DNA of 64,000 nt from Planktothrix paucivesiculata PCC 9631 (GTDB taxonomy: Bacteria; Cyanobacteriota; Cyanobacteriia; Cyanobacteriales; Microcoleaceae): assembly GCF_900009265.2 (NCBI RefSeq), contig NZ_LR735018.1:398387-462386 (forward strand). The letters are read 5' to 3'. Position 1 is the stretch's first letter; every line of letters starts with the position of its first letter. The notes under the pieces were generated by a model that searched no databases, was not told the DNA's origin, and saw only the letters and a list, made by a program, of their open reading frames with translations. Shown in pieces: positions 1-64,000 of this stretch. The translations under genes were made by a program, and so were the position numbers.

Positions 1-31
1 CCCCTGCTCCCCCTGCTCCCCTACTCCCCTA
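1..31. repeat. CT-rich tandem repeat next to zwf stop
   Basis: Tandem copies of a C-rich unit (ccccctgct and variants ending in ctactcccct) run from the window edge into the zwf stop codon. The same family appears at about 33155-33183, 46690-46747 and, inside a gene, 54014-54062. It belongs to the short tandem repeat type common in filamentous cyanobacteria. The left end is cut off, so its full length is unknown. Confidence 0.75.
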
Positions 32-1558
32 CAATCTTCTCCAACGGCGGCCATCCCTGTTTAGCAGAATTTCCGATTCCACTGGCCCCCAAGTTCCGGC
101 TTCATAGAGCGGGATGGACTCGGCTGGGGCTGGAGCGTCCCAAACGTCTAAAACCGGGGTGAGGGCTTGCCAAGAGGCTTCGACTTCATCCCCTCGGGTA
201 AACAGGGTTTGATCTCCTAACATACAGTCAATCAACAAACGGGCGTAGGCATCTGTATTAGGTTTACCAAAAGCCGTATCATAACGAAAATCCATATCAA
301 CGGAACGAGTCCGCAGAGAATTTCCGGGGGTTTTCACCTCAAAGCGCATGGAAATTCCCTCATTCGGTTGAATTCTCAAAACCAAAACGTTCGGGTTAGC
401 CTGTTTTGCCGCCGACTGGAACATTAAAAAGGGTACTTCTTTAAATTGAATGGCAATTTCGGTAACTTTTTTCGGCATTCGTTTTCCGGTTCTCAGATAG
501 AACGGAACGCCTTTCCATCGCCAGTTATCAATATAAAATTTTAAGGCGGCATAGGTTGGGGTGATGGACTCCAGGGCCGCTCCGTCCTCCGAACGATACC
601 CCGGAACCTGTTGGCCATTCATCCAACCGGGGGTATATTGTCCCCGTACCGCAGAATATTCTAAAAAATTAGTATCAGCCAGGTGGGTTGCTTGCACCAC
701 CTTAACTTTTTCGTTGCGAATACTATCGGCGTCCAGGGAGTTGGGGGGTTCCATCGCCGTCAGGGAAAATAACTGCATCAGGTGGTTTTGCACCATATCC
801 CGCAGCGCCCCGGAGGTTTCGTAATAGCCCGCCCGTCCTTCTAAACCCACGGTTTCGGCCACGGTAATTTGGACGTGATCGACAAATTGACGGTTCCACA
901 GCGGCTCAAAAATCGCATTACCAAACCGAAATACCATCAGGTTTTGGACGGTTTCTTTCCCCAAATAATGGTCAATCCGATAGACCTGTTCTTCCGAACA
1001 AACTTGACGCACCACCCGGTTGAGAATTTGGGCCGAACCTAAATCTCGACCAAAGGGTTTTTCGATGACTAAACGCTGTTTTTTCGGGTCTGGGAGCATT
1101 CCGGCTCCACCCAATTGTTGAATGGCTTCTGCAAAAAAACGCGGGGCTACGGATAAATAAAAGACTCGGTTTCCCCGGGTGCGGCGCTGTTCATCAACTT
1201 CCTCTAAAAAGGCTTTGAGTTTTTGGTAACTTTCGGGTTCATCCATATTCCCCGAACAATAAAAAATCCCCTGGGCGAAGTCGTCCCAAAGGGCTTGGGA
1301 ATATAAACCGCCGCCAAATTCTTCGACTCCTTCCCGCAGATGTTCACGGAAGAATTCGTGGCTCCATTCCCGACGGGCAACCCCGACAATGCTGATTTCA
1401 GGGGGAAGTTTGCGCTCTAATTTCATCTGATAGAGGGCTGGAACCAATTTCCGTTGGGTTAAGTCTCCCGATGCACCAAAAATTACTAAAATCTGGGCTT
1501 CGGGAATTCGATCTTGTTGCAGTCCTACCCGCAAGGGATTTTCAATCAGTGTTACCAT
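29..1558 (-). CDS. zwf: Glucose-6-phosphate 1-dehydrogenase
   Basis: Oxidises glucose 6-phosphate to 6-phosphogluconolactone with NADP+, the entry step of the oxidative pentose phosphate pathway in the cytosol. The 509-aa protein has the family's usual length. It shows the nucleotide-binding GASGDLT motif near residues 28-34, the active-site RIDHYLGKE around 194-202 and EKPFG near 166-170. Cys187 and Cys445 are both present; known work on the Anabaena enzyme assigns redox (thioredoxin/OpcA-linked) control to cysteines with these numbers, so light inactivation is likely here too (inference). In other cyanobacteria opcA usually follows zwf; that position lies outside the window. The gene ends directly in a CT-rich repeat tract. 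Confidence 0.97.
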
Positions 1559-1760
1559 GTCTGTTCCTATTAGCTTTCGCTCACTTATCTTTTTGGTGGA
1601 CTCTAGGGATAAAGTAGCACGTTTATCCCATTGGGTTGGCCAAAAATATTTCCCGATTATTAAAATAATTTTTACTATTGATCGTCTTTAATCTGGGAAA
1701 ATTTTTGTTTAATTTAAGATTAAGCGGTGCAGGATTTCCACCCCAACCCAAATTAAACTG

Positions 1761-2306
1761 ATGCAAAAATGGAAACGACTCAAATCCTATTTTGTTTTTG
1801 ATCATCTTTGGTGCAGAATTAGACAGGATAGGGTTGAGTTACCCAATGGAACAATTATTGATGATTTCTTTATTCACATTCGACCGGATATTGCTTTGGT
1901 TTTACCCATTACCGAACAACAGGAAATTGTCTTTGTCCGTCAATATCGTCATGGAGTGGAACAAATTTTATTAGAATTACCCGCCGGGGCTTTTAATCCC
2001 GAACAGGAAACTCCAGAAGCCGCAGCGTTAAGAGAATTAACCGAAGAAACGGGTTATGTTGCGGAGTCGATAGTTAAACTCGCAACCTTATATGATAATC
2101 CGGTTAAAGATACTAATTCTGTGCATTTATTTTTAGCCAATCCGGTTAAACTATTAACTCAAACTTCTTTAGATATTACGGAAGATATTCAAGTAGTTTT
2201 GATTCCGATAGATGGGGTGTTAGAAAAAATTCAAGCTGGAGAAATTTGTGTGGCGGGTTCGGTGGTGGCTCTATTTTTGGGTTTAAATTATTTGAAGCAA
2301 TCATGA
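1761..2306 (+). CDS. Nudix hydrolase, ADP-ribose pyrophosphatase-like
   Basis: A 181-aa Nudix protein likely to hydrolyse ADP-ribose or another nucleoside diphosphate derivative. The Nudix helix is clear (REL-TEETGY near residues 93-101), preceded by LPAGAF as in ADP-ribose pyrophosphatases. The spacing between the first Gly and the first Glu is six rather than the usual five residues. An N-terminal beta domain (residues 1-45) also fits the NudF-type fold. The stop codon overlaps the start of the next gene (ATGA), so the two are probably translationally coupled. The exact substrate cannot be read from the sequence. Confidence 0.88.
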   Translation: MQKWKRLKSYFVFDHLWCRIRQDRVELPNGTIIDDFFIHIRPDIALVLPITEQQEIVFVRQYRHGVEQILLELPAGAFNPEQETPEAAALRELTEETGYVAESIVKLATLYDNPVKDTNSVHLFLANPVKLLTQTSLDITEDIQVVLIPIDGVLEKIQAGEICVAGSVVALFLGLNYLKQS

Positions 2307-2830
2307 GAAAAATACGCTTGTTTATTGCATCGAGTTTAGATGGATATATTGCCAGAACTTCGGGCGAAATCGATTGGTTATTCACCGATGCGGATTATGG
2401 TTATACGGAATTTTATGATCAAATTGATACGGTTTTGATGGGTCGTAAAACATATCAGCAAGTTCTAACCTTTGGAGAATATCCCTATCCCGAAAAAAAG
2501 GGGTTTGTCTTTTCCAAATCTGAGCAAGGGACAAAAACTAATCATGTAGAATTCATTAGCGGAGATTGTAAAAATTTTATTGAATCCCTCCGTCAATCTC
2601 CAGGTCAAGATATTTGGATTGTAGGAGGAGGTCAATTAATCCATGAATTTCTCCGACAAGGTTGGATTGATGAATTAATTTTGTCCATTCACCCCCTGAT
2701 TTTAGGGAGTGGAATTCCGTTAATAATTTCCGATCCAAATTTAGAAATTTCCCTAGAATTAAAACAGGTAAAAACCTATCCTTCTGGATTATTACAGGTA
2801 TCTTATGATTTAAATGTTGATCACCATTAA
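2303..2830 (+). CDS. RibD C-terminal / dihydrofolate reductase-family protein
   Basis: A 175-aa protein of the RibD-C/DHFR-like reductase superfamily, a predicted NAD(P)H-dependent reductase of unknown substrate. I start it at the ATG at 2303 (MRKIRLFIASSLDGYIA), which overlaps the preceding Nudix stop. An upstream extension into the Nudix frame has no family similarity. Family marks are IASSLDGYIA at residues 7-16, MGRKTYQ, WIVGGGQLI and the conserved DELILSIHPLILGSGIPL segment. Its coupling to a Nudix hydrolase suggests a joint role in nucleotide or pterin/flavin clean-up, but that is only inference. Confidence 0.88.
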   Translation: MRKIRLFIASSLDGYIARTSGEIDWLFTDADYGYTEFYDQIDTVLMGRKTYQQVLTFGEYPYPEKKGFVFSKSEQGTKTNHVEFISGDCKNFIESLRQSPGQDIWIVGGGQLIHEFLRQGWIDELILSIHPLILGSGIPLIISDPNLEISLELKQVKTYPSGLLQVSYDLNVDHH

Positions 2831-2849
2831 CTATCAACTATCTATTAAC

Positions 2850-2970
2850 TATAGCAATCCTAAATAGGTTGTAGTATTTTAATACTAATATGAAACAGCC
2901 ATAAGTATTATTTCTATTCCCTATTCCCTGTTCCCTGTTCCCTGTTCCCTGTTCCCTGTTCCCTGTTCCC
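2850..2970 (+). repeat. Composite dispersed element with heptamer tail
   Basis: An about 65-nt AT-rich segment (tatagcaatcct...aataggttgta...ttaatact...atatgaaa...agtatta) is followed by eight tandem 7-mers of ctattcc/ctgttcc type at 2914-2969. The same order of blocks recurs in inverse orientation at 18792-18871 after treY. It contains the short inverted repeat aatact/agtatt. The repeated arrangement shows it is one element rather than chance sequence. Confidence 0.75.
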
Positions 2971-3050
2971 TTTTTATTAGGAACATAGATAAATGTGTGT
3001 TTTTGTTGTATTCTCTGGGATGTTCTATCGGTTTACATCCTAGATAACCT

Positions 3051-4028
3051 ATGACTAACCCAGTTCCAAATGAGAATTTAAGTTCTTCATCTAATCGTCG
3101 TTCTCCAAATCAAGGAGAACTGATTCCGATTACTTCAATGAAACCCTATTTAGTACAGGAAGCCTATTTAATTCCGGGTATTATCACGGTGGTATTTGTT
3201 GTGTTAATGTTTACGTCCGTTGGCATCCCTAATTTATATGAATGGCTGGTAGCAGTTTATATATCGGGGGCTGCATTTTATTTTATCTATCGGTTATGTG
3301 GAAAACCCAAACCTTGGTGGGTATTATTCGCTTCGGGCTTAACAACTTGCATCATTTTAACAACTCCGATTCTCAGCCTATTTATTTTTGTATTTCGAGG
3401 AATTCTTCCCGGTCAAATTCCCGAATCAGAATCAATTGGTTTTATTAATCTATTTATCAAAATGTTTTTTGGTGCTGGATTAATGGAAGAATTACTCAAA
3501 GCATTACCTGTATTTGGTTGTCTTTGGTTAGGATATAAATTACGTTCTCCTAAACGACAACAAGTGGGAGTTTGGGAACCTTTGGATGGAATTTTATTAG
3601 GAACAGCATCGGGTGTGGGTTTTACTTTATTTGAAACCCTAGCTCAATATGTACCGGGAACGGTAGAAAATGTGACTGAACTTTTGGGGGAAGGATTACT
3701 GGGTTTAGGGGTGGGTTATTTAGCGGGGTTACAATTATTAATTCCCCGGATTTTAGGTTCCATTGCCGGACATATTGCCTACAGTGGTTACTTCGGTTAT
3801 TTTATTGGTTTAAGTGTTATCTATCCCCGCTCTCGCTGGCAAATTTTAGGCGTGGGTTATCTCACCTCTGCTACCTTACACGCGCTGTGGAATTCAACCG
3901 CAGACAGTTTAGTTATTTTAGCAACTGTTGGAGCCATATCCTATGCGTTTTTAATGGCAGCTATTTTGAAAGGGAAAGAAATTTCCCAGCAAATACAGGT
4001 CAAAGAATCACCTGAAAATTTGATTTAA
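3051..4028 (+). CDS. PrsW-family intramembrane metalloprotease
   Basis: A 325-aa multi-pass membrane protein of the PrsW (glutamic/metallo CPBP-related) family. About eight hydrophobic segments follow a polar N-terminus of roughly 35 residues. Predicted catalytic motifs are present: EELLK at residues 146-150, FTLFE at 191-195, GHIAYSGYFG in a later membrane segment and HALWN near the C-terminus. Relatives cleave membrane proteins such as anti-sigma factors (PrsW on RsiW in Bacillus); no anti-sigma factor gene is visible nearby, so the substrate is unknown. It is monocistronic, flanked upstream by a dispersed repeat and downstream by a hairpin. Confidence 0.88.
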   Translation: MTNPVPNENLSSSSNRRSPNQGELIPITSMKPYLVQEAYLIPGIITVVFVVLMFTSVGIPNLYEWLVAVYISGAAFYFIYRLCGKPKPWWVLFASGLTTCIILTTPILSLFIFVFRGILPGQIPESESIGFINLFIKMFFGAGLMEELLKALPVFGCLWLGYKLRSPKRQQVGVWEPLDGILLGTASGVGFTLFETLAQYVPGTVENVTELLGEGLLGLGVGYLAGLQLLIPRILGSIAGHIAYSGYFGYFIGLSVIYPRSRWQILGVGYLTSATLHALWNSTADSLVILATVGAISYAFLMAAILKGKEISQQIQVKESPENLI

Positions 4029-4054
4029 TTTGATTTAATATCGGATGATTAATT

Positions 4055-4096
4055 AGACCCCATCAAGTTTTGATTTTGATATAGTAGATGGGGTCT
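4055..4096. terminator. Bidirectional hairpin between prsW-like gene and sppA
   Basis: A perfect 10-bp inverted repeat (agaccccatc at 4055-4064, gatggggtct at 4087-4096) with a 22-nt loop lies between convergent genes. No strong T tract follows, so it is terminator-like rather than a classical intrinsic terminator. Confidence 0.55.
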
Positions 4097-4180
4097 GAAT
4101 GGATAACCCGATATGGTACAGGCGGGTTGTTTTAGATCTTTTTAATCACCTAAATCTTGATGAACCCAGCCCTACAAATA

Positions 4181-4223
4181 TTAACTAATAACTGTTAACT
4201 GATAACTGTTAACTGATGACTGA
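4181..4223. repeat. TTAACTGATAACTG-type repeat
   Basis: Overlapping copies of gttaactgataactg and variants fill this stretch up to the sppA stop codon. Related copies lie at 25691-25885 and 47561-47635. The units are partly self-complementary. No coding potential is visible. Confidence 0.6.
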
Positions 4224-5042
4224 TTATGGTCGGTACATCCACAGGGGTAAACCACTGGTAGATAACTCAAATTCTAGCCAACGGTTAGCCGCAATAATGC
4301 TATTTGGAGTTAAATTACTCCCGGTTAATCTACTTAGAAAAGGTTTGGGTTTTTCAAAGGTGAAACACTCGGTTTTCTTGGGATCTAGTTTAACTAATTC
4401 TGCCGCCCAACAGCGAGCATCTTCTTCCGTTCCTAAACGGTCTACTATTCCCAATTCCACCGCCTGTTGTCCGGTAAAAATCCGACCATCCGCAAAACTC
4501 CTCACGGTGTCATGACTCAAGTTCCGAGACTCAGCCACGGTTTGCACAAATTGTTGATAACTGGTATCAATTAATTCTTGTAAAATATGTTGTTCGGGTT
4601 CAGTTAATTCTCGATCAAAAGACAAAATATCTTTATAGGGCCCTGACTTAATTACCTTAAAAGAGACACCAATTTTTTCTAATAAGCGCTCTATATTATT
4701 ACCTCTTAAAATTACTCCAATACTTCCGGTAATTGTACCTGGGTTAGCCACAATATGTTCGGCTCCCATGCCAATATAAACACCCCCGGAGGCAGAAATA
4801 TTACCAAAACTCGCCACAATTTTGACTTTTTTCTGTAACCGTTTCAGGGCACTATAAATCTCTTGGGAGTCGCCAACGGTTCCCCCGGGGCTATCAATTC
4901 TCAATAATAGGGCGGGAAATTTCCGTTCTTCCACGGTTTTTAGGTCTTCTAACACCCGTTTGCGGGTCTCTGACCCAATGGCGCCATTAATTTCTATGCG
5001 GGCGATTTGTTTGCGATATCGAGGTTTAAATGGCCAAATCAT
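4224..5042 (-). CDS. sppA: Signal peptide peptidase SppA, short form
   Basis: A 272-aa serine protease of family S49 (short SppA). It should degrade signal peptides in the membrane, or in cyanobacteria may act on light-harvesting proteins. The core runs RIDSPGGTVGDS (48-59), the nucleophile region SASGGVY with Ser85, the GTITGSIGV strand (102-110) and the probable general base Lys137 in SGPYKD. There is no clear N-terminal membrane anchor, only a short MIWPFKPRYR start, as in other cyanobacterial short SppA proteins. It is convergent with the PrsW-like gene and divergent from the DMT exporter gene. Confidence 0.93.
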   Translation of the reverse strand: MIWPFKPRYRKQIARIEINGAIGSETRKRVLEDLKTVEERKFPALLLRIDSPGGTVGDSQEIYSALKRLQKKVKIVASFGNISASGGVYIGMGAEHIVANPGTITGSIGVILRGNNIERLLEKIGVSFKVIKSGPYKDILSFDRELTEPEQHILQELIDTSYQQFVQTVAESRNLSHDTVRSFADGRIFTGQQAVELGIVDRLGTEEDARCWAAELVKLDPKKTECFTFEKPKPFLSRLTGSNLTPNSIIAANRWLEFELSTSGLPLWMYRP

Positions 5043-5131
5043 GGGTAATGACAGAACTGTATAAAATTAATAATATGATATAAACGACTTAATAAAAGTA
5101 CATAATTTTCATCCCTCCTAACTCAACCTCA

Positions 5132-6214
5132 ATGGAGAAGCGAATGCAGCAACCCCAAACCCCAGCAAAATTGCCCTTTCAACCCCTATTATTAATTGCT
5201 CCCTTCTTCTTTTGGGGGACGGCGATGGTGGCGATGAAGGGACTCCTACCCCAAACCACACCGTTTTTTATGGCGGGAGTCCGGTTAGTTCCCGCAGGGG
5301 TTTTGGTCATCTTGGCGGGGATATTGTCGGGACGTCCCCAACCCAAAGGCTGGCAGGCTTGGCTGTGGATCTCAATTTTTGGGTTAGTGGATGCGACCCT
5401 ATTTCAAGGATTTTTAGCCCAGGGGTTAGTCAGGACTGGGGCCGGGTTAGGATCGGTGATGATCGACTCCCAACCCCTAGCCGTGGCAATTTTATCCTTA
5501 TGGTTATTTCAAGAAACCATTGGATTTTGGGGCTGGTTAGGGTTAGCTATTGGGATTATTGGAATTAGTTTTATTGGTTTACCCGATGATTGGATTTTAG
5601 GGTTACTTAATTCGGAATTATTAACCACTTCTATTGATATTTCTCAACTGTTTAATAGTGGGCAATTATTAATGTTATTAGCCGCCCTTTCTATGGCCGT
5701 CGGCACAGTATTAGTGCGGTGGGTTTGTCGCTATGCTGATCCGGTGGTGGGAACGGGATGGCACATGATTATTGGGGGTTTACCCCTATTCGGGTTATCG
5801 GCTATTTCAGAAACTCAACAATGGCAAAATATTGATCTTTCCGGTTGGGTCGCCATGGGCTATTCTACGGTGTTTGGCAGTGCCATCTCCTACGGATTAT
5901 TTTTCTATTTTGCATCTAGTGGAAGCCTGACTAGCCTTAGTTCTCTGACGTTTCTCACCCCCGTTTTTGCCCTCTTATTTGGAAATTTCTTTTTACAAGA
6001 AGTCCTCAGTCCGTTACAATCATTGGGTGTCTGTTTGACATTAGTGAGTATCTATTTGGTGAATCAACGGGAAACCTTAGCCGAAAAGTTTAAATTAAAA
6101 GGTTCTCAGGATTTCACTCCATCCGAACCCACCCAGGCAAATTCCCTTGAGTTATCTGTAGAAATTCATGAGGTAGAGACTAGCCAAAGCGCCTCTCTAC
6201 ACCCCAAGATGTAG
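5132..6214 (+). CDS. EamA/DMT-family transporter
   Basis: A 360-aa integral membrane protein with about ten hydrophobic segments arranged as two EamA repeats (roughly residues 15-150 and 175-310), followed by a polar tail of about 45 residues. Features typical of the family are FFFWGTAMVAMKG near the first helix and PVFALLFGNFFLQE in the last repeat. The substrate (amino acid, purine or other metabolite) cannot be inferred. It lies 18 bp upstream of treZ on the same strand, so co-transcription is likely. The start at MEKRMQQPQ could alternatively be the ATG five codons downstream. Confidence 0.9.
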   Translation: MEKRMQQPQTPAKLPFQPLLLIAPFFFWGTAMVAMKGLLPQTTPFFMAGVRLVPAGVLVILAGILSGRPQPKGWQAWLWISIFGLVDATLFQGFLAQGLVRTGAGLGSVMIDSQPLAVAILSLWLFQETIGFWGWLGLAIGIIGISFIGLPDDWILGLLNSELLTTSIDISQLFNSGQLLMLLAALSMAVGTVLVRWVCRYADPVVGTGWHMIIGGLPLFGLSAISETQQWQNIDLSGWVAMGYSTVFGSAISYGLFFYFASSGSLTSLSSLTFLTPVFALLFGNFFLQEVLSPLQSLGVCLTLVSIYLVNQRETLAEKFKLKGSQDFTPSEPTQANSLELSVEIHEVETSQSASLHPKM

Positions 6215-6232
6215 TTAACCCCAAAATTTCTC

Positions 6233-8053
6233 ATGACAATCGGTGCAAATTATTTAGGCAACAACTGCTGTGAATTTCGCGTGTGGTCGCCTTTGCGTCA
6301 AAGGGTTGCTGTTAAGATTCTATCCCCCGAAGAACGGTTAATTGATTTAGAACCTGATGAACAAGGATATTGGAGTACAACGGTTGATAATATCCCTCCA
6401 GGAAGCCGTTATTTTTATCAATTAGATGGCAATGCTACCCATCCTGATCCCGCTTCCTATTCTCAACCTGATGGAGTTCATCAAGCCTCAGAAGTGATTG
6501 ATCAAAATAGGTTTGTTTGGCAGGATCACGACTGGAAAAGTATTTCCTTAGATGAATTAATTGTTTATGAACTGCACGTTGGAACCTTTACCCCAGAGGG
6601 AACATTTACCGAAATTATTCCCCGAATTTCGGAGTTATTAGAGTTAGGAATTAATGCGATTGAATTAATGCCCATTGGTCAGTTTCCGGGCGAGCGCAAT
6701 TGGGGTTATGATGGCACCTATCTCTATGCTCCTCAAAATTCCTATGGGGGAGTAGAAGGGTTAAAACAGTTAGTAAATGCTTGCCATCAACAGGGCATGG
6801 CGGTGATTTTAGATGTGGTTTATAATCACTTTGGCCCAGAAGGAAATTATATCGCACAATTCGGCCCCTATTTTACAGACTTCTATCGAACTCCTTGGGG
6901 TTCAGCGATTAATTATGACCAAGCCTATTGTCAGGGCGTGAGGAATTTTATTATTGAAAATGCCCTCTATTGGTTAAGAGAGTTTCATATTGATGCCCTA
7001 CGATTGGATGCGGCTGATAATATTTTTGATCTTGGTGCTAAACATATTTTACAGGAATTAGCTGAACAAGTAAATCAACTTTCTCAACAGCAAGGAAGGC
7101 AGTTTTATTTAATGGCTGAAACGGATTTAAACGATGCTAAATTAATCCGTTCAAAAGCCGTAGGAGGCTATGGTTTGGATGTGCATTGGTGTGATGATTT
7201 TCACCATGCTGTTCATACGCTTTTAACGGGTGAAAATATCGGATACTATCAGGATTATGGGCTCTGTGAACAGTTAGCAAAATCTTACCGAGAAAGCTTT
7301 ATTTATACTTGGGATTATTCCCCTAACCGTAAACGTTTACATGGACAGTCAGCCGTAGATTGTCCTCCCGATCATTTTTTAGTTTTTAGTCAAAATCATG
7401 ACCAAATTGGTAATCGTTTATTAGGGGAAAGATTAACGGCTTTAGTCTCCTATAATGCCCTGAAATTAGCGGCTGCAACGGTGTTGTTATCGCCCTATAT
7501 TCCCCTATTATTTATGGGGGAAGAATATGGAGAACCTGCATATTTTCAATATTTTATTAGTCACTCTGATCCAGATTTAATTGCTGCTGTCCGAAAGGGA
7601 AGAAAGCAGGAATTTGAAGCGTTTCATCTGGAGGGAGAAGCCCCCGATCCTCAAAGTCGAGAAACCTTTGAGCAATGTAAGTTAAATTGGCAATTAAAAC
7701 GGGAAGGCAAACATCAAGTATTATGGGAATTATATCAAAAATTGATTAGATTACGGCGGAATATTCCGGCTTTGAAATTACGCGATCGCACCCATCAAGA
7801 AGTCAAGTGCATAGAGGAAAATAAATTATTATATTTCCGCCGTTGGTTTGAAGATCATCAGGTTTTCTGTGTGATGAATTTTAGTAAAAATTCAGTTTCC
7901 TATAGTCCTGATTTAGTGGGAAAAAATTGGGAAAAATGCTTTGATTCTAACGATCAAAAATGGCTGGGTTCAGGATCAAATTTACCCCAAAATTTAACTA
8001 ATTCTGAAGCATTAACCTTAGTTCCCGAAAGTTTTGTTTTATATAAAACTTAA
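6233..8053 (+). CDS. treZ: Malto-oligosyltrehalose trehalohydrolase
   Basis: A GH13 enzyme of 606 aa that releases trehalose from maltooligosyl-trehalose made by TreY. It has the N-terminal carbohydrate-binding-like domain (about 1-95), then the catalytic barrel with DVVYNHFGPEGNY (194-206), the nucleophile Asp259 in DALRLDAAD, the acid/base Glu296 in MAETD, and the transition-state Asp in SQNHDQIGNR. Length and motif order match TreZ rather than a glycogen branching enzyme. Its partner treY sits 7.9 kb downstream on the same strand, separated by a minus-strand block that converges with treZ only 18 bp after the stop. Confidence 0.95.
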   Translation: MTIGANYLGNNCCEFRVWSPLRQRVAVKILSPEERLIDLEPDEQGYWSTTVDNIPPGSRYFYQLDGNATHPDPASYSQPDGVHQASEVIDQNRFVWQDHDWKSISLDELIVYELHVGTFTPEGTFTEIIPRISELLELGINAIELMPIGQFPGERNWGYDGTYLYAPQNSYGGVEGLKQLVNACHQQGMAVILDVVYNHFGPEGNYIAQFGPYFTDFYRTPWGSAINYDQAYCQGVRNFIIENALYWLREFHIDALRLDAADNIFDLGAKHILQELAEQVNQLSQQQGRQFYLMAETDLNDAKLIRSKAVGGYGLDVHWCDDFHHAVHTLLTGENIGYYQDYGLCEQLAKSYRESFIYTWDYSPNRKRLHGQSAVDCPPDHFLVFSQNHDQIGNRLLGERLTALVSYNALKLAAATVLLSPYIPLLFMGEEYGEPAYFQYFISHSDPDLIAAVRKGRKQEFEAFHLEGEAPDPQSRETFEQCKLNWQLKREGKHQVLWELYQKLIRLRRNIPALKLRDRTHQEVKCIEENKLLYFRRWFEDHQVFCVMNFSKNSVSYSPDLVGKNWEKCFDSNDQKWLGSGSNLPQNLTNSEALTLVPESFVLYKT

Positions 8054-8071
8054 TGGTTAGTTTGAGCAATT

Positions 8072-9172
8072 CTAACGAGATATCTGTCTATTAATTCCTC
8101 GAATAATAGCTTGTATTGGCACTTGCCATAAACTTTCTAAACCCCAAATATATTGGAGATAACTGATAAAATTTAATAGGTTAAAATCATCCGTATTGAC
8201 TGTTCTGGAATACTGGAAATATCTGATTTTTAAACGATCTAATCCTGTATTTTTTTCACCTATTATCATCTGATATTCTTGATCTTCAAATTTAGAAATT
8301 GACAAATTTTCGAGATCGGATAAAATTGAGGAGGAGATCGGTAAATTGAGAATTTCCCGTAACTGCATTATTCTCATTTTTAAAAGTAAAATAAAGCGGT
8401 ATTTTTCAGCTAATCTTAGTAGTCGGTTTCTATCAATTTCAGATGGGTATGACTGAATAGTGATCGCCGCATCAGCTAACCGACTAATAGGCGAAATTGA
8501 ATTAGTTAATCCTCCAAACACACAGGAATAAAATAATTGGTCAGTTGCACATAACAAATAAACAGGAAAATCGCTGACTTGAGTTAATATTGCACTTTGC
8601 CAAAACTCGGTTTCCGCATTTTCATTAAAGCCATCAGCGAAAAGATGCCAGCGCAGACTTAAATATTGCTTAGATTCATTTTCAAATCCAATATAATGAC
8701 TAAAAGGCACAGTAGGATCATACATTTTTCCTAGGGCTGTCCAACCCAATTTTTGTAATAATTTTGTTGCAGTTAAAACATCTTTTGACTTAATCAAAAA
8801 ATCGAGATGATTGATTGATCTTAGACTATAATTTTGATAGTAATGCAAATTTAAAGCGGGATCTTTAAGCATCATTATTTTAATATCCGACTCTTGAAAA
8901 GAACCTAAAATAGAGCGAATTTTTTGAAACCAAACTTGATTTTCAACCCAGCTACGACGGGAAACCCCCTTGAGTCTACCAATATATGGATCGGTGATAT
9001 TATGAGCCGATAAATTGCGATAGAGTAACGGTAATAACTGATAGGATTCTTGATCTACATCGTCAATATTGACTAATGTTTTCCATTTTTGCCAGGGATT
9101 AATTGCTGCTTCACCTTGTAAAAGTGCGACTTGCAAAAGTAATTGTTGCTCTTGACTGGGATTAAAATTCAT
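8072..9172 (-). CDS. NTP_transf_5-type nucleotidyltransferase, degenerate active site
   Basis: A 366-aa protein of the uncharacterised nucleotidyltransferase family (NTP_transf_5). The family framework is recognisable: LLYRNL (50-55), MLKDPAL (101-107), LRSINHLDFLI (117-127) and a later SLRWHL (172-177). Compared with the second copy at 14487-15719, three key points differ: KGP is KDP, the metal-binding SDLD is NHLD (His122 where the first Asp belongs), and ELHW is SLRW. It may be a non-catalytic partner or an altered enzyme (inference). It is the last gene of the minus-strand operon, 18 bp after the lactonase gene. Confidence 0.82.
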   Translation of the reverse strand: MNFNPSQEQQLLLQVALLQGEAAINPWQKWKTLVNIDDVDQESYQLLPLLYRNLSAHNITDPYIGRLKGVSRRSWVENQVWFQKIRSILGSFQESDIKIMMLKDPALNLHYYQNYSLRSINHLDFLIKSKDVLTATKLLQKLGWTALGKMYDPTVPFSHYIGFENESKQYLSLRWHLFADGFNENAETEFWQSAILTQVSDFPVYLLCATDQLFYSCVFGGLTNSISPISRLADAAITIQSYPSEIDRNRLLRLAEKYRFILLLKMRIMQLREILNLPISSSILSDLENLSISKFEDQEYQMIIGEKNTGLDRLKIRYFQYSRTVNTDDFNLLNFISYLQYIWGLESLWQVPIQAIIRGINRQISR

Positions 9173-9190
9173 GGTTTTATGTCTGATTAA

Positions 9191-10138
9191 TTAAGGCACT
9201 TGAATACCGGGAATATTAACTCTAATCCTGTAAATTGAAGTCTTAGCCGTGATATAAAGACTTTGCCCATCTTCATCTCCCCAAGCACAATTTGCGGGTC
9301 GTTCTGGAGTGACAATTGTTCCTAAATGATTGCCTTGACAATCAAACACCCACACGCCCCCGGCTCCGGTACAATAGATGTTTCCCTGCACATCAATTTT
9401 CATCCCATCCGGTGAACCAGGTTCCTCGATATTCATATCGTGAAAAACACGACTATTAGCCAATGTACCATCAATTTCGACATCAAAAACTCGGATATGA
9501 CGGCATTGGGAATCATCAATATAAAGCTGTTTTTCATCGGGTGAAAATGCTAGACCATTGGGTTTATAAAAATCATCGGCTAGGAGAATTATTTGATTAT
9601 GATCCGGCGTAATTAAATAAACTCCTTGGATGGGTTGTTCCTGTTGTTCTGGTTTAATTCCATAGGGAGGATCGGTAAAATAAATTGCACCGTTACTTTT
9701 AACAATAACATCATTAGGACTATTAAGTTTTTTGCCTTGAAATTGATCGGCTAAAATAGTAATTGTACCGTCTTTTTCGGTGCGGGTAACTCGGCGTGTA
9801 CCGTGTTCGCAAGCAATTAATCGTCCCTGTTTATCTCTAGTCAAACCGTTGGAATTATTACTAGGTTCTCTGAAGATAGTTAACTTACCATCAGTAGTCA
9901 GTTGGAAAATTTTGTTAGCAGGAATATCGCTAAATAGAAGATAGTTTTCTGCTGCGAACCAAACTGGCCCTTCAGTAAATTGAAATCCGGTTGCTACGCG
10001 ATCGATCTTTACTTTCTGAGGAAAGAGATTTCTAAACGCTTGAGATTTGGCTTCTAATCGACCCGATGCAGATTTTTTGGGAAAAGTCGAACCGAGTCGT
10101 TTTATCTGTTTTTTGACCCATTTGGCGATACTTAACAT
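9191..10138 (-). CDS. SMP-30/gluconolactonase-family protein
   Basis: A 315-aa six-bladed beta-propeller lactonase-like protein. Residues matching the divalent-metal site of SMP-30 are present: Glu in FTEGPVW, Asn in PNGLAFSPDE and Asp in SPDGMKID, with a further conserved SPNDV. Family members hydrolyse sugar lactones or other lactones and esters. The N-terminus (about 35 residues) is basic with no clear export signal. It lies between an SDR and a nucleotidyltransferase in a tight operon (27 and 18 bp gaps), so a role in processing a sugar-derived or peptide-linked product is possible but unproven. Confidence 0.9.
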   Translation of the reverse strand: MLSIAKWVKKQIKRLGSTFPKKSASGRLEAKSQAFRNLFPQKVKIDRVATGFQFTEGPVWFAAENYLLFSDIPANKIFQLTTDGKLTIFREPSNNSNGLTRDKQGRLIACEHGTRRVTRTEKDGTITILADQFQGKKLNSPNDVIVKSNGAIYFTDPPYGIKPEQQEQPIQGVYLITPDHNQIILLADDFYKPNGLAFSPDEKQLYIDDSQCRHIRVFDVEIDGTLANSRVFHDMNIEEPGSPDGMKIDVQGNIYCTGAGGVWVFDCQGNHLGTIVTPERPANCAWGDEDGQSLYITAKTSIYRIRVNIPGIQVP

Positions 10139-10165
10139 GATATTTTAGGCAAATAAACAGTGTTT

Positions 10166-11080
10166 TTATTTAGGTGGATGCTGAAATACACGATAATTGT
10201 ACAATGACAATCCCCCATCAATTTTAATGATGCTTCCAGTAGTAAACTGGGAAAAATAGTCAGAAGCTAGATAAACAGCCGCTCTACCAATATAACAAGG
10301 AGCGATCGAACACTTATGTAATAGGGTATATTCATGATCTAAAGGGTTTCCTTTCTCGTCCTCTGCCACCCAACCGGGAGCAATTCCATTTACTCTGATT
10401 CCGTAGGGAGAAAATTCTACCGCTAATTCTTTAATAATCATTCCTAATGCTGCTTTTGAAGAACTATAACTAGGCCAGCGAACAAGTATTTCTTGGTGTA
10501 TAGAAGTCAGAAAAATAATAGCACCCTGAATAGAATTACTTACCATCATTTTGGCGATAAGTTTGGTGAGGTACATCGGCCCAAATATATTGGTTTGAAA
10601 AGTTTTTTGCCATTCTCCCAAATTCAAGTTATTGATCCCAATTGTTTCAAATTGAATGCCTACATTATTGACAAGAATATCAATTATGATTTTATTTTCG
10701 TCCAAAATGCTATATAAATAATCAATATCTTCAGGCTTTGATATGTCTGAAACAAAGCTTTTCACCTTAACTGGATAGGTATTTAATTCTTTTTCCAAGT
10801 TTAAACATTCTTCCTCCACAATATCGGTAAAAAAAATATTTGCGCCTTGTTTAGCCATTTCAATAGCAATACTTCTGCCAATATTTCTTGCTGCTCCGGT
10901 AATCAAGACATTTTTTCCGGCTAAAAGCTGATTATCTAAAACTACCAAAGGCTCTACTGTTTTGACAAAAACTTTTGGTTTGAGAGTAGGCATCGGATTA
11001 AGGAAGGCTTTAGATGCAGCTTTGAAACGAGTTTTGATGTTGTTTAGTCGAGTTTTGAAGTTCATGTTAATATTAGCCAT
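10166..11080 (-). CDS. Short-chain dehydrogenase/reductase
   Basis: A classical SDR of 304 aa with an N-terminal extension of about 50 residues. The cofactor motif is TGAARNIG at 61-68, followed by LVNNVGI, the catalytic Ser in FLTSIH and the YSSSK motif, and a C-terminal IKIDGG. It probably oxidises or reduces a sugar or acyl substrate with NAD(P)H. The basic, poorly conserved N-terminal extension (FKTRLNNIKTRFKAASK) resembles the start of the neighbouring SMP-30 protein in style and may be amphipathic. It begins 4 bp after the upstream glycosyltransferase. Confidence 0.9.
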   Translation of the reverse strand: MANINMNFKTRLNNIKTRFKAASKAFLNPMPTLKPKVFVKTVEPLVVLDNQLLAGKNVLITGAARNIGRSIAIEMAKQGANIFFTDIVEEECLNLEKELNTYPVKVKSFVSDISKPEDIDYLYSILDENKIIIDILVNNVGIQFETIGINNLNLGEWQKTFQTNIFGPMYLTKLIAKMMVSNSIQGAIIFLTSIHQEILVRWPSYSSSKAALGMIIKELAVEFSPYGIRVNGIAPGWVAEDEKGNPLDHEYTLLHKCSIAPCYIGRAAVYLASDYFSQFTTGSIIKIDGGLSLYNYRVFQHPPK

Positions 11081-11084
11081 CTGT

Positions 11085-11783
11085 TTAAATATCTTGACCT
11101 TTAGCGCGGCGGCGGTCTAGTGATACTTTCAAAATCTGAAGATATTCAGTTTGGTATTCGCGTTGTTTAATTCCCTTATTGGTTTCGTGCAGTCGCCGCT
11201 TGGCTACTAATTCGGGTAACATCATCGTCTGGAGTCCTAGCTCTGTAACACGCACCTGCCAACTAGCGAATTCGGCTAATTTCCACTGAGTTTCAAATAA
11301 GCCAACTTGAAAAAAAGAATCCCGTTTGATTAGCAATGCTGAAGGAATATGTCCCGGTACTAATTTAGGAGAAACCTGTAGTTTGGCTTTCAGATTCTCG
11401 GCCAAGTCTGGACTAATAAACTGTTGAACCTGTCCGTATACGACATCAAGATTGGGGTTATTTGTAAATGCTGCCATTTGGTTGGTTAATTTATCTTCTA
11501 CCCAAAAGTCATCTGCATCGAGAAAGGCAAAAAAATCGCCTTTGGCTAATTCTATGCCTCGATTACGAGCCGCCGCCGTACCGCTATTGGCTTGAAAACA
11601 GTATTGCACTGTAGTACCAAAGCGCTTTGCTATTTCTGCACTGCCATCAGTTGAACCATCGTCTACAACAATAATTTCTAGTGGTTGATAGGTTTGAGCT
11701 AGTACGCTTTCGATCGCTTCAGCTAGATACTTTTCACAGTTATAAACTGGAATAATGACACTGACTAAAAAATTATTTTCCAT
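11085..11783 (-). CDS. Family 2 glycosyltransferase
   Basis: A GT-A fold, GT2-family transferase. I choose the ATG at 11783 (MENNFLVSVIIPVYN), because the paralogue upstream starts the same way; a GTG start 18 bp further upstream is possible. Motifs are IIVVDDGSTDGS and the metal-binding FLDADDFW. It contains no membrane segment, so it should act on the cytosolic side. The donor and acceptor are unknown. It is clearly a paralogue of the gene at 11839-12612 (shared PVYNxEKYLxEAI, NSGxAAARNRGI). Both could decorate the same product. Confidence 0.9.
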   Translation of the reverse strand: MENNFLVSVIIPVYNCEKYLAEAIESVLAQTYQPLEIIVVDDGSTDGSAEIAKRFGTTVQYCFQANSGTAAARNRGIELAKGDFFAFLDADDFWVEDKLTNQMAAFTNNPNLDVVYGQVQQFISPDLAENLKAKLQVSPKLVPGHIPSALLIKRDSFFQVGLFETQWKLAEFASWQVRVTELGLQTMMLPELVAKRRLHETNKGIKQREYQTEYLQILKVSLDRRRAKGQDI

Positions 11784-11838
11784 TCGCAGATATCCTGTCA
11801 CTTAATTGTTAAAATTTGTCGGGGAAATTTGGCTTTTT

Positions 11839-12612
11839 TTAAGATATTTTTGGAGTGTTAGGAGGCGCACCCAAGTATTCATTAATAGTTGGCATTCCTG
11901 GCAATAAACTACTGGGAGACGTTCCTTTTTTTCTGCACCTATCAAGATGTTTTTTGAATATCCTAACGAACCCCAACTCAGTTAAAGTTTTCCCCACGGT
12001 CATATTTTCCCGGTGCTTTCGATAAAACAGCGTTACCTGCTTTAAGACAACCTTAGATATACTATTTTCCCAGGCTCTGATAAACCAATCAACATCTTCT
12101 GCGTAGCGTAGAGATTCATCAAATAAGCCAATTTTATCAAAAACTAATTTACGATACAATCCGCTCCCTAAGTTAATGTAATTATAGGGATGATACTCTT
12201 TTTCAAATATCGCTATATTGTCATTTGTCAAGTGATAATTTTTCAGGTTTTGGATTAATCCTTGGACAATTTCTACTGAGGGATTATCTACTAAGTAATT
12301 TACTTGCAGTTTCAGTTTATCATCTGACCATAAATCGTCAACATCCAAGAAGGCAATTACATCCCCATTTGCCATACTTATTCCACGGTTTCGCGCTGCT
12401 GCTGGCCCGCTATTTTCCTGATAAATATAGCGGATACTGTCTTTTAATTGGGCAGCTATTTCCGCAGTTTTATCTGTCGAACCATCATCAATTACAATGA
12501 TTTCTAATGGTTGATAATCCTGATTTTTGACATTTTGAATTGCTTCGGATAGATATTTTTCTCCATTGTAAACGGGGATAATAACGCTAACGAATAATGG
12601 TTGATTCTCCAT
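11839..12612 (-). CDS. Family 2 glycosyltransferase
   Basis: A 257-aa GT2-family enzyme, with SVIIPVYNGEKYL near the start, VIDDGSTDKT for nucleotide-sugar binding, FLDVDDLW as the DxD-like motif, and a C-terminal RYAEDVDWFIRAWE acceptor-side motif. It starts 3 bp after the HprK-like gene stop, so it is co-translated in the same operon. The tail (about residues 225-257) is not shared with its paralogue. Its presence beside a kinase and a PqqD fusion raises the possibility that it glycosylates a peptide or a lipid carrier; neither is shown by the sequence. Confidence 0.9.
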   Translation of the reverse strand: MENQPLFVSVIIPVYNGEKYLSEAIQNVKNQDYQPLEIIVIDDGSTDKTAEIAAQLKDSIRYIYQENSGPAAARNRGISMANGDVIAFLDVDDLWSDDKLKLQVNYLVDNPSVEIVQGLIQNLKNYHLTNDNIAIFEKEYHPYNYINLGSGLYRKLVFDKIGLFDESLRYAEDVDWFIRAWENSISKVVLKQVTLFYRKHRENMTVGKTLTELGFVRIFKKHLDRCRKKGTSPSSLLPGMPTINEYLGAPPNTPKIS

Positions 12613-12615
12613 TGT

Positions 12616-13704
12616 TTATGGCTTTGTAATGAGATCGAAAATTACTTGAGAAATTTGTTCTAAATCAGTACCGAGTTCTAGATAATAACCAGGAACTTTT
12701 TGCAAAACTTGCATCATAATTTGACAAGATTCTTTACCAGAACCTGGTAGTTGAATCATGGTACTCGGTACGAGTGAAGCTAAAGCAGCAGCAGCAGAGG
12801 TAGCTGTTAAGGAGGTATCTGTTTTACCAGTAATGCGGGGAATTAAAACTGCACGGATGGGGAATTTTATCAATATTTTTTCGGGGAAATGTTCATGGAT
12901 GAAATAAAGTGCTTTTTCGTCGGAAAGGCGATCGCTATTACTAATAGCCTGGGCCAGAAATGGTAATCTATCCAGATCATCGGCATTTTTTTTGCCCGTG
13001 TTGTAGATGCTAAATACCGTCGGGGTTGGTTCGGGGGAGATGAGACTGTAATCGTCGCTGGCATAAAAAAGCTGAGAATTCAGGCAAGTTAACGCTGTTG
13101 TCGATTTACCAGAACCTCCTTTTCCGACTAGCAGTACGCCACCTGATGGGAGTCCGACAGCACCAGCATGAACTAGCTGGATGCCGCGCTTACTCATCCA
13201 GACGTTTAAAATTGTCCGTAGCGGCGAACCTTTTTCCCAATAAGGAATTTGTTCGGTTGTTTCAACCCAATAAATTCCTAGATTGCGATCGCTATCTAAC
13301 AGACTAAGCGCAAAAGCACCCCATTGGAAACTGGTATGAATGCGATCGCTATTGTAACCGTGAATTTCTCCGCGCTTGGGATGATGTTGATTCCTCTGCC
13401 AAGGTGGAGGTGGCATTACGGTATTTGTCGAGGCGCTATCCCACAAACAAACTGTAAGTGCTGGATCTGAAAAGGGTTCTGTTTCTAAGTGTCCTAAAGC
13501 GGGGGTCATGTATGGAATTAACGCTTCCCCTGCAAACCGCAACCGAATTTTAAACCCTGCTATGCAGTAAAAACGGTCAATACAACCCTCAGCAGAAACC
13601 TCAGCTTTTTCATATAATTCATAAACAGTATTGAAAAAATCTAAAGGGTCTTTCTGAGCAGTTTGAGCAGAATGATCGGGATTTTCAAATGTATTTGTAA
13701 GCAT
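12616..13704 (-). CDS. HprK-like serine kinase homologue
   Basis: A 362-aa protein whose C-terminal part (about 175-362) resembles the HPr kinase/phosphorylase fold. The P-loop is GKGGSGKST at 194-202, preceded by the HAGAVGLPSGGVLLV strand and followed by the acidic FYASDDYSLI segment at 213-222. No HPr or sugar phosphotransferase gene is present, so the substrate is unlikely to be HPr. HprK homologues of this kind are known as tailoring kinases in some lasso-peptide clusters (paeninodin type) and occur beside PqqD-like genes. Here it follows the PqqD fusion gene across a terminator-like hairpin. Confidence 0.82.
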   Translation of the reverse strand: MLTNTFENPDHSAQTAQKDPLDFFNTVYELYEKAEVSAEGCIDRFYCIAGFKIRLRFAGEALIPYMTPALGHLETEPFSDPALTVCLWDSASTNTVMPPPPWQRNQHHPKRGEIHGYNSDRIHTSFQWGAFALSLLDSDRNLGIYWVETTEQIPYWEKGSPLRTILNVWMSKRGIQLVHAGAVGLPSGGVLLVGKGGSGKSTTALTCLNSQLFYASDDYSLISPEPTPTVFSIYNTGKKNADDLDRLPFLAQAISNSDRLSDEKALYFIHEHFPEKILIKFPIRAVLIPRITGKTDTSLTATSAAAALASLVPSTMIQLPGSGKESCQIMMQVLQKVPGYYLELGTDLEQISQVIFDLITKP

Positions 13705-13741
13705 CTGATTTTTGGGATTCAGCGATAATTATAAAAAAATT

Positions 13742-13760
13742 GGGAGGAAAAACCCCTCCC
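13742..13760 (-). terminator. Intrinsic terminator after the PqqD-fusion gene
   Basis: On the minus strand the stem GGGAGG/CCTCCC with a 7-nt loop is followed by AATTTTTTTA. It lies between the PqqD-fusion stop (13774) and the HprK-like start (13704). A T6 run also follows on the plus strand, so it may act both ways. Partial read-through would give much more PqqD mRNA than kinase and glycosyltransferase mRNA. Confidence 0.82.
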
Positions 13761-13773
13761 TTTTTTGAAAGAA

Positions 13774-14232
13774 TTAAGCTTCAACTTTAGCACTCGGCCA
13801 ACCGATTTGCTCGTCAACTTCATGAATGGGATCTAAAGCCAGTAGTTCTTCCATATCTGTGTATTTTTGTAAGCTGGGAAGTTCAAAGTTCAACTTTTCT
13901 TCATTAGGAATGGTTTGAGTTTTATCGTTGTTTTGGCTTTCTACCGCATCTTTTGTATTGACAACAATCAGTTCTTCCTGCTGTAATTGTTCGATAAAAT
14001 TGTTAACAGCATTTTCAATAACGGTGTGCTCACCCTCATAGTGCTGAATGATTTCTGATACAATATCGCCTCTCGAAAGACCTCTAATCAAACCGTCCCA
14101 AATATCTGCACCGACTTTAACTAAACTAAAATAATCTCCCTGCTCCAAGTTGACGACGACAACTTCACCATCAATGCTTTCATGAACAACTTTCGGAGTA
14201 TTGGCATTAAATTTTTCGCCTGGATTTATCAT
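13774..14232 (-). CDS. PqqD-domain protein fused to leader-like acidic tail
   Basis: A 152-aa protein. Residues 1-92 form a PqqD/RRE-like domain (EVVVVNLEQGDYFSLVKVG, then a helical region ending in QLQQEELIVV). A polar linker (93-114) leads to a tail of about 38 residues with PSLQKYTDMEELL at 119-131, LDPIHEVD at 133-140 and GWP at 144-146. PqqD-type domains bind leader peptides in RiPP pathways, and the tail has the PxLxxYxDxxELL pattern reminiscent of lasso-type leaders. The fusion may therefore be a recognition domain joined to its own substrate (inference). It has its own promoter and terminator. No cyclase or leader protease gene is in the window. Confidence 0.8.
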   Translation of the reverse strand: MINPGEKFNANTPKVVHESIDGEVVVVNLEQGDYFSLVKVGADIWDGLIRGLSRGDIVSEIIQHYEGEHTVIENAVNNFIEQLQQEELIVVNTKDAVESQNNDKTQTIPNEEKLNFELPSLQKYTDMEELLALDPIHEVDEQIGWPSAKVEA

Positions 14233-14282
14233 TTCTGATCTGGTTTTTAGGTGGATTAACTCATTGATATTTAACTATCTTA

Positions 14283-14311
14283 ATCATAGTCTTTCCTTAG
14301 ATAGATGTCAA
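14283..14311 (-). promoter_or_regulatory. Near-consensus sigma70 promoter of the PqqD-fusion gene
   Basis: Read on the minus strand, TTGACA (14311-14306) is separated by exactly 17 nt from TATGAT (14288-14283). The predicted start of transcription near 14276 leaves a leader of about 45 nt before the ATG at 14232. This is the best-matching promoter I saw in the window and predicts strong, largely constitutive expression. Confidence 0.75.
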
Positions 14312-14394
14312 GTTCATTTAAGGTAAATTTTAGATTCGATTCGCAAAAAAATATTGTTTATTTTGACTGAATTTAAAAAAGCCAAATGCTTACC

Positions 14395-14416
14395 CTCCTT
14401 TAAATAGTTAAAGGAG
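14395..14416. terminator. Hairpin between nucleotidyltransferase and PqqD-fusion genes
   Basis: A perfect 9-bp inverted repeat (ctcctttaa/ttaaaggag) with a 4-nt loop. On the minus strand a T6 run follows about 20 nt later, so it is only partly terminator-like. It would separate the transcript of the 14487-15719 gene from the promoter at 14283-14311. Confidence 0.55.
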
Positions 14417-14486
14417 CAAAATTCCTATTTTAAGAAGTTGGTAGATGATACACAAATAGCTTTTAGGAAATTGAAGCAATGTTCAG

Positions 14487-15719
14487 TTATTTCTTAACTC
14501 TTTTGACGACCTGCTCTATTATTAACCGCAGGGGTCGCAGTAGATAGTAAATAAAAGCGGGAAATTTTGCTAAGGGAAGTACCAACCAATCGGTCGTTGT
14601 TGGTGTCATTGCAACCTTCAAAAAGTATCGCACCCGATCTTGAAATTGTTCTCTTACTTTGAGATGAAAGCGGGTCGTTGAACCATCTTTAAACGAACTA
14701 TCGACTTGAGAACAAAGCTGCTTGTATACTTGATCAGCTAGGGATTCAACCTCTGGATCGGCTTGTATTTTTTGCAGAATATCCTGGGGTAGAATTGTTC
14801 CTAAAAGATTATGGGCAAGTATTAGACCTAAAAATAGCATTCGTTGACCGCCTTTCTGAGTCGCTTTCTCAATTAATTTTGACCAATCTAATTGGGGATG
14901 AGAGCGAATATATTCAGCTAAATCACAGATGCGAGCCAGTTGTGTCCAACACTCTTTAGTTCCGTGTCCTGTAATTGCTAATACTGCATTTTCTGGTGCT
15001 AAATTCGGTATAGTTTTTCCAGCAATAACAACAGAATCTAAGTTTTCCCATAACCCCTGATCATCAATAGGAAAAGAAAAATACTTCGGCATAATTCCCC
15101 AGTGAAGTTCTACCAATATTTCTTTCTGGGGGTGAAGAAATGGATAGGCAGCTTCGCGGACAAATTGATAGATTTGATCCGATTGCAAAAACACTTTTTC
15201 CTGTTCCGGTGTTAACTCAACACGCTCAATTTTCATCCCATATCCCTCAGATAAAAACAGCGCCTTTGACCGTTCAATATCTTGAGAATGAATGAGAATA
15301 TCTAAATCGCTGAACTGTCGCAGCAGCAAATTACCATAGGCAGAAGCAGCTAAAACAGGCCCCTTAAAAGGAAGAATTGGGATTCCTTGTATTTCAAACA
15401 AATTCAACAATCTGACCAGTTCACCACTCAATAATAGGCTTTTACGGGTATTAAACTGAAACTCTATTTTTAACTTTTTTAAAGTTAGTTTGGGAACCAT
15501 TTCAGGACAAATCGCGTTCAGATTCGAGTATAAAAGTGGCATCACCTTATGTTGATTTGCCATTTGTATCAACTCAGCCCAATCTATATTTTCTTGTAGT
15601 AGATTTTTCAGTCGCTGTCTGCTTTCGGTGTCTACCTGAGTGTTAGCACAAATTAGCAATATTTCTAATTCTGGCGAAATTTGCACCAACGAAGACCAAC
15701 TAGATGATTTTAGTAACAT
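14487..15719 (-). CDS. NTP_transf_5-type nucleotidyltransferase
   Basis: A 410-aa member of the uncharacterised nucleotidyltransferase family, with an apparently intact active site: FKGPVLA (118-124), the metal-binding SDLDILI with Asp138 and Asp140, and VELHW (203-207). The C-terminal end is basic and partly hydrophobic (about 375-410, FIYYLLRPLRLIIEQ), suggesting membrane association. Homologues occur with PqqD and HprK-like genes, and a nucleotidyltransferase of this general kind is a known lasso-peptide tailoring enzyme (pseudomycoidin type). It is first in the minus-strand block and 254 bp from the PqqD fusion gene, so it may be a separate transcript. Confidence 0.85.
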   Translation of the reverse strand: MLLKSSSWSSLVQISPELEILLICANTQVDTESRQRLKNLLQENIDWAELIQMANQHKVMPLLYSNLNAICPEMVPKLTLKKLKIEFQFNTRKSLLLSGELVRLLNLFEIQGIPILPFKGPVLAASAYGNLLLRQFSDLDILIHSQDIERSKALFLSEGYGMKIERVELTPEQEKVFLQSDQIYQFVREAAYPFLHPQKEILVELHWGIMPKYFSFPIDDQGLWENLDSVVIAGKTIPNLAPENAVLAITGHGTKECWTQLARICDLAEYIRSHPQLDWSKLIEKATQKGGQRMLFLGLILAHNLLGTILPQDILQKIQADPEVESLADQVYKQLCSQVDSSFKDGSTTRFHLKVREQFQDRVRYFLKVAMTPTTTDWLVLPLAKFPAFIYYLLRPLRLIIEQVVKRVKK

Positions 15720-15987
15720 TTGGCTCCACTTGTCTGGCTATAAATTGATTAATAACTTCAGGTTATTGGTTAACCCAAGTTACGAGTAATAACTATGCGG
15801 ATATTCCCTGATTAGAATATAACCCAATTAGTGCTGAGATTATCTCTAATATGACAAGCCTGAAAAAATCCCATAATATTTGAGATTTATCAGCCCAAAC
15901 AACATCTTCAATCTTTAGATAGATAACACCAATCAAAAATCCAGGTTAAAATTAAAGTGTTGTCTAAAGTTTTATCTCAAAATTATT

Positions 15988-18792
15988 ATGCGAATTCCTC
16001 TAGCGACCTATCGAATTCAGTTTAATAGCGATTTCCCATTTAATCATGCTCAAGCAATTATTAATTATTTGCATGAATTGGGAATTTCCGACCTGTATGC
16101 GTCTCCAATTTTTAAAGCCAGAATTGGAAGTACCCATGGCTATGATATTGTTGATCAAAATCAACTTAACCCCGAATTAGGAACCCCGGAAGATTTTGAT
16201 CAATTAATGGAAGAAATTAAAAATCAGGGGATGGGATGGTTACAGGATATTGTTCCTAATCACATGGCCTATGATAGCCAAAATAAATATTTAACTGATA
16301 TTTTTCAATATGGTTATGATTCCGATTATTTAGATTTTTTTGATATTGACTGGAAACATTCCCATGCTGACTTTAAAGGTCGTGTTTTAGCTCCCTTATT
16401 AGGGGATTTTTATGGTAATTGTTTAGAGAATAGACAGTTAAGTATTAGCTACGAAGAAGAAGAATTATGTGTAAATTATTATAACCTAAAATTCCCCTTA
16501 AAAATTGAATCCTATACTTATTTAGTCAGTCATCGCCTGAAAGAATTAGAAGAAAGATTAGGACGAAGACACCCGAATGTCATTAAACTTTTAGGGGTGC
16601 TTTATGTTCTTAAAAATATTCCCAATGAAACCTCCAGTCAAGATCGGCGATCGCAAGCCCTATTTGCTAAAGGATTACTCTGGGGATTGTATCAAGAAAA
16701 CGCTGATATTAAAAAAATTATTGATGAAAATATTCAATATTTGAATGGGGAAACCGGAGATGCTGAAAGTTTTAACTTTTTAGATAAACTATTATCTGAA
16801 CAAATTTTTCGATTATCCTATTGGAAAGTGGGCGCGGAAGAATTGAACTATCGACGCTTCTTTACCGTCAATGAATTAATTAGTGTCAAGGTAGAAGATG
16901 AAAAAGTATTTAATAAAACCCATGATCTAATTTTTAAATTAGTCAGATCGGGAAAATTTACCGGACTTAGAATTGATCATATTGATGGACTCTATAACCC
17001 CCTGCAATACTTACAATCTATTCGAGAAAAGGTCGGAAATATTTATCTAACCGTCGAGAAAATTTTAGAAATTGAGGAAGACTTACTGAGTCCTTGGCCA
17101 ATTGAAGGAACCTCCGGTTATGAATTTTTAATTTATGTTAATAGTTTATTTTGTCAAACCAAAAATGAAGATCGGTTTAGCCAAATTTATCGAGATGCAA
17201 CGGGTTTAGCCGTATCCTTTAAACAACTATTAATTAACAAAAAACGCTTAATTGCTAATCGTAACTTAGCCGGAGATGCCGATAATTTAGCCCAATTACT
17301 CAAGCAAATCGCAGGTCAATATCGTTACGGACGAGACTTAACCTTACATGGATTACAAACCGCTATTTTAGAAGTATTAGTCCGGTTTCCAGTCTATCGA
17401 ACCTATATTAATGAAGGACAAGTTAGCGAAGCCGATCGATATTATGTGCAATTTGCGATTCAAGAAGCTAAAGGAAAACACCCTGAACTGATTAACGAAC
17501 TGAATTTAATTGAAAAGTTTCTCTTACTAGAATATGACCCCTATTTAAGTGATGAAAACAAACGGTTATGGCTGCATTTTGTGATGAAATTCCAACAGTT
17601 TTCCGGGCCATTAACTGCAAAAGGAGTGGAAGATACCCTATTTTATGTTTATAACCGTTTTGTTTCTTTAAATGAAGTCGGTGGCGCACCAAATCACTTT
17701 GGAATTAGTCCCGATACCCTGCATCAATTTAATAAAAAACGGGCAAAAAGTTGGCCCCATACCCTGAATACCACCTCAACCCATGATACAAAACGCAGTG
17801 AAGATTTACGCGCCAGGTTAAACGTTATTTCTGAAATTCCTGATGAATGGGAAGCCCAAGTTAGAACTTGGATGGCGTTAAACCGAGAACAGAAAACCGA
17901 AACCGATGGAAGAATTATTCCTGACGGGAATGATGAATATTTCTTGTATCAAAATTTAATTGGTTCTTACCCCTTTGATGAAATTGAATATCCCGAATTT
18001 GTAGAACGGGTTAAACAGTTTGCAATTAAAGCCGTCCGAGAAGCAAAATTTCATACGGCTTGGTTACGTCCTGACTCGGTTTATGAGGAAGGTTATCTAG
18101 CTTTTATTGATAAAATTTTGAATCCTTATGAGAACAATAAGTTTTTACAACAGTTCAGAACTTTTCAACAAAAAATAGCCTTTTATGGAATCTTTAATTC
18201 TCTCTCCCAAACCTTAATTAAAATTACCAGCCCGGGTTTACCAGATTTTTACCAAGGAACAGAACTTTGGGATTTTAGTTTAGTTGACCCGGATAATCGT
18301 CGTCCGGTTGATTATCAAAAACGGATAAAATATCTCAAGGAAATTAAAACCCGTTCTCAAAAGAATATTTTATCTTTAATTGAGGAGTTAAAACAGACGC
18401 CGGAAGATGGAAGGATTAAGTTATTTTTAACGACTCAAGCGTTAGCCATCCGTCAACAATATCTGGAAGTTTATCAACAGGGTACTTACATTCCTTTAGA
18501 GGTAACGGGAGACTATGGAGAACATATTTTAGCCTTTGGTCGTACCTATGGTCAGACGATTATGATTACCATTGTTCCTCGATTTTTAACGAATTTAGTC
18601 GAACCCAAACAGTTTCCTTTAGGAAATAATATTTGGAAAGATACGGCAATTAAATTACCGAAAGATTGGACAAATGATTGGAAAGAAATGATTACAAACC
18701 AACGGATTAAAGGCAATCATTCCTTGAATATCGGAGATATTTTAACAGTATTTCCCGTGGCTTTATTAGCAACTTCATGTACAGATAATTGA
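15988..18792 (+). CDS. treY: Malto-oligosyltrehalose synthase
   Basis: A GH13 enzyme of 934 aa that converts the reducing end of maltodextrins into a trehalose unit, the step before TreZ. The start MRIPLATYRIQFN is typical of TreY. Catalytic-barrel motifs follow: WLQDIVPNHMAY, LRIDHIDGL with the nucleophile Asp330, TVEKIL with the acid/base Glu and STHDTKRSED with the third acid. The long insert domains between barrel elements explain the length. A 268-bp gap precedes it, with no terminator-like element recognised. It is on the same strand as treZ but cannot be in the same transcript because of the intervening block. Confidence 0.95.
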   Translation: MRIPLATYRIQFNSDFPFNHAQAIINYLHELGISDLYASPIFKARIGSTHGYDIVDQNQLNPELGTPEDFDQLMEEIKNQGMGWLQDIVPNHMAYDSQNKYLTDIFQYGYDSDYLDFFDIDWKHSHADFKGRVLAPLLGDFYGNCLENRQLSISYEEEELCVNYYNLKFPLKIESYTYLVSHRLKELEERLGRRHPNVIKLLGVLYVLKNIPNETSSQDRRSQALFAKGLLWGLYQENADIKKIIDENIQYLNGETGDAESFNFLDKLLSEQIFRLSYWKVGAEELNYRRFFTVNELISVKVEDEKVFNKTHDLIFKLVRSGKFTGLRIDHIDGLYNPLQYLQSIREKVGNIYLTVEKILEIEEDLLSPWPIEGTSGYEFLIYVNSLFCQTKNEDRFSQIYRDATGLAVSFKQLLINKKRLIANRNLAGDADNLAQLLKQIAGQYRYGRDLTLHGLQTAILEVLVRFPVYRTYINEGQVSEADRYYVQFAIQEAKGKHPELINELNLIEKFLLLEYDPYLSDENKRLWLHFVMKFQQFSGPLTAKGVEDTLFYVYNRFVSLNEVGGAPNHFGISPDTLHQFNKKRAKSWPHTLNTTSTHDTKRSEDLRARLNVISEIPDEWEAQVRTWMALNREQKTETDGRIIPDGNDEYFLYQNLIGSYPFDEIEYPEFVERVKQFAIKAVREAKFHTAWLRPDSVYEEGYLAFIDKILNPYENNKFLQQFRTFQQKIAFYGIFNSLSQTLIKITSPGLPDFYQGTELWDFSLVDPDNRRPVDYQKRIKYLKEIKTRSQKNILSLIEELKQTPEDGRIKLFLTTQALAIRQQYLEVYQQGTYIPLEVTGDYGEHILAFGRTYGQTIMITIVPRFLTNLVEPKQFPLGNNIWKDTAIKLPKDWTNDWKEMITNQRIKGNHSLNIGDILTVFPVALLATSCTDN

Positions 18793-18871
18793 GGGAATAG
18801 GGAACAGGGGTAATAATACTGATTTTTTCATATCAGTATTAAGGTGTTACAACCTATTGAGGATTGCTATA
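18792..18871 (-). repeat. Second copy of the composite dispersed element
   Basis: On the minus strand this stretch reads tatagcaatcct, aataggttgta, ttaatactgatatgaaa, cagtattatt and then ctgttccctattccc, the same block order as 2850-2970. The inner part forms a perfect 9-bp stem (aatactgat/atcagtatt). It overlaps the end of treY and may serve as its terminator. Confidence 0.75.
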
Positions 18872-18917
18872 TAATAGAATAATCAGCAGTTTGCACTGAC
18901 GAATTTGAGGTAAATCC

Positions 18918-19979
18918 ATGGGATTATTTGATAATATTTTAGGTCAATTTATTGACGTTATCGAATGGCTTGACTCTACAAATGACACAATAATCTACCG
19001 TTTTCAGCGCTATAATAACGAAATCAAACAGGGAGCGAAACTAATTGTCCGACCGGGACAACAAGCTATTTTTGTGAATGAAGGGCAAATAGCCGATATT
19101 TTTCAACCCGGAACCTACGAACTTTACACGAAAAACCTACCCATTTTAAGTACCCTCAAAGCATGGCCCTATGGGTTTAATTCTCCCTATAAAGCGGAAG
19201 TTTATTTTGTCAATACCAAAACCTTCACTAACTTAAAATGGGGAACGTCTAACCCCATTCCCATGAGAGATGCAGACTTTGGGGTTGTGCGGATTCGTGC
19301 CTATGGAAACTATAGTATTCGGATTAATGAACCGGGAAATTTATTAAAAACCCTAGTAAGTACAGATGGGTTATTCCAAGTCGATGAAGTTCAAGATCAT
19401 CTCCGTAATATTATCATAACCGAGTTTGCATCTTGGTTAGGAAAAGCTCAAATTCCCCTGTTAAATTTTGCTTCCCATTATGCAGATTTTGGGGAACAAG
19501 TACGCCAAGGAATTCAACCCCAAATGCAAGAAATCGGGGTCGAACTCACCGGATTATATATTGAAAATGTTTCGGTTCCTCCTAGTGTTGAAGAAGCCAT
19601 TGATAAACGGTCTTCGATGGGAATTTTAGGCAATCTTCAAGACTATGCCCAATATCAAGCCGCCAATGCCATTGAGGAATCGGCTAAAAATCCAGGTTCG
19701 GGTAACATGGGTTTAGAATTTGGGGTGGGAATGGCAATGGCACAAAAGTTAAATAATACCTTTAATACCCCGGCTTCGGCCCCTCCTCCCCCCATCATTC
19801 AATGGTTTATTGCCCAGAATGGTCAACCCGTCGGGCCATTGACCCCAGACCAACTGCGCCAGCAGGGACTAACACGCGATACCCTAGTTTGGCACTCGGG
19901 ACTCCCCGGTTGGACAGCCGCGGCCCAAATTCCAGAATTAGTCGCAATCTTGCCGCCTCCGCCCCCGCCAGCGTTGTGA
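18918..19979 (+). CDS. SPFH-domain protein with C-terminal GYF_2 domain
   Basis: A 353-aa protein. Residues 1-260 form an SPFH/YdjI-like domain (MGLFDNILGQFIDVIEW start, LIVRPGQQAIFVNEGQIADIF, GTYELYT) and residues 293-340 a GYF_2 domain (WFIAQNGQPVGPLT, WHSGLPGWTAA), separated by a Pro/Ala linker, with a poly-Pro end. YdjI of Bacillus is a membrane-microdomain protein that helps recruit PspA, and GYF_2 domains bind proline-rich peptides. The next gene, 13 bp downstream, encodes a zinc-ribbon membrane protein, matching the YdjG-YdjI pairing. A PspA/Vipp1 gene is not in the window. Confidence 0.87.
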   Translation: MGLFDNILGQFIDVIEWLDSTNDTIIYRFQRYNNEIKQGAKLIVRPGQQAIFVNEGQIADIFQPGTYELYTKNLPILSTLKAWPYGFNSPYKAEVYFVNTKTFTNLKWGTSNPIPMRDADFGVVRIRAYGNYSIRINEPGNLLKTLVSTDGLFQVDEVQDHLRNIIITEFASWLGKAQIPLLNFASHYADFGEQVRQGIQPQMQEIGVELTGLYIENVSVPPSVEEAIDKRSSMGILGNLQDYAQYQAANAIEESAKNPGSGNMGLEFGVGMAMAQKLNNTFNTPASAPPPPIIQWFIAQNGQPVGPLTPDQLRQQGLTRDTLVWHSGLPGWTAAAQIPELVAILPPPPPPAL

Positions 19980-19992
19980 CCTAGAACAGTTT

Positions 19993-21168
19993 ATGAAAAC
20001 CCCGGCATCAATCCAAAATTTTCCCTGTCCGAGTTGTGGTGCGCCGATGGAGTTTAACCCGACGGGGGGAAAACTCAAATGTAGTTATTGTGGGTCGATG
20101 GAGGAAATTCCAGAGACGGAAACAGGGGTGCAAGAACGCTCCTATAACGATTCTTTGGATTGGGACTCTACCCCCGTTGCGGGCCTATCGGAAACGGCCT
20201 TAGAGGTCAAATGTACCGGGTGTGGGGCTAATATTTTGTTTGAACCCTCCTCGGTAGCCAAGAATTGTCCGTTTTGCAATACCGCTTTAATTACCCAGCC
20301 GCAAGAAGCGAATCCCATCGTGATTCCCGAGGGAATTATTCCATTTCAAATCACGGGAAAACAGGCGCGAAATGAAATTCAAAAGTGGATTAAAAGTCGC
20401 TGGTTTGCTCCATCTGCTTTGAAATACTTGGCACAACAGGAAAAAATTCATGGGATTTATTTGCCCTTTTGGACTTACGATGCTGACACCACCAGTGATT
20501 ATCGGGGGGAACGGGGAGACTATTATTATGTCACGGAAACCTACAGGGTTACGGTAACAGATTCGGAGGGAAAACAACAGGAGGAAGAACGAACCAGGGA
20601 GGTCAGACATACCCGATGGTGTCCGGCATCTGGGCGGGTCAATCGCTGGTTTGATGATGTTTTAGTGGCGGCTACAAAATCAGTGGATACAGCCTATTTA
20701 AACGGCTTAGAACCTTGGGATTTACAACAATCTTTGAAACCCTATAATTCTTCTTATTTAGCAGGATTTGAAGCCCAACGTCCCCAAATAGGTTTAAAGG
20801 AGGGATTTGAACAAGCCAAGCAGATTATGGCGGGTCAAATTCATCGAGATGTGTGCTGTAATATTGGTGGCGATGAACAAAAAGTTGATCATATTTCAAC
20901 TCGATATGAAGATATTGCTTTTAAACCCATTTTGCTTCCGGTTTGGCTTTGTTCCTATCATTATCGAAATCAAAAATATCAAGTTTTAGTGAATGCTCGC
21001 ACGGGAGAAGTACAAGGAGCACGTCCCTATAGTCAGTTAAAAATTGCTGCCTCTATGATTGCAGGAATGGTAACGGCTACAGCAATTATTTTAGCATTTA
21101 CGGTGGATTGGAGTCAGGTCAAAATTCCCAGTTTTCCCCAACATCAACCCACTCAAAACACTCAATAA
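19993..21168 (+). CDS. Double zinc-ribbon membrane protein (YdjG-like)
   Basis: A 391-aa protein with two zinc ribbons, Cys12/15/30/33 and Cys74/77/92/95, then a soluble region containing IHGIYLPFWTYDAD and a single C-terminal membrane helix at about 350-370 followed by a short polar tail. This arrangement resembles YdjG-type TFIIB-ribbon proteins encoded next to SPFH proteins. The operon with the SPFH gene suggests a membrane-stress or microdomain complex. The C-terminal anchor places most of the protein in the cytosol (inference). The precise role is unknown. Confidence 0.8.
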   Translation: MKTPASIQNFPCPSCGAPMEFNPTGGKLKCSYCGSMEEIPETETGVQERSYNDSLDWDSTPVAGLSETALEVKCTGCGANILFEPSSVAKNCPFCNTALITQPQEANPIVIPEGIIPFQITGKQARNEIQKWIKSRWFAPSALKYLAQQEKIHGIYLPFWTYDADTTSDYRGERGDYYYVTETYRVTVTDSEGKQQEEERTREVRHTRWCPASGRVNRWFDDVLVAATKSVDTAYLNGLEPWDLQQSLKPYNSSYLAGFEAQRPQIGLKEGFEQAKQIMAGQIHRDVCCNIGGDEQKVDHISTRYEDIAFKPILLPVWLCSYHYRNQKYQVLVNARTGEVQGARPYSQLKIAASMIAGMVTATAIILAFTVDWSQVKIPSFPQHQPTQNTQ

Positions 21169-21254
21169 TGGGTAATAGATAGCTGTTCTCCTTTTGACAG
21201 GATATAATATTAGCGAGTAAATTTCCACCAACTGTAAAATAGGAGTATTCACCG

Positions 21255-21584
21255 ATGCAACTGGAAGAATATTTTGACTTTCAGCGACCTGATGATATTC
21301 GGGTTAAAGGGACACGAATCGGCATTGAAACTATCCTATATGATTTCATTCATCGCGCTCGCACTCCCGAACAAATTGCTCAAACTTATCCATCTCTTAA
21401 CTTGGAACAAGTTTATGCTACTATCCTTTATTATCTGCACAATAAAGAGGCCGTTAGTAACTACATTGCTGATTGGTTGGAGTGGAGTCATCAGCAACTA
21501 AAAGCACAAGAACTTAATCCATCCCCTTCTGCTATTCGCTTGAGAAAACTAAGAGCCGAAAGAGAGGCTATTCAGAAAGCATAA
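21255..21584 (+). CDS. DUF433 antitoxin-like protein
   Basis: A 109-aa protein of the DUF433 type, with the helix-turn-helix-like core GTRIGIETILYDFIHRA, TPEQIAQTYPSL and LEQVYATILYYL, followed by a polar helical tail. A good ribosome site (aggag) precedes the ATG. DUF433 proteins are often encoded before PIN-like DUF5615 proteins as presumed antitoxins. Here the stop codon overlaps the next start (TAATG), so the two proteins should be made together. Activity as an antitoxin is inferred from this pairing only. Confidence 0.87.
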   Translation: MQLEEYFDFQRPDDIRVKGTRIGIETILYDFIHRARTPEQIAQTYPSLNLEQVYATILYYLHNKEAVSNYIADWLEWSHQQLKAQELNPSPSAIRLRKLRAEREAIQKA

Positions 21585-21964
21585 TGCCTTTAAAATATCT
21601 ACTGGATGAAAATGTAGATCCGATCTACAAAGTGGGATTAAGTAAAATTGAGTCTGATCTAATCGTTTGGGCTGTGGGTGAACCTCACTGTCCCCCTAGA
21701 GGTACTTTAGATCCAGAAATTTTACTTTGGTGCGAGGAAAATAATTTTATCCTGGTTACAAATAACCGTAAATCTATGCCTGCCCACTTGGTTGAACACA
21801 TCAACAAAAGTCGTCACATACCAGGAATTTTTCTTCTCAATGTTAAGTTAACTGTGGGGCAAAATGTTGATGAATTGATTTTTTTAGCACAGGTATCTTT
21901 TGAAGGTGAATATCAAGACCAAATTATTCATTTGCCTCATAGTTATGTTTTAGGCTCGCAATAA
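21584..21964 (+). CDS. DUF5615 PIN-like protein
   Basis: A 126-aa PIN-like protein, with the acidic KYLLDENVDP near the N-terminus, LDPEILLWCEENNFILVTNNRKSM in the middle and GIFLL near residue 90. These fit the DUF5615 family, which is related to PIN nucleases and Mut7-C. It is presumed to be the toxin partner of the DUF433 protein. Acidic residues for metal binding are visible in the first motif (Asp8 and Glu9) and LDPE, while the usual 'TND' stretch reads TNN here, so nuclease activity is uncertain. Confidence 0.82.
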   Translation: MPLKYLLDENVDPIYKVGLSKIESDLIVWAVGEPHCPPRGTLDPEILLWCEENNFILVTNNRKSMPAHLVEHINKSRHIPGIFLLNVKLTVGQNVDELIFLAQVSFEGEYQDQIIHLPHSYVLGSQ

Positions 21965-22165
21965 CCATATATTGGAATCAAAAAAAATGATACCCTGTTT
22001 TATTTTTGCCTTAAATTCAACAGAATTAGCCATTTTGCATCTCCAGATTATTTTTTTATTGTAACATAGATTTAGAAGCTAGAGGATTATAATCGTATTC
22101 TGATTCCATTGGTTTATCTCCTATATTCTTGACTTTCATTTTTAGTTGCTATCGCCCCAAAAGTC

Positions 22166-22229
22166 AGAAACCGGGTTTCTATCAATATCTAGTTTTTACC
22201 AACAGTCCCTCATCAGAAACCCGGTTTCT
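22166..22229. repeat. Pair of 15-bp AGAAACC(G/C)GGTTTCT palindromes
   Basis: agaaaccgggtttct at 22166-22180 and its reverse complement agaaacccggtttct at 22215-22229 lie downstream of the TreS fusion gene (minus strand). Each is itself near-palindromic, and the two could pair with each other. The same 15-mer recurs at 27836-27935 and in part at 36228-36240. Confidence 0.8.
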
Positions 22230-22256
22230 TTGGCTTTGCCTATTCCCTCCTATAAC

Positions 22257-25200
22257 TTAGTGAAGACTAGAGACTAATCGCTTGAGAGAAATATCTAATA
22301 ATTCCGGGCGATAATCTAAATGATAGCCCAATTCCTGAATGATTCTTTCTAACAAATAACAATCTAACAAGACATTCAGTTCTTGTTTTCCTTGGGGTAA
22401 AAAACGATCTTGGGATGCGGTTTCTAAATAACTATTCAAGAAAGCCGCACTGACCCAGTTTGACCATAATTTGCTCCACTGTTCCATCTGGGCTAAATTT
22501 TCCGGGCGAATCATGCCATTTTTCACTTCTTCTCGCAGGGCGAAACGGGTAGCAAAATCAAAGGACTGTAACATTCCCGCAACATCTCGCAGGGGGGAAC
22601 GTTTCATCCGTCTTTCACTAAGTGACCGATAGGATTCTCCCTCAAAATCAATGATCAGAAACTCTTTTCCGGTATACAAGACATCGTATAAAGAATAGTT
22701 GCCATGACATCGGGTTCTTAGGGCGGTAATCTTTAAATTTAATAGGCTTTGAAACCGACCTAAAATATAGTTTTGATTGCTCAAAATATGTTGGGCTAGG
22801 GGTTGAAGTTCCAAGGGTAAGGTGTCCAGTTGTTTCCTGAATTTCAACAAGACTTGCCCGGTTAAATTGCGAGAATATTGATAAATTGAGCGTTGATAAA
22901 AGGTGGAAAATGGTTCGGGGGCAAAACTAGAATTATGGGGATCACTCGCTAGAACAATATGAAACTCGGCGGTGCGTTTTCCTAAGAGTTCGGCACTGGT
23001 TAAATAGGAACCAATTAGAAGTAAAACTTCTTCAGGAATGGGGTGTTGATAGAGGTCAAAAAAAGAACCGGATGTAGATAAAATCTCTAAATCTTGACTG
23101 GGTTGTAGGATGACTCGATCAAAGTAATCCCGTAAACTATCTAAGGTATAATTCCAACCATTAATAGCATTAGGAATATACCCTTGAAGAACTCCTAAAC
23201 TGAGGGATTCTCCTCGGTGACGACGATATTCTAATCCCCCTAATAATGGCGTTGTATATCCTAAGTGTTGTTTTTGTTCCAAAAATTTACGCACTTCTAA
23301 CTCGGGATGGATACCTTCTTCTACTCGACGGAATAGTTTAAAGAGAAAGCGATCGCCATAAATTACAAAGGAATTATCATACTCCTCTTTTAATAAATGA
23401 GGATCTAATTTTTGCTCTAAATTCTGTTGTTTTAAGGCTGCTGTTGTGGTGGCAATTAAATTACCAGACCGACCCGCATAACGGTCAGAATTGATAATCA
23501 TTTTTAAGGGTAAACTTAAAAAGTCAAGATTTTGTCCGACTTCCCATAAAATTCCGGTTTCTGTATTCTGTTGTACCGTTGCTAAGATAAATTGGGGGGT
23601 TTCTATTTTCAGAGTTTCTGCTAATTTATCCGTCGCATAAGCTAAAGGAACAAGATAGATTTCTGGGAATCCTTCTGTATATTCCACTTGCAATAAAACA
23701 ATAATGGCTTGACTGTCTTGATAGGGAATGGGAATGGCTTCTGTAATCTTTACAGATTGGAGAATGCGAGATTTAGAAAGAAACCAGCGACAGCGATAGA
23801 TATAGGCGGGTAAAATAGACTCTAGGCGGGTTTTTAAGTTGGGTTGGGTGAGGATTTCTTGCCAATTATTTTGAACAATAAAAGTGGGTAATTGGGCTTG
23901 AGGTCGGGGCAATAAAGCTACTTTTGGATCAAACTGGAGCATAAACCAGTAAAATCCATGGGGAGATAAACTAATAAAATAGGAAGAATCGCTAATTTTA
24001 GGAAACTCTGTCCGGCCAAAAATCTCCACGGGAACCATGCCTTTAAAGGCGGATAAATCTAAATTCACCGATTGTACAAATCGAGATAAATTAGCAACAA
24101 TTAAAAGATGTTCTCCCTGATAAGTGCGAGCAAAAACCAGAACTTTGCGGTTTTCTGAATGTAAGATTTCAAAGGTTCCTCGTCCAAAGGCTTGAAACCG
24201 TTTTCGCATGGCAATAATCCGTTTCATCCAAGATAAAAAGGAATTAGGATTACTACTTTGGGATTCAACGTTAACGGCTTTATAATCGTATTCAGAATCA
24301 AAAATTAAGGGTAAATAGAGTTTTTGCGGATTCGCCCGACTAAATCCAGCATTGCGATCGGGACTCCATTGCATGGGGGTTCTAACGCCGTTGCGATCGC
24401 CAATATAAATATTATCTCCCATGCCAATTTCATCCCCATAATAAAGTACGGGAGTTCCGGGTAAGGAGAGTAATAAACTATTCATTAATTCAATTTGACG
24501 GCGATCATTTCCGAGTAAGGGTGCAAGACGACGCCGAATACCTAAATTAATTCTAGCTTGGGGATCTTGAGCATAAACTTTATACATATAATCCCGATCT
24601 TCATCCGTTACCATTTCTAAGGTTAATTCATCATGATTCCTTAAAAATAATGCCCATTGACAGTTATCGGGAATTGCGGGGGTTTGATTTAAAATATCAA
24701 TAATTGGGAAACTATCTTCCATCCGTAATGCCATAAATAATCGAGGCATTAAGGGGAAATGAAAATTCAGGTGACACTCATTCCCATCACCATAATAAGC
24801 CGCCGCATCCTCCGGCCATTGGTTGGCTTCAGCAAGGAAAACTCGGTTAGCATAGTTAGTATCTAAATAACTGCGTAATTGCTTTAATAGTTGATGGGTT
24901 TCGGGTAGGTTTTCACAGTTGGTGCCCTCCCGTTCAAAAATATAGGGAATGGCATCGAGTCGCATTCCATCTACCCCCATTTCCATCCAGAAATCTAAGA
25001 CTTCTAAAATGGCGGTGATCACTTCTGGGTTTTCATAATTCAAATCCGGTTGATGGGAATAAAACCGATGCCAATAATAGGCTTTTGCCACACTATCCCA
25101 AGTCCAATTTGAGGTTTCAAAATCTTGGAAAATAATTCTGACTTCTGGATATTTTTCCGGGGTATCACTCCAGACATAAAAATCCCGTTCTTTACTTCCT

Positions 25201-25577
25201 TTGGGCGCTAATCTTGCCCGTTGAAACCAGGGATGTTGATCAGAGGTATGATTAATTACTAATTCGACAATCACGCGAATTCCGTGATCGTGGGCGGCAT
25301 TTAAAAAGGTTTTAAAATCCTCTAAATTCCCATAAATTCCATTAACATTAATATAGTCGGCAATATCATAACCATCATCTCGCAAGGGGGACGGAAAAAA
25401 CGGAAGAATCCAAAGGGCCGTTACTCCTAAATCCTGTAAATAATCTAATTTTTCGGTTAATCCAATAAAGTCTCCAATGCCATCCCCATTACTATCAGCA
25501 AAGGCGCGAACTGGAACTTCATAAATAATGGCATCTTTAAACCACAGGGGATCGTTAGGGAGTTTATTGTGTTGCAT
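22257..25577 (-). CDS. treS: Trehalose synthase / maltokinase-like fusion
   Basis: An 1106-aa protein. Residues 1-555 are a GH13 trehalose synthase that interconverts maltose and trehalose, with VINHTSD, the nucleophile Asp208 in GMRLDAIP, Glu250 in LAEANQWP and Asp316 in RNHDEL. Residues 565-1106 are a maltokinase-like (Mak) part with the N-terminal cap (PAYIYRCRWFLSKSR) and kinase lobes. The kinase motif usually read as HGDxHLGQ is here HGNYSLYD (His958 to Asp965), so the catalytic Asp is Asn960, while DFEGE (977-981) is intact. Kinase activity is therefore doubtful. No GlgE gene to use maltose 1-phosphate is in the window. Confidence 0.94.
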   Translation of the reverse strand: MQHNKLPNDPLWFKDAIIYEVPVRAFADSNGDGIGDFIGLTEKLDYLQDLGVTALWILPFFPSPLRDDGYDIADYINVNGIYGNLEDFKTFLNAAHDHGIRVIVELVINHTSDQHPWFQRARLAPKGSKERDFYVWSDTPEKYPEVRIIFQDFETSNWTWDSVAKAYYWHRFYSHQPDLNYENPEVITAILEVLDFWMEMGVDGMRLDAIPYIFEREGTNCENLPETHQLLKQLRSYLDTNYANRVFLAEANQWPEDAAAYYGDGNECHLNFHFPLMPRLFMALRMEDSFPIIDILNQTPAIPDNCQWALFLRNHDELTLEMVTDEDRDYMYKVYAQDPQARINLGIRRRLAPLLGNDRRQIELMNSLLLSLPGTPVLYYGDEIGMGDNIYIGDRNGVRTPMQWSPDRNAGFSRANPQKLYLPLIFDSEYDYKAVNVESQSSNPNSFLSWMKRIIAMRKRFQAFGRGTFEILHSENRKVLVFARTYQGEHLLIVANLSRFVQSVNLDLSAFKGMVPVEIFGRTEFPKISDSSYFISLSPHGFYWFMLQFDPKVALLPRPQAQLPTFIVQNNWQEILTQPNLKTRLESILPAYIYRCRWFLSKSRILQSVKITEAIPIPYQDSQAIIVLLQVEYTEGFPEIYLVPLAYATDKLAETLKIETPQFILATVQQNTETGILWEVGQNLDFLSLPLKMIINSDRYAGRSGNLIATTTAALKQQNLEQKLDPHLLKEEYDNSFVIYGDRFLFKLFRRVEEGIHPELEVRKFLEQKQHLGYTTPLLGGLEYRRHRGESLSLGVLQGYIPNAINGWNYTLDSLRDYFDRVILQPSQDLEILSTSGSFFDLYQHPIPEEVLLLIGSYLTSAELLGKRTAEFHIVLASDPHNSSFAPEPFSTFYQRSIYQYSRNLTGQVLLKFRKQLDTLPLELQPLAQHILSNQNYILGRFQSLLNLKITALRTRCHGNYSLYDVLYTGKEFLIIDFEGESYRSLSERRMKRSPLRDVAGMLQSFDFATRFALREEVKNGMIRPENLAQMEQWSKLWSNWVSAAFLNSYLETASQDRFLPQGKQELNVLLDCYLLERIIQELGYHLDYRPELLDISLKRLVSSLH

Positions 25578-26148
25578 TTGCTTGAATTACCTAAGATTTT
25601 CGGTGTTTTGTTTGAATGGGGTCAATACACACCTTCGCATCATAAAACAAATAATCAGGAAAATCATCATTCTTTAGACATAACTTAATAATCAGTTATC
25701 AGTTAAGGAGTTATCAGTTAAGGAGTTATCAGTTAAGGAGTTATCAGTTAAGGAGTTATCAGTAAACAGTCAAGAAGTGAATACTAGACAGTCTCTTAAC
25801 CGCTAACTCTTACACTGATAACTGATCATTCTTACACTGATAACTGATGACTGATCACTCTTACACTGATAACTGATAACTGATCACTGATGACTGAAAA
25901 AACTTGTCTCTAAAGACAGAGGACAAATATCTGTAATCTCGTTAACGTAGTGATTATGGAAGTTAAGACTCTTAAGTAAATATCTGTAAACCTCAGATCG
26001 TTTTGAGGATATAAGGTCACTTAAAAAAATCATAGTGTTGATCAGTACGACGAAATTTTTCATTTTACTTTAGCACTAAAACCTAACAATTTGAGTCGAT
26101 CTTATTGAAGCCAAAAACACAAATAAGCTATTTTCAAGGAAGAATATT
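25578..26148. repeat. 571-bp gap with tandem and inverted TTATCAGTTAA repeats
   Basis: No gene is visible. At 25694-25765 there are 4.7 tandem copies of the 15-mer agttatcagttaagg. At 25813-25885 the complementary unit actgataactgat occurs four times with short spacers. The two arrays could pair into a long hairpin. The remaining AT-rich stretch (about 25900-26148) probably holds the promoter of the stress gene that follows, but no clear -35/-10 pair was found. Confidence 0.75.
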
Positions 26149-27207
26149 ATGGTCATTAATCAGTCTAATTCTGTAGAGGCTAAAAATCGGCGTGCCGTAG
26201 GTGTGTTTCCTAACCGGAACACGGCTGAGGAAGCCCTCCATACCCTAAGAGACTCTGGTTTTCCGATGAATCAGGTTTCCGTGATGACAAAAGATGCGAT
26301 TCATGATGACAACATTGCTGGAGCCGATGTTAGTGATTCTGTTTCCAAGGATCACGTTGCCAACCGAGTCGATAATAAAGCCGAAGAAGGGGCAGCTTTA
26401 GGAGTGACCACTGGGGGGGTTTTAGGTGGATTGACCGGGTTATTAGTCGGTTTAGGCAGTATCGCCATCCCAGGAGTTGGCCCGATTATGTTAGCAGGAG
26501 CCGCTGCTACAGCGATCGCAACTACCTTAGCGGGGACAGCGATTGGGGTTGCCACCGGAGGGTTGTTAGGCGGATTGATTGGCCTGGGAATTCCCGAAGC
26601 AGATGCCAAAATCTATAACGACTGCATCGGTCGCGGTGAATATTTGGTTATTGTTGATGGCAACGAGGCGGATATTGCCCGCGCCCATCAAATTCTACAA
26701 AGCCATAATATTCGGGAATACAGGGTTTATGATGCCCCCGGTATGGCTTCGATGACCCCGGAACACCTGAACCGAGATATTACTTTCTCTGATCCAGACC
26801 ATTCCCTGAATGCCAACGGAAATAAACAGGCGATGGGTGTGTTCTCCAATGTACAGGATACCGAACAGGCGATTACGGATTTAAGAAATACAGGTTTCCC
26901 CTTGAGTCGGATTCGTTTAGTCTCTCATCAACCGCAACGACATAGTGTGACAGATGTTGAAATGCGCGATCGCTTTGATGGTATTGGATATAGCATCCCG
27001 GTGGAACATACCAAAATTTATAGTGATCGCCTAGATCGGGGTGACTCCGTTGTGATTGTCAGTGGTACAAAAGATGAAGTTCAACGGGCGGCGCCAATTT
27101 TCCGCAATCACAAAATTGAAGAATGGCACATCTATGAGCCCATAGAAACTACCCCCACAAAACCATTAACGTCCCTTGGTCGCGATCGCACTAATTTCCC
27201 TGTTTAA
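26149..27207 (+). CDS. General stress protein, YflT-like repeats with glycine-zipper
   Basis: A 352-aa protein made of two YflT-like segments, residues 14-60 (AVGVFPNRNTAEEALHTLR) and 226-330 (AMGVFSNVQDTEQAITDLR), separated by a Gly/Ala-rich double hydrophobic stretch at about 83-150 that looks like a glycine-zipper membrane hairpin. Related proteins in bacteria are induced by heat, salt or other stress. The gene is followed 95 bp later by a BON-domain lipoprotein gene, a partner with an envelope-stress theme. The molecular function is not known. Confidence 0.82.
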   Translation: MVINQSNSVEAKNRRAVGVFPNRNTAEEALHTLRDSGFPMNQVSVMTKDAIHDDNIAGADVSDSVSKDHVANRVDNKAEEGAALGVTTGGVLGGLTGLLVGLGSIAIPGVGPIMLAGAAATAIATTLAGTAIGVATGGLLGGLIGLGIPEADAKIYNDCIGRGEYLVIVDGNEADIARAHQILQSHNIREYRVYDAPGMASMTPEHLNRDITFSDPDHSLNANGNKQAMGVFSNVQDTEQAITDLRNTGFPLSRIRLVSHQPQRHSVTDVEMRDRFDGIGYSIPVEHTKIYSDRLDRGDSVVIVSGTKDEVQRAAPIFRNHKIEEWHIYEPIETTPTKPLTSLGRDRTNFPV

Positions 27208-27302
27208 AAGCCATTAATGCCGGAATTGGGAACAGCAGAACGGGGTGAACTCTTATTGTTCCGGTGTTCCCTACTTTATATTTTTGTTTAGGAGTTTCCA
27301 TC

Positions 27303-27821
27303 ATGAAAAAATTAACCGCTTTGCTCATGGGTAGTTTCTTACTACTGGGCACCGTCGCCTGCGAAAATGCCGCTAGAACCAGCACAAGCGCGCCGGGTGG
27401 GTCGAACCAAACCGCAGAAACCCCAACGGTAGAAAATGCCCAAGCTAATCAGAAAGATGCCCAAAGTGAGGTGCGAAAACGTCAGCTTAATGAAGATATT
27501 CGAGCACGGGAACAACGGAATAATGTGACCGGTGGCGATGCTATGCGAGCCGATGGTGATTTAGAAAGTGAAGTTCGCTCTAAATTAGAAGCGAATTTAC
27601 CTGCGAGTCAACTGACCGTTATGGCAAAAGATGGGGTGGTAACGGTATCTGGCACCGTACCCAATCAACCCCAATATGACCGCATTGATCCCTTAGCCAA
27701 AGAGATTAAAGGAGTCGGGCAGGTGGTGGTGAATGTAGCGATCGCCCCGGCCCAACCCGAGAAAGAAAGCCAATCTAAAACCGAAGATAAACAGGTTAAA
27801 CCAGTGACTAATAATAATTAG
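27303..27821 (+). CDS. BON-domain lipoprotein
   Basis: A 172-aa exported protein. The start at 27303 (MKKLTALLMGSFLLLG) gives a lipoprotein signal ending in TVAC with the lipid-modified Cys at about 20. A low-complexity Thr/Ala/Gln stretch follows, then a BON domain (about 82-145: DLESEVRSKLEANL, VVTVSGTVPNQPQ, VVVNVAI). BON domains bind phospholipids and protect the envelope under osmotic stress. The tail is Lys/Glu-rich. An in-frame upstream start exists but would hide the signal peptide. Probably acts in the periplasm, together with the stress protein upstream. Confidence 0.87.
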   Translation: MKKLTALLMGSFLLLGTVACENAARTSTSAPGGSNQTAETPTVENAQANQKDAQSEVRKRQLNEDIRAREQRNNVTGGDAMRADGDLESEVRSKLEANLPASQLTVMAKDGVVTVSGTVPNQPQYDRIDPLAKEIKGVGQVVVNVAIAPAQPEKESQSKTEDKQVKPVTNNN

Positions 27822-27835
27822 GGGCTAACTTAATT

Positions 27836-27935
27836 AGAAACCGGGTTTCTCAATATATCTTAAATTAGATTAGAAACCCGGTTTCTCAATATATCTTGAT
27901 TGGTGGCAATTAACTTAATTAGAAACCCGGTTTCT
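27836..27935. repeat. Three copies of the 15-bp palindrome
   Basis: Copies at 27836-27850, 27872-27886 and 27921-27935, each followed by tctcaatatatct or a shortened form, so the repeated unit is about 27 bp. They lie between the convergent BON gene and the radical SAM gene and could act as a terminator through paired palindromes. Confidence 0.8.
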
Positions 27936-28001
27936 CAGGGATTTAATCATAGGGGAAAGTGCGATCTCTGCCATAACCACACCCCATAATTCAACCCAAA
28001 A

Positions 28002-29579
28002 TTAACGAATACCCGCTAACTCTTTTCCACCTTTTCCACCACCCAACGGTGCACTTAGCGCTTCTTCTAAAGGCGCACGTCCTAACTTTTCTTCTAAAAT
28101 ATCCATCACCGTCCGCCCGAAATCATTGGGGTTACGGTTCCAGGCTTCTAAACAGATTTCGCCAAAAAATGATCCCAAAGGTTCGGGATTCCAGAGTAAC
28201 TTTCTCGCCGTCCAAGGCATTAAACTCATGGGATCATACCCGGGTTTTAACATTTCTTTCTCAAAGGCATATTCTTCTAAATGGGTATGGGGTTGTAACC
28301 CGATAAAGAAAATCGCCGGTTCCACTTTGTCCGCCCCAAAAATCGCCTCTAGTTCTCGATGGTAAGCAATGGTTTGACGAATGGTTTCAAAGGTTTCATC
28401 AATCACATTAAACGAATAATTCACGGAAACCAAATCATTAAATCCGGCGGATTTTAAATCCCGACAATTTTCTAAAACTACCCGCAAATTATACCCCATT
28501 CGCATTTTTCTAACTAATTCCTGGGAACCACTGGTAATCCCAATTTCAAAATAATTCATCCCCGTTTTAGCCATTAAATCACACAATTCTGGAGTTAAAT
28601 TATCCGCCCGAATATAGGCCGCCCAGTGAATATCCGTCATCCCGGAATCAAGGATTTTTTGCAATAATTCCACCGCATCATTAATAAACTTACGGGCGGG
28701 AATAAATTGAGCATCGGTAAACCAAAAGTTTCTAATTCCCCGTTGATACAGTTGCTGCATTTCTGCCACCACTTCATCGGCGGGATTAATTCTAACTTGT
28801 TTTCCTTCAATAACCGTATAGATGCAATAACAACAATTATGGGGACAACCTCGTTTTGTTTGGACTCCAATATAAAAGTCTTGATCCTGAAAATAATATT
28901 GAAATTCTGGCCAAATGGTTTCAATATAATTGTAATCACAGGCGGTTTTTTCAAAATTCATGGGTTGTTCATGAATTAAGCGATCGCGAGGTTTAGTTTC
29001 TCCCACAATATAACAGCGTTCATCGGCTAAATCTTCCCCTCTTAATAGCCTTTCTAATAAACTTTCTCCTTCCCCAACCGAAACAATACTTCCCTGGGGT
29101 AAACTCTTTCCTAACTGTTCATAAAAAACACTCACCGCCCCGCCCCCAACCACGACCCGCGCTTGGGAATTGTAACGTTGAGAACGGGATAATCCCCGTT
29201 TAATTAATCCTAAATTCTGCCAAAGTTCCGTATAGTAGGATGTTGCTAAACGTAATCCTCCTAAAGCCCCTCGTAACTTAATTAAAGGGTTTTTAGCATA
29301 ATAAAATTCAAAAGCATTTTGTAGCGGATTTCCACCCCGTCCCCCCACGGGAGCATAAATTTGAATATCTCGCCAAGAAAATACTAATAATGTCGGTTGA
29401 AACTCATCAACACAAGCATCCAAGGCGGCGGCGTAGTCCAAGGGAGGAACAGCACCTAAATCAAAAATGCGCTGTTGGACGGTGGGAAATAGCTTGTGAA
29501 CGTGGTCAGACAGGTAAACCACCCCAATCGGGAAAATAGGGTTACAGGGAAGGCGGACGTAAAGGATTTTATCTTCCAT
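28002..29579 (-). CDS. B12-type radical SAM protein of unknown substrate
   Basis: A 525-aa protein. The N-terminal 190 residues look like a cobalamin-binding-type Rossmann fold (VVVGGGAVSVFYEQL, VSVGEGESLLERLL), but the usual DxHxxG ligand motif is not visible. The radical SAM cluster motif is C245-x3-C249-x2-C252 in RGCPHNCCYCIY. Later motifs include the SAM-binding FEIGITSGSQELV region. The C-terminal end is a Gly/Lys-rich tail (APLGGGKGGKE). The family includes enzymes acting on hopanoids, tetrapyrroles and natural products. It is monocistronic and the substrate is unknown. Confidence 0.82.
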   Translation of the reverse strand: MEDKILYVRLPCNPIFPIGVVYLSDHVHKLFPTVQQRIFDLGAVPPLDYAAALDACVDEFQPTLLVFSWRDIQIYAPVGGRGGNPLQNAFEFYYAKNPLIKLRGALGGLRLATSYYTELWQNLGLIKRGLSRSQRYNSQARVVVGGGAVSVFYEQLGKSLPQGSIVSVGEGESLLERLLRGEDLADERCYIVGETKPRDRLIHEQPMNFEKTACDYNYIETIWPEFQYYFQDQDFYIGVQTKRGCPHNCCYCIYTVIEGKQVRINPADEVVAEMQQLYQRGIRNFWFTDAQFIPARKFINDAVELLQKILDSGMTDIHWAAYIRADNLTPELCDLMAKTGMNYFEIGITSGSQELVRKMRMGYNLRVVLENCRDLKSAGFNDLVSVNYSFNVIDETFETIRQTIAYHRELEAIFGADKVEPAIFFIGLQPHTHLEEYAFEKEMLKPGYDPMSLMPWTARKLLWNPEPLGSFFGEICLEAWNRNPNDFGRTVMDILEEKLGRAPLEEALSAPLGGGKGGKELAGIR

Positions 29580-29867
29580 GATGCTGTTGTGAGTCAGGCG
29601 GGGTTTAGGTAAAAATCGGTGAAGTTATATCGACTTTGTTTAATATTCCTTAATACTATAACGAATTTTCCGCACTTTAGGGTCGCTGATCTGAGAAATT
29701 AGTTAAGTTTCAATAAGTCGATGGGACAACGGCCGACCCATCTCGACAATACCAATCGCAACTTTTGGGATCTCTAATTTTTGATAAACTGGATGAGTAC
29801 AATAACGGATTGGTAGTCGGGGTTACAACCAATGGGGATCGGTAAGTGTTAACCTGACAAGTAGTTA

Positions 29868-30278
29868 ATGAAATCTTTAGCTCAAAGCCCCCTAGATTCA
29901 GATATGGCTCAAATTCTTGATCCCCTACCGTCAAATAGTTCTGGTCGAATTTTGTGCTGCTATGTCAATGCTACCAGCCATATTCAGATCGCCCGCATTA
30001 CTAATGTTCCCAATTGGTACTTTGAGCGTGTAGTCTTCCCCGGGCAACGCTTAGTATTTGAAGCAATTCCACAAGCAACTTTGGAAATCCATACCGGAAG
30101 TATGGCGAGTGCGATTATTGCTGATAATATTCCTTGTGATCGGCTCCAGATCGATCAACAGTCTATCAGCTACGAGGATAAACCGTTAACTCTGAATTCT
30201 CAATCCAGAAATTTTGCCGGTAAGCGTAATGTTAAACCGGAACCTTTAACAACTCCAGCTTTAACTTCTGTTGATTAA
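29868..30278 (+). CDS. DUF1830 protein
   Basis: A 136-aa protein of the cyanobacterial DUF1830 family: RILCCYVNATSHIQIARI, WYFERVVFPGQRL and a beta-rich centre (residues 25-95). An alternative start at the internal ATG 29904 (MAQILDPLP) would shorten it by 12 residues and matches the likely family start better. The function is unknown. The C-terminal 40 residues are polar and probably disordered. It is followed by a small membrane protein gene on the same strand. Confidence 0.82.
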   Translation: MKSLAQSPLDSDMAQILDPLPSNSSGRILCCYVNATSHIQIARITNVPNWYFERVVFPGQRLVFEAIPQATLEIHTGSMASAIIADNIPCDRLQIDQQSISYEDKPLTLNSQSRNFAGKRNVKPEPLTTPALTSVD

Positions 30279-30389
30279 TTTACCAAAAAACCATAATAAA
30301 AGCATCTCAAAACTCACCGGAGAGATTCCACTACGACTTAAAATATCGTGGTGGGGTTTCTGGAGGTTAATTTTAAAAGCTGTTTAAAA

Positions 30390-30959
30390 ATGAATGTTGA
30401 AACAGTAGAATCCGTAGCGTTATCCAGTCCCGTTATATTTCGTCTGTCTCCAATTATTAGAATCACGCTGTTAAGTTTATATACGGTGTTGATGATCCCC
30501 CTACCTTTTTTGTCAAAAGCTGTCAATTCTCCCGTTTCTCCGATGGTACTTTGGCTGGGAATTGGGATCGGAGCGATCGCTTTATTATCACTTTTAACAG
30601 AAAGGGTAATAGTAGATAACAATGGGATTAAGGTGAGTTATGTTTCTTGGTTTACCCTGGTATTCCGTCGGGGTTGGTCGTTACCTTGGAATCAGATCAA
30701 AGCCTTGAAACCCAGAACCACCGGACAAGGAGGACTGGTTTATTATTTCGTCAGTCACACGGGAGAAGGCTATTTACTGCCTATGCGAATGGCTGGGTTT
30801 GCCAAGTTTGTAGGAATTGTCCAAGAAAAAACCGGAATTGATACAACCGATGTGCGTCCGTTGGCTCAACCCTGGATGTATTTTATTTTATTGGGCTGTA
30901 GTTTATTATTAGGCCTAGTAGATATTTGGACAATTTCCACCGCCCTCACCCTTAAATAA
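30390..30959 (+). CDS. Membrane protein with PH-like domain
   Basis: A 189-aa protein. I choose the ATG at 30390 (MNVETVES) over an upstream GTG, since the first 14 codons of the longer frame show no conservation pattern. There are two N-terminal membrane helices (about 20-75), a small soluble beta domain (RVIVDNNGIKVSYVSWF, RGWSLPWNQIKALKP) resembling bacterial PH domains, and a final membrane helix near 165-185. I do not recognise a named function. It ends just before a bidirectional terminator shared with the response regulator gene. Confidence 0.75.
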   Translation: MNVETVESVALSSPVIFRLSPIIRITLLSLYTVLMIPLPFLSKAVNSPVSPMVLWLGIGIGAIALLSLLTERVIVDNNGIKVSYVSWFTLVFRRGWSLPWNQIKALKPRTTGQGGLVYYFVSHTGEGYLLPMRMAGFAKFVGIVQEKTGIDTTDVRPLAQPWMYFILLGCSLLLGLVDIWTISTALTLK

Positions 30960-30983
30960 CTCTGAAATAATCCTCAGAGAATC

Positions 30984-31023
30984 GGGAATAATCAAAGTAA
31001 AGGATTAGATTTTGATTATTCCC
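30984..31023. terminator. Bidirectional hairpin, 13-bp perfect stem
   Basis: gggaataatcaaa (30984-30996) and tttgattattccc (31011-31023) form a perfect 13-bp stem with a 14-nt loop between two convergent genes. No T tract follows, so termination may rely on the stem alone. Confidence 0.65.
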
Positions 31024-31037
31024 TGATCTCCATCAGA

Positions 31038-31802
31038 TCAAGCACTACTCTCTGTTTTCACCCCTCGAATGGGTGGATATTTACCATTAAGTCTAACCGT
31101 GCGAACCGTTTCCGCTTTCAGAATTTCTAAATTGAGACGATAGCCAATATTCCGAACTGTTTGGATTAAATTCGGTTGGCGGGGGTCAGTTTCTAACTTT
31201 TTCCGTAACGAAAGAACATGGGTGTCAATCGTGCGAGGATTATCAATAGCATCTGGCCAAGCTCGTCGCAATAGTTCTGAACGGGTTAAAGGTTCTCCAC
31301 AGGCTTGAGCGAGAACATAGAGCAGACTATATTCCTGGGGAGTGAGTTCAATCAATTGACTCTGTAAGCGCACACGACGCTGTACTAAGTCAATTTTGAG
31401 AGATCCATAATCTAAGGTTGTTGGCGGAACAATGGTGCGACTGCGACGCATCAAGGATTCTGTCCTTGCCAAAAACTCTTGCATTCCAAAAGGTTTAGCT
31501 AAATAGTCGTCCGCTCCCGCTCTCAAGCCTCGGACAATATCCGATTCCGTAGTGCGAGCCGACAACATCAAAATCAAAGATTGTCGTTGCTGCTGAAGCC
31601 ATTGGCAAAACTCTAAACTATTTCCCTCTGGTAATTCAGCATCCAGAATCACTAAATTGGGTTGATGAGCATAGAAGATATCTCTTGCACTGTGCAAATC
31701 AGCAGCCTGATGAACCAAATAACCGACGTGCTGTAAATGCCAACCCAAGAGCGACCGTAAATGCGGGTTTCCCTCAATAATTGATATACAAGCAGATCCC
31801 AC
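31038..31802 (-). CDS. OmpR-type response regulator with atypical receiver
   Basis: A 254-aa response regulator: receiver domain (6-118) and winged-helix DNA-binding domain (about 135-225, LIELTPQEYSLLYVLAQ, TIDTHVLSLRKKLE). The phosphorylation site VILDAELPEG and the Lys of AKPFG are present, but the acidic pair that usually follows the first strand is IEGNPH, with only one acid. NblR-like regulators of cyanobacteria also have altered receivers, so this may be an NblR-type stress regulator (tentative). No histidine kinase gene is adjacent. The C-terminal tail of about 25 residues is basic. Confidence 0.85.
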   Translation of the reverse strand: MGSACISIIEGNPHLRSLLGWHLQHVGYLVHQAADLHSARDIFYAHQPNLVILDAELPEGNSLEFCQWLQQQRQSLILMLSARTTESDIVRGLRAGADDYLAKPFGMQEFLARTESLMRRSRTIVPPTTLDYGSLKIDLVQRRVRLQSQLIELTPQEYSLLYVLAQACGEPLTRSELLRRAWPDAIDNPRTIDTHVLSLRKKLETDPRQPNLIQTVRNIGYRLNLEILKAETVRTVRLNGKYPPIRGVKTESSA

Positions 31803-32044
31803 GAATGCGAGCTTCCTTCTTCAATGTTGAGTTCAAGCGTAACAGGGTAATCTCTCTGATTTTGTAGCTACTGTTACTTACTAATCACCTGATTCTATTA
31901 AAAGTATAAAAGCCAACGGAGGTAATTTCGATCTGAAAGTTAAGATGGAAAGAGTTAACATAAAGATAGACAAGTATTACTCCCGTAATCCGGCCTGACC
32001 TCCTAAGTCCATCGATTAATCACCCCTTAACCCCCATTCAAACC

Positions 32045-32293
32045 ATGCTTCAGGACACCTTAACGATTCGCCATTATCAGAAACTCACCGACGCCCTCGT
32101 CGAGATGTGGAACCGAGGTTATCGTTATGATGATCTCAGGTTATATTTAGACGGTTACCTAGCCGCCCTCAGACACACGAATAACTTAGAACCCTATTTA
32201 ATCAGTCGTTTGGAGGAAGAAGCGACTCGCTACATTTACGACCCCTCAAATTTTGAAATGCCAATGCCTCAACGTCAGGTCGATTATTATTAA
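32045..32293 (+). CDS. DUF6761 small cyanobacterial protein
   Basis: An 82-aa soluble protein matching a small conserved cyanobacterial family (DUF6761): LTIRHYQKLTDALVEMW, DDLRLYLDGYLAALRHT, RLEEEATRYIYDP. It is mostly helical with no membrane segment or known catalytic motif. It lies alone, 242 bp from the divergent response regulator start. The function is unknown. Confidence 0.82.
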   Translation: MLQDTLTIRHYQKLTDALVEMWNRGYRYDDLRLYLDGYLAALRHTNNLEPYLISRLEEEATRYIYDPSNFEMPMPQRQVDYY

Positions 32294-32397
32294 CTGAGAA
32301 ATTCATCTAAAGGATTGGGAATAGGGGAAAACGGGATAGAGGGTTAGGGAGGAATCGACTTCAACCCCAACCCCATACCCAAAACCCCACAGCCCTT

Positions 32398-32721
32398 TTA
32401 TGAGGCAAAAGCCACTTCTACAAGTTGCTGTAAGTCACCTTTTTGATACATTTCAATCAGCACATCCGAACCGCCAATAAACTCGCCGTTGATATAGACC
32501 TGGGGAATTGTTGGCCAGTTGGAATACTCTTTAATCCCTTGGCGAATTTCATAATCTTCTAAAACATCTAGGGTTTCAAAAGGAACCCCCAAACTATTTA
32601 AAATCTGCACAACATTATTAGAAAAACCGCACATTGGCATGAGCTTTGTTCCTTTCATAAAAACAAAGATCTTGTTTTTCGTGATCAGATCTTTAATTTT
32701 TTCCTGTGCGTCTGTCGTCAT
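32398..32721 (-). CDS. grxD: Monothiol glutaredoxin (CGFS type)
   Basis: A 107-aa monothiol glutaredoxin. The CGFS active site lies at residues 31-34 (MPMCGFSNN), with the glutathione-binding WPTIPQVYI and GGSDVLIEM motifs. Such proteins carry [2Fe-2S] clusters and pair with BolA proteins. The bolA gene lies directly upstream on the same strand, about 100 bp away, so an Fe-S/iron-sensing complex is very likely. It acts in the cytosol. Confidence 0.95.
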
Positions 32722-32823
32722 GGTTTATTAATAAAATGAGGTAGGTTTGGATAGGTTAATTGATCGGCAAAACGATCATAGAATCCCAGATTTGAGTTTA
32801 ACCTATTTCTGAGAATTTAGGCG

Positions 32824-33087
32824 TTAAGCACCGGGGCTGGCTTGTTCCCACTCTTGGGGGGTGTAGGTCTTCAGGGCTAAAGCGTGAATGGCTTCCGTTG
32901 CCATTGCTTCCTTAACAGCTTTGTAAACCATTTGGTGTTGTTTTACTAAAGTTTTACCCTCAAATTCAGCCGATACCACAATCGCTTGTAAATGGTCGCC
33001 ACCACCTAAATCTTGAACTTGAACCACCGCATTCGGTAATTCTGACTTAATCATTGCTTCAACTTGATTCAGTGTAATCATTGCCAT
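32824..33087 (-). CDS. bolA: BolA-family protein
   Basis: An 87-aa BolA-like protein, with the conserved [27 protein letters not shown] and [10 protein letters not shown] segments. The invariant His of the second motif is a candidate iron-cluster ligand when bound to monothiol glutaredoxin. I use the ATG at 33087 (MAMITLNQ); a TTG two codons upstream and an ATG two codons downstream are alternatives. Co-transcribed with grxD. Role: Fe-S cluster or iron homeostasis, inferred from the pairing. Confidence 0.92.
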
Positions 33088-33120
33088 TCCCAAACCTTAG
33101 TAGATGTAAATATTTTAGAG

Positions 33121-33183
33121 GAAACAGGAGTCAGGAGTCAGAAGTTAATAATTTCCACCACTCCCCCTGCTCCCCCCGCTCTC
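33121..33183. repeat. Dispersed repeat with CT-rich tail
   Basis: A caggagtcaggagtcagaagttaataatttcc stretch, here split into blocks aggagtc x2 and agttaataatttc, is followed by ctccccctgctcccccc. The same agttaataatttc + ctccccctgct order appears at 46675-46747 and inside the gene at 54000-54062. It abuts the stop codon of the next minus-strand gene. Confidence 0.7.
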
Positions 33184-33849
33184 TTATTGCGCCGCAGTCG
33201 GTGGAGTCGTTTCACTACCCGCCCGGGGGAAGGGGTCAGTCACAAATCCTAATTCTAGTAATTGTTGATAAGCTTTTTTCCCTAAGTCCCGGGTGGGGGC
33301 TTGGGAGCGGATAATTTGAATCAACAGAGGGACAGCCAATTCCGGTTGATTTTTGGCTCGGTGGAGTAGGGCTAACTGATAGGTGGCGGTATCGCGCATT
33401 TGTGCTGTGTCCCGGGCTGAATTCCGAAAACCATCGGCAATTCGGTTATCGACGCCAGAAAAACTACCCGCTAACTGTTGATAAAAATTGGATAACTGGT
33501 TAAAAACTTGACGGGCTTCCTGGAATTTTTTTTCTGCCTCGGCATAATTTTCACGGGCAACGGCGCTATCAGCTTCTTGCATCAGCCGTTTTCCGCCCTC
33601 AATACTCAAAAAACTGCTATCTAAGGACAAAGGACGAATATCATTAGGATTGAGAGGCGCCAAATCACCCGATGGCTGGGTATCTGGTGTTGCTGTTTCA
33701 TCCCCCATCTGTACATTCCCCTGGGCGACAGTTGGAGAAGATTCTTGAGCATTAATCCGAAACGGCAACAAGACACCCCAAGCCACCATCAAGGGGATAG
33801 ATAGATAAGCTGTAAGTCGAAGGAAGCTAACAGTTCCAGAGGATACCAT
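33184..33849 (-). CDS. Conserved hypothetical exported/anchored protein with TPR-like helices
   Basis: A 221-aa protein. An N-terminal hydrophobic segment (9-30, LTAYLSIPLMVAWGVLLPF) is a signal anchor or uncleaved signal. A low-complexity region follows (35-75), then a helical region (85-190) with TPR-like pairs such as ENYAEAEKKFQEARQVF and YQLALLHRAKNQPELAVPLL. A protein-interaction role at the membrane is likely, but I do not recognise a function. It is the only gene between the bolA and subtilase regions and is preceded by a divergent promoter region. Confidence 0.65.
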   Translation of the reverse strand: MVSSGTVSFLRLTAYLSIPLMVAWGVLLPFRINAQESSPTVAQGNVQMGDETATPDTQPSGDLAPLNPNDIRPLSLDSSFLSIEGGKRLMQEADSAVARENYAEAEKKFQEARQVFNQLSNFYQQLAGSFSGVDNRIADGFRNSARDTAQMRDTATYQLALLHRAKNQPELAVPLLIQIIRSQAPTRDLGKKAYQQLLELGFVTDPFPRAGSETTPPTAAQ

Positions 33850-34088
33850 GACTCAATTTCGCGAACGCGATAAAAAAAAACATTAAACTTCACGGATCTT
33901 ATCATTGATCTTGACCAATCCCATAGTGTACGAATAACCTGATCCACCGCGAGACCGATACGGGTTATATTTTTTGTCAGGGGTGGGGATCATGAATCGA
34001 TGGATTTTCTCCCACACCGTTGAGAATAAATAGATCTGAACATTCTGAATCAAGATTTAAACTTTTAAGGAGAAAGGATAGATTAAAT

Positions 34089-36209
34089 ATGACATCATCA
34101 ATTGACTCATCAAACGTTCCCCAACAAAACTATCAGGGCATTGGCGTTCCTGACAGCAGTATCGGCTTTGTTTTGCAACGGGGGGGCGAAGAATTAATCG
34201 TCAATAAAGTCCCTGACCGCTTTACCGTCAAACTATCCTCTCCTAACACCCAAATCAAAGACTTACCCCAACCGCCGATTCCGATGCAACACGCCAGCAG
34301 TGTTCCTCCTTCTTTGGAGGAGGTACAAGTTGCATCTAATCAACTCGATGAAGCGATGAAATTAGCGCGGAATTCTGACAATATTGCCTTTGCTAGTCAT
34401 GTTTACCAACTCGATAACGATCCTAGCTCCGTTGTCTATTTAACTAATCAGCTTACCATTCAGTTTAAAGAAGAAATTGAACCCTCAATCCGCGAGTCCA
34501 TTGCTTCAGAATTTGGATTAAAAGAGTTAAAACCCATCGATAGTTTATCGAATGCGTTTGTTTATGAAATGACGGCTAACTCCTCTGAGAATCCTCTGAA
34601 AATCACTAATCGTTTAACCCGTAATCCTCAAGTTTTACTGGCTGAACCCAATATTGTGATTAGAAGTCAGCCCTATTATGTTCCTCGGGATTCTTTATAT
34701 AGTAAACAATGGTATCTCAACCATAATGGGGGCAACCAACTCGCCCCCGGTTCCCATATTTCTAGTGAAAAAGCCTGGGATATTACCCGGGGCGTTCGTT
34801 CTGTGGTGGTGGCTATTAGTGATGATTCTGTAGACATCAATCACCCGGATTTCCAAGGCGTCGGCAAAATTGTTGCCCCTTTAGACTTAAAAGGTCGAGA
34901 TAGTATTCCCCTTCCAGACGCGCCTACCGATAATCATGGAACGGCCTGTGCGGGGGTGGCAGTAGCTGAAGAAAACGGCGCTGGAATTGTCGGAGTGGCT
35001 CCCGGTTGTGCCCTAATGCCGATTCGGACAACGGGATTTTTAGACGATGAATCGGTGGAACAGATTTTTAATTGGGCGATTAATAAGGGAGCATCGGTAA
35101 TTTCCTGTAGTTGGGGGGCTAGTGCGATTTATTTTCCCCTCTCAGCCCGACAAAAAGCAGCGATTAGTAAAGCCGTAACCCAAGGCCGTAAGGGTAAAGG
35201 CTGTGTAGTGGTTTTTGCCGCTGGAAACGCGAACCGTCCGGTGAATGGAATGCTCGATGAATCCGGTTGGCCAAATGATATTATTAGCGGTCGGGTGAAA
35301 TGGTTGGCAGGATTTGCGGTTCACCCCGATGTGATTACGGTTTCTGCTTCTAATAGTTTAGGCAAGAAATCTGCTTATAGTAACTGGGGAGTTGGGGTTT
35401 CGGTCTGCGCTCCCAGTAATAATGCTCCTCCGGGGATGTGGTTACAGGAAACGGGCTATATTGGTACGCCGCCAGTCCTCAAGGGAACCTTACCCGGTTT
35501 GGGGGTGTTTACCACTGACCGTATGGGGGCTGCGGGTTATGATCAATCGGAGTTTACCGCCTATTTTGGAGGAACTTCTAGTGCGACTCCAGTGGTGGCT
35601 GGGGTGGCGGCTTTAGTATTATCGGTGAATCCGACCTTAACGGCTCAAGAAGTTCGTCGAATTCTTGAACAAAGTGCGGATAAAATAGTGGATTCCGATC
35701 CCGATCCTCAGTTGGGAATTCGGATGGGAAATTATGATAAAAATGGCTATTCTCAATGGTTTGGCTATGGCAAAGTAAATGCGTTTAAAGCGGTGCAAAT
35801 GGCACAGAATAGACGCATGGTTCAGCAACAAATTTCTCGCAATATTTCCAAGGAAAATACTCAAAGTGTGGCGATTCCTGATAATAACCCGAATGGGGTT
35901 AGTAGTTTAATTGCGATTACAGAAACCAGTCCGATTCAGGATATTCAGGTGACGGTTGAGATTGAACATAGTTTTTTAGGAGATATCGAGGTTTGGTTAG
36001 TTGCACCCGATGGAGATCAGGTATTACTCCAAAATCGAACGTTAGGGGTTAAAACTCAGTTGAAAACGACCTATAACTTACAAAACACCCTCTATTTGAG
36101 ACAATTTATTAATGTCTCCGCCCAAGGAAATTGGCAGTTAAAAGTTATCGATGCTATTCCTGAGAATACGGGAACTCTCAAATACTGGAAACTGGATTTA
36201 GGGTTATAA
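34089..36209 (+). CDS. Subtilisin-like serine protease with P domain
   Basis: A 706-aa S8 peptidase of the kexin-like or calcium-dependent cyanobacterial type. I start at the ATG 34089 (MTSSIDSS), which has an aaggag ribosome site; an upstream TTG in frame is unlikely. An N-terminal prodomain-like region (1-200) is followed by the catalytic domain with Asp245 (VVVAISDDS), His283 (DNHGTACAG), Asn380 (AAGN) and Ser497 (GGTSSATP). Residues about 590-706 form a proprotein-convertase P domain (FLGDIEVWLVAPDG, GNWQLKVID). No signal peptide is visible; relatives such as PrcA act inside the cell. Confidence 0.93.
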   Translation: MTSSIDSSNVPQQNYQGIGVPDSSIGFVLQRGGEELIVNKVPDRFTVKLSSPNTQIKDLPQPPIPMQHASSVPPSLEEVQVASNQLDEAMKLARNSDNIAFASHVYQLDNDPSSVVYLTNQLTIQFKEEIEPSIRESIASEFGLKELKPIDSLSNAFVYEMTANSSENPLKITNRLTRNPQVLLAEPNIVIRSQPYYVPRDSLYSKQWYLNHNGGNQLAPGSHISSEKAWDITRGVRSVVVAISDDSVDINHPDFQGVGKIVAPLDLKGRDSIPLPDAPTDNHGTACAGVAVAEENGAGIVGVAPGCALMPIRTTGFLDDESVEQIFNWAINKGASVISCSWGASAIYFPLSARQKAAISKAVTQGRKGKGCVVVFAAGNANRPVNGMLDESGWPNDIISGRVKWLAGFAVHPDVITVSASNSLGKKSAYSNWGVGVSVCAPSNNAPPGMWLQETGYIGTPPVLKGTLPGLGVFTTDRMGAAGYDQSEFTAYFGGTSSATPVVAGVAALVLSVNPTLTAQEVRRILEQSADKIVDSDPDPQLGIRMGNYDKNGYSQWFGYGKVNAFKAVQMAQNRRMVQQQISRNISKENTQSVAIPDNNPNGVSSLIAITETSPIQDIQVTVEIEHSFLGDIEVWLVAPDGDQVLLQNRTLGVKTQLKTTYNLQNTLYLRQFINVSAQGNWQLKVIDAIPENTGTLKYWKLDLGL

Positions 36210-36332
36210 TTCAAAGACTATGCCGCCAGAAACCGGGTTTGTGAGAAATAGAGCTTTTAGCCATTTTCTCCTTAAAATTGGGTTTCAAGGGAAGCTAGAA
36301 TAAAGAGAATCGACCTCAAACTGTCATTGTCT

Positions 36333-36782
36333 ATGTCCCTTAATCTGATCTCAACAGAGTTGTTTGTGGTGGTTGTCGTGCGTTCTGACAACCGCTTTTT
36401 ATTGATTCAGGAGGTCAAGAGAAACAGTCCCTGGTACTTTCCAGGCGGACGAGTGGAACCGGATGAAACCTTTACTGCTGCGGCTCAACGGGAAACCCTA
36501 GAAGAAGCGGGAATTCCTATTATCCTGGAAGGGATTTTGAGAATTCAGCATCTTCCCCATCCGAGGGAAAAGTCCCGTCTGGGAGTCTTTTTTTTGGCCC
36601 GTCCTGAAGGTAATACTCAACCCAAAAGTCAACCAGATCAAGAAAGTCTAGGCGCGAAATGGTTTACCTTAAAGGAATTAGAAGAATTACCCTTAAGATC
36701 TGAATTTGTAAAAACGATTATTTCTGAAGTTTTAACCCAGGTAGAAGTTTATCCTTTACAGTTAATTATGTCCCAGAATTAG
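36333..36782 (+). CDS. Nudix hydrolase
   Basis: A 149-aa Nudix protein. The full Nudix box GGRVEPDET...RETLEEAGI is canonical (G-x5-E-x7-RE-x2-EE-x-G). The start is taken at ATG 36333 (MSLNLISTE) rather than the TTG two codons upstream. Its substrate is not evident; the small, single-domain form suggests house-cleaning of modified nucleotides or a dinucleoside polyphosphate. It is not similar to the other Nudix protein in the window beyond the box. Upstream at 36228-36240 there is a partial copy of the 15-bp palindrome. Confidence 0.9.
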   Translation: MSLNLISTELFVVVVVRSDNRFLLIQEVKRNSPWYFPGGRVEPDETFTAAAQRETLEEAGIPIILEGILRIQHLPHPREKSRLGVFFLARPEGNTQPKSQPDQESLGAKWFTLKELEELPLRSEFVKTIISEVLTQVEVYPLQLIMSQN

Positions 36783-36851
36783 GGAGTTAATAGAACTATA
36801 ATTCAACTGACTTCTTCATCTAAAGATTCAATTTTGTAAGTCAAAAAACCT

Positions 36852-37733
36852 TTAACTATCGGCTTCTTTATAGGCTCGAATCATGGCTTGTGTACCTTGA
36901 TTTTCACCGAATCCTTGATCTAATTCTTTGACCATTTTAAATAATTGATCCGCTAATTCTATCCCGGGTAAAGCGGGATCACAATTGAGGGTTTCTTGAA
37001 CAATTCTGAGGTCTTTGAGGATATGTTTAATCATAAAGCCCGGTTCAAAATCACCCTCGGCAACTTTTAATCCTAAATTCGATAAAGCCCAAGATCCGGC
37101 GGCTCCGGTACTGCAAATTTCTACGACTAAATTAGGATCAATACCTTGTTTTTTTGCTAATAATAGGGCTTCACAAATACCCACCATATTTAAAGAAGCC
37201 AAAACTTGATTACATAATTTTACCCCTTGACCACTGCCAACTTTTCCACAATAACGAATTGTTTTTCCCATGGTTTCTAATAGGGGTTTTACCGTTTCAA
37301 AGGTGTTTTGATCCCCTCCGACCATAATAGTTAATGTGCCGTTTTTGGCTCCAATATCACCACCGGAAACCGGAGCATCTAAGAATTGAATTTCATGGGA
37401 TTCAAGCTGTTGGGAAATGCGACGGGCAGCTTCTGAACCAATGGTACTAAAATCAATCACAATAGCCCCAGGTTTAGCAAAATTAATCACACCTTTTTCG
37501 CCTAATATCACGGCATTAACGTCAGGAATATCCCCCACACAGGTACAAATAATATCAACATCCGTAACGGCTTTTTGAATAGAAGAAACAATATTAGCAC
37601 CCGCTTCCGATGCTATTTTAACACCGGGGCGATCGCTCGTTCGATTCCAAGCCTTAACAGAATATCCCGATGCTGCGAGGTTGGCACTCATGGGGCCACC
37701 CATGACCCCTAAACCTAAAAATGCTGTTTTCAT
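36852..37733 (-). CDS. NAD(P)-dependent beta-hydroxyacid dehydrogenase-like protein
   Basis: A 293-aa 3-hydroxyisobutyrate dehydrogenase-family protein, likely a glyoxylate/succinic semialdehyde reductase. It has the Rossmann GLGVMGGPMSANL (7-19), the substrate motif DAPVSGGDIGAKNG (about 118-131), the catalytic Lys in GSGQGVKLCNQ and a dimeric helical C-terminal domain. It probably detoxifies semialdehydes or glyoxylate in the cytosol. It is monocistronic, convergent with the Nudix gene. Confidence 0.9.
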   Translation of the reverse strand: MKTAFLGLGVMGGPMSANLAASGYSVKAWNRTSDRPGVKIASEAGANIVSSIQKAVTDVDIICTCVGDIPDVNAVILGEKGVINFAKPGAIVIDFSTIGSEAARRISQQLESHEIQFLDAPVSGGDIGAKNGTLTIMVGGDQNTFETVKPLLETMGKTIRYCGKVGSGQGVKLCNQVLASLNMVGICEALLLAKKQGIDPNLVVEICSTGAAGSWALSNLGLKVAEGDFEPGFMIKHILKDLRIVQETLNCDPALPGIELADQLFKMVKELDQGFGENQGTQAMIRAYKEADS

Positions 37734-38054
37734 GATCTCACTAATATAACATCAACAAGCCAAAATTCAAAATTTTGTTCTTGGGAAATAGCGATCACGG
37801 CTTGATGAATATTTTTCGACTTGTTTGAGTTTGGTGACAATATTGATCGAGCCGTTGACCCGACCCAATCACGCTTGATAAACCGCCTTCCTCCGGTCGT
37901 ATAAATATTATAGGGGAATTGTCCCTAACCAGTGCTATTCTGTTCAGGAGTTAATATAGTAAATTGAGGGGGTTAACCAACTACTCCCCATAAAAGTCAA
38001 GCCATAATAAGATATCAATAATTTAAGTTTAGTATATAAGGTTTATTGGTAAAA
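37734..38054. other. 321-bp intergenic region, no gene
   Basis: Divergent promoter region between the dehydrogenase-like gene (minus) and the HD-domain gene (plus). It contains no ORF with coding character, no RNA gene and only a short imperfect repeat near 37912-37930 (aggggaattgtccct). I see no clear -35/-10 pair. Confidence 0.5.
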
Positions 38055-39419
38055 ATGGGTATGAACACCGATTACAATCAACAGTGCTTAGAAAAGCTAA
38101 TTTGGGCGATGCAAAAGCTCAATATTGATATGGATTATACAGAACTGCCTAAAATAGCAGAACTGATTGTACAAACAATGACCGGGCCTTGGCGCTATTT
38201 TCACACCCCCAATCATATTTTTGAGGTAGGGGGGGAAGATGACCCGATTGAGGTTTTAGCGGCCTTATTCCATGATGTTGTCTATGTGCAGGTGGATCAG
38301 AGTGTTAATTTTAATTTAACCTATTATATTGCTCCTTTTGTGCGACAAGTGGAGGTACATTTAGTCATCCGTGATGCTCAGGAATTACCCCAGGATCAGA
38401 TCTTTGAAATGGTCAGACAAATTTTTGATTTTGTTCCCGGTCAAACCCTATCTCCGATGACGGGACAGAATGAGTTTTTAAGTGCATTAGTCGCGGGTAA
38501 AGTATTAGAAGATTTGTTATCTTTAGAATTATTAGTACAAGTAGTAGCTTGTATTGAAGCGACGATTCCCTTTAGAACCAAAACACAATTAGGAACTAAT
38601 AGTGATATTTTATATAAACGCTTAAAGGATGTTTGTGAACGGTTTGATTTAAAATTAACTGATGAGGATTTAATCGAAACCATTAAACGTTCTGTGAGAC
38701 TTTCTAATCGAGATGTGGGAAGTTTTGCCCATGAAAGTGCAGCAAAATTTTTAGATAATACCTGGAATTTATTACCCGAAACCAATCATTATCTCAAAAA
38801 TTCTAGTTCCTATACCATTAATCAATATCGGACAGCTTTGCAAAAAATGGAAGGGTTTATGAATTTTATTAAACCCGAAATTATCTTTCATCAATTTAGA
38901 GAATATCCCGATGATATCACCTATAATAATCTAGTCTTGATGGCGAGAAAAAATATTGAGGTGGGGCGGCTTTATTTGGTGAGTAAATTATTTACAATTG
39001 CCTTTTTAGAAGCGCTATCCTTACGATTTGGGCGAGTGATTCCGGTTTCCACTTTAATGGGTGAAATGCCATCGGAAGGATTTTCTGCGGTTTCTTTAGT
39101 GGATTTTCTGCCCCCTATTCCCCACCCACACCAACCGACAACGGACTTAGAAAAACTGGTTTTAACGTTATTAGATGAGGGACGCACCCAAAGTTCATCC
39201 TATGATATTAAAAATTCACCCTTAACGACTTATATGGTCAAATGTTTAGGGTTTGATGAAATTATCCATCAACGCAACCGCGCCCAGGAATTTTTTCAAG
39301 AGAAAATTGGCCATGAAGAATTTTTGGCGGGTTTTGACACGGATGTTAAAAACGCTGTCACCGATGGAATTGTTCAATTATTTGATTCTCGGAAAGCTGC
39401 CCTTTGTCAATCTTTATAA
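38055..39419 (+). CDS. HD-like phosphohydrolase-type protein of unknown function
   Basis: A 454-aa protein. I use the ATG at 38055 (MGMNTDYNQQ); the TTG three codons upstream is weaker. The N-terminal part has HD-domain-like metal ligands: RYFHTPNHIFE (His50, His54) and AALFHDVVYV (His73-Asp74). The sequence after about residue 150 is helical without recognisable motifs. It resembles the predicted metal-dependent HD hydrolases of cyanobacteria in its first part, but the length is about twice that of simple members. No known substrate. Confidence 0.72.
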   Translation: MGMNTDYNQQCLEKLIWAMQKLNIDMDYTELPKIAELIVQTMTGPWRYFHTPNHIFEVGGEDDPIEVLAALFHDVVYVQVDQSVNFNLTYYIAPFVRQVEVHLVIRDAQELPQDQIFEMVRQIFDFVPGQTLSPMTGQNEFLSALVAGKVLEDLLSLELLVQVVACIEATIPFRTKTQLGTNSDILYKRLKDVCERFDLKLTDEDLIETIKRSVRLSNRDVGSFAHESAAKFLDNTWNLLPETNHYLKNSSSYTINQYRTALQKMEGFMNFIKPEIIFHQFREYPDDITYNNLVLMARKNIEVGRLYLVSKLFTIAFLEALSLRFGRVIPVSTLMGEMPSEGFSAVSLVDFLPPIPHPHQPTTDLEKLVLTLLDEGRTQSSSYDIKNSPLTTYMVKCLGFDEIIHQRNRAQEFFQEKIGHEEFLAGFDTDVKNAVTDGIVQLFDSRKAALCQSL

Positions 39420-39423
39420 GATG

Positions 39424-39455
39424 GAATTACGAATTACGAATTACGAATTACGAAT
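39424..39455. repeat. gaattac heptamer repeat
   Basis: Four full tandem copies of gaattac plus a partial one, four bases after the HD-protein stop. Another member of the short tandem repeat class in the window. Confidence 0.75.
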
Positions 39456-39504
39456 GGGTAATACTTCGACTTCGCTCAGTAACAGGGTAATGGGGCTTTA
39501 TTTT

Positions 39505-40608
39505 TTATTTATTGGGAGAAGGTTTTGAGGTGTTTTCAATCATTTTCACAATCCCAATTCCGCCAAAATAAAGCCCTAATATAGCGCCAGCTAATAAACT
39601 TTGGGTGAGGGGGTCAGTAGATGGGGTTAACACGGCCCCTAATACGGCTCCTCCTAAAATAACATATCGCCAACCGGATAACATTTGCTGGGAAGATACG
39701 ATTTTTAATCCGCCTAAAATGGCTTGAATCACGGGAATTTGAAAGGCGATTCCCGTACAAAATAATAGGACTAAAACAAATTCAAAGTATTTTTCAATGG
39801 AAAAGAATTGTTCAACTACATCCGCGCCATAACTAACAAAAAAGTTCAATGCGGCTGGAATTAAGGCAATATAAGCAAAGCCTAAACCCAATAAAAATAA
39901 TACACTTGAACCCAATAAAGTCGGGACTAATAAACGGCGTTCTTTTCGCGTTAATCCTGGTAAAACGAACATGGTAATTTGATATAAAATAAACGGAGTT
40001 GCGACGACTAACCCACTATAACCCGCTACTTTTAAGGAAACAAAGAAATATTCTCCGGGGGCGAGTTGAACAAATTTAATCCCCGATGCGGGACGTTGTA
40101 ATAACTGCACAATCGGATTAACAAAAGCAAAGCAACCAATAATCCCAATAAAAACCGCAATGAGAGAATAAAAAATTCGTTGTCTTAATTCCTCTAAATG
40201 GTCGAAAAACCCCATCTCAACTTCATCGGGAATTTCATCCGCTTCATCTGTTGTAGTTGTAGGGACAGGAAGATAAAACTGAGGTGGGGAGATTTGGGGT
40301 TCAGAGGATAACTGATTTTCCTTTTCTTCTTCCAATTCAGTTATCGAGTCCGAAGATATCAAATTAATATTATCTACTGCGATAGATTCGGCGGAATTTC
40401 CAATTTCCTCACCTTCAATATCTGACTGCAAAGATTCAGAAACCGACTCAACCCCATCAATCACCGATGAGTTAATATCCTGAGAAATAGCATCAAGATT
40501 AGAGACAGCAGAGGGAGAGTTAGGAGAATTTTGTTCGGGATTTTCCGGTAAAACGGGGTTTAAGTTAGAGTTAGATTCCGGTGTCTCCGAATTTGAGGGA
40601 GGCGTCAT
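39505..40608 (-). CDS. tatC: Sec-independent translocase TatC with acidic N-terminal extension
   Basis: A 367-aa protein. Residues 132-360 are a normal TatC core ([14 protein letters not shown], six membrane segments, [12 protein letters not shown], ending [10 protein letters not shown]) that binds twin-arginine signal peptides. The 131-residue N-terminal extension is Ser/Asn/Glu-rich and acidic, with no membrane segment, so it would lie on the cytosolic side. Most TatC proteins lack it. An internal ATG at 40215 would give a standard TatC, but no ribosome-binding sequence precedes it, so I keep the long form. No tatA/B gene is nearby. Confidence 0.9.
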
Positions 40609-40812
40609 AATTACCAGTAAGCGTTAAACTAGGGTTAAAAACCGCCCATTCTCAAGGGACGGGATTTTTGAAAACTCATGATCAATGTTTAGTCAACATC
40701 TATTCTACTTCAAGATTTAGACGTTAGATTAGATGGGACAACCACCAGGCGCAAATCGAGATAAAAAAAGGATTGATATTAATTCCCCCATTGTTTTGTC
40801 ATCTTCAATCTT

Positions 40813-42315
40813 ATGAAAAGAATACAACGTTATCGCCTGCTATTTTTAGATATTTTAAAGGATTTAGGTTCTGCTTTGACGAATCCTAGGATTTACAAAC
40901 CCCTGGGACGAACCCTACCGATAGTTCTATTCAGTTTAGTTGTGATTGGACTTTGGGGGTCGAGTCTCGTCAATTGGGAGAAATTGTCCTTTGGTCGTCC
41001 GGTTTTGAGTGAACCCGTCCCACTTTCCCAAGAACAATTAATTCGCAGTATTAACGGCAATAATCCCATTACCACGATGGAAAAAAAATGGGAATTGGAC
41101 TATGAAACCTATTTTAGTCGGAATTTAACCGATAGTAAACTTCAAGCTCCCGATATTGCCAAGATTTTAACAGAAATTAGCCAAAAAACCCAAACCCAAC
41201 ACGCCGTTCTCTGGGTGGTTCCCGAACCCATAGGATTAGTGTTAGCTTTAATTACCCCCGGAAAAGAACCTTTAGGTTTAATTCAACCCAATGTTAAAAC
41301 CGAAACATTAAAAGCTGAAGCCATCAATTTATATCAGGAAATCACCAATCCTCGAAACTTACAAAGTCGATCTTATTTAGAATCATCTCAACGACTTTAT
41401 GATCTGATTATTAAGCCCTTTGAAGCCGAATTAAAAGCCGCAAAAATTGATACAATCTTGTTTTGTTTGGGTCAGGGATTAAGAACACTCCCCCTCGCAG
41501 TTTTACATGATGGAGAACGGTTTTTAATTGAAAAATATGCCCTGACTCGAATTCCGGCTTTTAATTTGATGAATCTCGATTATGAAAGCCTAAAAGATGC
41601 TCTAGTTTTAGCCATGGGAGCCTCGGAATTTCAAGATAAAAATCCCTTACCTGCGGTTCCTTTTGAGTTATCTACAATTGTTAACTCCGATGGAATGAAT
41701 GGGGTCATCTTTCCGATTGGAAATCAGGATAATTCAGGACAGTGGCCAGGACAATCTTTTCTGAATCAAAAGTTTACAGTAGATCGTTTAAGAAGTCTAT
41801 TATCCTTCAGTCCCTATAGAATTATTCATCTAGCGACCCATGCGGAATTTAAACCCGGAAAACCCGGAAACTCCTATATTCAATTTTGGAATGAACAGCT
41901 AAAACTCGATCAAATGGGTCAGTTTAACTGGAAAAATCCTCAGATTGAATTATTAGTTTTAAGTGCTTGTAAAACCGCCGTTGGGGATACGGAGGCGGAA
42001 TTGGGATTTGCGGGATTAGCGTTTCAGTCCGGGGTTAAAACAGCTTTAGCAAGTTTATGGTATGTTAGCGACACGGGAACTTTAGCCTTAATGACCGAGT
42101 TTTATCAACAATTAAAAACCACTGCTACTAAAGCCCAAGCCCTACAACAAACTCAAATTGAAATGTTAAAAGGAAATGTCCGTTTACAACGGGGAGAATT
42201 ATTATCATCCCGGGGTGAACTTGCTTTACCACCGGAAATTGTACAACAGGGAAATGATAATCTTTCCCATCCCTATTATTGGGCGGCATTTACATTAATT
42301 GGTAGTCCTTGGTAG
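40813..42315 (+). CDS. Membrane-anchored CHAT-domain protease-like protein
   Basis: A 500-aa protein. It has one membrane segment at about 35-53 (LPIVLFSLVVIGLWGS), a connecting region, and a CHAT (caspase-like) domain from about 200 to the end. The dyad is His343 in IIHLATHAEF and Cys386 in LVLSACKTAVGD. Many cyanobacterial CHAT proteins carry TPR arrays; none is visible here, and no typical caspase-system partner lies beside it. The usual inference is a peptidase or a scaffold acting on the cytosolic or periplasmic face; the membrane orientation cannot be decided. Confidence 0.87.
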   Translation: MKRIQRYRLLFLDILKDLGSALTNPRIYKPLGRTLPIVLFSLVVIGLWGSSLVNWEKLSFGRPVLSEPVPLSQEQLIRSINGNNPITTMEKKWELDYETYFSRNLTDSKLQAPDIAKILTEISQKTQTQHAVLWVVPEPIGLVLALITPGKEPLGLIQPNVKTETLKAEAINLYQEITNPRNLQSRSYLESSQRLYDLIIKPFEAELKAAKIDTILFCLGQGLRTLPLAVLHDGERFLIEKYALTRIPAFNLMNLDYESLKDALVLAMGASEFQDKNPLPAVPFELSTIVNSDGMNGVIFPIGNQDNSGQWPGQSFLNQKFTVDRLRSLLSFSPYRIIHLATHAEFKPGKPGNSYIQFWNEQLKLDQMGQFNWKNPQIELLVLSACKTAVGDTEAELGFAGLAFQSGVKTALASLWYVSDTGTLALMTEFYQQLKTTATKAQALQQTQIEMLKGNVRLQRGELLSSRGELALPPEIVQQGNDNLSHPYYWAAFTLIGSPW

Positions 42316-42383
42316 GATCGGAAAATATTAATTTTGCCCGAATTAGGTTAAGGTAAGTTAGGTCAATACTATCACCCTAAACT

Positions 42384-43025
42384 ATGCCTAGAACTGTATG
42401 GATAGCCCGCCATGGCAATCGGATCGATTTTGTCAATCCCGCCTGGTTTGATACCGCCCAACGACCCTACGACCCCCATTTATCCGAGGATGGTCAAATT
42501 CAAGCCCAACAATTAGCAAATCGTTTAGTGGGGGAAGGAATTACTCAAATTATTGCTTCTCCCTTTTTAAGAACTGTACAAACCGCCCATGCAGTGGCTA
42601 AAAAATTAGATTTACCCCTCAAATTAGATTGGGGTTTAGGAGAATGGTTAAACCCAGAATGGATGAGTTGTCCCGAAACATTATCCCCAGAATTTTTAGC
42701 TAAAAAATTCCCTAAAATTGATTTATCCCATCCTCTGGGAGTTCCTAATTATCCTGAAACTTGGAAAGATTGTTTACAACGAACGGCTGAAACTTCCCAA
42801 CGTTTAGTTAACAAGTTTCCCGAAGATAATTTATTATTGGTAGGACATGGTGCTTCGGTATTAGGAACAGCCATGGGATTGATTCCCACCTTACAAGAAA
42901 TGGATATTAAAGCCTCCCTTTGTTGTTTAGTTAAAATTGTTAAAAATGGAGAGGAATGGAAGTTAGAACTCAATGGAGATACCTCCCATCTGACGGCATT
43001 AGAAACGGTTATTCGGTTTAATTGA
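42384..43025 (+). CDS. Histidine phosphatase-family protein
   Basis: A 213-aa protein of the phosphoglycerate-mutase-like superfamily. The catalytic motif is ARHGNR (Arg9-His10-Gly11) and the second His lies in LLVGHGAS. The sequence after the first motif (IDFVNPAWFDT, RPYDPHLSEDG) resembles the UBASH3/TFIIIC-tau55 branch rather than metabolic mutases. The substrate is unknown. It begins 68 bp after the CHAT gene on the same strand and may share its transcript. Confidence 0.9.
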   Translation: MPRTVWIARHGNRIDFVNPAWFDTAQRPYDPHLSEDGQIQAQQLANRLVGEGITQIIASPFLRTVQTAHAVAKKLDLPLKLDWGLGEWLNPEWMSCPETLSPEFLAKKFPKIDLSHPLGVPNYPETWKDCLQRTAETSQRLVNKFPEDNLLLVGHGASVLGTAMGLIPTLQEMDIKASLCCLVKIVKNGEEWKLELNGDTSHLTALETVIRFN

Positions 43026-43042
43026 AAGCGCTATTTAAAAAA

Positions 43043-43091
43043 GAAAGGAAATTTAATCTTCCTAATTTGAGGATGATTTTAACTTCCTTTC
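43043..43091. terminator. Hairpin between convergent genes
   Basis: gaaaggaa (43043-43050) and ttcctttc (43084-43091) form an 8-bp stem around a 33-nt AT-rich loop. It separates the phosphatase gene from the convergent small secreted protein gene. Weak evidence, given the long loop. Confidence 0.4.
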
Positions 43092-43101
43092 CCGTAATAT
43101 T

Positions 43102-43377
43102 TTATGATGAAATTGGTTTTGTTAAATGGCTACAATCCGCATCATTCACAATTGTGGAATTAATCCGGGCGGGTTGAACTTCAACACCGTCAGGGAGGGG
43201 GCGATTTTCGGGATGGAAAACGACTTTTTTACAGACGACTTGGCTACTTCCAACGGCAGCATAATCCCAAACGTACACCACTGAGTCGGGGGAGGTGGCA
43301 TTAGCAGAAGGAATCACCCAGGAACTCAGCAAAACTATTTGCAAAGCCACTAAAGCTGCAATCACAAACTTTAGCAT
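43102..43377 (-). CDS. Small exported hypothetical protein
   Basis: A 91-aa protein with a clear signal peptide (1-27, ending SANA-T). The mature part of about 64 residues contains two Cys (VVCKK and DADCSH) that may form a disulphide. I recognise no family. The small size, signal peptide and position near the iron-permease operon suggest a periplasmic protein of unknown role. The upstream gap to the FTR1 gene is 116 bp. Confidence 0.6.
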   Translation of the reverse strand: MLKFVIAALVALQIVLLSSWVIPSANATSPDSVVYVWDYAAVGSSQVVCKKVVFHPENRPLPDGVEVQPARINSTIVNDADCSHLTKPISS

Positions 43378-43493
43378 AACTTACTCTTGGTTGATAAATT
43401 GATGACTATTGTTAGTATACCCAATATTACCCAGGGATCAAACAATCGAGCAATTTTTTAACCCCATGGGTAATCGCGCCATTTAAAATTATA

Positions 43494-44426
43494 TCAAGAA
43501 GCCGCTTTTTCTGTTTTTGGAGGTGCGATCACTTGTCCATTAATTTCCTGTAAATAGAATCCGCCCACGGTGAGCAAAAACAGAAAATAACTGACAACTT
43601 GAACCAAATATAATTGATCGCGATAGCCAAATAAGGCTTTTAAAACAATCCCAGGAAATTGTTTATCGGGTAAAAATCCTTGGGAATTTAATACCAAATT
43701 TCCTAATAAACAGGATGCCGGTTGAGTCAGACATAATCTTGTATATTCAGGATTAATTTGAGCTAATATTCCCACTCCTGCATCCAAATGTTTGAGAACT
43801 GAAATTACCAACCCGGCTACAATTAATAACAGAAAAATCCCCATAAATTGAAAAAACAATCGAATATTAATTTTCACTCCCCACTTAAACAGCAATATTC
43901 CCAAACCCGCAGCTACTAATAAGCCTAAAACCGCCCCAATAGCAGGCGTAATTCCCTGTTCAAAAGTAGCTAAGATAAACACAACGGTTTCCAGACCTTC
44001 CCGTAAAACCGCAATAAAAATTAAGCCGAAAATTCCCCATCCGGCTGCCGTTTTATTTTGATTAATAGCCGCTTTAACTGCCCCTTCCACTTCCGATTTT
44101 AAGGATTTAGATTGTTGGGTCATCCAAATTAACATCCAACTTAACATGGCGATCGCAAATAATCCAATTCCCGCCTCCAAAAATTCCCCAAAAACCGGGG
44201 CGTAGGGATGTTCAGAAGTTCCTATTCCTTGAATTAACCAGCCGAATAAAACACCAAAAATAGCACTGGCAATTATCCCCGCGCCCACTCCAGAAAACAC
44301 CCAAGGATTCAGATCACTTTGTTCGGCTTTTTTCAAACAAGCTAGAACAATTCCCACGACTAAAGCCGCTTCAAACCCTTCTCTTAAAGTAATAAAAAAC
44401 GTAGGCAATGCTTCTGTTATATTCAT
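43494..44426 (-). CDS. FTR1-family iron permease
   Basis: A 310-aa membrane protein with about seven helices. Both iron-binding REGxE motifs are present: LREGFEAAL (helix 1) and LREGLETVV (helix 4). FTR1/EfeU proteins import ferric or ferrous iron. It follows the ferritin-like gene on the same strand with a 72-bp gap, so uptake and storage genes are probably co-transcribed. EfeO/EfeB genes are not visible beside it. Fur control is likely by family precedent, but I found no convincing Fur box. Confidence 0.95.
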   Translation of the reverse strand: MNITEALPTFFITLREGFEAALVVGIVLACLKKAEQSDLNPWVFSGVGAGIIASAIFGVLFGWLIQGIGTSEHPYAPVFGEFLEAGIGLFAIAMLSWMLIWMTQQSKSLKSEVEGAVKAAINQNKTAAGWGIFGLIFIAVLREGLETVVFILATFEQGITPAIGAVLGLLVAAGLGILLFKWGVKINIRLFFQFMGIFLLLIVAGLVISVLKHLDAGVGILAQINPEYTRLCLTQPASCLLGNLVLNSQGFLPDKQFPGIVLKALFGYRDQLYLVQVVSYFLFLLTVGGFYLQEINGQVIAPPKTEKAAS

Positions 44427-44498
44427 AAAAATTGTATGCTGAGTTAATTTATTTTTTGTGAATGGGCTGGAATTAACCAGCCTGAAAATTATCGGAAA

Positions 44499-44933
44499 TT
44501 AACTAAAATCTCGTAACATTTTCTTGATTTCAATATTGTGTAATTCCTCTTGACCAATCATTGTGCGAGAATATTCTTCTAAATAAATACTCGCATTTTC
44601 CACCACTTCTAGCAAATCTTTATACAATTCTAAAGCCTTACGTTCATGAGCTAGACTTTCTTGTAAAAGATCCCTGACCGAATGCTGATAACTTTCTTCA
44701 ATCGGCGCTATTTTCTGGCTAGGATGTCCTTCTAAACCCGTGAGAATTTCTCCCGCTTGTTGAGCATGAAGTAAAGATTCCGTAGCTTGAGCTTTAAAAA
44801 ACTGTACAATGGGCAAACGATTCGGCCCAGTTACCATCAAAGAATAATGGGTGTAACGCACCACCCCGGCTAACTCGAATTCCATAATCGTGTTTAGCAA
44901 TTCAATCGCTTTTGGTAGATTCAGATCTCTCAT
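44499..44933 (-). CDS. Ferritin-like (bacterioferritin-type) protein
   Basis: A 144-aa four-helix-bundle protein. Metal ligands of the ferritin pattern are present: FELAGVVRY (Glu19), ATESLLHAQ (ExxH), AHERKALELY and EELHNIEI (ExxH). Its length is close to bacterioferritin. Likely iron storage or peroxide detoxification in the cytosol; whether it forms 24-mers or a smaller assembly is not readable. It heads a probable operon with the FTR1 permease and is divergent from a lipoprotein gene. Confidence 0.88.
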   Translation of the reverse strand: MRDLNLPKAIELLNTIMEFELAGVVRYTHYSLMVTGPNRLPIVQFFKAQATESLLHAQQAGEILTGLEGHPSQKIAPIEESYQHSVRDLLQESLAHERKALELYKDLLEVVENASIYLEEYSRTMIGQEELHNIEIKKMLRDFS

Positions 44934-45132
44934 ACTTTGTCTTTAACCTAAAACATACTTTACTTATTATGACAATAGTTTATCCTCTTGGGAATAATCA
45001 GTTAAAATTTTTATCTGTATCCATCAGAAATTCTGAATATTTATATTAGATTTAATCCCCCCCTAGGGGATTGCAAATTTACCGAAAAACTTGTTTTCTA
45101 TAGAAGTAAGGATTTTATTGACCCAATTTTAA

Positions 45133-45972
45133 ATGAAAAAACAACAAATTAGTCTAATCAGTTTAATCATAGCCTCTCTGATGGGCTGTTCTCAACCTGA
45201 AACTCCCCAAGTTCAGAATACTCCAAATATAGCACAAACCGGGGAAATTGGAACAGTAAAATTTCAAGCTAATGGAAAAGATTTTGTAAGAAAAGGATTA
45301 GTTTCTAAGGACGGCTGGACGATCAAATTTGATCATGTTTATGTCAACTTTGTTGATGCCATGGCTTATCAAGCTGATCCGCCTTATAATGCAGAAACAG
45401 GAACTCAACCCAATGCTAAAACCAGTATTAGTTTAGTGGTGAAAAAAATCGTGGATTTAGCAGAAGGAGATGACACAGCACAGCCAATTATTGTGAATGA
45501 AGTTCCGGCTCCTGCGGGAAAGTATAATGCGATTTCATGGAATCTCAGAAAGGGAATAGAAGGAGCCATAGCTGATCAAGTTATGGTTATAGAAGGGGTA
45601 GCAACTAAAGGAGATAAAGAAGTACCTTTTGTTCTCAAATTTGATCGGGAAATGCAGTTTATTTGTGGCGATTATGTCGGAGAAGAACCCAAGGGTATTT
45701 TGCAACCTGGGGGAACCACAAATTTAGAAGCAACCTTCCATTTTGATTATTTATTTGGAGATGAAAATAAAAATGCTACGGAAAAACTCAATAGCAATGC
45801 TTTAGGTTTTGAACCCCTAGCAGCCATGGCTGAAAATGGACAATTAGTGGCAGATTTATCGACCCTTAAACAAAAATTATCCGAGGCTGATTATCAAAAA
45901 TTAATTGAAATTTTATCCAATATTGCTCAGGTTGGAGAAGGTGATTGTAAAGCAGTAACCTCCAATCCCTAA
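45133..45972 (+). CDS. Lipoprotein of unknown function next to iron genes
   Basis: A 279-aa lipoprotein. The lipobox is LMGC (Cys about 19). The mature protein is beta-rich (KFQANGKDF, GWTIKFDHVYVNFVDAMAY, APAGKYNAISWNL, FVLKFDREMQF) and Ala/Gly-balanced, with a helical C-terminus. I do not recognise a family with confidence; the strand pattern and PAGKYxxISW segment loosely recall DUF4382-type lipoproteins. It is divergent from the ferritin/FTR1 operon across a 199-bp gap, so a shared regulator and a metal-related role are possible. Confidence 0.6.
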   Translation: MKKQQISLISLIIASLMGCSQPETPQVQNTPNIAQTGEIGTVKFQANGKDFVRKGLVSKDGWTIKFDHVYVNFVDAMAYQADPPYNAETGTQPNAKTSISLVVKKIVDLAEGDDTAQPIIVNEVPAPAGKYNAISWNLRKGIEGAIADQVMVIEGVATKGDKEVPFVLKFDREMQFICGDYVGEEPKGILQPGGTTNLEATFHFDYLFGDENKNATEKLNSNALGFEPLAAMAENGQLVADLSTLKQKLSEADYQKLIEILSNIAQVGEGDCKAVTSNP

Positions 45973-46168
45973 AGCTTGTTAATTGAATATATCCAAAAAA
46001 AGATGAGTGAAGGGGAATTTATTTCCCTTCAGAGTTACCATAAGAATCAATTCAGGGGCTCGCTTCCTGATAATTTTTCTGTCAAATAGTCTAATTCTGG
46101 CAAAAACCTGTTCTATCTAGCTTAAAATCGATTGGTACTGCATATTTTTTTAAACAAGGAGACGAAAA

Positions 46169-46585
46169 ATGCAAGAACCTACGAAGATCACAGACACATC
46201 CATACCTACCGAGGCAAAAATAGAGGTAACTGTGGAAACAGGCGGTGCTATCACCTCCCCTTCAACCAATGCCCAGTTTGAGGAAATTAAAGAAAAAGTT
46301 GTAGTCGTCTTATCCGAACTTCCGGGTTACATCTCCAGTTTTTTTGGCTCCTACCAAAAACCGATTATTACCATCGTTCTGATTTTATCCGCCCTTGTGA
46401 CTCTAAAAGTGTTGTTTGCGGTAATCGATGCTCTGAATGATGTTCCCCTTTTAGCTCCCACCTTTGAGTTAATTGGTATGGGATATACCGCTTGGTTTGT
46501 CTACCGCTACCTGCTCAAAGCCTCAACCCGTCAAGAATTAGTTCAAGAATTCAAATCCTACAAAGAACAAGTTACAGGCGACTAA
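46169..46585 (+). CDS. CAAD/CURT1-type thylakoid membrane protein
   Basis: A 138-aa protein of the CAAD/CURT1 family. A Glu/Thr-rich N-terminus (1-45) leads to an amphipathic helix (ELPGYISSFFGSYQKP), two membrane helices (about 66-115) and a short polar tail (YKEQVTGD). CURT1-type proteins bend thylakoid membranes, and CAAD domains also anchor some aminoacyl-tRNA synthetases; here the domain stands alone. It is monocistronic with an aaggag ribosome site and ends before a repeat tract. Confidence 0.88.
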   Translation: MQEPTKITDTSIPTEAKIEVTVETGGAITSPSTNAQFEEIKEKVVVVLSELPGYISSFFGSYQKPIITIVLILSALVTLKVLFAVIDALNDVPLLAPTFELIGMGYTAWFVYRYLLKASTRQELVQEFKSYKEQVTGD

Positions 46586-46599
46586 CTTTAAGATAGGGA

Positions 46600-46747
46600 C
46601 AGGAGACAGACGACCGGGGACAAAAAGACCGGGGACAAAAGACGGGGGACAAAAAACCGAGGACAAAAAACCAAAGTTAATAATTTCTCCCCTACCTCCC
46701 CTGCTCCCCCTGCTCCCCCTGCTCCCCCTGCTCCCCCTACTCCCCTA
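46600..46747. repeat. Two-part repeat tract between CAAD gene and rpaA
   Basis: Part one (about 46609-46672) has four imperfect copies of gaccggggacaaaa. Part two (46675-46747) is agttaataatttct followed by tandem ctccccctg units reaching the rpaA stop. Small ORFs inside are repeat artefacts. The second part belongs to the dispersed CT-rich family also seen at 1-31, 33155-33183 and 54014-54062. Confidence 0.75.
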
Positions 46748-47527
46748 TTTCTTCTTCCCCTTAGCTCCATTTCCGTCTATAGAAGACTCTGTAGGAATAG
46801 CAAGATCATCTAGTTTTCCTTTACCCGTGGGGAGTTCCAGACAATATCCTGCACCATAGACTGTTTTAATATATTGGGGATGACGGGGATCGGGTTCCAT
46901 CTTTGTGCGTAAATGGCGAATATGAACTCGGATCGTCTCAATATCATCATTGGGATCATAACCCCAAACTTCTTTTAAAATTTCACTGGGCGCAACGGTT
47001 TGGCCATGACGTTGCAGCAAGCAATGTAAGAGTTCAAATTCTAAGTGGGTTAACTTAACAGTAGTGTCAAACCAAATCGCCTCAAACCTTTCAGGAACCA
47101 AAGTTAAAGCCCCATAGCTGAGAATTTCGCTATGTTTAGCCGCCTGGGGAATTCGATCCGTTCTTCGCAACAGCGCCCTCACCCTAGCCAGCATTTCCTC
47201 TAATTCAAAAGGTTTAGTTAAATAATCATCCGCCCCCGAATTAAACCCTTCAACTTTATGTTGGGTTTGTCCCAAAGCAGTTAACATCAATACAGGAATA
47301 TCTGACGTGCGTTCATCCCGGCGTAAACGTTGGCAAATGGTAAACCCATCCACTTTAGGTAACATCAAATCTAAAATAATTAAATCTGGCAACAATTGCA
47401 TCGCCAGAGCCTGTCCTTTAATCCCATCTTCTGCTTGACTGACTTCATAACCAGCCATTTCTAGGTTTATGGCTACCAGTTCCGAAATTGCGGGGTCATC
47501 ATCTATGACTAATATCCGGGGCATCAT
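46745..47527 (-). CDS. rpaA: Response regulator RpaA
   Basis: A 260-aa OmpR-family regulator that controls circadian output and phycobilisome association in cyanobacteria. The receiver domain has an intact site: IDDDPAI (7-13), the phospho-acceptor in [11 protein letters not shown] and LTKPFE. The winged-helix part ([49 protein letters not shown]) matches RpaA rather than RpaB, as does the [15 protein letters not shown] linker. The C-terminal 25 residues are polar and lysine-rich. It is divergent from the gas-vesicle operon across 335 bp; its kinase SasA is not in the window. Confidence 0.93.
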
Positions 47528-47862
47528 TTAATCTGGTGATTTGGGCATAATCAGCGATCAGTTATCAGTAAACAGTAAAGATCAAATATAAATCTCTACT
47601 TTTAACTCTTAAATTTTCAACTTTTAACTGATAACTAAAACGGCGCAATGTATTATAGCATTTTTAAGTTTTTTTTGCAACAATTCTTGAAGTCGGAATA
47701 AATTATTTCACAGATTCATTCCCAGGCATGAATCGATCTTCAGAAATTGTAAAAATAAGTAACAAACAAAAATCAAAATTACCAACTTTCGGGGTATGAT
47801 TAGCCTAAAGGACTGTATCAGCATATACCCAGTTCTTTCCACCAAAAAGGAGTAATAGACTC
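47528..47862. promoter_or_regulatory. Divergent rpaA-gvpA control region
   Basis: A 335-bp region with no gene. It contains an inverted repeat (gttatcagt at 47561-47569 and actgataac at 47627-47635) of the dispersed TTAACTGATAACTG family. A possible gvpA -10 box TATGAT lies at 47795-47800 with no good -35, and a strong ribosome site (aaggag) precedes the gvpA ATG. The lack of a -35 box fits an activator-dependent promoter (inference). Confidence 0.5.
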
Positions 47863-48081
47863 ATGGCCGTTGAAAAAGTGAACTCATCCTCCAGTCTGGC
47901 TGAAGTAATTGATCGGATTTTAGATAAGGGCATTGTGATTGACGCTTGGGTGCGGGTTTCCCTCGTCGGAATCGAACTTTTATCCATAGAAGCCAGAATC
48001 GTGATTGCTTCTGTTGAAACCTATCTCAAGTACGCAGAAGCCGTTGGTTTAACCGCCCAGGCGGCTGTTCCTTCGGTCTAA
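47863..48081 (+). CDS. gvpA: Gas vesicle structural protein GvpA
   Basis: The 72-aa main gas-vesicle wall protein. The very conserved sequence includes [30 protein letters not shown] and [17 protein letters not shown]. It assembles into the hollow ribbed wall that gives cells buoyancy. It is the first gene of the gvpA-C-N-J cluster and is preceded by aaggag. A hairpin directly after the gene probably reduces expression of the later genes, in line with the great excess of GvpA over other vesicle proteins. Only one copy of gvpA is visible in the window. Confidence 0.98.
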
Positions 48082-48121
48082 ACTTGACAGAATAGGCAAC
48101 GGGTATGGAGCAGAAAAAGCA

Positions 48122-48143
48122 CAATGACTCAGGTAAGTCATTG
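48122..48143 (+). terminator. Hairpin between gvpA and gvpC
   Basis: caatgact/agtcattg form an 8-bp stem with a 6-nt loop, 40 nt after the gvpA stop. No T tract follows, so it may be an attenuator or an mRNA-stability hairpin that keeps gvpA mRNA high relative to gvpC. Confidence 0.5.
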
Positions 48144-48264
48144 CTGCTGGGTGTAATGTTTTACCGATTGATGGTCAGGGTGTAAGTATAATCAACGGAA
48201 TTAAAAGCCCATACCCAATGCACACTAATACACAACCCACCGACACGAGGGTTTTAAAAAAATT

Positions 48265-49287
48265 ATGGCCTTAAAAGACGAGTGGCAACGGTCGCGCCTC
48301 GGACGCCAACAGGTCGTTCAAGAACGTCAACAGCACGTTCAAACCACCCTGTCCCTTTGGCAACAAGAGCGCCAAAATCAAGCCTTAGATGATCAAGAAT
48401 CTCGACAGGGGTTTGTCGCGAGTTTACAACAACAAACCCAAGATTTATTGGCGAACATCAGCACCGAACGTCTCTGGGTTGCCCAGGAACAACGAGAACA
48501 ACTGGAAAACTTTATCGGCCAGTTGTCCCAAGAAGTGGGCGAGTTTTTGCAACAAACCACGGAAGAACGCTCACAGGTCGCCACCCAACTGCATCAGCAA
48601 TTATCCGAATTTCGAGAAGATCTGGAATATCAGGTTACAGACTTGTTAGCCAATTATCAGCAACAGCGCCTAGAAGCCCGGGAATCCTTACTTGAGAACT
48701 TAGCTATTTTTCGCCAAACCCTCTCTCGGGAAGTAGAAGACTATTTAGTAGAGTTAGATCTTTTGCACCAGGAAATGGCTGCACAATTGCAACAACAACT
48801 CCAACAGAGTCGGACGGAACGACAAGACGCTGTTCAAACCTTATTTGAAGATTTAGGGCTATTTCGTGCAGAACTGCAAGATTATCACCTGAAACTTCAA
48901 CAAACTGTTTGGGGCAATTCCCATCGACAACCCCGAAAATCTGTCACCCCACCCCGATCTATTTCTCCCAAAAAACCCGTCGTTTCTCATAAAACAGCCC
49001 CTTCGTCTAAGCCTCCTTTAAAACCCAAAACTCCTGCGAAACCCCAGGCTATCCCCCATTTAATTAAACCTCAACCCATCGTTACCCCCTCTCCTGCTCA
49101 ACCAGCTACCCCGGAGCAACGGGTTTACCAGTATATCCAAACCCATCAAAACGGGGCTCGGTTAGCCGAAATTGAGCAAGCTCTGAGCATTAATCGGGTA
49201 CAAACCGTGGATGCAATTCGGGTATTATTACAACAGGGACAGATTACTCAACGCGATCGCGTTTATATTCCCGCGAAAAAACCCTAG
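48265..49287 (+). CDS. gvpC: Gas vesicle protein GvpC with C-terminal winged-helix-like domain
   Basis: A 340-aa protein. Residues 1-217 contain five to six copies of the 33-residue GvpC repeat (for example around LLANISTERLWVAQEQREQ and DLLANYQQQRLEARESLLE), rich in Gln and Glu and helical; GvpC binds the outside of the vesicle wall and raises its critical pressure. Residues 218-282 are a Pro/Lys/Ser linker. Residues 284-338 form a small helical domain (EQRVYQYIQ, EIEQAL, NRVQT, IRVLLQQGQI) that is closely similar to the end of GvpN. Typical GvpC proteins are shorter and lack this domain, as far as I know. Confidence 0.93.
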   Translation: MALKDEWQRSRLGRQQVVQERQQHVQTTLSLWQQERQNQALDDQESRQGFVASLQQQTQDLLANISTERLWVAQEQREQLENFIGQLSQEVGEFLQQTTEERSQVATQLHQQLSEFREDLEYQVTDLLANYQQQRLEARESLLENLAIFRQTLSREVEDYLVELDLLHQEMAAQLQQQLQQSRTERQDAVQTLFEDLGLFRAELQDYHLKLQQTVWGNSHRQPRKSVTPPRSISPKKPVVSHKTAPSSKPPLKPKTPAKPQAIPHLIKPQPIVTPSPAQPATPEQRVYQYIQTHQNGARLAEIEQALSINRVQTVDAIRVLLQQGQITQRDRVYIPAKKP

Positions 49288-49394
49288 GGTTGAGGGTTTC
49301 TCCCCCATGGATAGTTCCCTGCTATAAGATTAAATTAAACCTGCCGTCCATCCCTAACTCGGCAGTATTTTAGCTGAATAACGCCATTAAAAAT

Positions 49395-50591
49395 ATGACT
49401 ACCGTGCTTCAAGCTCGTCCTAAAGGCTTTGTTAATACGCCAGCCATTGAACAACTTACTGTTAGAGCTTTGAGGTATCTTCAGAGTGGCTTTTCTCTGC
49501 ATTTAAGGGGGCCCGCCGGAACCGGAAAAACCACCCTGGCGATGCACTTAGCCGATTTATTAAACCGTCCCATTGTCTTAATTTTTGGCGATGATGAGCT
49601 CAAATCCTCCGATTTAATTGGCAACCAACTGGGCTATACTCGGAAGAAAGTCGTTGATAATTTTATTCATAGTGTTGTTAAATTAGAAGATGAATTACGA
49701 CAAAATTGGATTGATTCTCGTCTGACCTTAGCGTGTAAAGAAGGCTTTACCCTGGTTTATGATGAGTTTAACCGTTCCCGTCCCGAAGTTAATAACGTTT
49801 TACTGTCTGCCTTAGAAGAAAAATTATTAGTGCTGCCTCCCAATAATAGTCGTTCAGAATATATTCGAGTCAATCCCCATTTTAGAGCAATTTTCACCTC
49901 CAACCCCGAGGAATATTGTGGGGTTTATGGAACTCAAGATGCGTTATTAGATCGGTTAATTACGATTGATATGCCCGAACCTGACGACGCAACCCAGCAG
50001 GAAATTTTAATTCAAAAAATCGGAATTTCTCCCGAAGATGCCCAAAGCATTATTAAAATAGTCAAAATTTATTTAGAAATAACTACCCAAAAAAAAGAAA
50101 TTAAACCCGTTCAAAATGGTAAAGCTGCCCGACCCCATATTGACAAAGCCTCGGGATTAAGACCCGGATTGATTATTGCAAAAATCTGTCATGAACATGA
50201 TATTTCTATCGAGGAAAATAATCACGACTTTATCGAAGTTTGTGCCGATATCTTATTATCGCGTACCGCCCTATCCCTAACAGAAGCTCAAAATAAATTA
50301 GAAAAAGTGATCAAAACCGTATTAACCGATGGTGACACATCAACTAACAGTTTTTTGCCATCCTCAGAAACGGGATTAACTGAAAATAATCACTTAGAGA
50401 TTGAAGAACAAGTTTATCAATACTTACAGAAAACCACCAGCGCCAGGGTTTCAGAAATTGAAGTGGCGTTAGGATTAAATCGAGTCCAAACCACTAATAT
50501 ATTGAGATCTTTGTTAAAACAAGGACATCTGAAACAGCAGGATAATCGTTTCTTTGCGGTGCACAAACAAGGAGAATTAATTCAACCATGA
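49395..50591 (+). CDS. gvpN: Gas vesicle ATPase GvpN with C-terminal winged-helix-like domain
   Basis: A 398-aa AAA+ ATPase needed for vesicle growth. Walker A GPAGTGKT is at 39-46, Walker B VYDEFNRS at 121-128, with the sensor region [12 protein letters not shown] (163-174) and [13 protein letters not shown] (184-196). The standard GvpN part ends near residue 310; a polar linker then leads to residues 337-390, which match the C-terminal domain of GvpC (VYQYLQ, EIEVAL, NRVQT, LLKQG). The stop overlaps the gvpJ start (ATGA), so the two are coupled. Confidence 0.96.
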
Positions 50592-50947
50592 ACTCACAGC
50601 AACGTCCCTCAAATATACAACGGGGTGTTCCCACATCGACCCAAGGATCGAGTTTAGCGGATATTTTAGAACGGGTTTTAGACAAGGGAATTGTCATCGC
50701 CGGAGATATTTCCGTTTCCGTGGGTTCCACCGAACTCCTGAATATTAGAATTCGTTTGTTAATTGCTTCTGTCGATAAAGCTAGGGAAATTGGGATTAAT
50801 TGGTGGGAAAGTGATCCCTATTTAAGTAGTCAAACCAAAATTTTAACCGAGAGTAATCAACAATTATTAGAACAGGTTAAATTATTACAGGAGGAAGTCA
50901 AAGTCTTAAAAGAATTATTACCCCAAGAAAACCAAGCCAACCATTAA
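50588..50947 (+). CDS. gvpJ: Gas vesicle protein GvpJ
   Basis: A 119-aa GvpA-related minor protein. The core [20 protein letters not shown] to [10 protein letters not shown] (about 18-78) is shared with GvpA/GvpJ/GvpS. A coiled-coil C-terminus follows ([20 protein letters not shown]). GvpJ proteins are thought to nucleate vesicle assembly and cap the cones. The ATG overlaps the end of gvpN. Other assembly genes such as gvpK, F, G, V and W are not visible, and a convergent pcxA gene follows, so they must lie elsewhere. Confidence 0.93.
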
Positions 50948-50982
50948 TATTCAATTAGATGAATTTATCATCCCCATTGTAG

Positions 50983-51037
50983 GGGCGGGTTCTGTAAAAA
51001 TTTCTGATTCCCACAAAACATCCTGATAAACCCGCCC
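50983..51037. repeat. Inverted GGGCGGGTT repeat after gvpJ
   Basis: gggcgggtt at 50983-50991 and aacccgccc at 51029-51037 form a 9-bp GC-rich stem with a 37-nt loop between convergent gvpJ and pcxA; a third direct copy lies at 51087-51095. Likely a transcription end point for the gvp operon. Confidence 0.5.
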
Positions 51038-51151
51038 AACTCTCACCATGAATATTCAATTAATTGGGGATTTGGCGATAGGATCGGGGCGGGTTTAGGT
51101 AAATTATTTATGGATATCAAAAATTAACTTGAACCCTCCCCTACAGACCTT

Positions 51152-52552
51152 TTATTCATTCATAGTTTTATAAGTAGAAACAGCAGAAGGAGAACTGCGG
51201 TTGAGATAACGGAAAATCCAATATTTAAACACCGCATCTAAAATAACTGGAAAGGTCGCAATAAACAAAAAGTTAAATTCTCGATTTTCAGGAAGTCCAA
51301 AATGTCGGGCGGTACTTTCTAAAATCACTTCCCAACCGTGGGGAGAGTGAAACCCGACGAACATATCCGTAGACAAAATAATAATAAAAGCTTTCGCACT
51401 ATCACTGAGCCCATAAATTAAATCCCCCATAAATGATTTGAGAGTCTCTACCTCGCTGCGGTTGTAAACTAAAATACCAGCGAACATCAAAACCGAGATA
51501 ATATCCGCGAAAACATTCTTAATAGCACCACCACTATCTCCCTTATATTCTTCCGCTATTTCTTGGGCTTTTTCCTTAAGTTTTTCATCTAATTCCTCTG
51601 AAGTCAAAGGAGGAGCTTTACTAATTAAAGCCTTGAATCTAAGACGTTCTTCATATTGTTTTAATTCAATAAAGGCTTCCTCCTCCATATCAACATTAAT
51701 AAAAATAGGTGTTTGTTCTTTATTTGTAAATACCCGATCAACAATCGGCCCAACCACAAAATTTTTAGCTAATTGTTGAGTGAGTAAAGGAATTAAAATC
51801 AACAATAGAATAAATCGGACAGACTCTAAGGTTCTTTTTTGAGTTTGTTTATAACTCTCAATAATTTCCGACTCCGATCCAGGTCTGAGTTCCTGTTTAA
51901 TTCGACTTAAAGTTCTCAATAAAGAACGGGGTAAAACCCGAGTTGAACTCTTATTTTTGAAACCCATTTTTGTCTTTTTTTTAGAAATAGGAGGAGGGTT
52001 ATTATTCAAAAAATTCTTGTTTTCAGAGCCATGATTCAGGGTTGAATTTCGAGGATTTTCAGTCGCGGTTGATGATAGAGAGTTTTCGAGAGAATAGGTG
52101 GAGGAATTGACAGAAAAATCTGGCGATTGATAACGGCTAACTACCGCATCAATATAATCGAGTTTTTCACAAATAGCAGAAACTATTTTCGGGTGAGGTA
52201 ATGATCCATTAGAGGTAACTTTTTGTTCTAACTCCAGGTTAATCCCAGAGGAGGGATTGATTTGTTCCGACCATCCCAAAACTGAACGGCTGGCATTAAA
52301 TACTATTAAGCGAGTCTGAATAATTTTGAGATATTTTTTTAGTTCAGAATTAAAATAAGAAAGAGCGCGATCGCTATATTCAGGATGGGATTCTGGGGAT
52401 ATTTTCTCACCTTGGAAATGCTCATTCTCAAGAGAACGAATCTTTAAGGCAGCATCATACGCTTGATCCAAAGCTCGTTCCGGTGTACCACGAAACCATT
52501 GATTAGCATTACCAAATAACTGTTGAAATAGACTGGAATCAGCAGCGGCCAT
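51152..52552 (-). CDS. pcxA: Proton extrusion protein PcxA (CemA-like)
   Basis: A 466-aa inner-membrane protein required for light-induced proton extrusion in cyanobacteria, homologous to chloroplast CemA. The N-terminal region of about 230 residues is soluble (GTPERALDQAYDAALKIRSLENEHFQ) with a low-complexity Ser/Asn stretch at 150-195. Four membrane segments follow (SVRFILLLILIPLLTQQLA, VFADIISVLMFAGILVY, AFIIILSTDMFVGFHSPHGWE, FLFIATFPVILDAVFKYWIFRYLNR in parts). It is monocistronic and separated from gvpJ by the GC-rich inverted repeat. Confidence 0.93.
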   Translation of the reverse strand: MAAADSSLFQQLFGNANQWFRGTPERALDQAYDAALKIRSLENEHFQGEKISPESHPEYSDRALSYFNSELKKYLKIIQTRLIVFNASRSVLGWSEQINPSSGINLELEQKVTSNGSLPHPKIVSAICEKLDYIDAVVSRYQSPDFSVNSSTYSLENSLSSTATENPRNSTLNHGSENKNFLNNNPPPISKKKTKMGFKNKSSTRVLPRSLLRTLSRIKQELRPGSESEIIESYKQTQKRTLESVRFILLLILIPLLTQQLAKNFVVGPIVDRVFTNKEQTPIFINVDMEEEAFIELKQYEERLRFKALISKAPPLTSEELDEKLKEKAQEIAEEYKGDSGGAIKNVFADIISVLMFAGILVYNRSEVETLKSFMGDLIYGLSDSAKAFIIILSTDMFVGFHSPHGWEVILESTARHFGLPENREFNFLFIATFPVILDAVFKYWIFRYLNRSSPSAVSTYKTMNE

Positions 52553-52658
52553 GGTTTAGACCTCTTAAGAATAATCAGAGTGAGTATGAATTAAAGACGT
52601 TCTTGGGGAACATCGGTACAATGTACGAGGTATCTTAACAAATTTTAGACCGATTGCC

Positions 52659-54854
52659 GTGCTCTCTCCTGCTATCTGGATTACCGGAAGTTCCCAAAGT
52701 GGCAAAACCACTCGCCTGATCGAATTATTTTGTGAGTGGACACCCTTACTGGGAACCCTTCCCCACCCCCCCCAACCTCAACCCAGGTTAAATCCTGAGT
52801 CCGTCGGCACTACGACCTTAATTTTTGCCGCCAATGGCGATAACCGCATCGCCCTGGTTAATCGTTTAACCACCACTCCCGAGGGACAATACGCCTTTTA
52901 CTCCACAACCCCTTTAGGGTTTTTTCAAGATGAAGTGATGCTGTTTTGGCCCCTGTTAGTCGAAAAATTAGGGTTAAAAGCCCAATTTCCCCTAGGTTTA
53001 CGCCCCGAAACCGAACAGGAACTTGCCCTAGGGCTTTGGAGTCGAGATTTGGAAATCAGTAACCTCAGACGTCCAGGGGTCAGCCTTAACCGAATGGTGC
53101 GGCAAATTCTGGATATTCTGCAACTAGCGGCCCTGAGCCTTACCCCCATAGAAGCCATTCCCCAGATTTTAGAAAAGGGATTTCTCCCCACGGGCGACAT
53201 CGAAACCCCCTACAACCAGATCGGAGAGTGGCTGCAACAATGGCGGGACTGGTGCTTAGAGCGGGGGTTACTCACCTATGGGATTATTGCCGATCTCTAT
53301 GGTCAACACCTGCTGCATCATCCCACCTATCAAAAACACCTACTGCGTCGATATCCGGTAGTTTTAGCTGACGACGTGGACGAATATCCCATCCTGGCCC
53401 GTCACTTGTTTGAATTCTTTCTGGAGCAGGGAAAAATGGCTGCATTTACCTACAATCCTAATGGGTCTGTACGTTTGGGGTTAGGGGCCGACCCGATGGC
53501 TTTCTTGGATTTAGAAAAGCGATGTCATACCGAAACCTTAGACCGACCCAGGGGTTTAGGAAAACACCTGGCCCAACCGATTTTAGATTTGGTGCTTGAG
53601 AATGCCATTGCTTTTCCCGACTCCCTCTTGTTTTCCCCTCATATTCAATCGATTCAAACCGTATCGCGGGCTGATTTGCTCCGCCAAACCGCCGAACAGA
53701 TTATCGCCGGGGTTAAAACTGGTCAGGTAAGGCCCGATGAAATTGCCCTGATTGGCCCTGGTTTAGATGCGATCGCCCGTTATACCCTTCGAGAACTCCT
53801 CAACCATGCCGGAATCCCCGTTGAGTCGATGCAAGAACAACGCCCCCTAATCAGTTCGCCCCTGGTGCGAGGGTTATTAACCCTAATGGCACTGGTCTAT
53901 CCGGGCAATGGTCATCTAGTTCATCGAGATGCGATCGCCGAAATGCTCGTAACACTGAGTCGTTACACCCATCACACCCCAGACAACACCCAAAACCAAC
54001 AGTCAATTATTTCTCCCTCTGCCTCCCCTGCTCCCCCTGCCTCCCCTACCCCCCCTCCCTCCATCGACCCCGTACGCGCTGGGTTATTAGCCGATCATTG
54101 TTTTGTTCCTGACTTAGAGAATCCTAGGTTACTGACCGTGAATGCTTTTCCCCGTTGGGATCGGTTAGGGTGTCAGGCGACGGTCGCCTATAACCGGATT
54201 TTGAACTGGCTGGAAGTTCAACGGGAAGACTATCAAAACCAGTTATTAGCCAGTCCGGCGGTGTTGTTAGATCGAGGGATTCAGCATTTTTTTATGGGTA
54301 ATGGCACGGGTCAAACCCTGGGATATAGCATCTTGAGAAACGACCAACTATCGGCACTGCGGGAGTTGATGGAAACCGCACTCCACTATTGGCAGGTGCA
54401 GAATCGTTTACAGATGCCAACCGATGGGATCATCTGCGAACAAGTAGGCCAGTTTATTCAGTTATTGCGAAAGGGGGTGATTTCTGCTAACCCTTATCCG
54501 GTATCTAGTTTAGGGATTAAACCTGCGGCGGTGACTTTGGGGACAATTTTTCAGTATCGGGCCAGTCGAGCTTCCCATCCTTGGCACTTTTGGCTGGATG
54601 TGGGATCTCCCTTGTGGTTGAGTGGAGGAGCGAGTATTCTGTGGGGAGCGCCTCTGTTTCTCCAGGAACAACCGGAGTATCCGGGGACAGAAGCAAATAC
54701 AAGGTCGGCTGATCTACAACGATTGCACCGTATTATTGTAGATTTATTAAGTCGGGTGAGCGATCGCTTAATTCTCTGTCACAGTGATTTGGCGGTCAAT
54801 GGTCAAGAACAATTTGGCCCCCTTTTACCTCTCGTTCACGTAGTCAGCCCTTGA
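52659..54854 (+). CDS. 'Recombinase family' ATPase, cyanobacterial conserved
   Basis: A 731-aa protein that starts with GTG at 52659 (MLSPAIWITGSSQSGKT). It has a Walker A motif (GSSQSGKTT, about 10-18), a Walker B-like VVLADDVDEYP (about 231-241) and further UvrD/AddB-like features (NHAGIPVESMQEQRPL), but no complete helicase motif set is seen. Homologues are called recombinase family or AddB-like ATPases; the function is unproven. A Ser/Pro-rich insert at about 448-469 derives from a dispersed CT-rich repeat. The end (SDRLILCHSDLAVNGQEQFGP, in part) is conserved. Confidence 0.8.
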   Translation: MLSPAIWITGSSQSGKTTRLIELFCEWTPLLGTLPHPPQPQPRLNPESVGTTTLIFAANGDNRIALVNRLTTTPEGQYAFYSTTPLGFFQDEVMLFWPLLVEKLGLKAQFPLGLRPETEQELALGLWSRDLEISNLRRPGVSLNRMVRQILDILQLAALSLTPIEAIPQILEKGFLPTGDIETPYNQIGEWLQQWRDWCLERGLLTYGIIADLYGQHLLHHPTYQKHLLRRYPVVLADDVDEYPILARHLFEFFLEQGKMAAFTYNPNGSVRLGLGADPMAFLDLEKRCHTETLDRPRGLGKHLAQPILDLVLENAIAFPDSLLFSPHIQSIQTVSRADLLRQTAEQIIAGVKTGQVRPDEIALIGPGLDAIARYTLRELLNHAGIPVESMQEQRPLISSPLVRGLLTLMALVYPGNGHLVHRDAIAEMLVTLSRYTHHTPDNTQNQQSIISPSASPAPPASPTPPPSIDPVRAGLLADHCFVPDLENPRLLTVNAFPRWDRLGCQATVAYNRILNWLEVQREDYQNQLLASPAVLLDRGIQHFFMGNGTGQTLGYSILRNDQLSALRELMETALHYWQVQNRLQMPTDGIICEQVGQFIQLLRKGVISANPYPVSSLGIKPAAVTLGTIFQYRASRASHPWHFWLDVGSPLWLSGGASILWGAPLFLQEQPEYPGTEANTRSADLQRLHRIIVDLLSRVSDRLILCHSDLAVNGQEQFGPLLPLVHVVSP
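54000..54062 (+). repeat. Dispersed CT-rich repeat inserted in frame in a CDS
   Basis: agtcaattatttct followed by ccctctgcctcccctgctccc and similar C-rich units lies inside the ATPase gene and encodes the Ser-Pro-rich segment SIISPSASPAPPASPTPPPS. The same order (agttaataatttct + ccccctgct tract) is found between genes at 33140-33183 and 46675-46747. The reading frame stays open. Confidence 0.72.
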
Positions 54855-55187
54855 GGGCGATCTTCAAACCCAGATTAAAACCCAGAAACCATCAGATAAT
54901 ATAGGAAATAGTTTTAACCAAACTTTCATATCATTGTCTGTAAAAAAATACATAAAGAAGGTTTAATTAACTTATAAAAAATTAAATCAAGGACTTAAAA
55001 TCAATACTAATGATATTAAAAACAAAGCAAGTTATTGTTATTTTTAATATCAGAAAATTAATCTGATTAATTTCCAGTGATAGATGTTAATATCATCGGC
55101 TATTCTGGGAATACTATAGATTAATCCTTGGTCTGGGTGTCGAACGTTGATTTGATCGTGTGGGTTCATTCATGAGGAAACTAAAAA
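54855..55187. other. 333-bp AT-rich region with 12-bp inverted repeat
   Basis: No gene is visible upstream of the first RTX gene. tgatattaaaaa (55011-55022) and tttttaatatca (55041-55052) form a perfect 12-bp stem with an 18-nt loop, and a second short stem atcaga/tctgat overlaps its right end. It could terminate the upstream transcript or be an operator for the RTX gene. Ribosome site before the RTX ATG: gagga. Confidence 0.55.
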
Positions 55188-58100
55188 ATGACAAGTTCAG
55201 TAATTAATACCGTTAGGGCAAGAGTAATTAATACTCAGGACATTCTATTAATATTTCCCACGGAATCTGGTCTGTTTCAAAGCTTCGGTGGTCTAGTGGG
55301 GGAAACCCTTCCTGGCGCTAACGGAGAAGTCATTTTTGTGCCTCAAAATTCCCCAGCACCAACACCCACAACGGCAGTCCCAACCACGCCTCCCACTCCC
55401 ACGACGGAGGCCCCAACCACGCCTCCCGCACCCACAACAGAAGCCCCAACCACACCCCCTCCTCCAACTCCTTCAGACAATGGAGGCACAAGTTCTGCTC
55501 CGATTGCTAATAATGACTTTTTTCAAACTAATTTAGGACAAGCTACATTTTTTAATGTCCTAGAAAACGATATTATTATTGGTGGAAATGGCACCAGTAT
55601 TACCGTTAATCAATTTGGTTCGACAGCAAACGGAACCTTAGTATTTAATGGGGCAGGAATTTTTACTTACACTCCCGACCCCCAATTCTTTGGGACAGAT
55701 AGTTTTAGTTATACTGTCACAAATGGAACTGCCCCGGCTCAAGTTTTTATTCAAGTGTTGGCGGGGAATCAACCGATTATTATTGAAGGCATTGGTAAAG
55801 GAACAGAAACCAGCGACTATATTACAGGTTCCTCTGGCAATGATGTGATCAATGGTTTAGCCGGAAACGATACTATCTTTGGTTTAGCAGGAAATGACGA
55901 ACTGCGAGGGGATGAGGACAATGATACCCTCTACGGCAACGAAGGCAATGATACCCTCACCGGAGGTGAAGGGAACGAAGAACTCAATGGGGGTAAAGAT
56001 AATGATATCCTCGATGCCAGTGCTGGAGACGATACCGGATTTGGACAACTGGGTAATGATACCGTTATTGGCAATATAGGCAACGATAGCCTTTATGGAG
56101 GCCAAGGCGCAGATAGTGTTAGGGGCGGCGAAGGCAATGATCTTGTTTTTGGCGATAAAGGCAGTGATGTTCTTTGGGGCGATGCCGGGAATGATACCGT
56201 CTATGGTGGTGGAGAAGAAGACCTAATTTTTGGTAATGACGGCGCCGATAACCTCTATGGAAACCAAGGAAACGATACGATTTTTGGTGGTATTGGCAAC
56301 GATGTAGTATTTGGGGGCGAAGGAGATGACCAACTTTCCGGGGAAACCGGGGACGATTTTCTCTTTGGCGGTCTGGGTCTCGATACCCTAACCGGAGGGT
56401 CAGGAAATGACACCTTTGTGATGACCTCAGAAAGTGGCGGTGCGAATTTAGAAGATGCTCAAGTTGTTAATGATTTTGAATTGGGCGATCGCATTGGTTT
56501 AGCTGGCGGTTTACAATTTAGTGACTTATCTATTAGTCAAAGTGCCCAAAATGCGGGCGATACTATTATTAGAAACGGTAGTGCTGGAGATTATATTGCA
56601 GTTCTAATTGGTGTGGATAGTAACACCATCACGGCCGATAGTTTTACTCCCATTTCCGGTACGATCATTCCAATTCCCACCCCAACACCGACAACTCCCA
56701 CACCCACAACTCCACCCACACCAACAACACCAACACCGACAACTCCCACACCGACAACTCCACCCACACCAACAACACCAACACCGACAACTCCACCCAC
56801 ACCAACAACACCCGAACCCCCCACACCAACACCGACAACTCCACCCACACCAACCACCCCACCAACACCCACGACTCCACCTTTACAGCCACCCATTGCC
56901 CAAAATGACACCGTAAAAAGGACTCCCGATGGTTCGGTGACATTTAACGTACTGACAAATGATACTGACCCCCAAGGAAGTCAACTGACGTTAGTTAGTG
57001 TGGGGACAATCGCTAATGGGAGTGCATCGATTACGGCTGGCGGAAATATTACCTTCATACCTAACCCGGGTTTTACCGGGCCAGAAACCTTTAGCTATAC
57101 CATTCAAAACAGTTATGGCTTAACGTCCACAGCCCAAATTATCATTGCTGTTAATGTTCCGCCAACCTTATTAGTCAATAATGGGATTATTGTTTTACTT
57201 AATGATCAAAAAAATATTACTGCCGCCAATCTGTTTGCGGTAGACCCGGATAATCCCCCCAATCAAATCTTTTACCGCGTTACCCAAGAACCCAACTTAG
57301 GGAATTTACAAATTGTCGGATCTACACCCCAACGAATTAATACCGGGGGCGCTTTTACTCAACAAAATATTGATACAGGTTCGATTCAGTTTAATGCTCG
57401 TAACGTATCAGGAGGAGATCAATTCCTGTTTCTCCTAACTGATAATATTGGGACGACGGCTCAAAGTTCTTTTAGTATCACTATTGTAGATGATATTATC
57501 ACTGGTACGGATGGGGATGATCTGATTATTGGCAGTGGTTTAAGTGAAAATATCCGAGGATTTGCCGGAAATGATGTCCTCGCCGGTGCGGGCAACCGAG
57601 ATATTATTGAAGGGGGAACGGGAAATGATTCCCTCGATGGGGGAGAAGGAAATGATGTCCTGCAAGGAGAAGAAGGAGATGATACGCTCCTCGGTCAAGT
57701 CGGCAATGATTCCCTATTTGGGGGTCAAGGAAACGATTCTCTCGATGGCGGTGCAGGTCGCAATACCTTGTTAGGAGAAGATGGAAATGATACCTTAGTT
57801 GCTGGAGACGATAGTAATTTACTTTCAGGTGGTAATAATGATGACATCCTGATTAGTGGCATTGGCAATGACACCCTGTTAGGGGGAAGTGGCAATGATT
57901 CTCTAACCGGGAATGCCGGAGATGATTCCCTCTATGGGGAAGATGGAGAAGACCTAATTTTTGCTGGAGTCGGTCGAGACCTAGTTCTCGGTGGCCCGGG
58001 GAACGATAGCATCGATGCGGCCGAAAATAATGACACCGTATTTGGTGGAACGGGGAATGATTCTATTATTAGCGGTGATGGGGACGATATCGTAAATAGT

Positions 58101-58820
58101 GGCGACGGTGCCGATACACTCTTAGCCGGGATTGGAGATGATTCTGTCTTTGGCGGTGCTGGAAATGACTCGATTGTGGCTGATCTTGGGGACGATAGTA
58201 TTTTTGCTGGCGATGGTTTAGATACGGTATTTGGAGGAATTGGCAATGATTTAGTCTTTGGAGATGAGGGCAACGATACCCTGTTTGGGGGTGAAGATGA
58301 TGATACCTTAGCCGGGGGCGGCGGTGCGGATAGTTTAATTGGAAATGTGGGGAATAATTCCTACTATTATTTAGCTCCGACAGAAGGTGTTGATGTGATC
58401 ACCGAATTTAATATTAATGGTGATGATCGATTCCTATTTAGTTCTTTAGGTTTCCCCGGTTTTACCACCGCAGAAGGAACCGTTGTTCCCCTACAGGGCA
58501 TTATTATTTCTAACCTGGGTTCGGAAGGGGATGATATTAGTAATAAACAGGTGATCATTTTCCAAGATACCTTTGATAATGTTCAAGCGGTGAATGCCGC
58601 CTTGAAAAATCAAAAAGGATCGGTTGATGGTGCAGCCTTCTTTGTTTATCGCAATAACTTGAGTTATTCAGCTTTTCCGGGTGCTTATGTTGTAGGCTAT
58701 GATCCGAATTTAAGTGATGATAGTTTACCTGCTTTTGATTTAGGGATTCTACCCTCTATTGACCCACAGACTAATAATATTAGTACCCTAATCGGGCCTA
58801 GTGATTTTGTGATTATCTAA
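55188..58820 (+). CDS. Large RTX calcium-binding surface/secreted protein
   Basis: A 1210-aa protein without a signal peptide. In order: a short N-terminal domain (1-55, [21 protein letters not shown]), a Pro/Thr linker (56-100), an Ig-like VCBS-type domain (105-195), an RTX block with many GGxGNDxLxG nonapeptides (about 210-410), a beta domain, a second Pro/Thr linker (495-568), another Ig-like domain (567-660) and a second region, a larger RTX block (773-1054) and a C-terminal domain (1055-1210). RTX repeats fold on calcium outside the cell after type I secretion. No type I secretion genes are in the window. Likely a surface or sheath/motility-related protein. Confidence 0.9.
56682..56890 (+). 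repeat. Minisatellite encoding Pro/Thr linker in first RTX gene
   Basis: Imperfect repeats built from ccaacaccgacaact and cacccacacc units encode the linker [12 protein letters not shown]... The same kind of unit occurs at 55360-55480. Antisense Gly/Val-rich frames here are artefacts of the repeat. Such tracts usually vary in copy number between strains. Confidence 0.75.
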
Positions 58821-58827
58821 GGATTAT

Positions 58828-58877
58828 GTAGTAAGTCCTTCAGCGTCGTCTGAAGATAGCCCTAAAGGGCTTACTAC
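58828..58877. repeat. MITE-like nested hairpin between the RTX genes
   Basis: gtagtaagtcctt (58828-58840) and aagggcttactac (58865-58877) pair over 13 bp with one G-T mismatch; inside, cttcag/ctgaag (58838-58843, 58850-58855) forms a second stem. The GTAGTAAG...CTTACTAC ends resemble small dispersed elements of cyanobacteria (from memory). It lies 7 bp after the first RTX stop and may act as a terminator. Confidence 0.65.
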
Positions 58878-58923
58878 ACATTGAATATTCGATATCCCTA
58901 TTCCCAGCAAAGGATTCTGAATT

Positions 58924-61900
58924 ATGACCAGTTCTGTTATCAATACAACTCCGGCAAATTTAGCGTTAAGAGTTTTACCGAGTAATGACCTGTACAATAC
59001 AGGAAGTTCAGTCTTAATTTTTGCCACATCAATTCCAGGAAGATTTGAAACTTTTCCCGCAGATGTTCAGTCTTTCGTTCCCCTTTCTAATGGCATTGGA
59101 ACTACTTTACCTGGGGCGACAGGGGGAGTGATCTTTGTACCTAGGGAACCGATTTTAGAAGCAATATCGATTGAAACTAATACACCTATTTATTTAGCTG
59201 AAACCGAAACTGGTCAATTTCAAAGTTTAAATGGTGAAATCACCGGAGATGTTCAAACCGGGCCGGCCGGAAGTTTTATTTTTACTCCCGATGGATTTAG
59301 CCCGGAAACCCCGGCACCGACGGCAACTCCCAGTCCTACGGATGCCCCTAGTCCCACGGAAACCCCCAGTCCTACCGCTACCCCCAGTCCCACCGCTACC
59401 CCTAGTCCTACGGATGCTCCTAGTCCCACGGAAACCCCCAGTCCCACAGCTACTCCTAGTCCCGAACCCCAAGCCCGACCGATTCAAATTCAAGGGGCAG
59501 GGACAGGAACAGAATCAGATGACACCATTATTGGTAGTGGTCAAAATGATACGATTGCTGGATTAGAAGGGAACGATACCATCTTTGGATTAGGAGGGAA
59601 TGACCTCCTGCAAGGCGATGCTGGACAGGATCAAATTAATGGGAATGAAGGCAATGATGCCATTGTCGGAGGGTCAGAGGATGATTGTCTGCGGGGAGGA
59701 CAAGGAGATGATTTAATCTTCGGAGACGCCGGGAATGATCTGGCTTTTGGGGATAGGGATAATGATACCTTGAATGGTGGCGCTGGGGCCGACACAATGT
59801 ATGGCGGCCAGGGTAATGATAGTATTCGAGGCGGGGGAGACGATGACCTCCTCTATGGCGACAAAGGCAATGATATGGTATCGGGTGATACTGGAAACGA
59901 TACGGTCTTTGGTGCAGACGGAGACGATATTTTATATGGTAATTCCGGTCAGGACTTCCTGAATGGAGGGGCTGGAAATGATCAACTTTTTGGCGGCGGA
60001 GATGATGATAGTTTAGTGGGCGGTCAAGGAGTTGATATTCTCTATGGAGATTTAGGAAATGATACCCTTTCGGGCGGTGATGATAATGATCAACTATTTG
60101 GGAATGCCGGGGATGATGTTCTGAATGGCGATGATGGAGCCGATAGTTTATATGGCGGTGCGGGGGAAGATATCCTCAATGCTGGAAAAGGTCGAGATTT
60201 CCTCTCCGGTGATGCTGGGAATGATTTATTAGCCGGGGAAGCCGGGGTAGATACCCTGACCGGAGGTACGGGAGATGATATTTTTGTTCTCGGTTATGTG
60301 ATTACTCAAGCACCTAATGGTGGTAGTTTTATTACGGGAACTACAGGCGGTACTAGCGTTGATTTAGCAGATATTGTTACGGATTTTACGACCAACGACA
60401 AGATTGGGCTATCTGGAGGACTGACATTTCAAGATCTGGAAATTGCCCAAGGTCAAGCCTCTAATGCCAGTAATACCATTATCAGAGATAAGAATACAGG
60501 CGAATTTTTGGCGGTGTTACAGGGGGTTAGTGCCAGTGTCTTAACAGAAGATAGTTTTGTTCTTGACCCCACTGTTCCCCTTCCCCCCACACCAGAACCC
60601 ACACCTACACCGGAACCCACACCCACACCAGAACCCACACCAGAACCCACACCGGAACCCACACCTACACCGGAACCCACACCCACGCCACCAACTACAA
60701 CTCCACCAACCACAACTCCACCAACCACAACTCCACCAACCACAACTCCACCAACTACAACTCCACCAACCACAACTCCACCAACCACAACTCCACCAAC
60801 CACAACTCCGCCAACTAGCTCACCAACTACACCGCCGCCACCACCGCCACCAATTCCCTCTCAACCCACTCGTCCCCCGGTGGAACCGCCGACTCCGGCA
60901 ATTTTAGCGATGGAGAATGACACAGTATCGGGTTTACAGAATACTCTGTTAGATATTCCCGATAGTACCATCATCGTTAATGATACCGGAGTTGGGCTGC
61001 TCACCATCACCGGAATTACGGAACCTGCCAATGGGAAAGCCAGCTTAAATCGAAATGCAAGATCAATTACTTATATTCCTGATAAAAACTTTTCCGGTTT
61101 TGATATTTTTGAATATCAGATCCGAGATGATAACGGAGCAACAGGAACGGCAACGGTTACGGTGAATGTGGTATCGGTTAATGAACCTCCGATTTTGGAT
61201 CTCAGCAGTTCTCAACCCGGGAATAATTACAGCACGGTTTTTGTTGAAGGGACAACTCCTATTGCCATTACTGGAAGTGTCAGTATTATTGATGCGGATG
61301 ATACGGAACTGACATCTGCTACTATTACTTTAACCAATATTCCCGATGGTGGAATAGAAGGTTTATCTATCCTGGGAACCCTGCCCAGTGGGATTACGGC
61401 TGGAGCCTATGACCCAGCAACCGGAATTATTCTCCTAACTGGAACTGCCCCAATTGCCAGTTATGAAACCGCACTTTCTCAAGTGGTTTATAGCAATAGT
61501 TCCCAAAATCCCAATCCTCAAAATCGGGTCATTAATGTTGTTGTTAGCGATCGCCAAGATGATAGTAATATTCCGACTAGCACGATTACAGTTGATGCGG
61601 TTAATGATCCTCCTGTAAATACGGTTCCCGGGTCGCAAGCCGCCAACGGCAACGAACCCATTATATTTAGTCAAGCGGACGGTAATCAAATTTCTATTAG
61701 TGATCCTGATGCTGGCGTTAATCCCGTACAGGTTACTTTAACAGCTAGTACCGGAACCTTGACTTTAGGTACAACACCGAATAATGTAACAATTTCTGGG
61801 GATGGAACCACAACTATTACCTTAGTTGGTCGAATTGATAATATAAATACAGCCCTGGATGGTTTAACCTTTACCCCACCCCCAGCCTTTACCACCTCAG

Positions 61901-64000
61901 CAACCCTGCAAGTGGTAACAACCGATCAAGGAAATACCGGTAGTGGTGGCCCGCAACAAACGGCGAGTACAATTGCGATTAATCAACCCAACCTGCCACC
62001 AAATGCAGTAAATGACAGTGTAGTGGGAACACAAAACGTACTCTTGACGATCGCCTCCTCAACTCTACTGGCTAATGATACCGATCCCGATAATGATCCC
62101 TTAACCATTACTCAAGTAAGCGATCCGATTAATGGGACAGTGACTCTGAATAATAGTAATGTTCTATTTACTCCTGCCGCTAATCATACTGGGCCAGCGA
62201 GTTTCCTCTATACTATTAGTGATGGGAATGGGGGAACCAGCAGCGCCACGGTGGATGTGACGGTTAATCCCAATAAACCCCCAACCCTAGACTTAGATGG
62301 TAGTCAAGCGGGAAATAATACTCAAGCAACCTTTGAGCAAAGACAGCCGGCCGTTGCGATCGCCAATGCCGCTAATATTGTGATTACCGATCCTGACAAT
62401 ACCACCGCCGAGTCCTCTACTATTACCTTAACTAACCCCTTGAATGGCAGTTCAGAAAGTTTAGCGGTTAACGGTGTGTTACCTGCGGGGATTACCGCCA
62501 GTAGTTATAACAGCACCACGGGGGTTCTAACTCTAACCGGGAATGCTGCGATCAGTGCTTATCAAACCGCGATCGGACAAATTATCTATAACAATACGGC
62601 TAATTCTCCCAATACCGCTACCCGCACAGTGGAGGTGAAGGTAAATGACGGAACCAACAATAGTAATACAGCCGCCAGCACGATTACGGTAATTGCTCTG
62701 AATCAGCCTCCGGTGGCGGTTCCCGACGGCCCAATTTTTGCTAACAATAGCATCCAATTCCCGATTTCTCCCCTAGATAATGATACTGACCTCGATGGAG
62801 ATATTCTGACTTTGACCTCGGTGGATAATCCGCCCACCGCCCAAGGTTTAGTAACTCAAGGGGGTTCATTAGTTCAGTACACCCGTTTAGGAACTGCGAC
62901 GGGGTTGGATAGTTTCAACTACAGTATGAGTGATGGTCAGGGAGGTACCAGTAGTTCCACCATTACCATTAACCTTTTACCCGTTGCCGATGATAACCCA
63001 AACTCAGTAACCGGAGGTAGTTTTGGCGATAATCTCAATGGTCTGGGCGGAAATGATACCCTAAGTGGTTTGGATGGGAAGGATTCCCTCCGAGGAGATG
63101 CAGGGAATGATTTACTCCTGGGGGGAAGTGGAACCGACTTGTTACAGGGCGGAATTGGAGACGATATCCTCAACGGGGGTTTAGCCGCCGATAGCATGAC
63201 GGGAAATGCCGGAAATGACCAATTCCGTTATGATAGCGCTGATGACGGCGGCGGGTCTGGGTTTAATGCCAGTTCTAATACTGAGATTAAATCCCGAATT
63301 GGGAGTAATTTATATGATACAATTACTGACTTTGAAGGGTTGGGGGCTCCGGTTGGAGATCGAATTAGTTTTGCTACAACGGTCATTGCCTCTTTTGTGA
63401 GTATTGGAACAGCCGTACAAACTAATATTACTGCGGATGTGATTCCCGGTACAAATCCCGGTCTATTTGCCTTTAATGATGGTAGTAGCACTTACCTGAT
63501 TTACGATGGAAATGGGGATAATATCACGGGAAATGATTCCCGAATTTTAGCTAAATTAGACAATGTTAATGGAGTTACAACCCTTGATGTGAATGATTTT
63601 GCTGGAATTGCTGGACTGAATCGTTCTCCGATTGTTCCCGGGAATACAACCGTTAATATTAATGAAGATGTGATCACTAATTTAGGGATTGTACCTCCGA
63701 TTGATCCCGATAATGATCCGTTAATTATTACGGTTAATAGTATTCCCGATATTAATAAGGGTATCGTCAGAATTACGGGTCAAACTAACTCGATTATTAT
63801 TGGTCAAACCTTAACCAGCGCTGAAATTAGTCAGGTAGAATTTGTTCCTAAACCCAATATTAGCGGGGCGGCGGGGGTCTTCCTTTATAGTGTTAGTGAT
63901 GGTCAAAATCCGGCGGTGAGTCAAACTATAACTATTAGTATCACGGAGATTAATGATCTTCCGATCGCGGTTAATGATGGCCCAATTTTTACGAACAATA
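58924..64000 (+). CDS. Second giant RTX/cadherin-like protein, partial (3' end outside window)
   Basis: The frame opens at ATG 58924 and stays open to the window end (at least 1692 codons). It starts [16 protein letters not shown] with a shared TLPGATGGVIFVP, so it is a paralogue of the upstream gene. In order: N-terminal domain (1-120), Pro/Ser/Thr linker (126-183), RTX block (193-456, for example GGAGNDQLFGG), second linker with a 15-bp minisatellite (550-656), several cadherin/VCBS-like Ig domains (about 660-1356, with NDTDPDNDPLTITQV motifs), a short RTX block (1363-1436) and further VCBS domains. Predicted secreted or surface-anchored adhesin. No stop codon is seen, so the length is unknown. 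Confidence 0.9.
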   Translation, partial: MTSSVINTTPANLALRVLPSNDLYNTGSSVLIFATSIPGRFETFPADVQSFVPLSNGIGTTLPGATGGVIFVPREPILEAISIETNTPIYLAETETGQFQSLNGEITGDVQTGPAGSFIFTPDGFSPETPAPTATPSPTDAPSPTETPSPTATPSPTATPSPTDAPSPTETPSPTATPSPEPQARPIQIQGAGTGTESDDTIIGSGQNDTIAGLEGNDTIFGLGGNDLLQGDAGQDQINGNEGNDAIVGGSEDDCLRGGQGDDLIFGDAGNDLAFGDRDNDTLNGGAGADTMYGGQGNDSIRGGGDDDLLYGDKGNDMVSGDTGNDTVFGADGDDILYGNSGQDFLNGGAGNDQLFGGGDDDSLVGGQGVDILYGDLGNDTLSGGDDNDQLFGNAGDDVLNGDDGADSLYGGAGEDILNAGKGRDFLSGDAGNDLLAGEAGVDTLTGGTGDDIFVLGYVITQAPNGGSFITGTTGGTSVDLADIVTDFTTNDKIGLSGGLTFQDLEIAQGQASNASNTIIRDKNTGEFLAVLQGVSASVLTEDSFVLDPTVPLPPTPEPTPTPEPTPTPEPTPEPTPEPTPTPEPTPTPPTTTPPTTTPPTTTPPTTTPPTTTPPTTTPPTTTPPTTTPPTSSPTTPPPPPPPIPSQPTRPPVEPPTPAILAMENDTVSGLQNTLLDIPDSTIIVNDTGVGLLTITGITEPANGKASLNRNARSITYIPDKNFSGFDIFEYQIRDDNGATGTATVTVNVVSVNEPPILDLSSSQPGNNYSTVFVEGTTPIAITGSVSIIDADDTELTSATITLTNIPDGGIEGLSILGTLPSGITAGAYDPATGIILLTGTAPIASYETALSQVVYSNSSQNPNPQNRVINVVVSDRQDDSNIPTSTITVDAVNDPPVNTVPGSQAANGNEPIIFSQADGNQISISDPDAGVNPVQVTLTASTGTLTLGTTPNNVTISGDGTTTITLVGRIDNINTALDGLTFTPPPAFTTSATLQVVTTDQGNTGSGGPQQTASTIAINQPNLPPNAVNDSVVGTQNVLLTIASSTLLANDTDPDNDPLTITQVSDPINGTVTLNNSNVLFTPAANHTGPASFLYTISDGNGGTSSATVDVTVNPNKPPTLDLDGSQAGNNTQATFEQRQPAVAIANAANIVITDPDNTTAESSTITLTNPLNGSSESLAVNGVLPAGITASSYNSTTGVLTLTGNAAISAYQTAIGQIIYNNTANSPNTATRTVEVKVNDGTNNSNTAASTITVIALNQPPVAVPDGPIFANNSIQFPISPLDNDTDLDGDILTLTSVDNPPTAQGLVTQGGSLVQYTRLGTATGLDSFNYSMSDGQGGTSSSTITINLLPVADDNPNSVTGGSFGDNLNGLGGNDTLSGLDGKDSLRGDAGNDLLLGGSGTDLLQGGIGDDILNGGLAADSMTGNAGNDQFRYDSADDGGGSGFNASSNTEIKSRIGSNLYDTITDFEGLGAPVGDRISFATTVIASFVSIGTAVQTNITADVIPGTNPGLFAFNDGSSTYLIYDGNGDNITGNDSRILAKLDNVNGVTTLDVNDFAGIAGLNRSPIVPGNTTVNINEDVITNLGIVPPIDPDNDPLIITVNSIPDINKGIVRITGQTNSIIIGQTLTSAEISQVEFVPKPNISGAAGVFLYSVSDGQNPAVSQTITISITEINDLPIAVNDGPIFTNN
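60691..60810 (+). repeat. 15-bp minisatellite in second RTX gene
   Basis: Eight tandem copies of ccaaccacaactcca (two with act for acc as the second codon, the last ending ccg) encode PPTTT repeats. Adjacent 60590-60690 repeats ccggaacccacaccc units. All remain in frame. Confidence 0.85.

Follow-up and report, generated by a model that had tools for sequence, protein, structure and literature searches.

A PqqD-type recognition domain with a conserved leader-like tail in a kinase and glycosyltransferase cassette of Planktothrix

RRE domains are usually understood as capturing a separate leader peptide. In lasso leaders the YxxPxL motif is reported at positions -17 to -12, and a lasso-tailoring kinase is described as inactive on the core alone, accelerated by the RRE and affected by the isoleucine at position -2 (PMC10368454). 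Kinases of this kind carry a His-Lys-Asp-Asp motif (PMC9266682, PMC10368454). In the pseudomycoidin system, PsmN, annotated as a nucleotidyltransferase, is encoded beside a kinase; a knock-out links it to the hexoses on phospho-Ser, and the possibility that an E. coli enzyme adds sugar to its product is also raised there (PMC9266682). Nucleotidyltransferase, HPr kinase and GT2 genes are described as additional genes of Butyrivibrio lasso clusters (PMC7533575), and fusions of RREs to glycosyltransferases (PF00535) couple an RRE to a GT2 enzyme (PMC7470986, PMC12710340). In the borosins, core peptide and processing domain are described on one chain (PMC7878506). Here we examine a cyanobacterial cassette which combines these elements in a different manner, suggesting that a lasso-peptide toolkit has been rebuilt for a sugar-modification task.

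The cassette and its lasso-type enzyme families

The window, namely the whole stretch of 64,000 nucleotides from Planktothrix paucivesiculata PCC 9631 that was analysed, contains all eight open reading frames of the initial annotation between positions 8072 and 15719, on the minus strand. One of these (13774..14232) encodes a 152-aa protein, comprised of a lasso-type RRE domain and a conserved tail. It is accompanied by an HprK-like kinase of 362 aa (12616..13704), two NTP_transf_5 proteins (14487..15719 and 8072..9172) and two GT2 glycosyltransferases recognized by Pfam (11839..12612 and 11085..11801). An SDR oxidoreductase (10166..11080; Pfam) and an SMP-30/gluconolactonase-like protein (9191..10138; Pfam SMP-30/SGL) were also listed as cluster members and are indeed present, but clustering of loci marks them as accessory, with the window's groups recurring in 7 and 6 of 24 loci, respectively (both counts include the tail-less locus L053). 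All enzyme functions in the cassette are assigned from family membership. The small ORFs in the gaps at 14233-14486 and 15720-15987 were inspected and offered nothing convincing, and PADLOC returned no match to a defence system for the eight proteins. A terminator-like hairpin lies directly 3' of the PqqD-tail gene in the window and in L001, and a different one, as judged by eye, in L093; such a hairpin would suit a precursor gene, but in most of the other loci the gap at this point is short or missing, and we therefore left it out of the evidence.

The RRE domain (residues 23-89; 13966..14166, minus strand; PF05402, 52.4 bits against a cut-off of 23.4) is of the lasso B1 type. The protein has the RRE fold, the best PDB profile match is TbiB1 (5.6e-16), and Foldseek ranks 1-6 are all chains of TbiB1 and TfuB1; the score against the NCBIfam lasso PqqD chaperone NF033536 is 57.3 bits, below the curated cut-off of 80. 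Thus the domain shares both fold and sequence kinship with TbiB1 and TfuB1, but, unlike them, it is followed by a conserved leader-like and core-like tail and has no B2 protein, cyclase or precursor nearby.

The assignment of the kinase to the HprK-like group stands by its motif rather than by family models, which it matches below their cut-offs (PF07475, 15.5 bits versus 33.3; HprK_rel_B, 22.7 versus 200): H179, K200, D217 and D218 are invariant in an alignment of 24 relatives, and the same His-Lys-Asp-Asp set is found in the lasso-tailoring kinases PadeK, ThcoK and BsfK. In a quick tree without bootstrap (53 of 59 rows used, 6 control rows being lost in trimming, and PadeK, ThcoK and BsfK lying outside it), the tail-locus kinases fall on one side of a branch with an SH-aLRT of 99 (39 rows versus 14), separate from those of the lasso control loci. 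Certain members are fused to other components of the cassette, either as PqqD-tail-kinase (L048) or as kinase-GT2 (L062, L137 and L138).

Both NTP_transf_5 proteins exceed the PF14907 cut-off of 31.2 bits (204.6 and 94 bits, respectively). The catalytic pair of this family, DxD, appears intact in the first (FSDLDILI, 14487..15719) and degenerate in the second (INHLDFLI, 8072..9172), as read with a single pattern that finds no match in many relatives; the family profile retrieved nothing from PDB at E 0.1. The pairing of nucleotidyltransferase and kinase recalls PsmN, which we take to be an NTP_transf_5 protein, but the cassette has no lasso peptide and one of its two copies has the apparently degenerate DxD. 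Likewise, the same tailoring enzymes come together in the Butyrivibrio lasso clusters, whereas here they occur without lasso genes; and in contrast to the RRE-PF00535 fusions, GT2 is fused in this family to the kinase and the RRE to a leader-like tail.

Architecture and conservation of the tail

Downstream of the RRE domain, a variable linker (residues 93-113; 13894..13956, minus strand; pLDDT below 50 over 94-113) leads into a tail of two modules, a leader-like half with the pattern F/YxxPxL..Y.DM..LL (residues 114-132, LNFELPSLQKYTDMEELLA; 13837..13893, minus strand) and a core-like fixed box, DPIHEV....GW (residues 133-149, LDPIHEVDEQIGWPSAK; 13786..13836, minus strand), which begins where a lasso core would begin. 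The tail is more conserved than its own PqqD domain and is not a chance extension. Residues 124-147 have a mean entropy of 0.89 bits in 36 distinct homologues, whereas the PqqD domain (10-92) averages 1.91 and the linker 2.68. For ten cyanobacterial sequences, whose synonymous sites are close to saturation, the uncorrected pN/pS of the tail is 0.23 over 114-131 and 0.19 over 132-149; the domain has 0.44 and the linker 0.78. The initial annotation had staked its proposal on conservation of the tail and a fixed LDPIHEVD-GWP motif, and both were found: D134, P135 and W145 are kept in 36/36, H137 and G144 in 35/36 and K149 in 33/36. The third tail of genome G270 (L050; DPPMPDAGEIPW) has no His and was missed by the tail profile.

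The resemblance of the first half to lasso leaders was scored with a PSSM for which 27 lasso leaders from 18 control loci were the sole input, the register having first been spotted by eye in the same tails. In the window protein residues 114-132 are the best PSSM window, with 3 of 500 shuffles equally good. The same register is best in all 15 cyanobacterial tail proteins; in 13 of these at most 8 of 500 shuffles match its score, and 12 exceed the 95th percentile (-0.78) set by 235 other ORFs with lengths of 100-200 aa, the three below it being L037, L041 and L049, with weak resemblance in L037 and L049. In a draw of 262 Bacteroidota genomes the register is best in 5/5 tail proteins, in three of which 0-1 of 500 shuffles reach its score; the resemblance is weak in L062 and L137. 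In family f31 the best window falls at this register in only 3 of 20 proteins, and leader homology was accordingly rejected as a universal claim. All 17 kinase-PqqD fusions of f31 have a second PqqD that, by eye, retains the first tail half without the DPIH box.

When the reported leader spacing is applied, F116 takes position -17, Leu131 position -2 and the invariant Asp134 core position 2. The structure model (four input sequences, mean pLDDT 63.6) places a strand at 121-124 and a helix at 127-131 after the low-confidence linker, with a pLDDT of 72 over 121-130.

These features underlie the reading we tentatively prefer, in which a cassette derived from lasso tailoring has an RRE (B1) that permanently carries its own leader-core peptide. 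Tail conservation, the leader register and the modelled strand and helix count for it. The proposal that recognition domain and substrate form one chain is thus upheld as regards a leader-like segment, but not as regards an evident acceptor: across the 36 homologues no Ser, Thr, Tyr, Asn or Cys of the tail is invariant, which leaves no evident site for phosphate or sugar. The phosphorylated, nucleotidylated or glycosylated product initially stated does not find its residue here. Furthermore, the tail of L048 is internal to a 649-aa chain, and hence the tail is not always a free C-terminus.

The lack of an invariant hydroxyl acceptor would be expected if the tail were a docking or assembly motif that brings the kinase (or GT2) onto the RRE scaffold, the modified substrate being either a glycan or a protein from another part of the genome. 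This role, nearly as likely as a fused leader-core, is also favoured by the covalent PqqD-kinase fusions, by the overlap of 20-26 bp between the PqqD-tail ORF and the preceding kinase ORF in 12 of 20 f31 loci, and by the shared genomic distribution of tail and kinase detailed below. However, in L048 kinase and PqqD-tail already form a single fusion, which would make docking superfluous, and the tail is conserved nonetheless; a leader-like register is unexpected in a kinase-docking motif; and no other recurrent candidate substrate gene emerged among ORFs of at least 70 aa in 24 loci or small ORFs in 40 loci.

Absence of lasso genes and association with kinase and glycosyltransferases

Neither a lasso cyclase nor a B2 protease was detected in the whole window with profiles from the control loci (E 0.01), and the absence of an asparagine-synthetase-like cyclase and leader protease, already remarked in the initial annotation, extends to the 40 tail loci. 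Cyclase and B2 leader protease are each found in 0/40 tail loci versus 22/27 tail-less PqqD control loci, and a separate precursor with a YxxPxL leader (one pattern) in 0/40 versus 19/27. An all-against-all comparison of 688 small ORFs from the 40 tail loci yielded no family in more than 3 loci, those being near relatives, whereas the same search recovered lasso precursors in 13 of the 27 control loci. No release protease for the tail was found. With cyclase, protease and precursor all absent, a lasso peptide reading of these loci was rejected.

A lasso or other RiPP pathway with its precursor and synthetase elsewhere in the genome would be compatible with the B1-type RRE and with the ABC exporter of the Crinalium cassette, whose best other matches are lasso-locus exporters (best 1.5e-215). 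We regard it as highly improbable, given the locus searches above and the lack of any match to the B2 protease family PF13471 in the window's genome; this family was found in 4 of 17 searched genomes, 3 of them tail-bearing.

In contrast, the kinase and transferases track the tail. Within 7 kb of it, the 40 tail loci (among which the window and L001, L062 with L137 and L138, and the 20 f31 loci are not independent) have the kinase in 39, NTP_transf_5 in 36 and GT2 in 38, as against GT2 in 1/27 control loci. The initially suggested co-occurrence of these genes in other genomes is thereby seen, and the link of the gene set to the tail runs against the refuting outcome named there, a set unconnected with it. 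NTP_transf_5 is missing in 4 loci and GT2 in 2, one of which (L052) is at a contig end; L094 has no kinase near the tail, genome G198 having one on another contig. Searches with the tail and with the kinase retrieved the same 29 of 386 genomes. In the Bacteroidota draw 2 of 6 kinase-positive genomes have no detected tail: the G507 kinase is cut short by the contig boundary, so that this genome counts neither way, and in G418 the kinase match is weak (2.2e-8) with no PqqD nearby.

All 31 strong tail matches in the profile search of the 386 genomes sit on PqqD proteins; their frames measure 150-228 aa, apart from the fusion with 661 aa. The short orphan peptides envisaged at the outset did not materialize, the one stand-alone candidate in these genomes being a weak partial match (E 0.008) in G293, within a frame of 42 aa. 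Among plasmids the tail occurs only in Crinalium; seven phage records at E 6-10 were taken as chance, PDB sequences gave nothing at E 1, and no PqqD-tail was found in viral contigs.

The prevalence of GT2, together with Glycos_transf_1 in 8, GT8 in 7 and an epimerase in 6 of 90 picked non-core neighbours, could point to an ordinary surface-polysaccharide glycosylation cluster with PqqD and kinase in regulatory or scaffolding roles. We judge this improbable: flippase, polymerase and initiating transferase are absent among the 25 families listed of 104 in these neighbours, and, to our knowledge, an RRE with an invariant tail and a paired kinase is no part of surface-polysaccharide pathways.

A proposed one-chain model and its implications

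Together, the sequence evidence indicates that the family is probably a variant of lasso origin in which a single chain unites RRE, leader and core, with a predicted chemistry. The leader-like half would bind to the RRE sheet of its own chain, presenting the fixed DPIHEV-GW box to the kinase, which may phosphorylate something in, or bound by, the RRE-tail complex; NTP_transf_5 might then add a hexose or nucleotide onto the phosphate, as proposed for PsmN, and the GT2 enzymes could extend or decorate the product. In addition to the features of the tail itself, the identical set of 29 genomes, the separate kinase branch, the fusions, the lack of a recurrent small-ORF family and the second PqqD of f31 count for the fused leader-core, and the lack of an invariant acceptor, the f31 failure, the internal L048 tail and the missing release protease against it. 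The initial annotation therefore survives in its outline, a fused leader-core with phosphate and sugar enzymes being the best model, but without an evident acceptor residue. The logic would resemble that of the borosins, except that the processing domain there is a methyltransferase and not an RRE.

The peptide is fixed and the set of glycosyltransferases is not, a pattern in keeping with a variable glycan on a constant acceptor or carrier. In an extension that we consider unlikely, the PqqD-tail protein would be a genetically encoded carrier that needs no cleavage, the ribosomal equivalent of a glycan primer made of lipid or protein; its RRE would hold the leader in cis while the DPIHEV-GW box primes a strain-variable phosphoglycan, with the phosphate possibly on Asp or His instead of Ser.

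If the fused leader-core is correct, a family that joins RRE, leader and fixed core in a single chain, and that is retained in Cyanobacteria, in a class with small genomes from the same phylum and in the Bacteroidota draw, would add a third logic to those of the discrete and the enzyme-fused RREs. Pathway searches requiring a separate short precursor gene could miss such a family. The tail also offers a defined 40-residue target for direct tests of the combined chemistry of HprK-like kinase, NTP_transf_5 and GT2.

The cassette and its insertion site

The gene content proposed by the initial annotation was borne out: eight genes occupy 8072-15719 on the minus strand, encoding the PqqD-tail protein, an HprK-like kinase, two NTP_transf_5 proteins, two GT2 enzymes, an SDR and an SMP-30 protein. 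The genes on either side, at 6233-8053 and 15988-18792, lie on the plus strand and resemble treZ and treY, respectively. Their spacing is 7.9 kb in this genome, 8.7 kb in Planktothrix sp. PCC 11201 (G386, source of locus L001) and 210-383 bases in three congeners (G157, G255 and G262), in which neither the PqqD-tail protein nor the kinase found a match. As these three congeners have the empty arrangement, with the flanks close together, the cassette is an optional insertion at 8053-15988, between two adjacent genes.

Most of the same gene set, together with an ABC exporter, is found on a plasmid of Crinalium epipsammum; the best other matches of this exporter (L054 15470-17248) are exporters of lasso loci (best 1.5e-215). 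As judged by one sequence pattern, the NTP_transf_5 copy at 8072-9172 has a degenerate DxD motif, its first Asp being missing, as it is in the L001 copy. This copy may be inactive, possibly a pseudo-enzyme kept beside the intact one. A terminator-like hairpin with a T-run lies directly 3' of the PqqD-tail gene (13742-13760) and is shared with L001; locus L093, by eye, has a different one. Upstream of the gene is an 11-of-12 promoter-like site (14283-14311), of a kind regionally no commoner than in shuffled sequence.

The two halves of the tail

The PDB matches of the protein's profile are TbiB1 (5.6e-16), a lasso PqqD chaperone (3.6e-12), TfuB1 (4.3e-5) and a PqqD family protein (3.6e-4). The best structural matches of its predicted model (4 sequences, mean pLDDT 63.6, pTM 0.60) are chains of TbiB1 and TfuB1 from structures that include leader peptides. 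The model has a low-confidence linker (94-113), a strand at 121-124, a helix at 127-131 and low confidence again from 135; the predicted strand, in the leader-like half of the tail, would be compatible with docking on the domain's sheet.

Across 36 distinct homologues (15 cyanobacterial, one from the Bacteroidota draw and 20 from family f31, which belongs to a different class within that phylum), mean entropy was 0.89 bits for residues 124-147, against 1.91 for the PqqD domain and 2.68 for the linker. Within the tail D126, L131, D134, P135 and W145 are invariant, H137 and G144 are kept in 35/36 and K149 in 33/36. Uncorrected pN/pS among ten cyanobacterial sequences was lower in the tail (0.23 at residues 114-131, 0.19 at 132-149) than in the domain (0.44) or the linker (0.78). 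By these sequence measures, the tail is real and under selection. The f31 genomes with a match are of 1.6-2.5 Mb and presumably belong to Vampirovibrionia or Melainabacteria. In all 17 of their kinase-PqqD fusions the second PqqD, on inspection of the alignment by eye, retains the first half of the tail without the DPIH box, and the neighbouring PqqD-tail proteins retain both halves. Judged from this alignment, the tail is made of two separable modules, a leader-like half and the DPIH box. A 42-aa open frame (G293:C38:4911-4958) gives a weak partial tail match (E 0.008).

The leader-like half was scored with a matrix whose sole input was 27 leaders taken from 18 control loci without the tail. 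The best window coincided with the tested register, which had originally been spotted by eye in these very tails, in 15/15 cyanobacterial proteins. Equally good shuffles numbered at most 8 of 500 in 13 of these, with L037 (49) and L049 (241) being weak. Twelve of the 15 exceeded the 95th percentile (-0.78; median best score -9.1) of a background made up of 235 other ORFs between 100 and 200 aa long, and few exceeded the top background ORFs (4.8 and 3.7, a real precursor-like ORF at 45.8 being set aside). The register was also best in 5/5 Bacteroidota-draw proteins (shuffles as good 0-1 of 500 in three, 51 and 61 in two), and in just 3/20 from f31. Leader and tail columns correspond as Y/W to F, P to P, L to L, Y/H/F to Y/F, V/I to M and L/I to L; the invariant leader Gly is replaced by Thr in 11/14 compared tails, and Thr(-2) by Leu in 14/14. 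With the lasso leader spacing given in PMC10368454 (YxxPxL at -17 to -12), Asp134 would be the second residue of the core, and hence the fixed box would start where a lasso core starts. That paper describes a kinase, BsfK, which acts on core residue 3, is inactive on the core peptide alone, is aided by the RRE and is influenced by Ile at -2.

Kinase pairing and gene company

Separate searches with the tail profile and the window's kinase protein (12616-13704, minus strand; E up to 1e-6) matched the identical 29 of 386 genomes, the genome sets lying outside Pseudomonadota, Bacillota and Actinomycetota. In the Bacteroidota draw the tail occurred in 5/395 genomes, with the kinase adjoining it in all five loci, and the kinase in 6/262, four of which have the tail. 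The remaining two are G507, cut by a contig end, and G418, a weak match without PqqD; G744, which has both, is not among the six and possibly lies outside the 262. A quick tree splits the tail-locus kinases from the rest (39 versus 14 rows) at a branch whose SH-aLRT is 99. Residues H179, K200, D217 and D218 of the kinase, kept in 24/24 aligned rows, are of the same kind as residues reported for lasso kinases in PMC9266682. Fusions join PqqD-tail to kinase in L048, and kinase to GT2 in L062, L137, L138 and the contig-cut L166. In two Bacteroidota-draw cassettes the GT2 row is followed by proteins of 447-466 aa (L062 16308-19096, L138 16747-18132), for which there was no Pfam match at E 0.001.

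Genes lying up to 7 kb from that for PqqD were compared between 40 tail loci, which include near relatives and are therefore not 40 independent events, and 27 tail-less loci, comprising all tail-less PqqD matches except second PqqD domains of kinase fusions. The kinase was present in 39/40 versus 20/27, and NTP_transf_5 in 36/40 versus 7/27. GT2 enzymes accompany 38/40 tail loci (at least two copies in 33) versus 1/27. This glycosyltransferase company might also be read as that of a polysaccharide cluster in which PqqD is regulatory, which we consider unlikely. A hidden lasso pathway is highly improbable: the asparagine-synthetase-like cyclase and the B2 protease were each found in 0/40 tail loci versus 22/27, and a lasso-type precursor, scored over whole loci, in 0/40 versus 19/27. 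When small ORFs of 20-99 aa, most of them located outside larger genes, were compared in an unbiased way, lasso precursors were the largest family of the control loci (13/27), whereas the 40 tail loci yielded no family extending past three closely related loci.

In the open-licence literature we found no paper containing the motif LDPIHEV; no system like this one was among the matches listed for varying combinations of PqqD or RRE with HPr kinase, nucleotidyltransferase and glycosyltransferase, for RRE-precursor fusions or for lasso peptides in connection with Melainabacteria. On an Azospirillum plasmid (L055 7947-12091) PqqD adjoins genes for an aspartyl/asparaginyl beta-hydroxylase and for a protein related to asparagine synthase, and polysaccharide genes lie near; this is perhaps another RRE-based modification system.

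A candidate route of modification

Compared with known lasso pathways, the cassette enzymes correspond to the tailoring half, the synthetase half being gone; and, in contrast to the lasso RRE, that of the cassette carries a leader-like and core-like tail. In pseudomycoidin, according to PMC9266682, the annotated nucleotidyltransferase is linked to a hexose on phospho-Ser, a host enzyme being a possible alternative. By lasso analogy the kinase would act first, then the nucleotidyltransferase-type enzyme and then GT2.

The main difficulty for a tail that presents itself is that it has no invariant hydroxyl residue; the acceptor would therefore be Asp or His, or be variable, or else the tail docks an enzyme for another substrate. 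This last reading, with the tail as an enzyme-docking motif, gains from the same observation and is a serious possibility. The simplest reading is nevertheless that the tail presents itself. We tentatively favour, at close to even chances, a fused leader-core protein, in which RRE, leader and core would lie on one chain and be modified by steps that we infer throughout.
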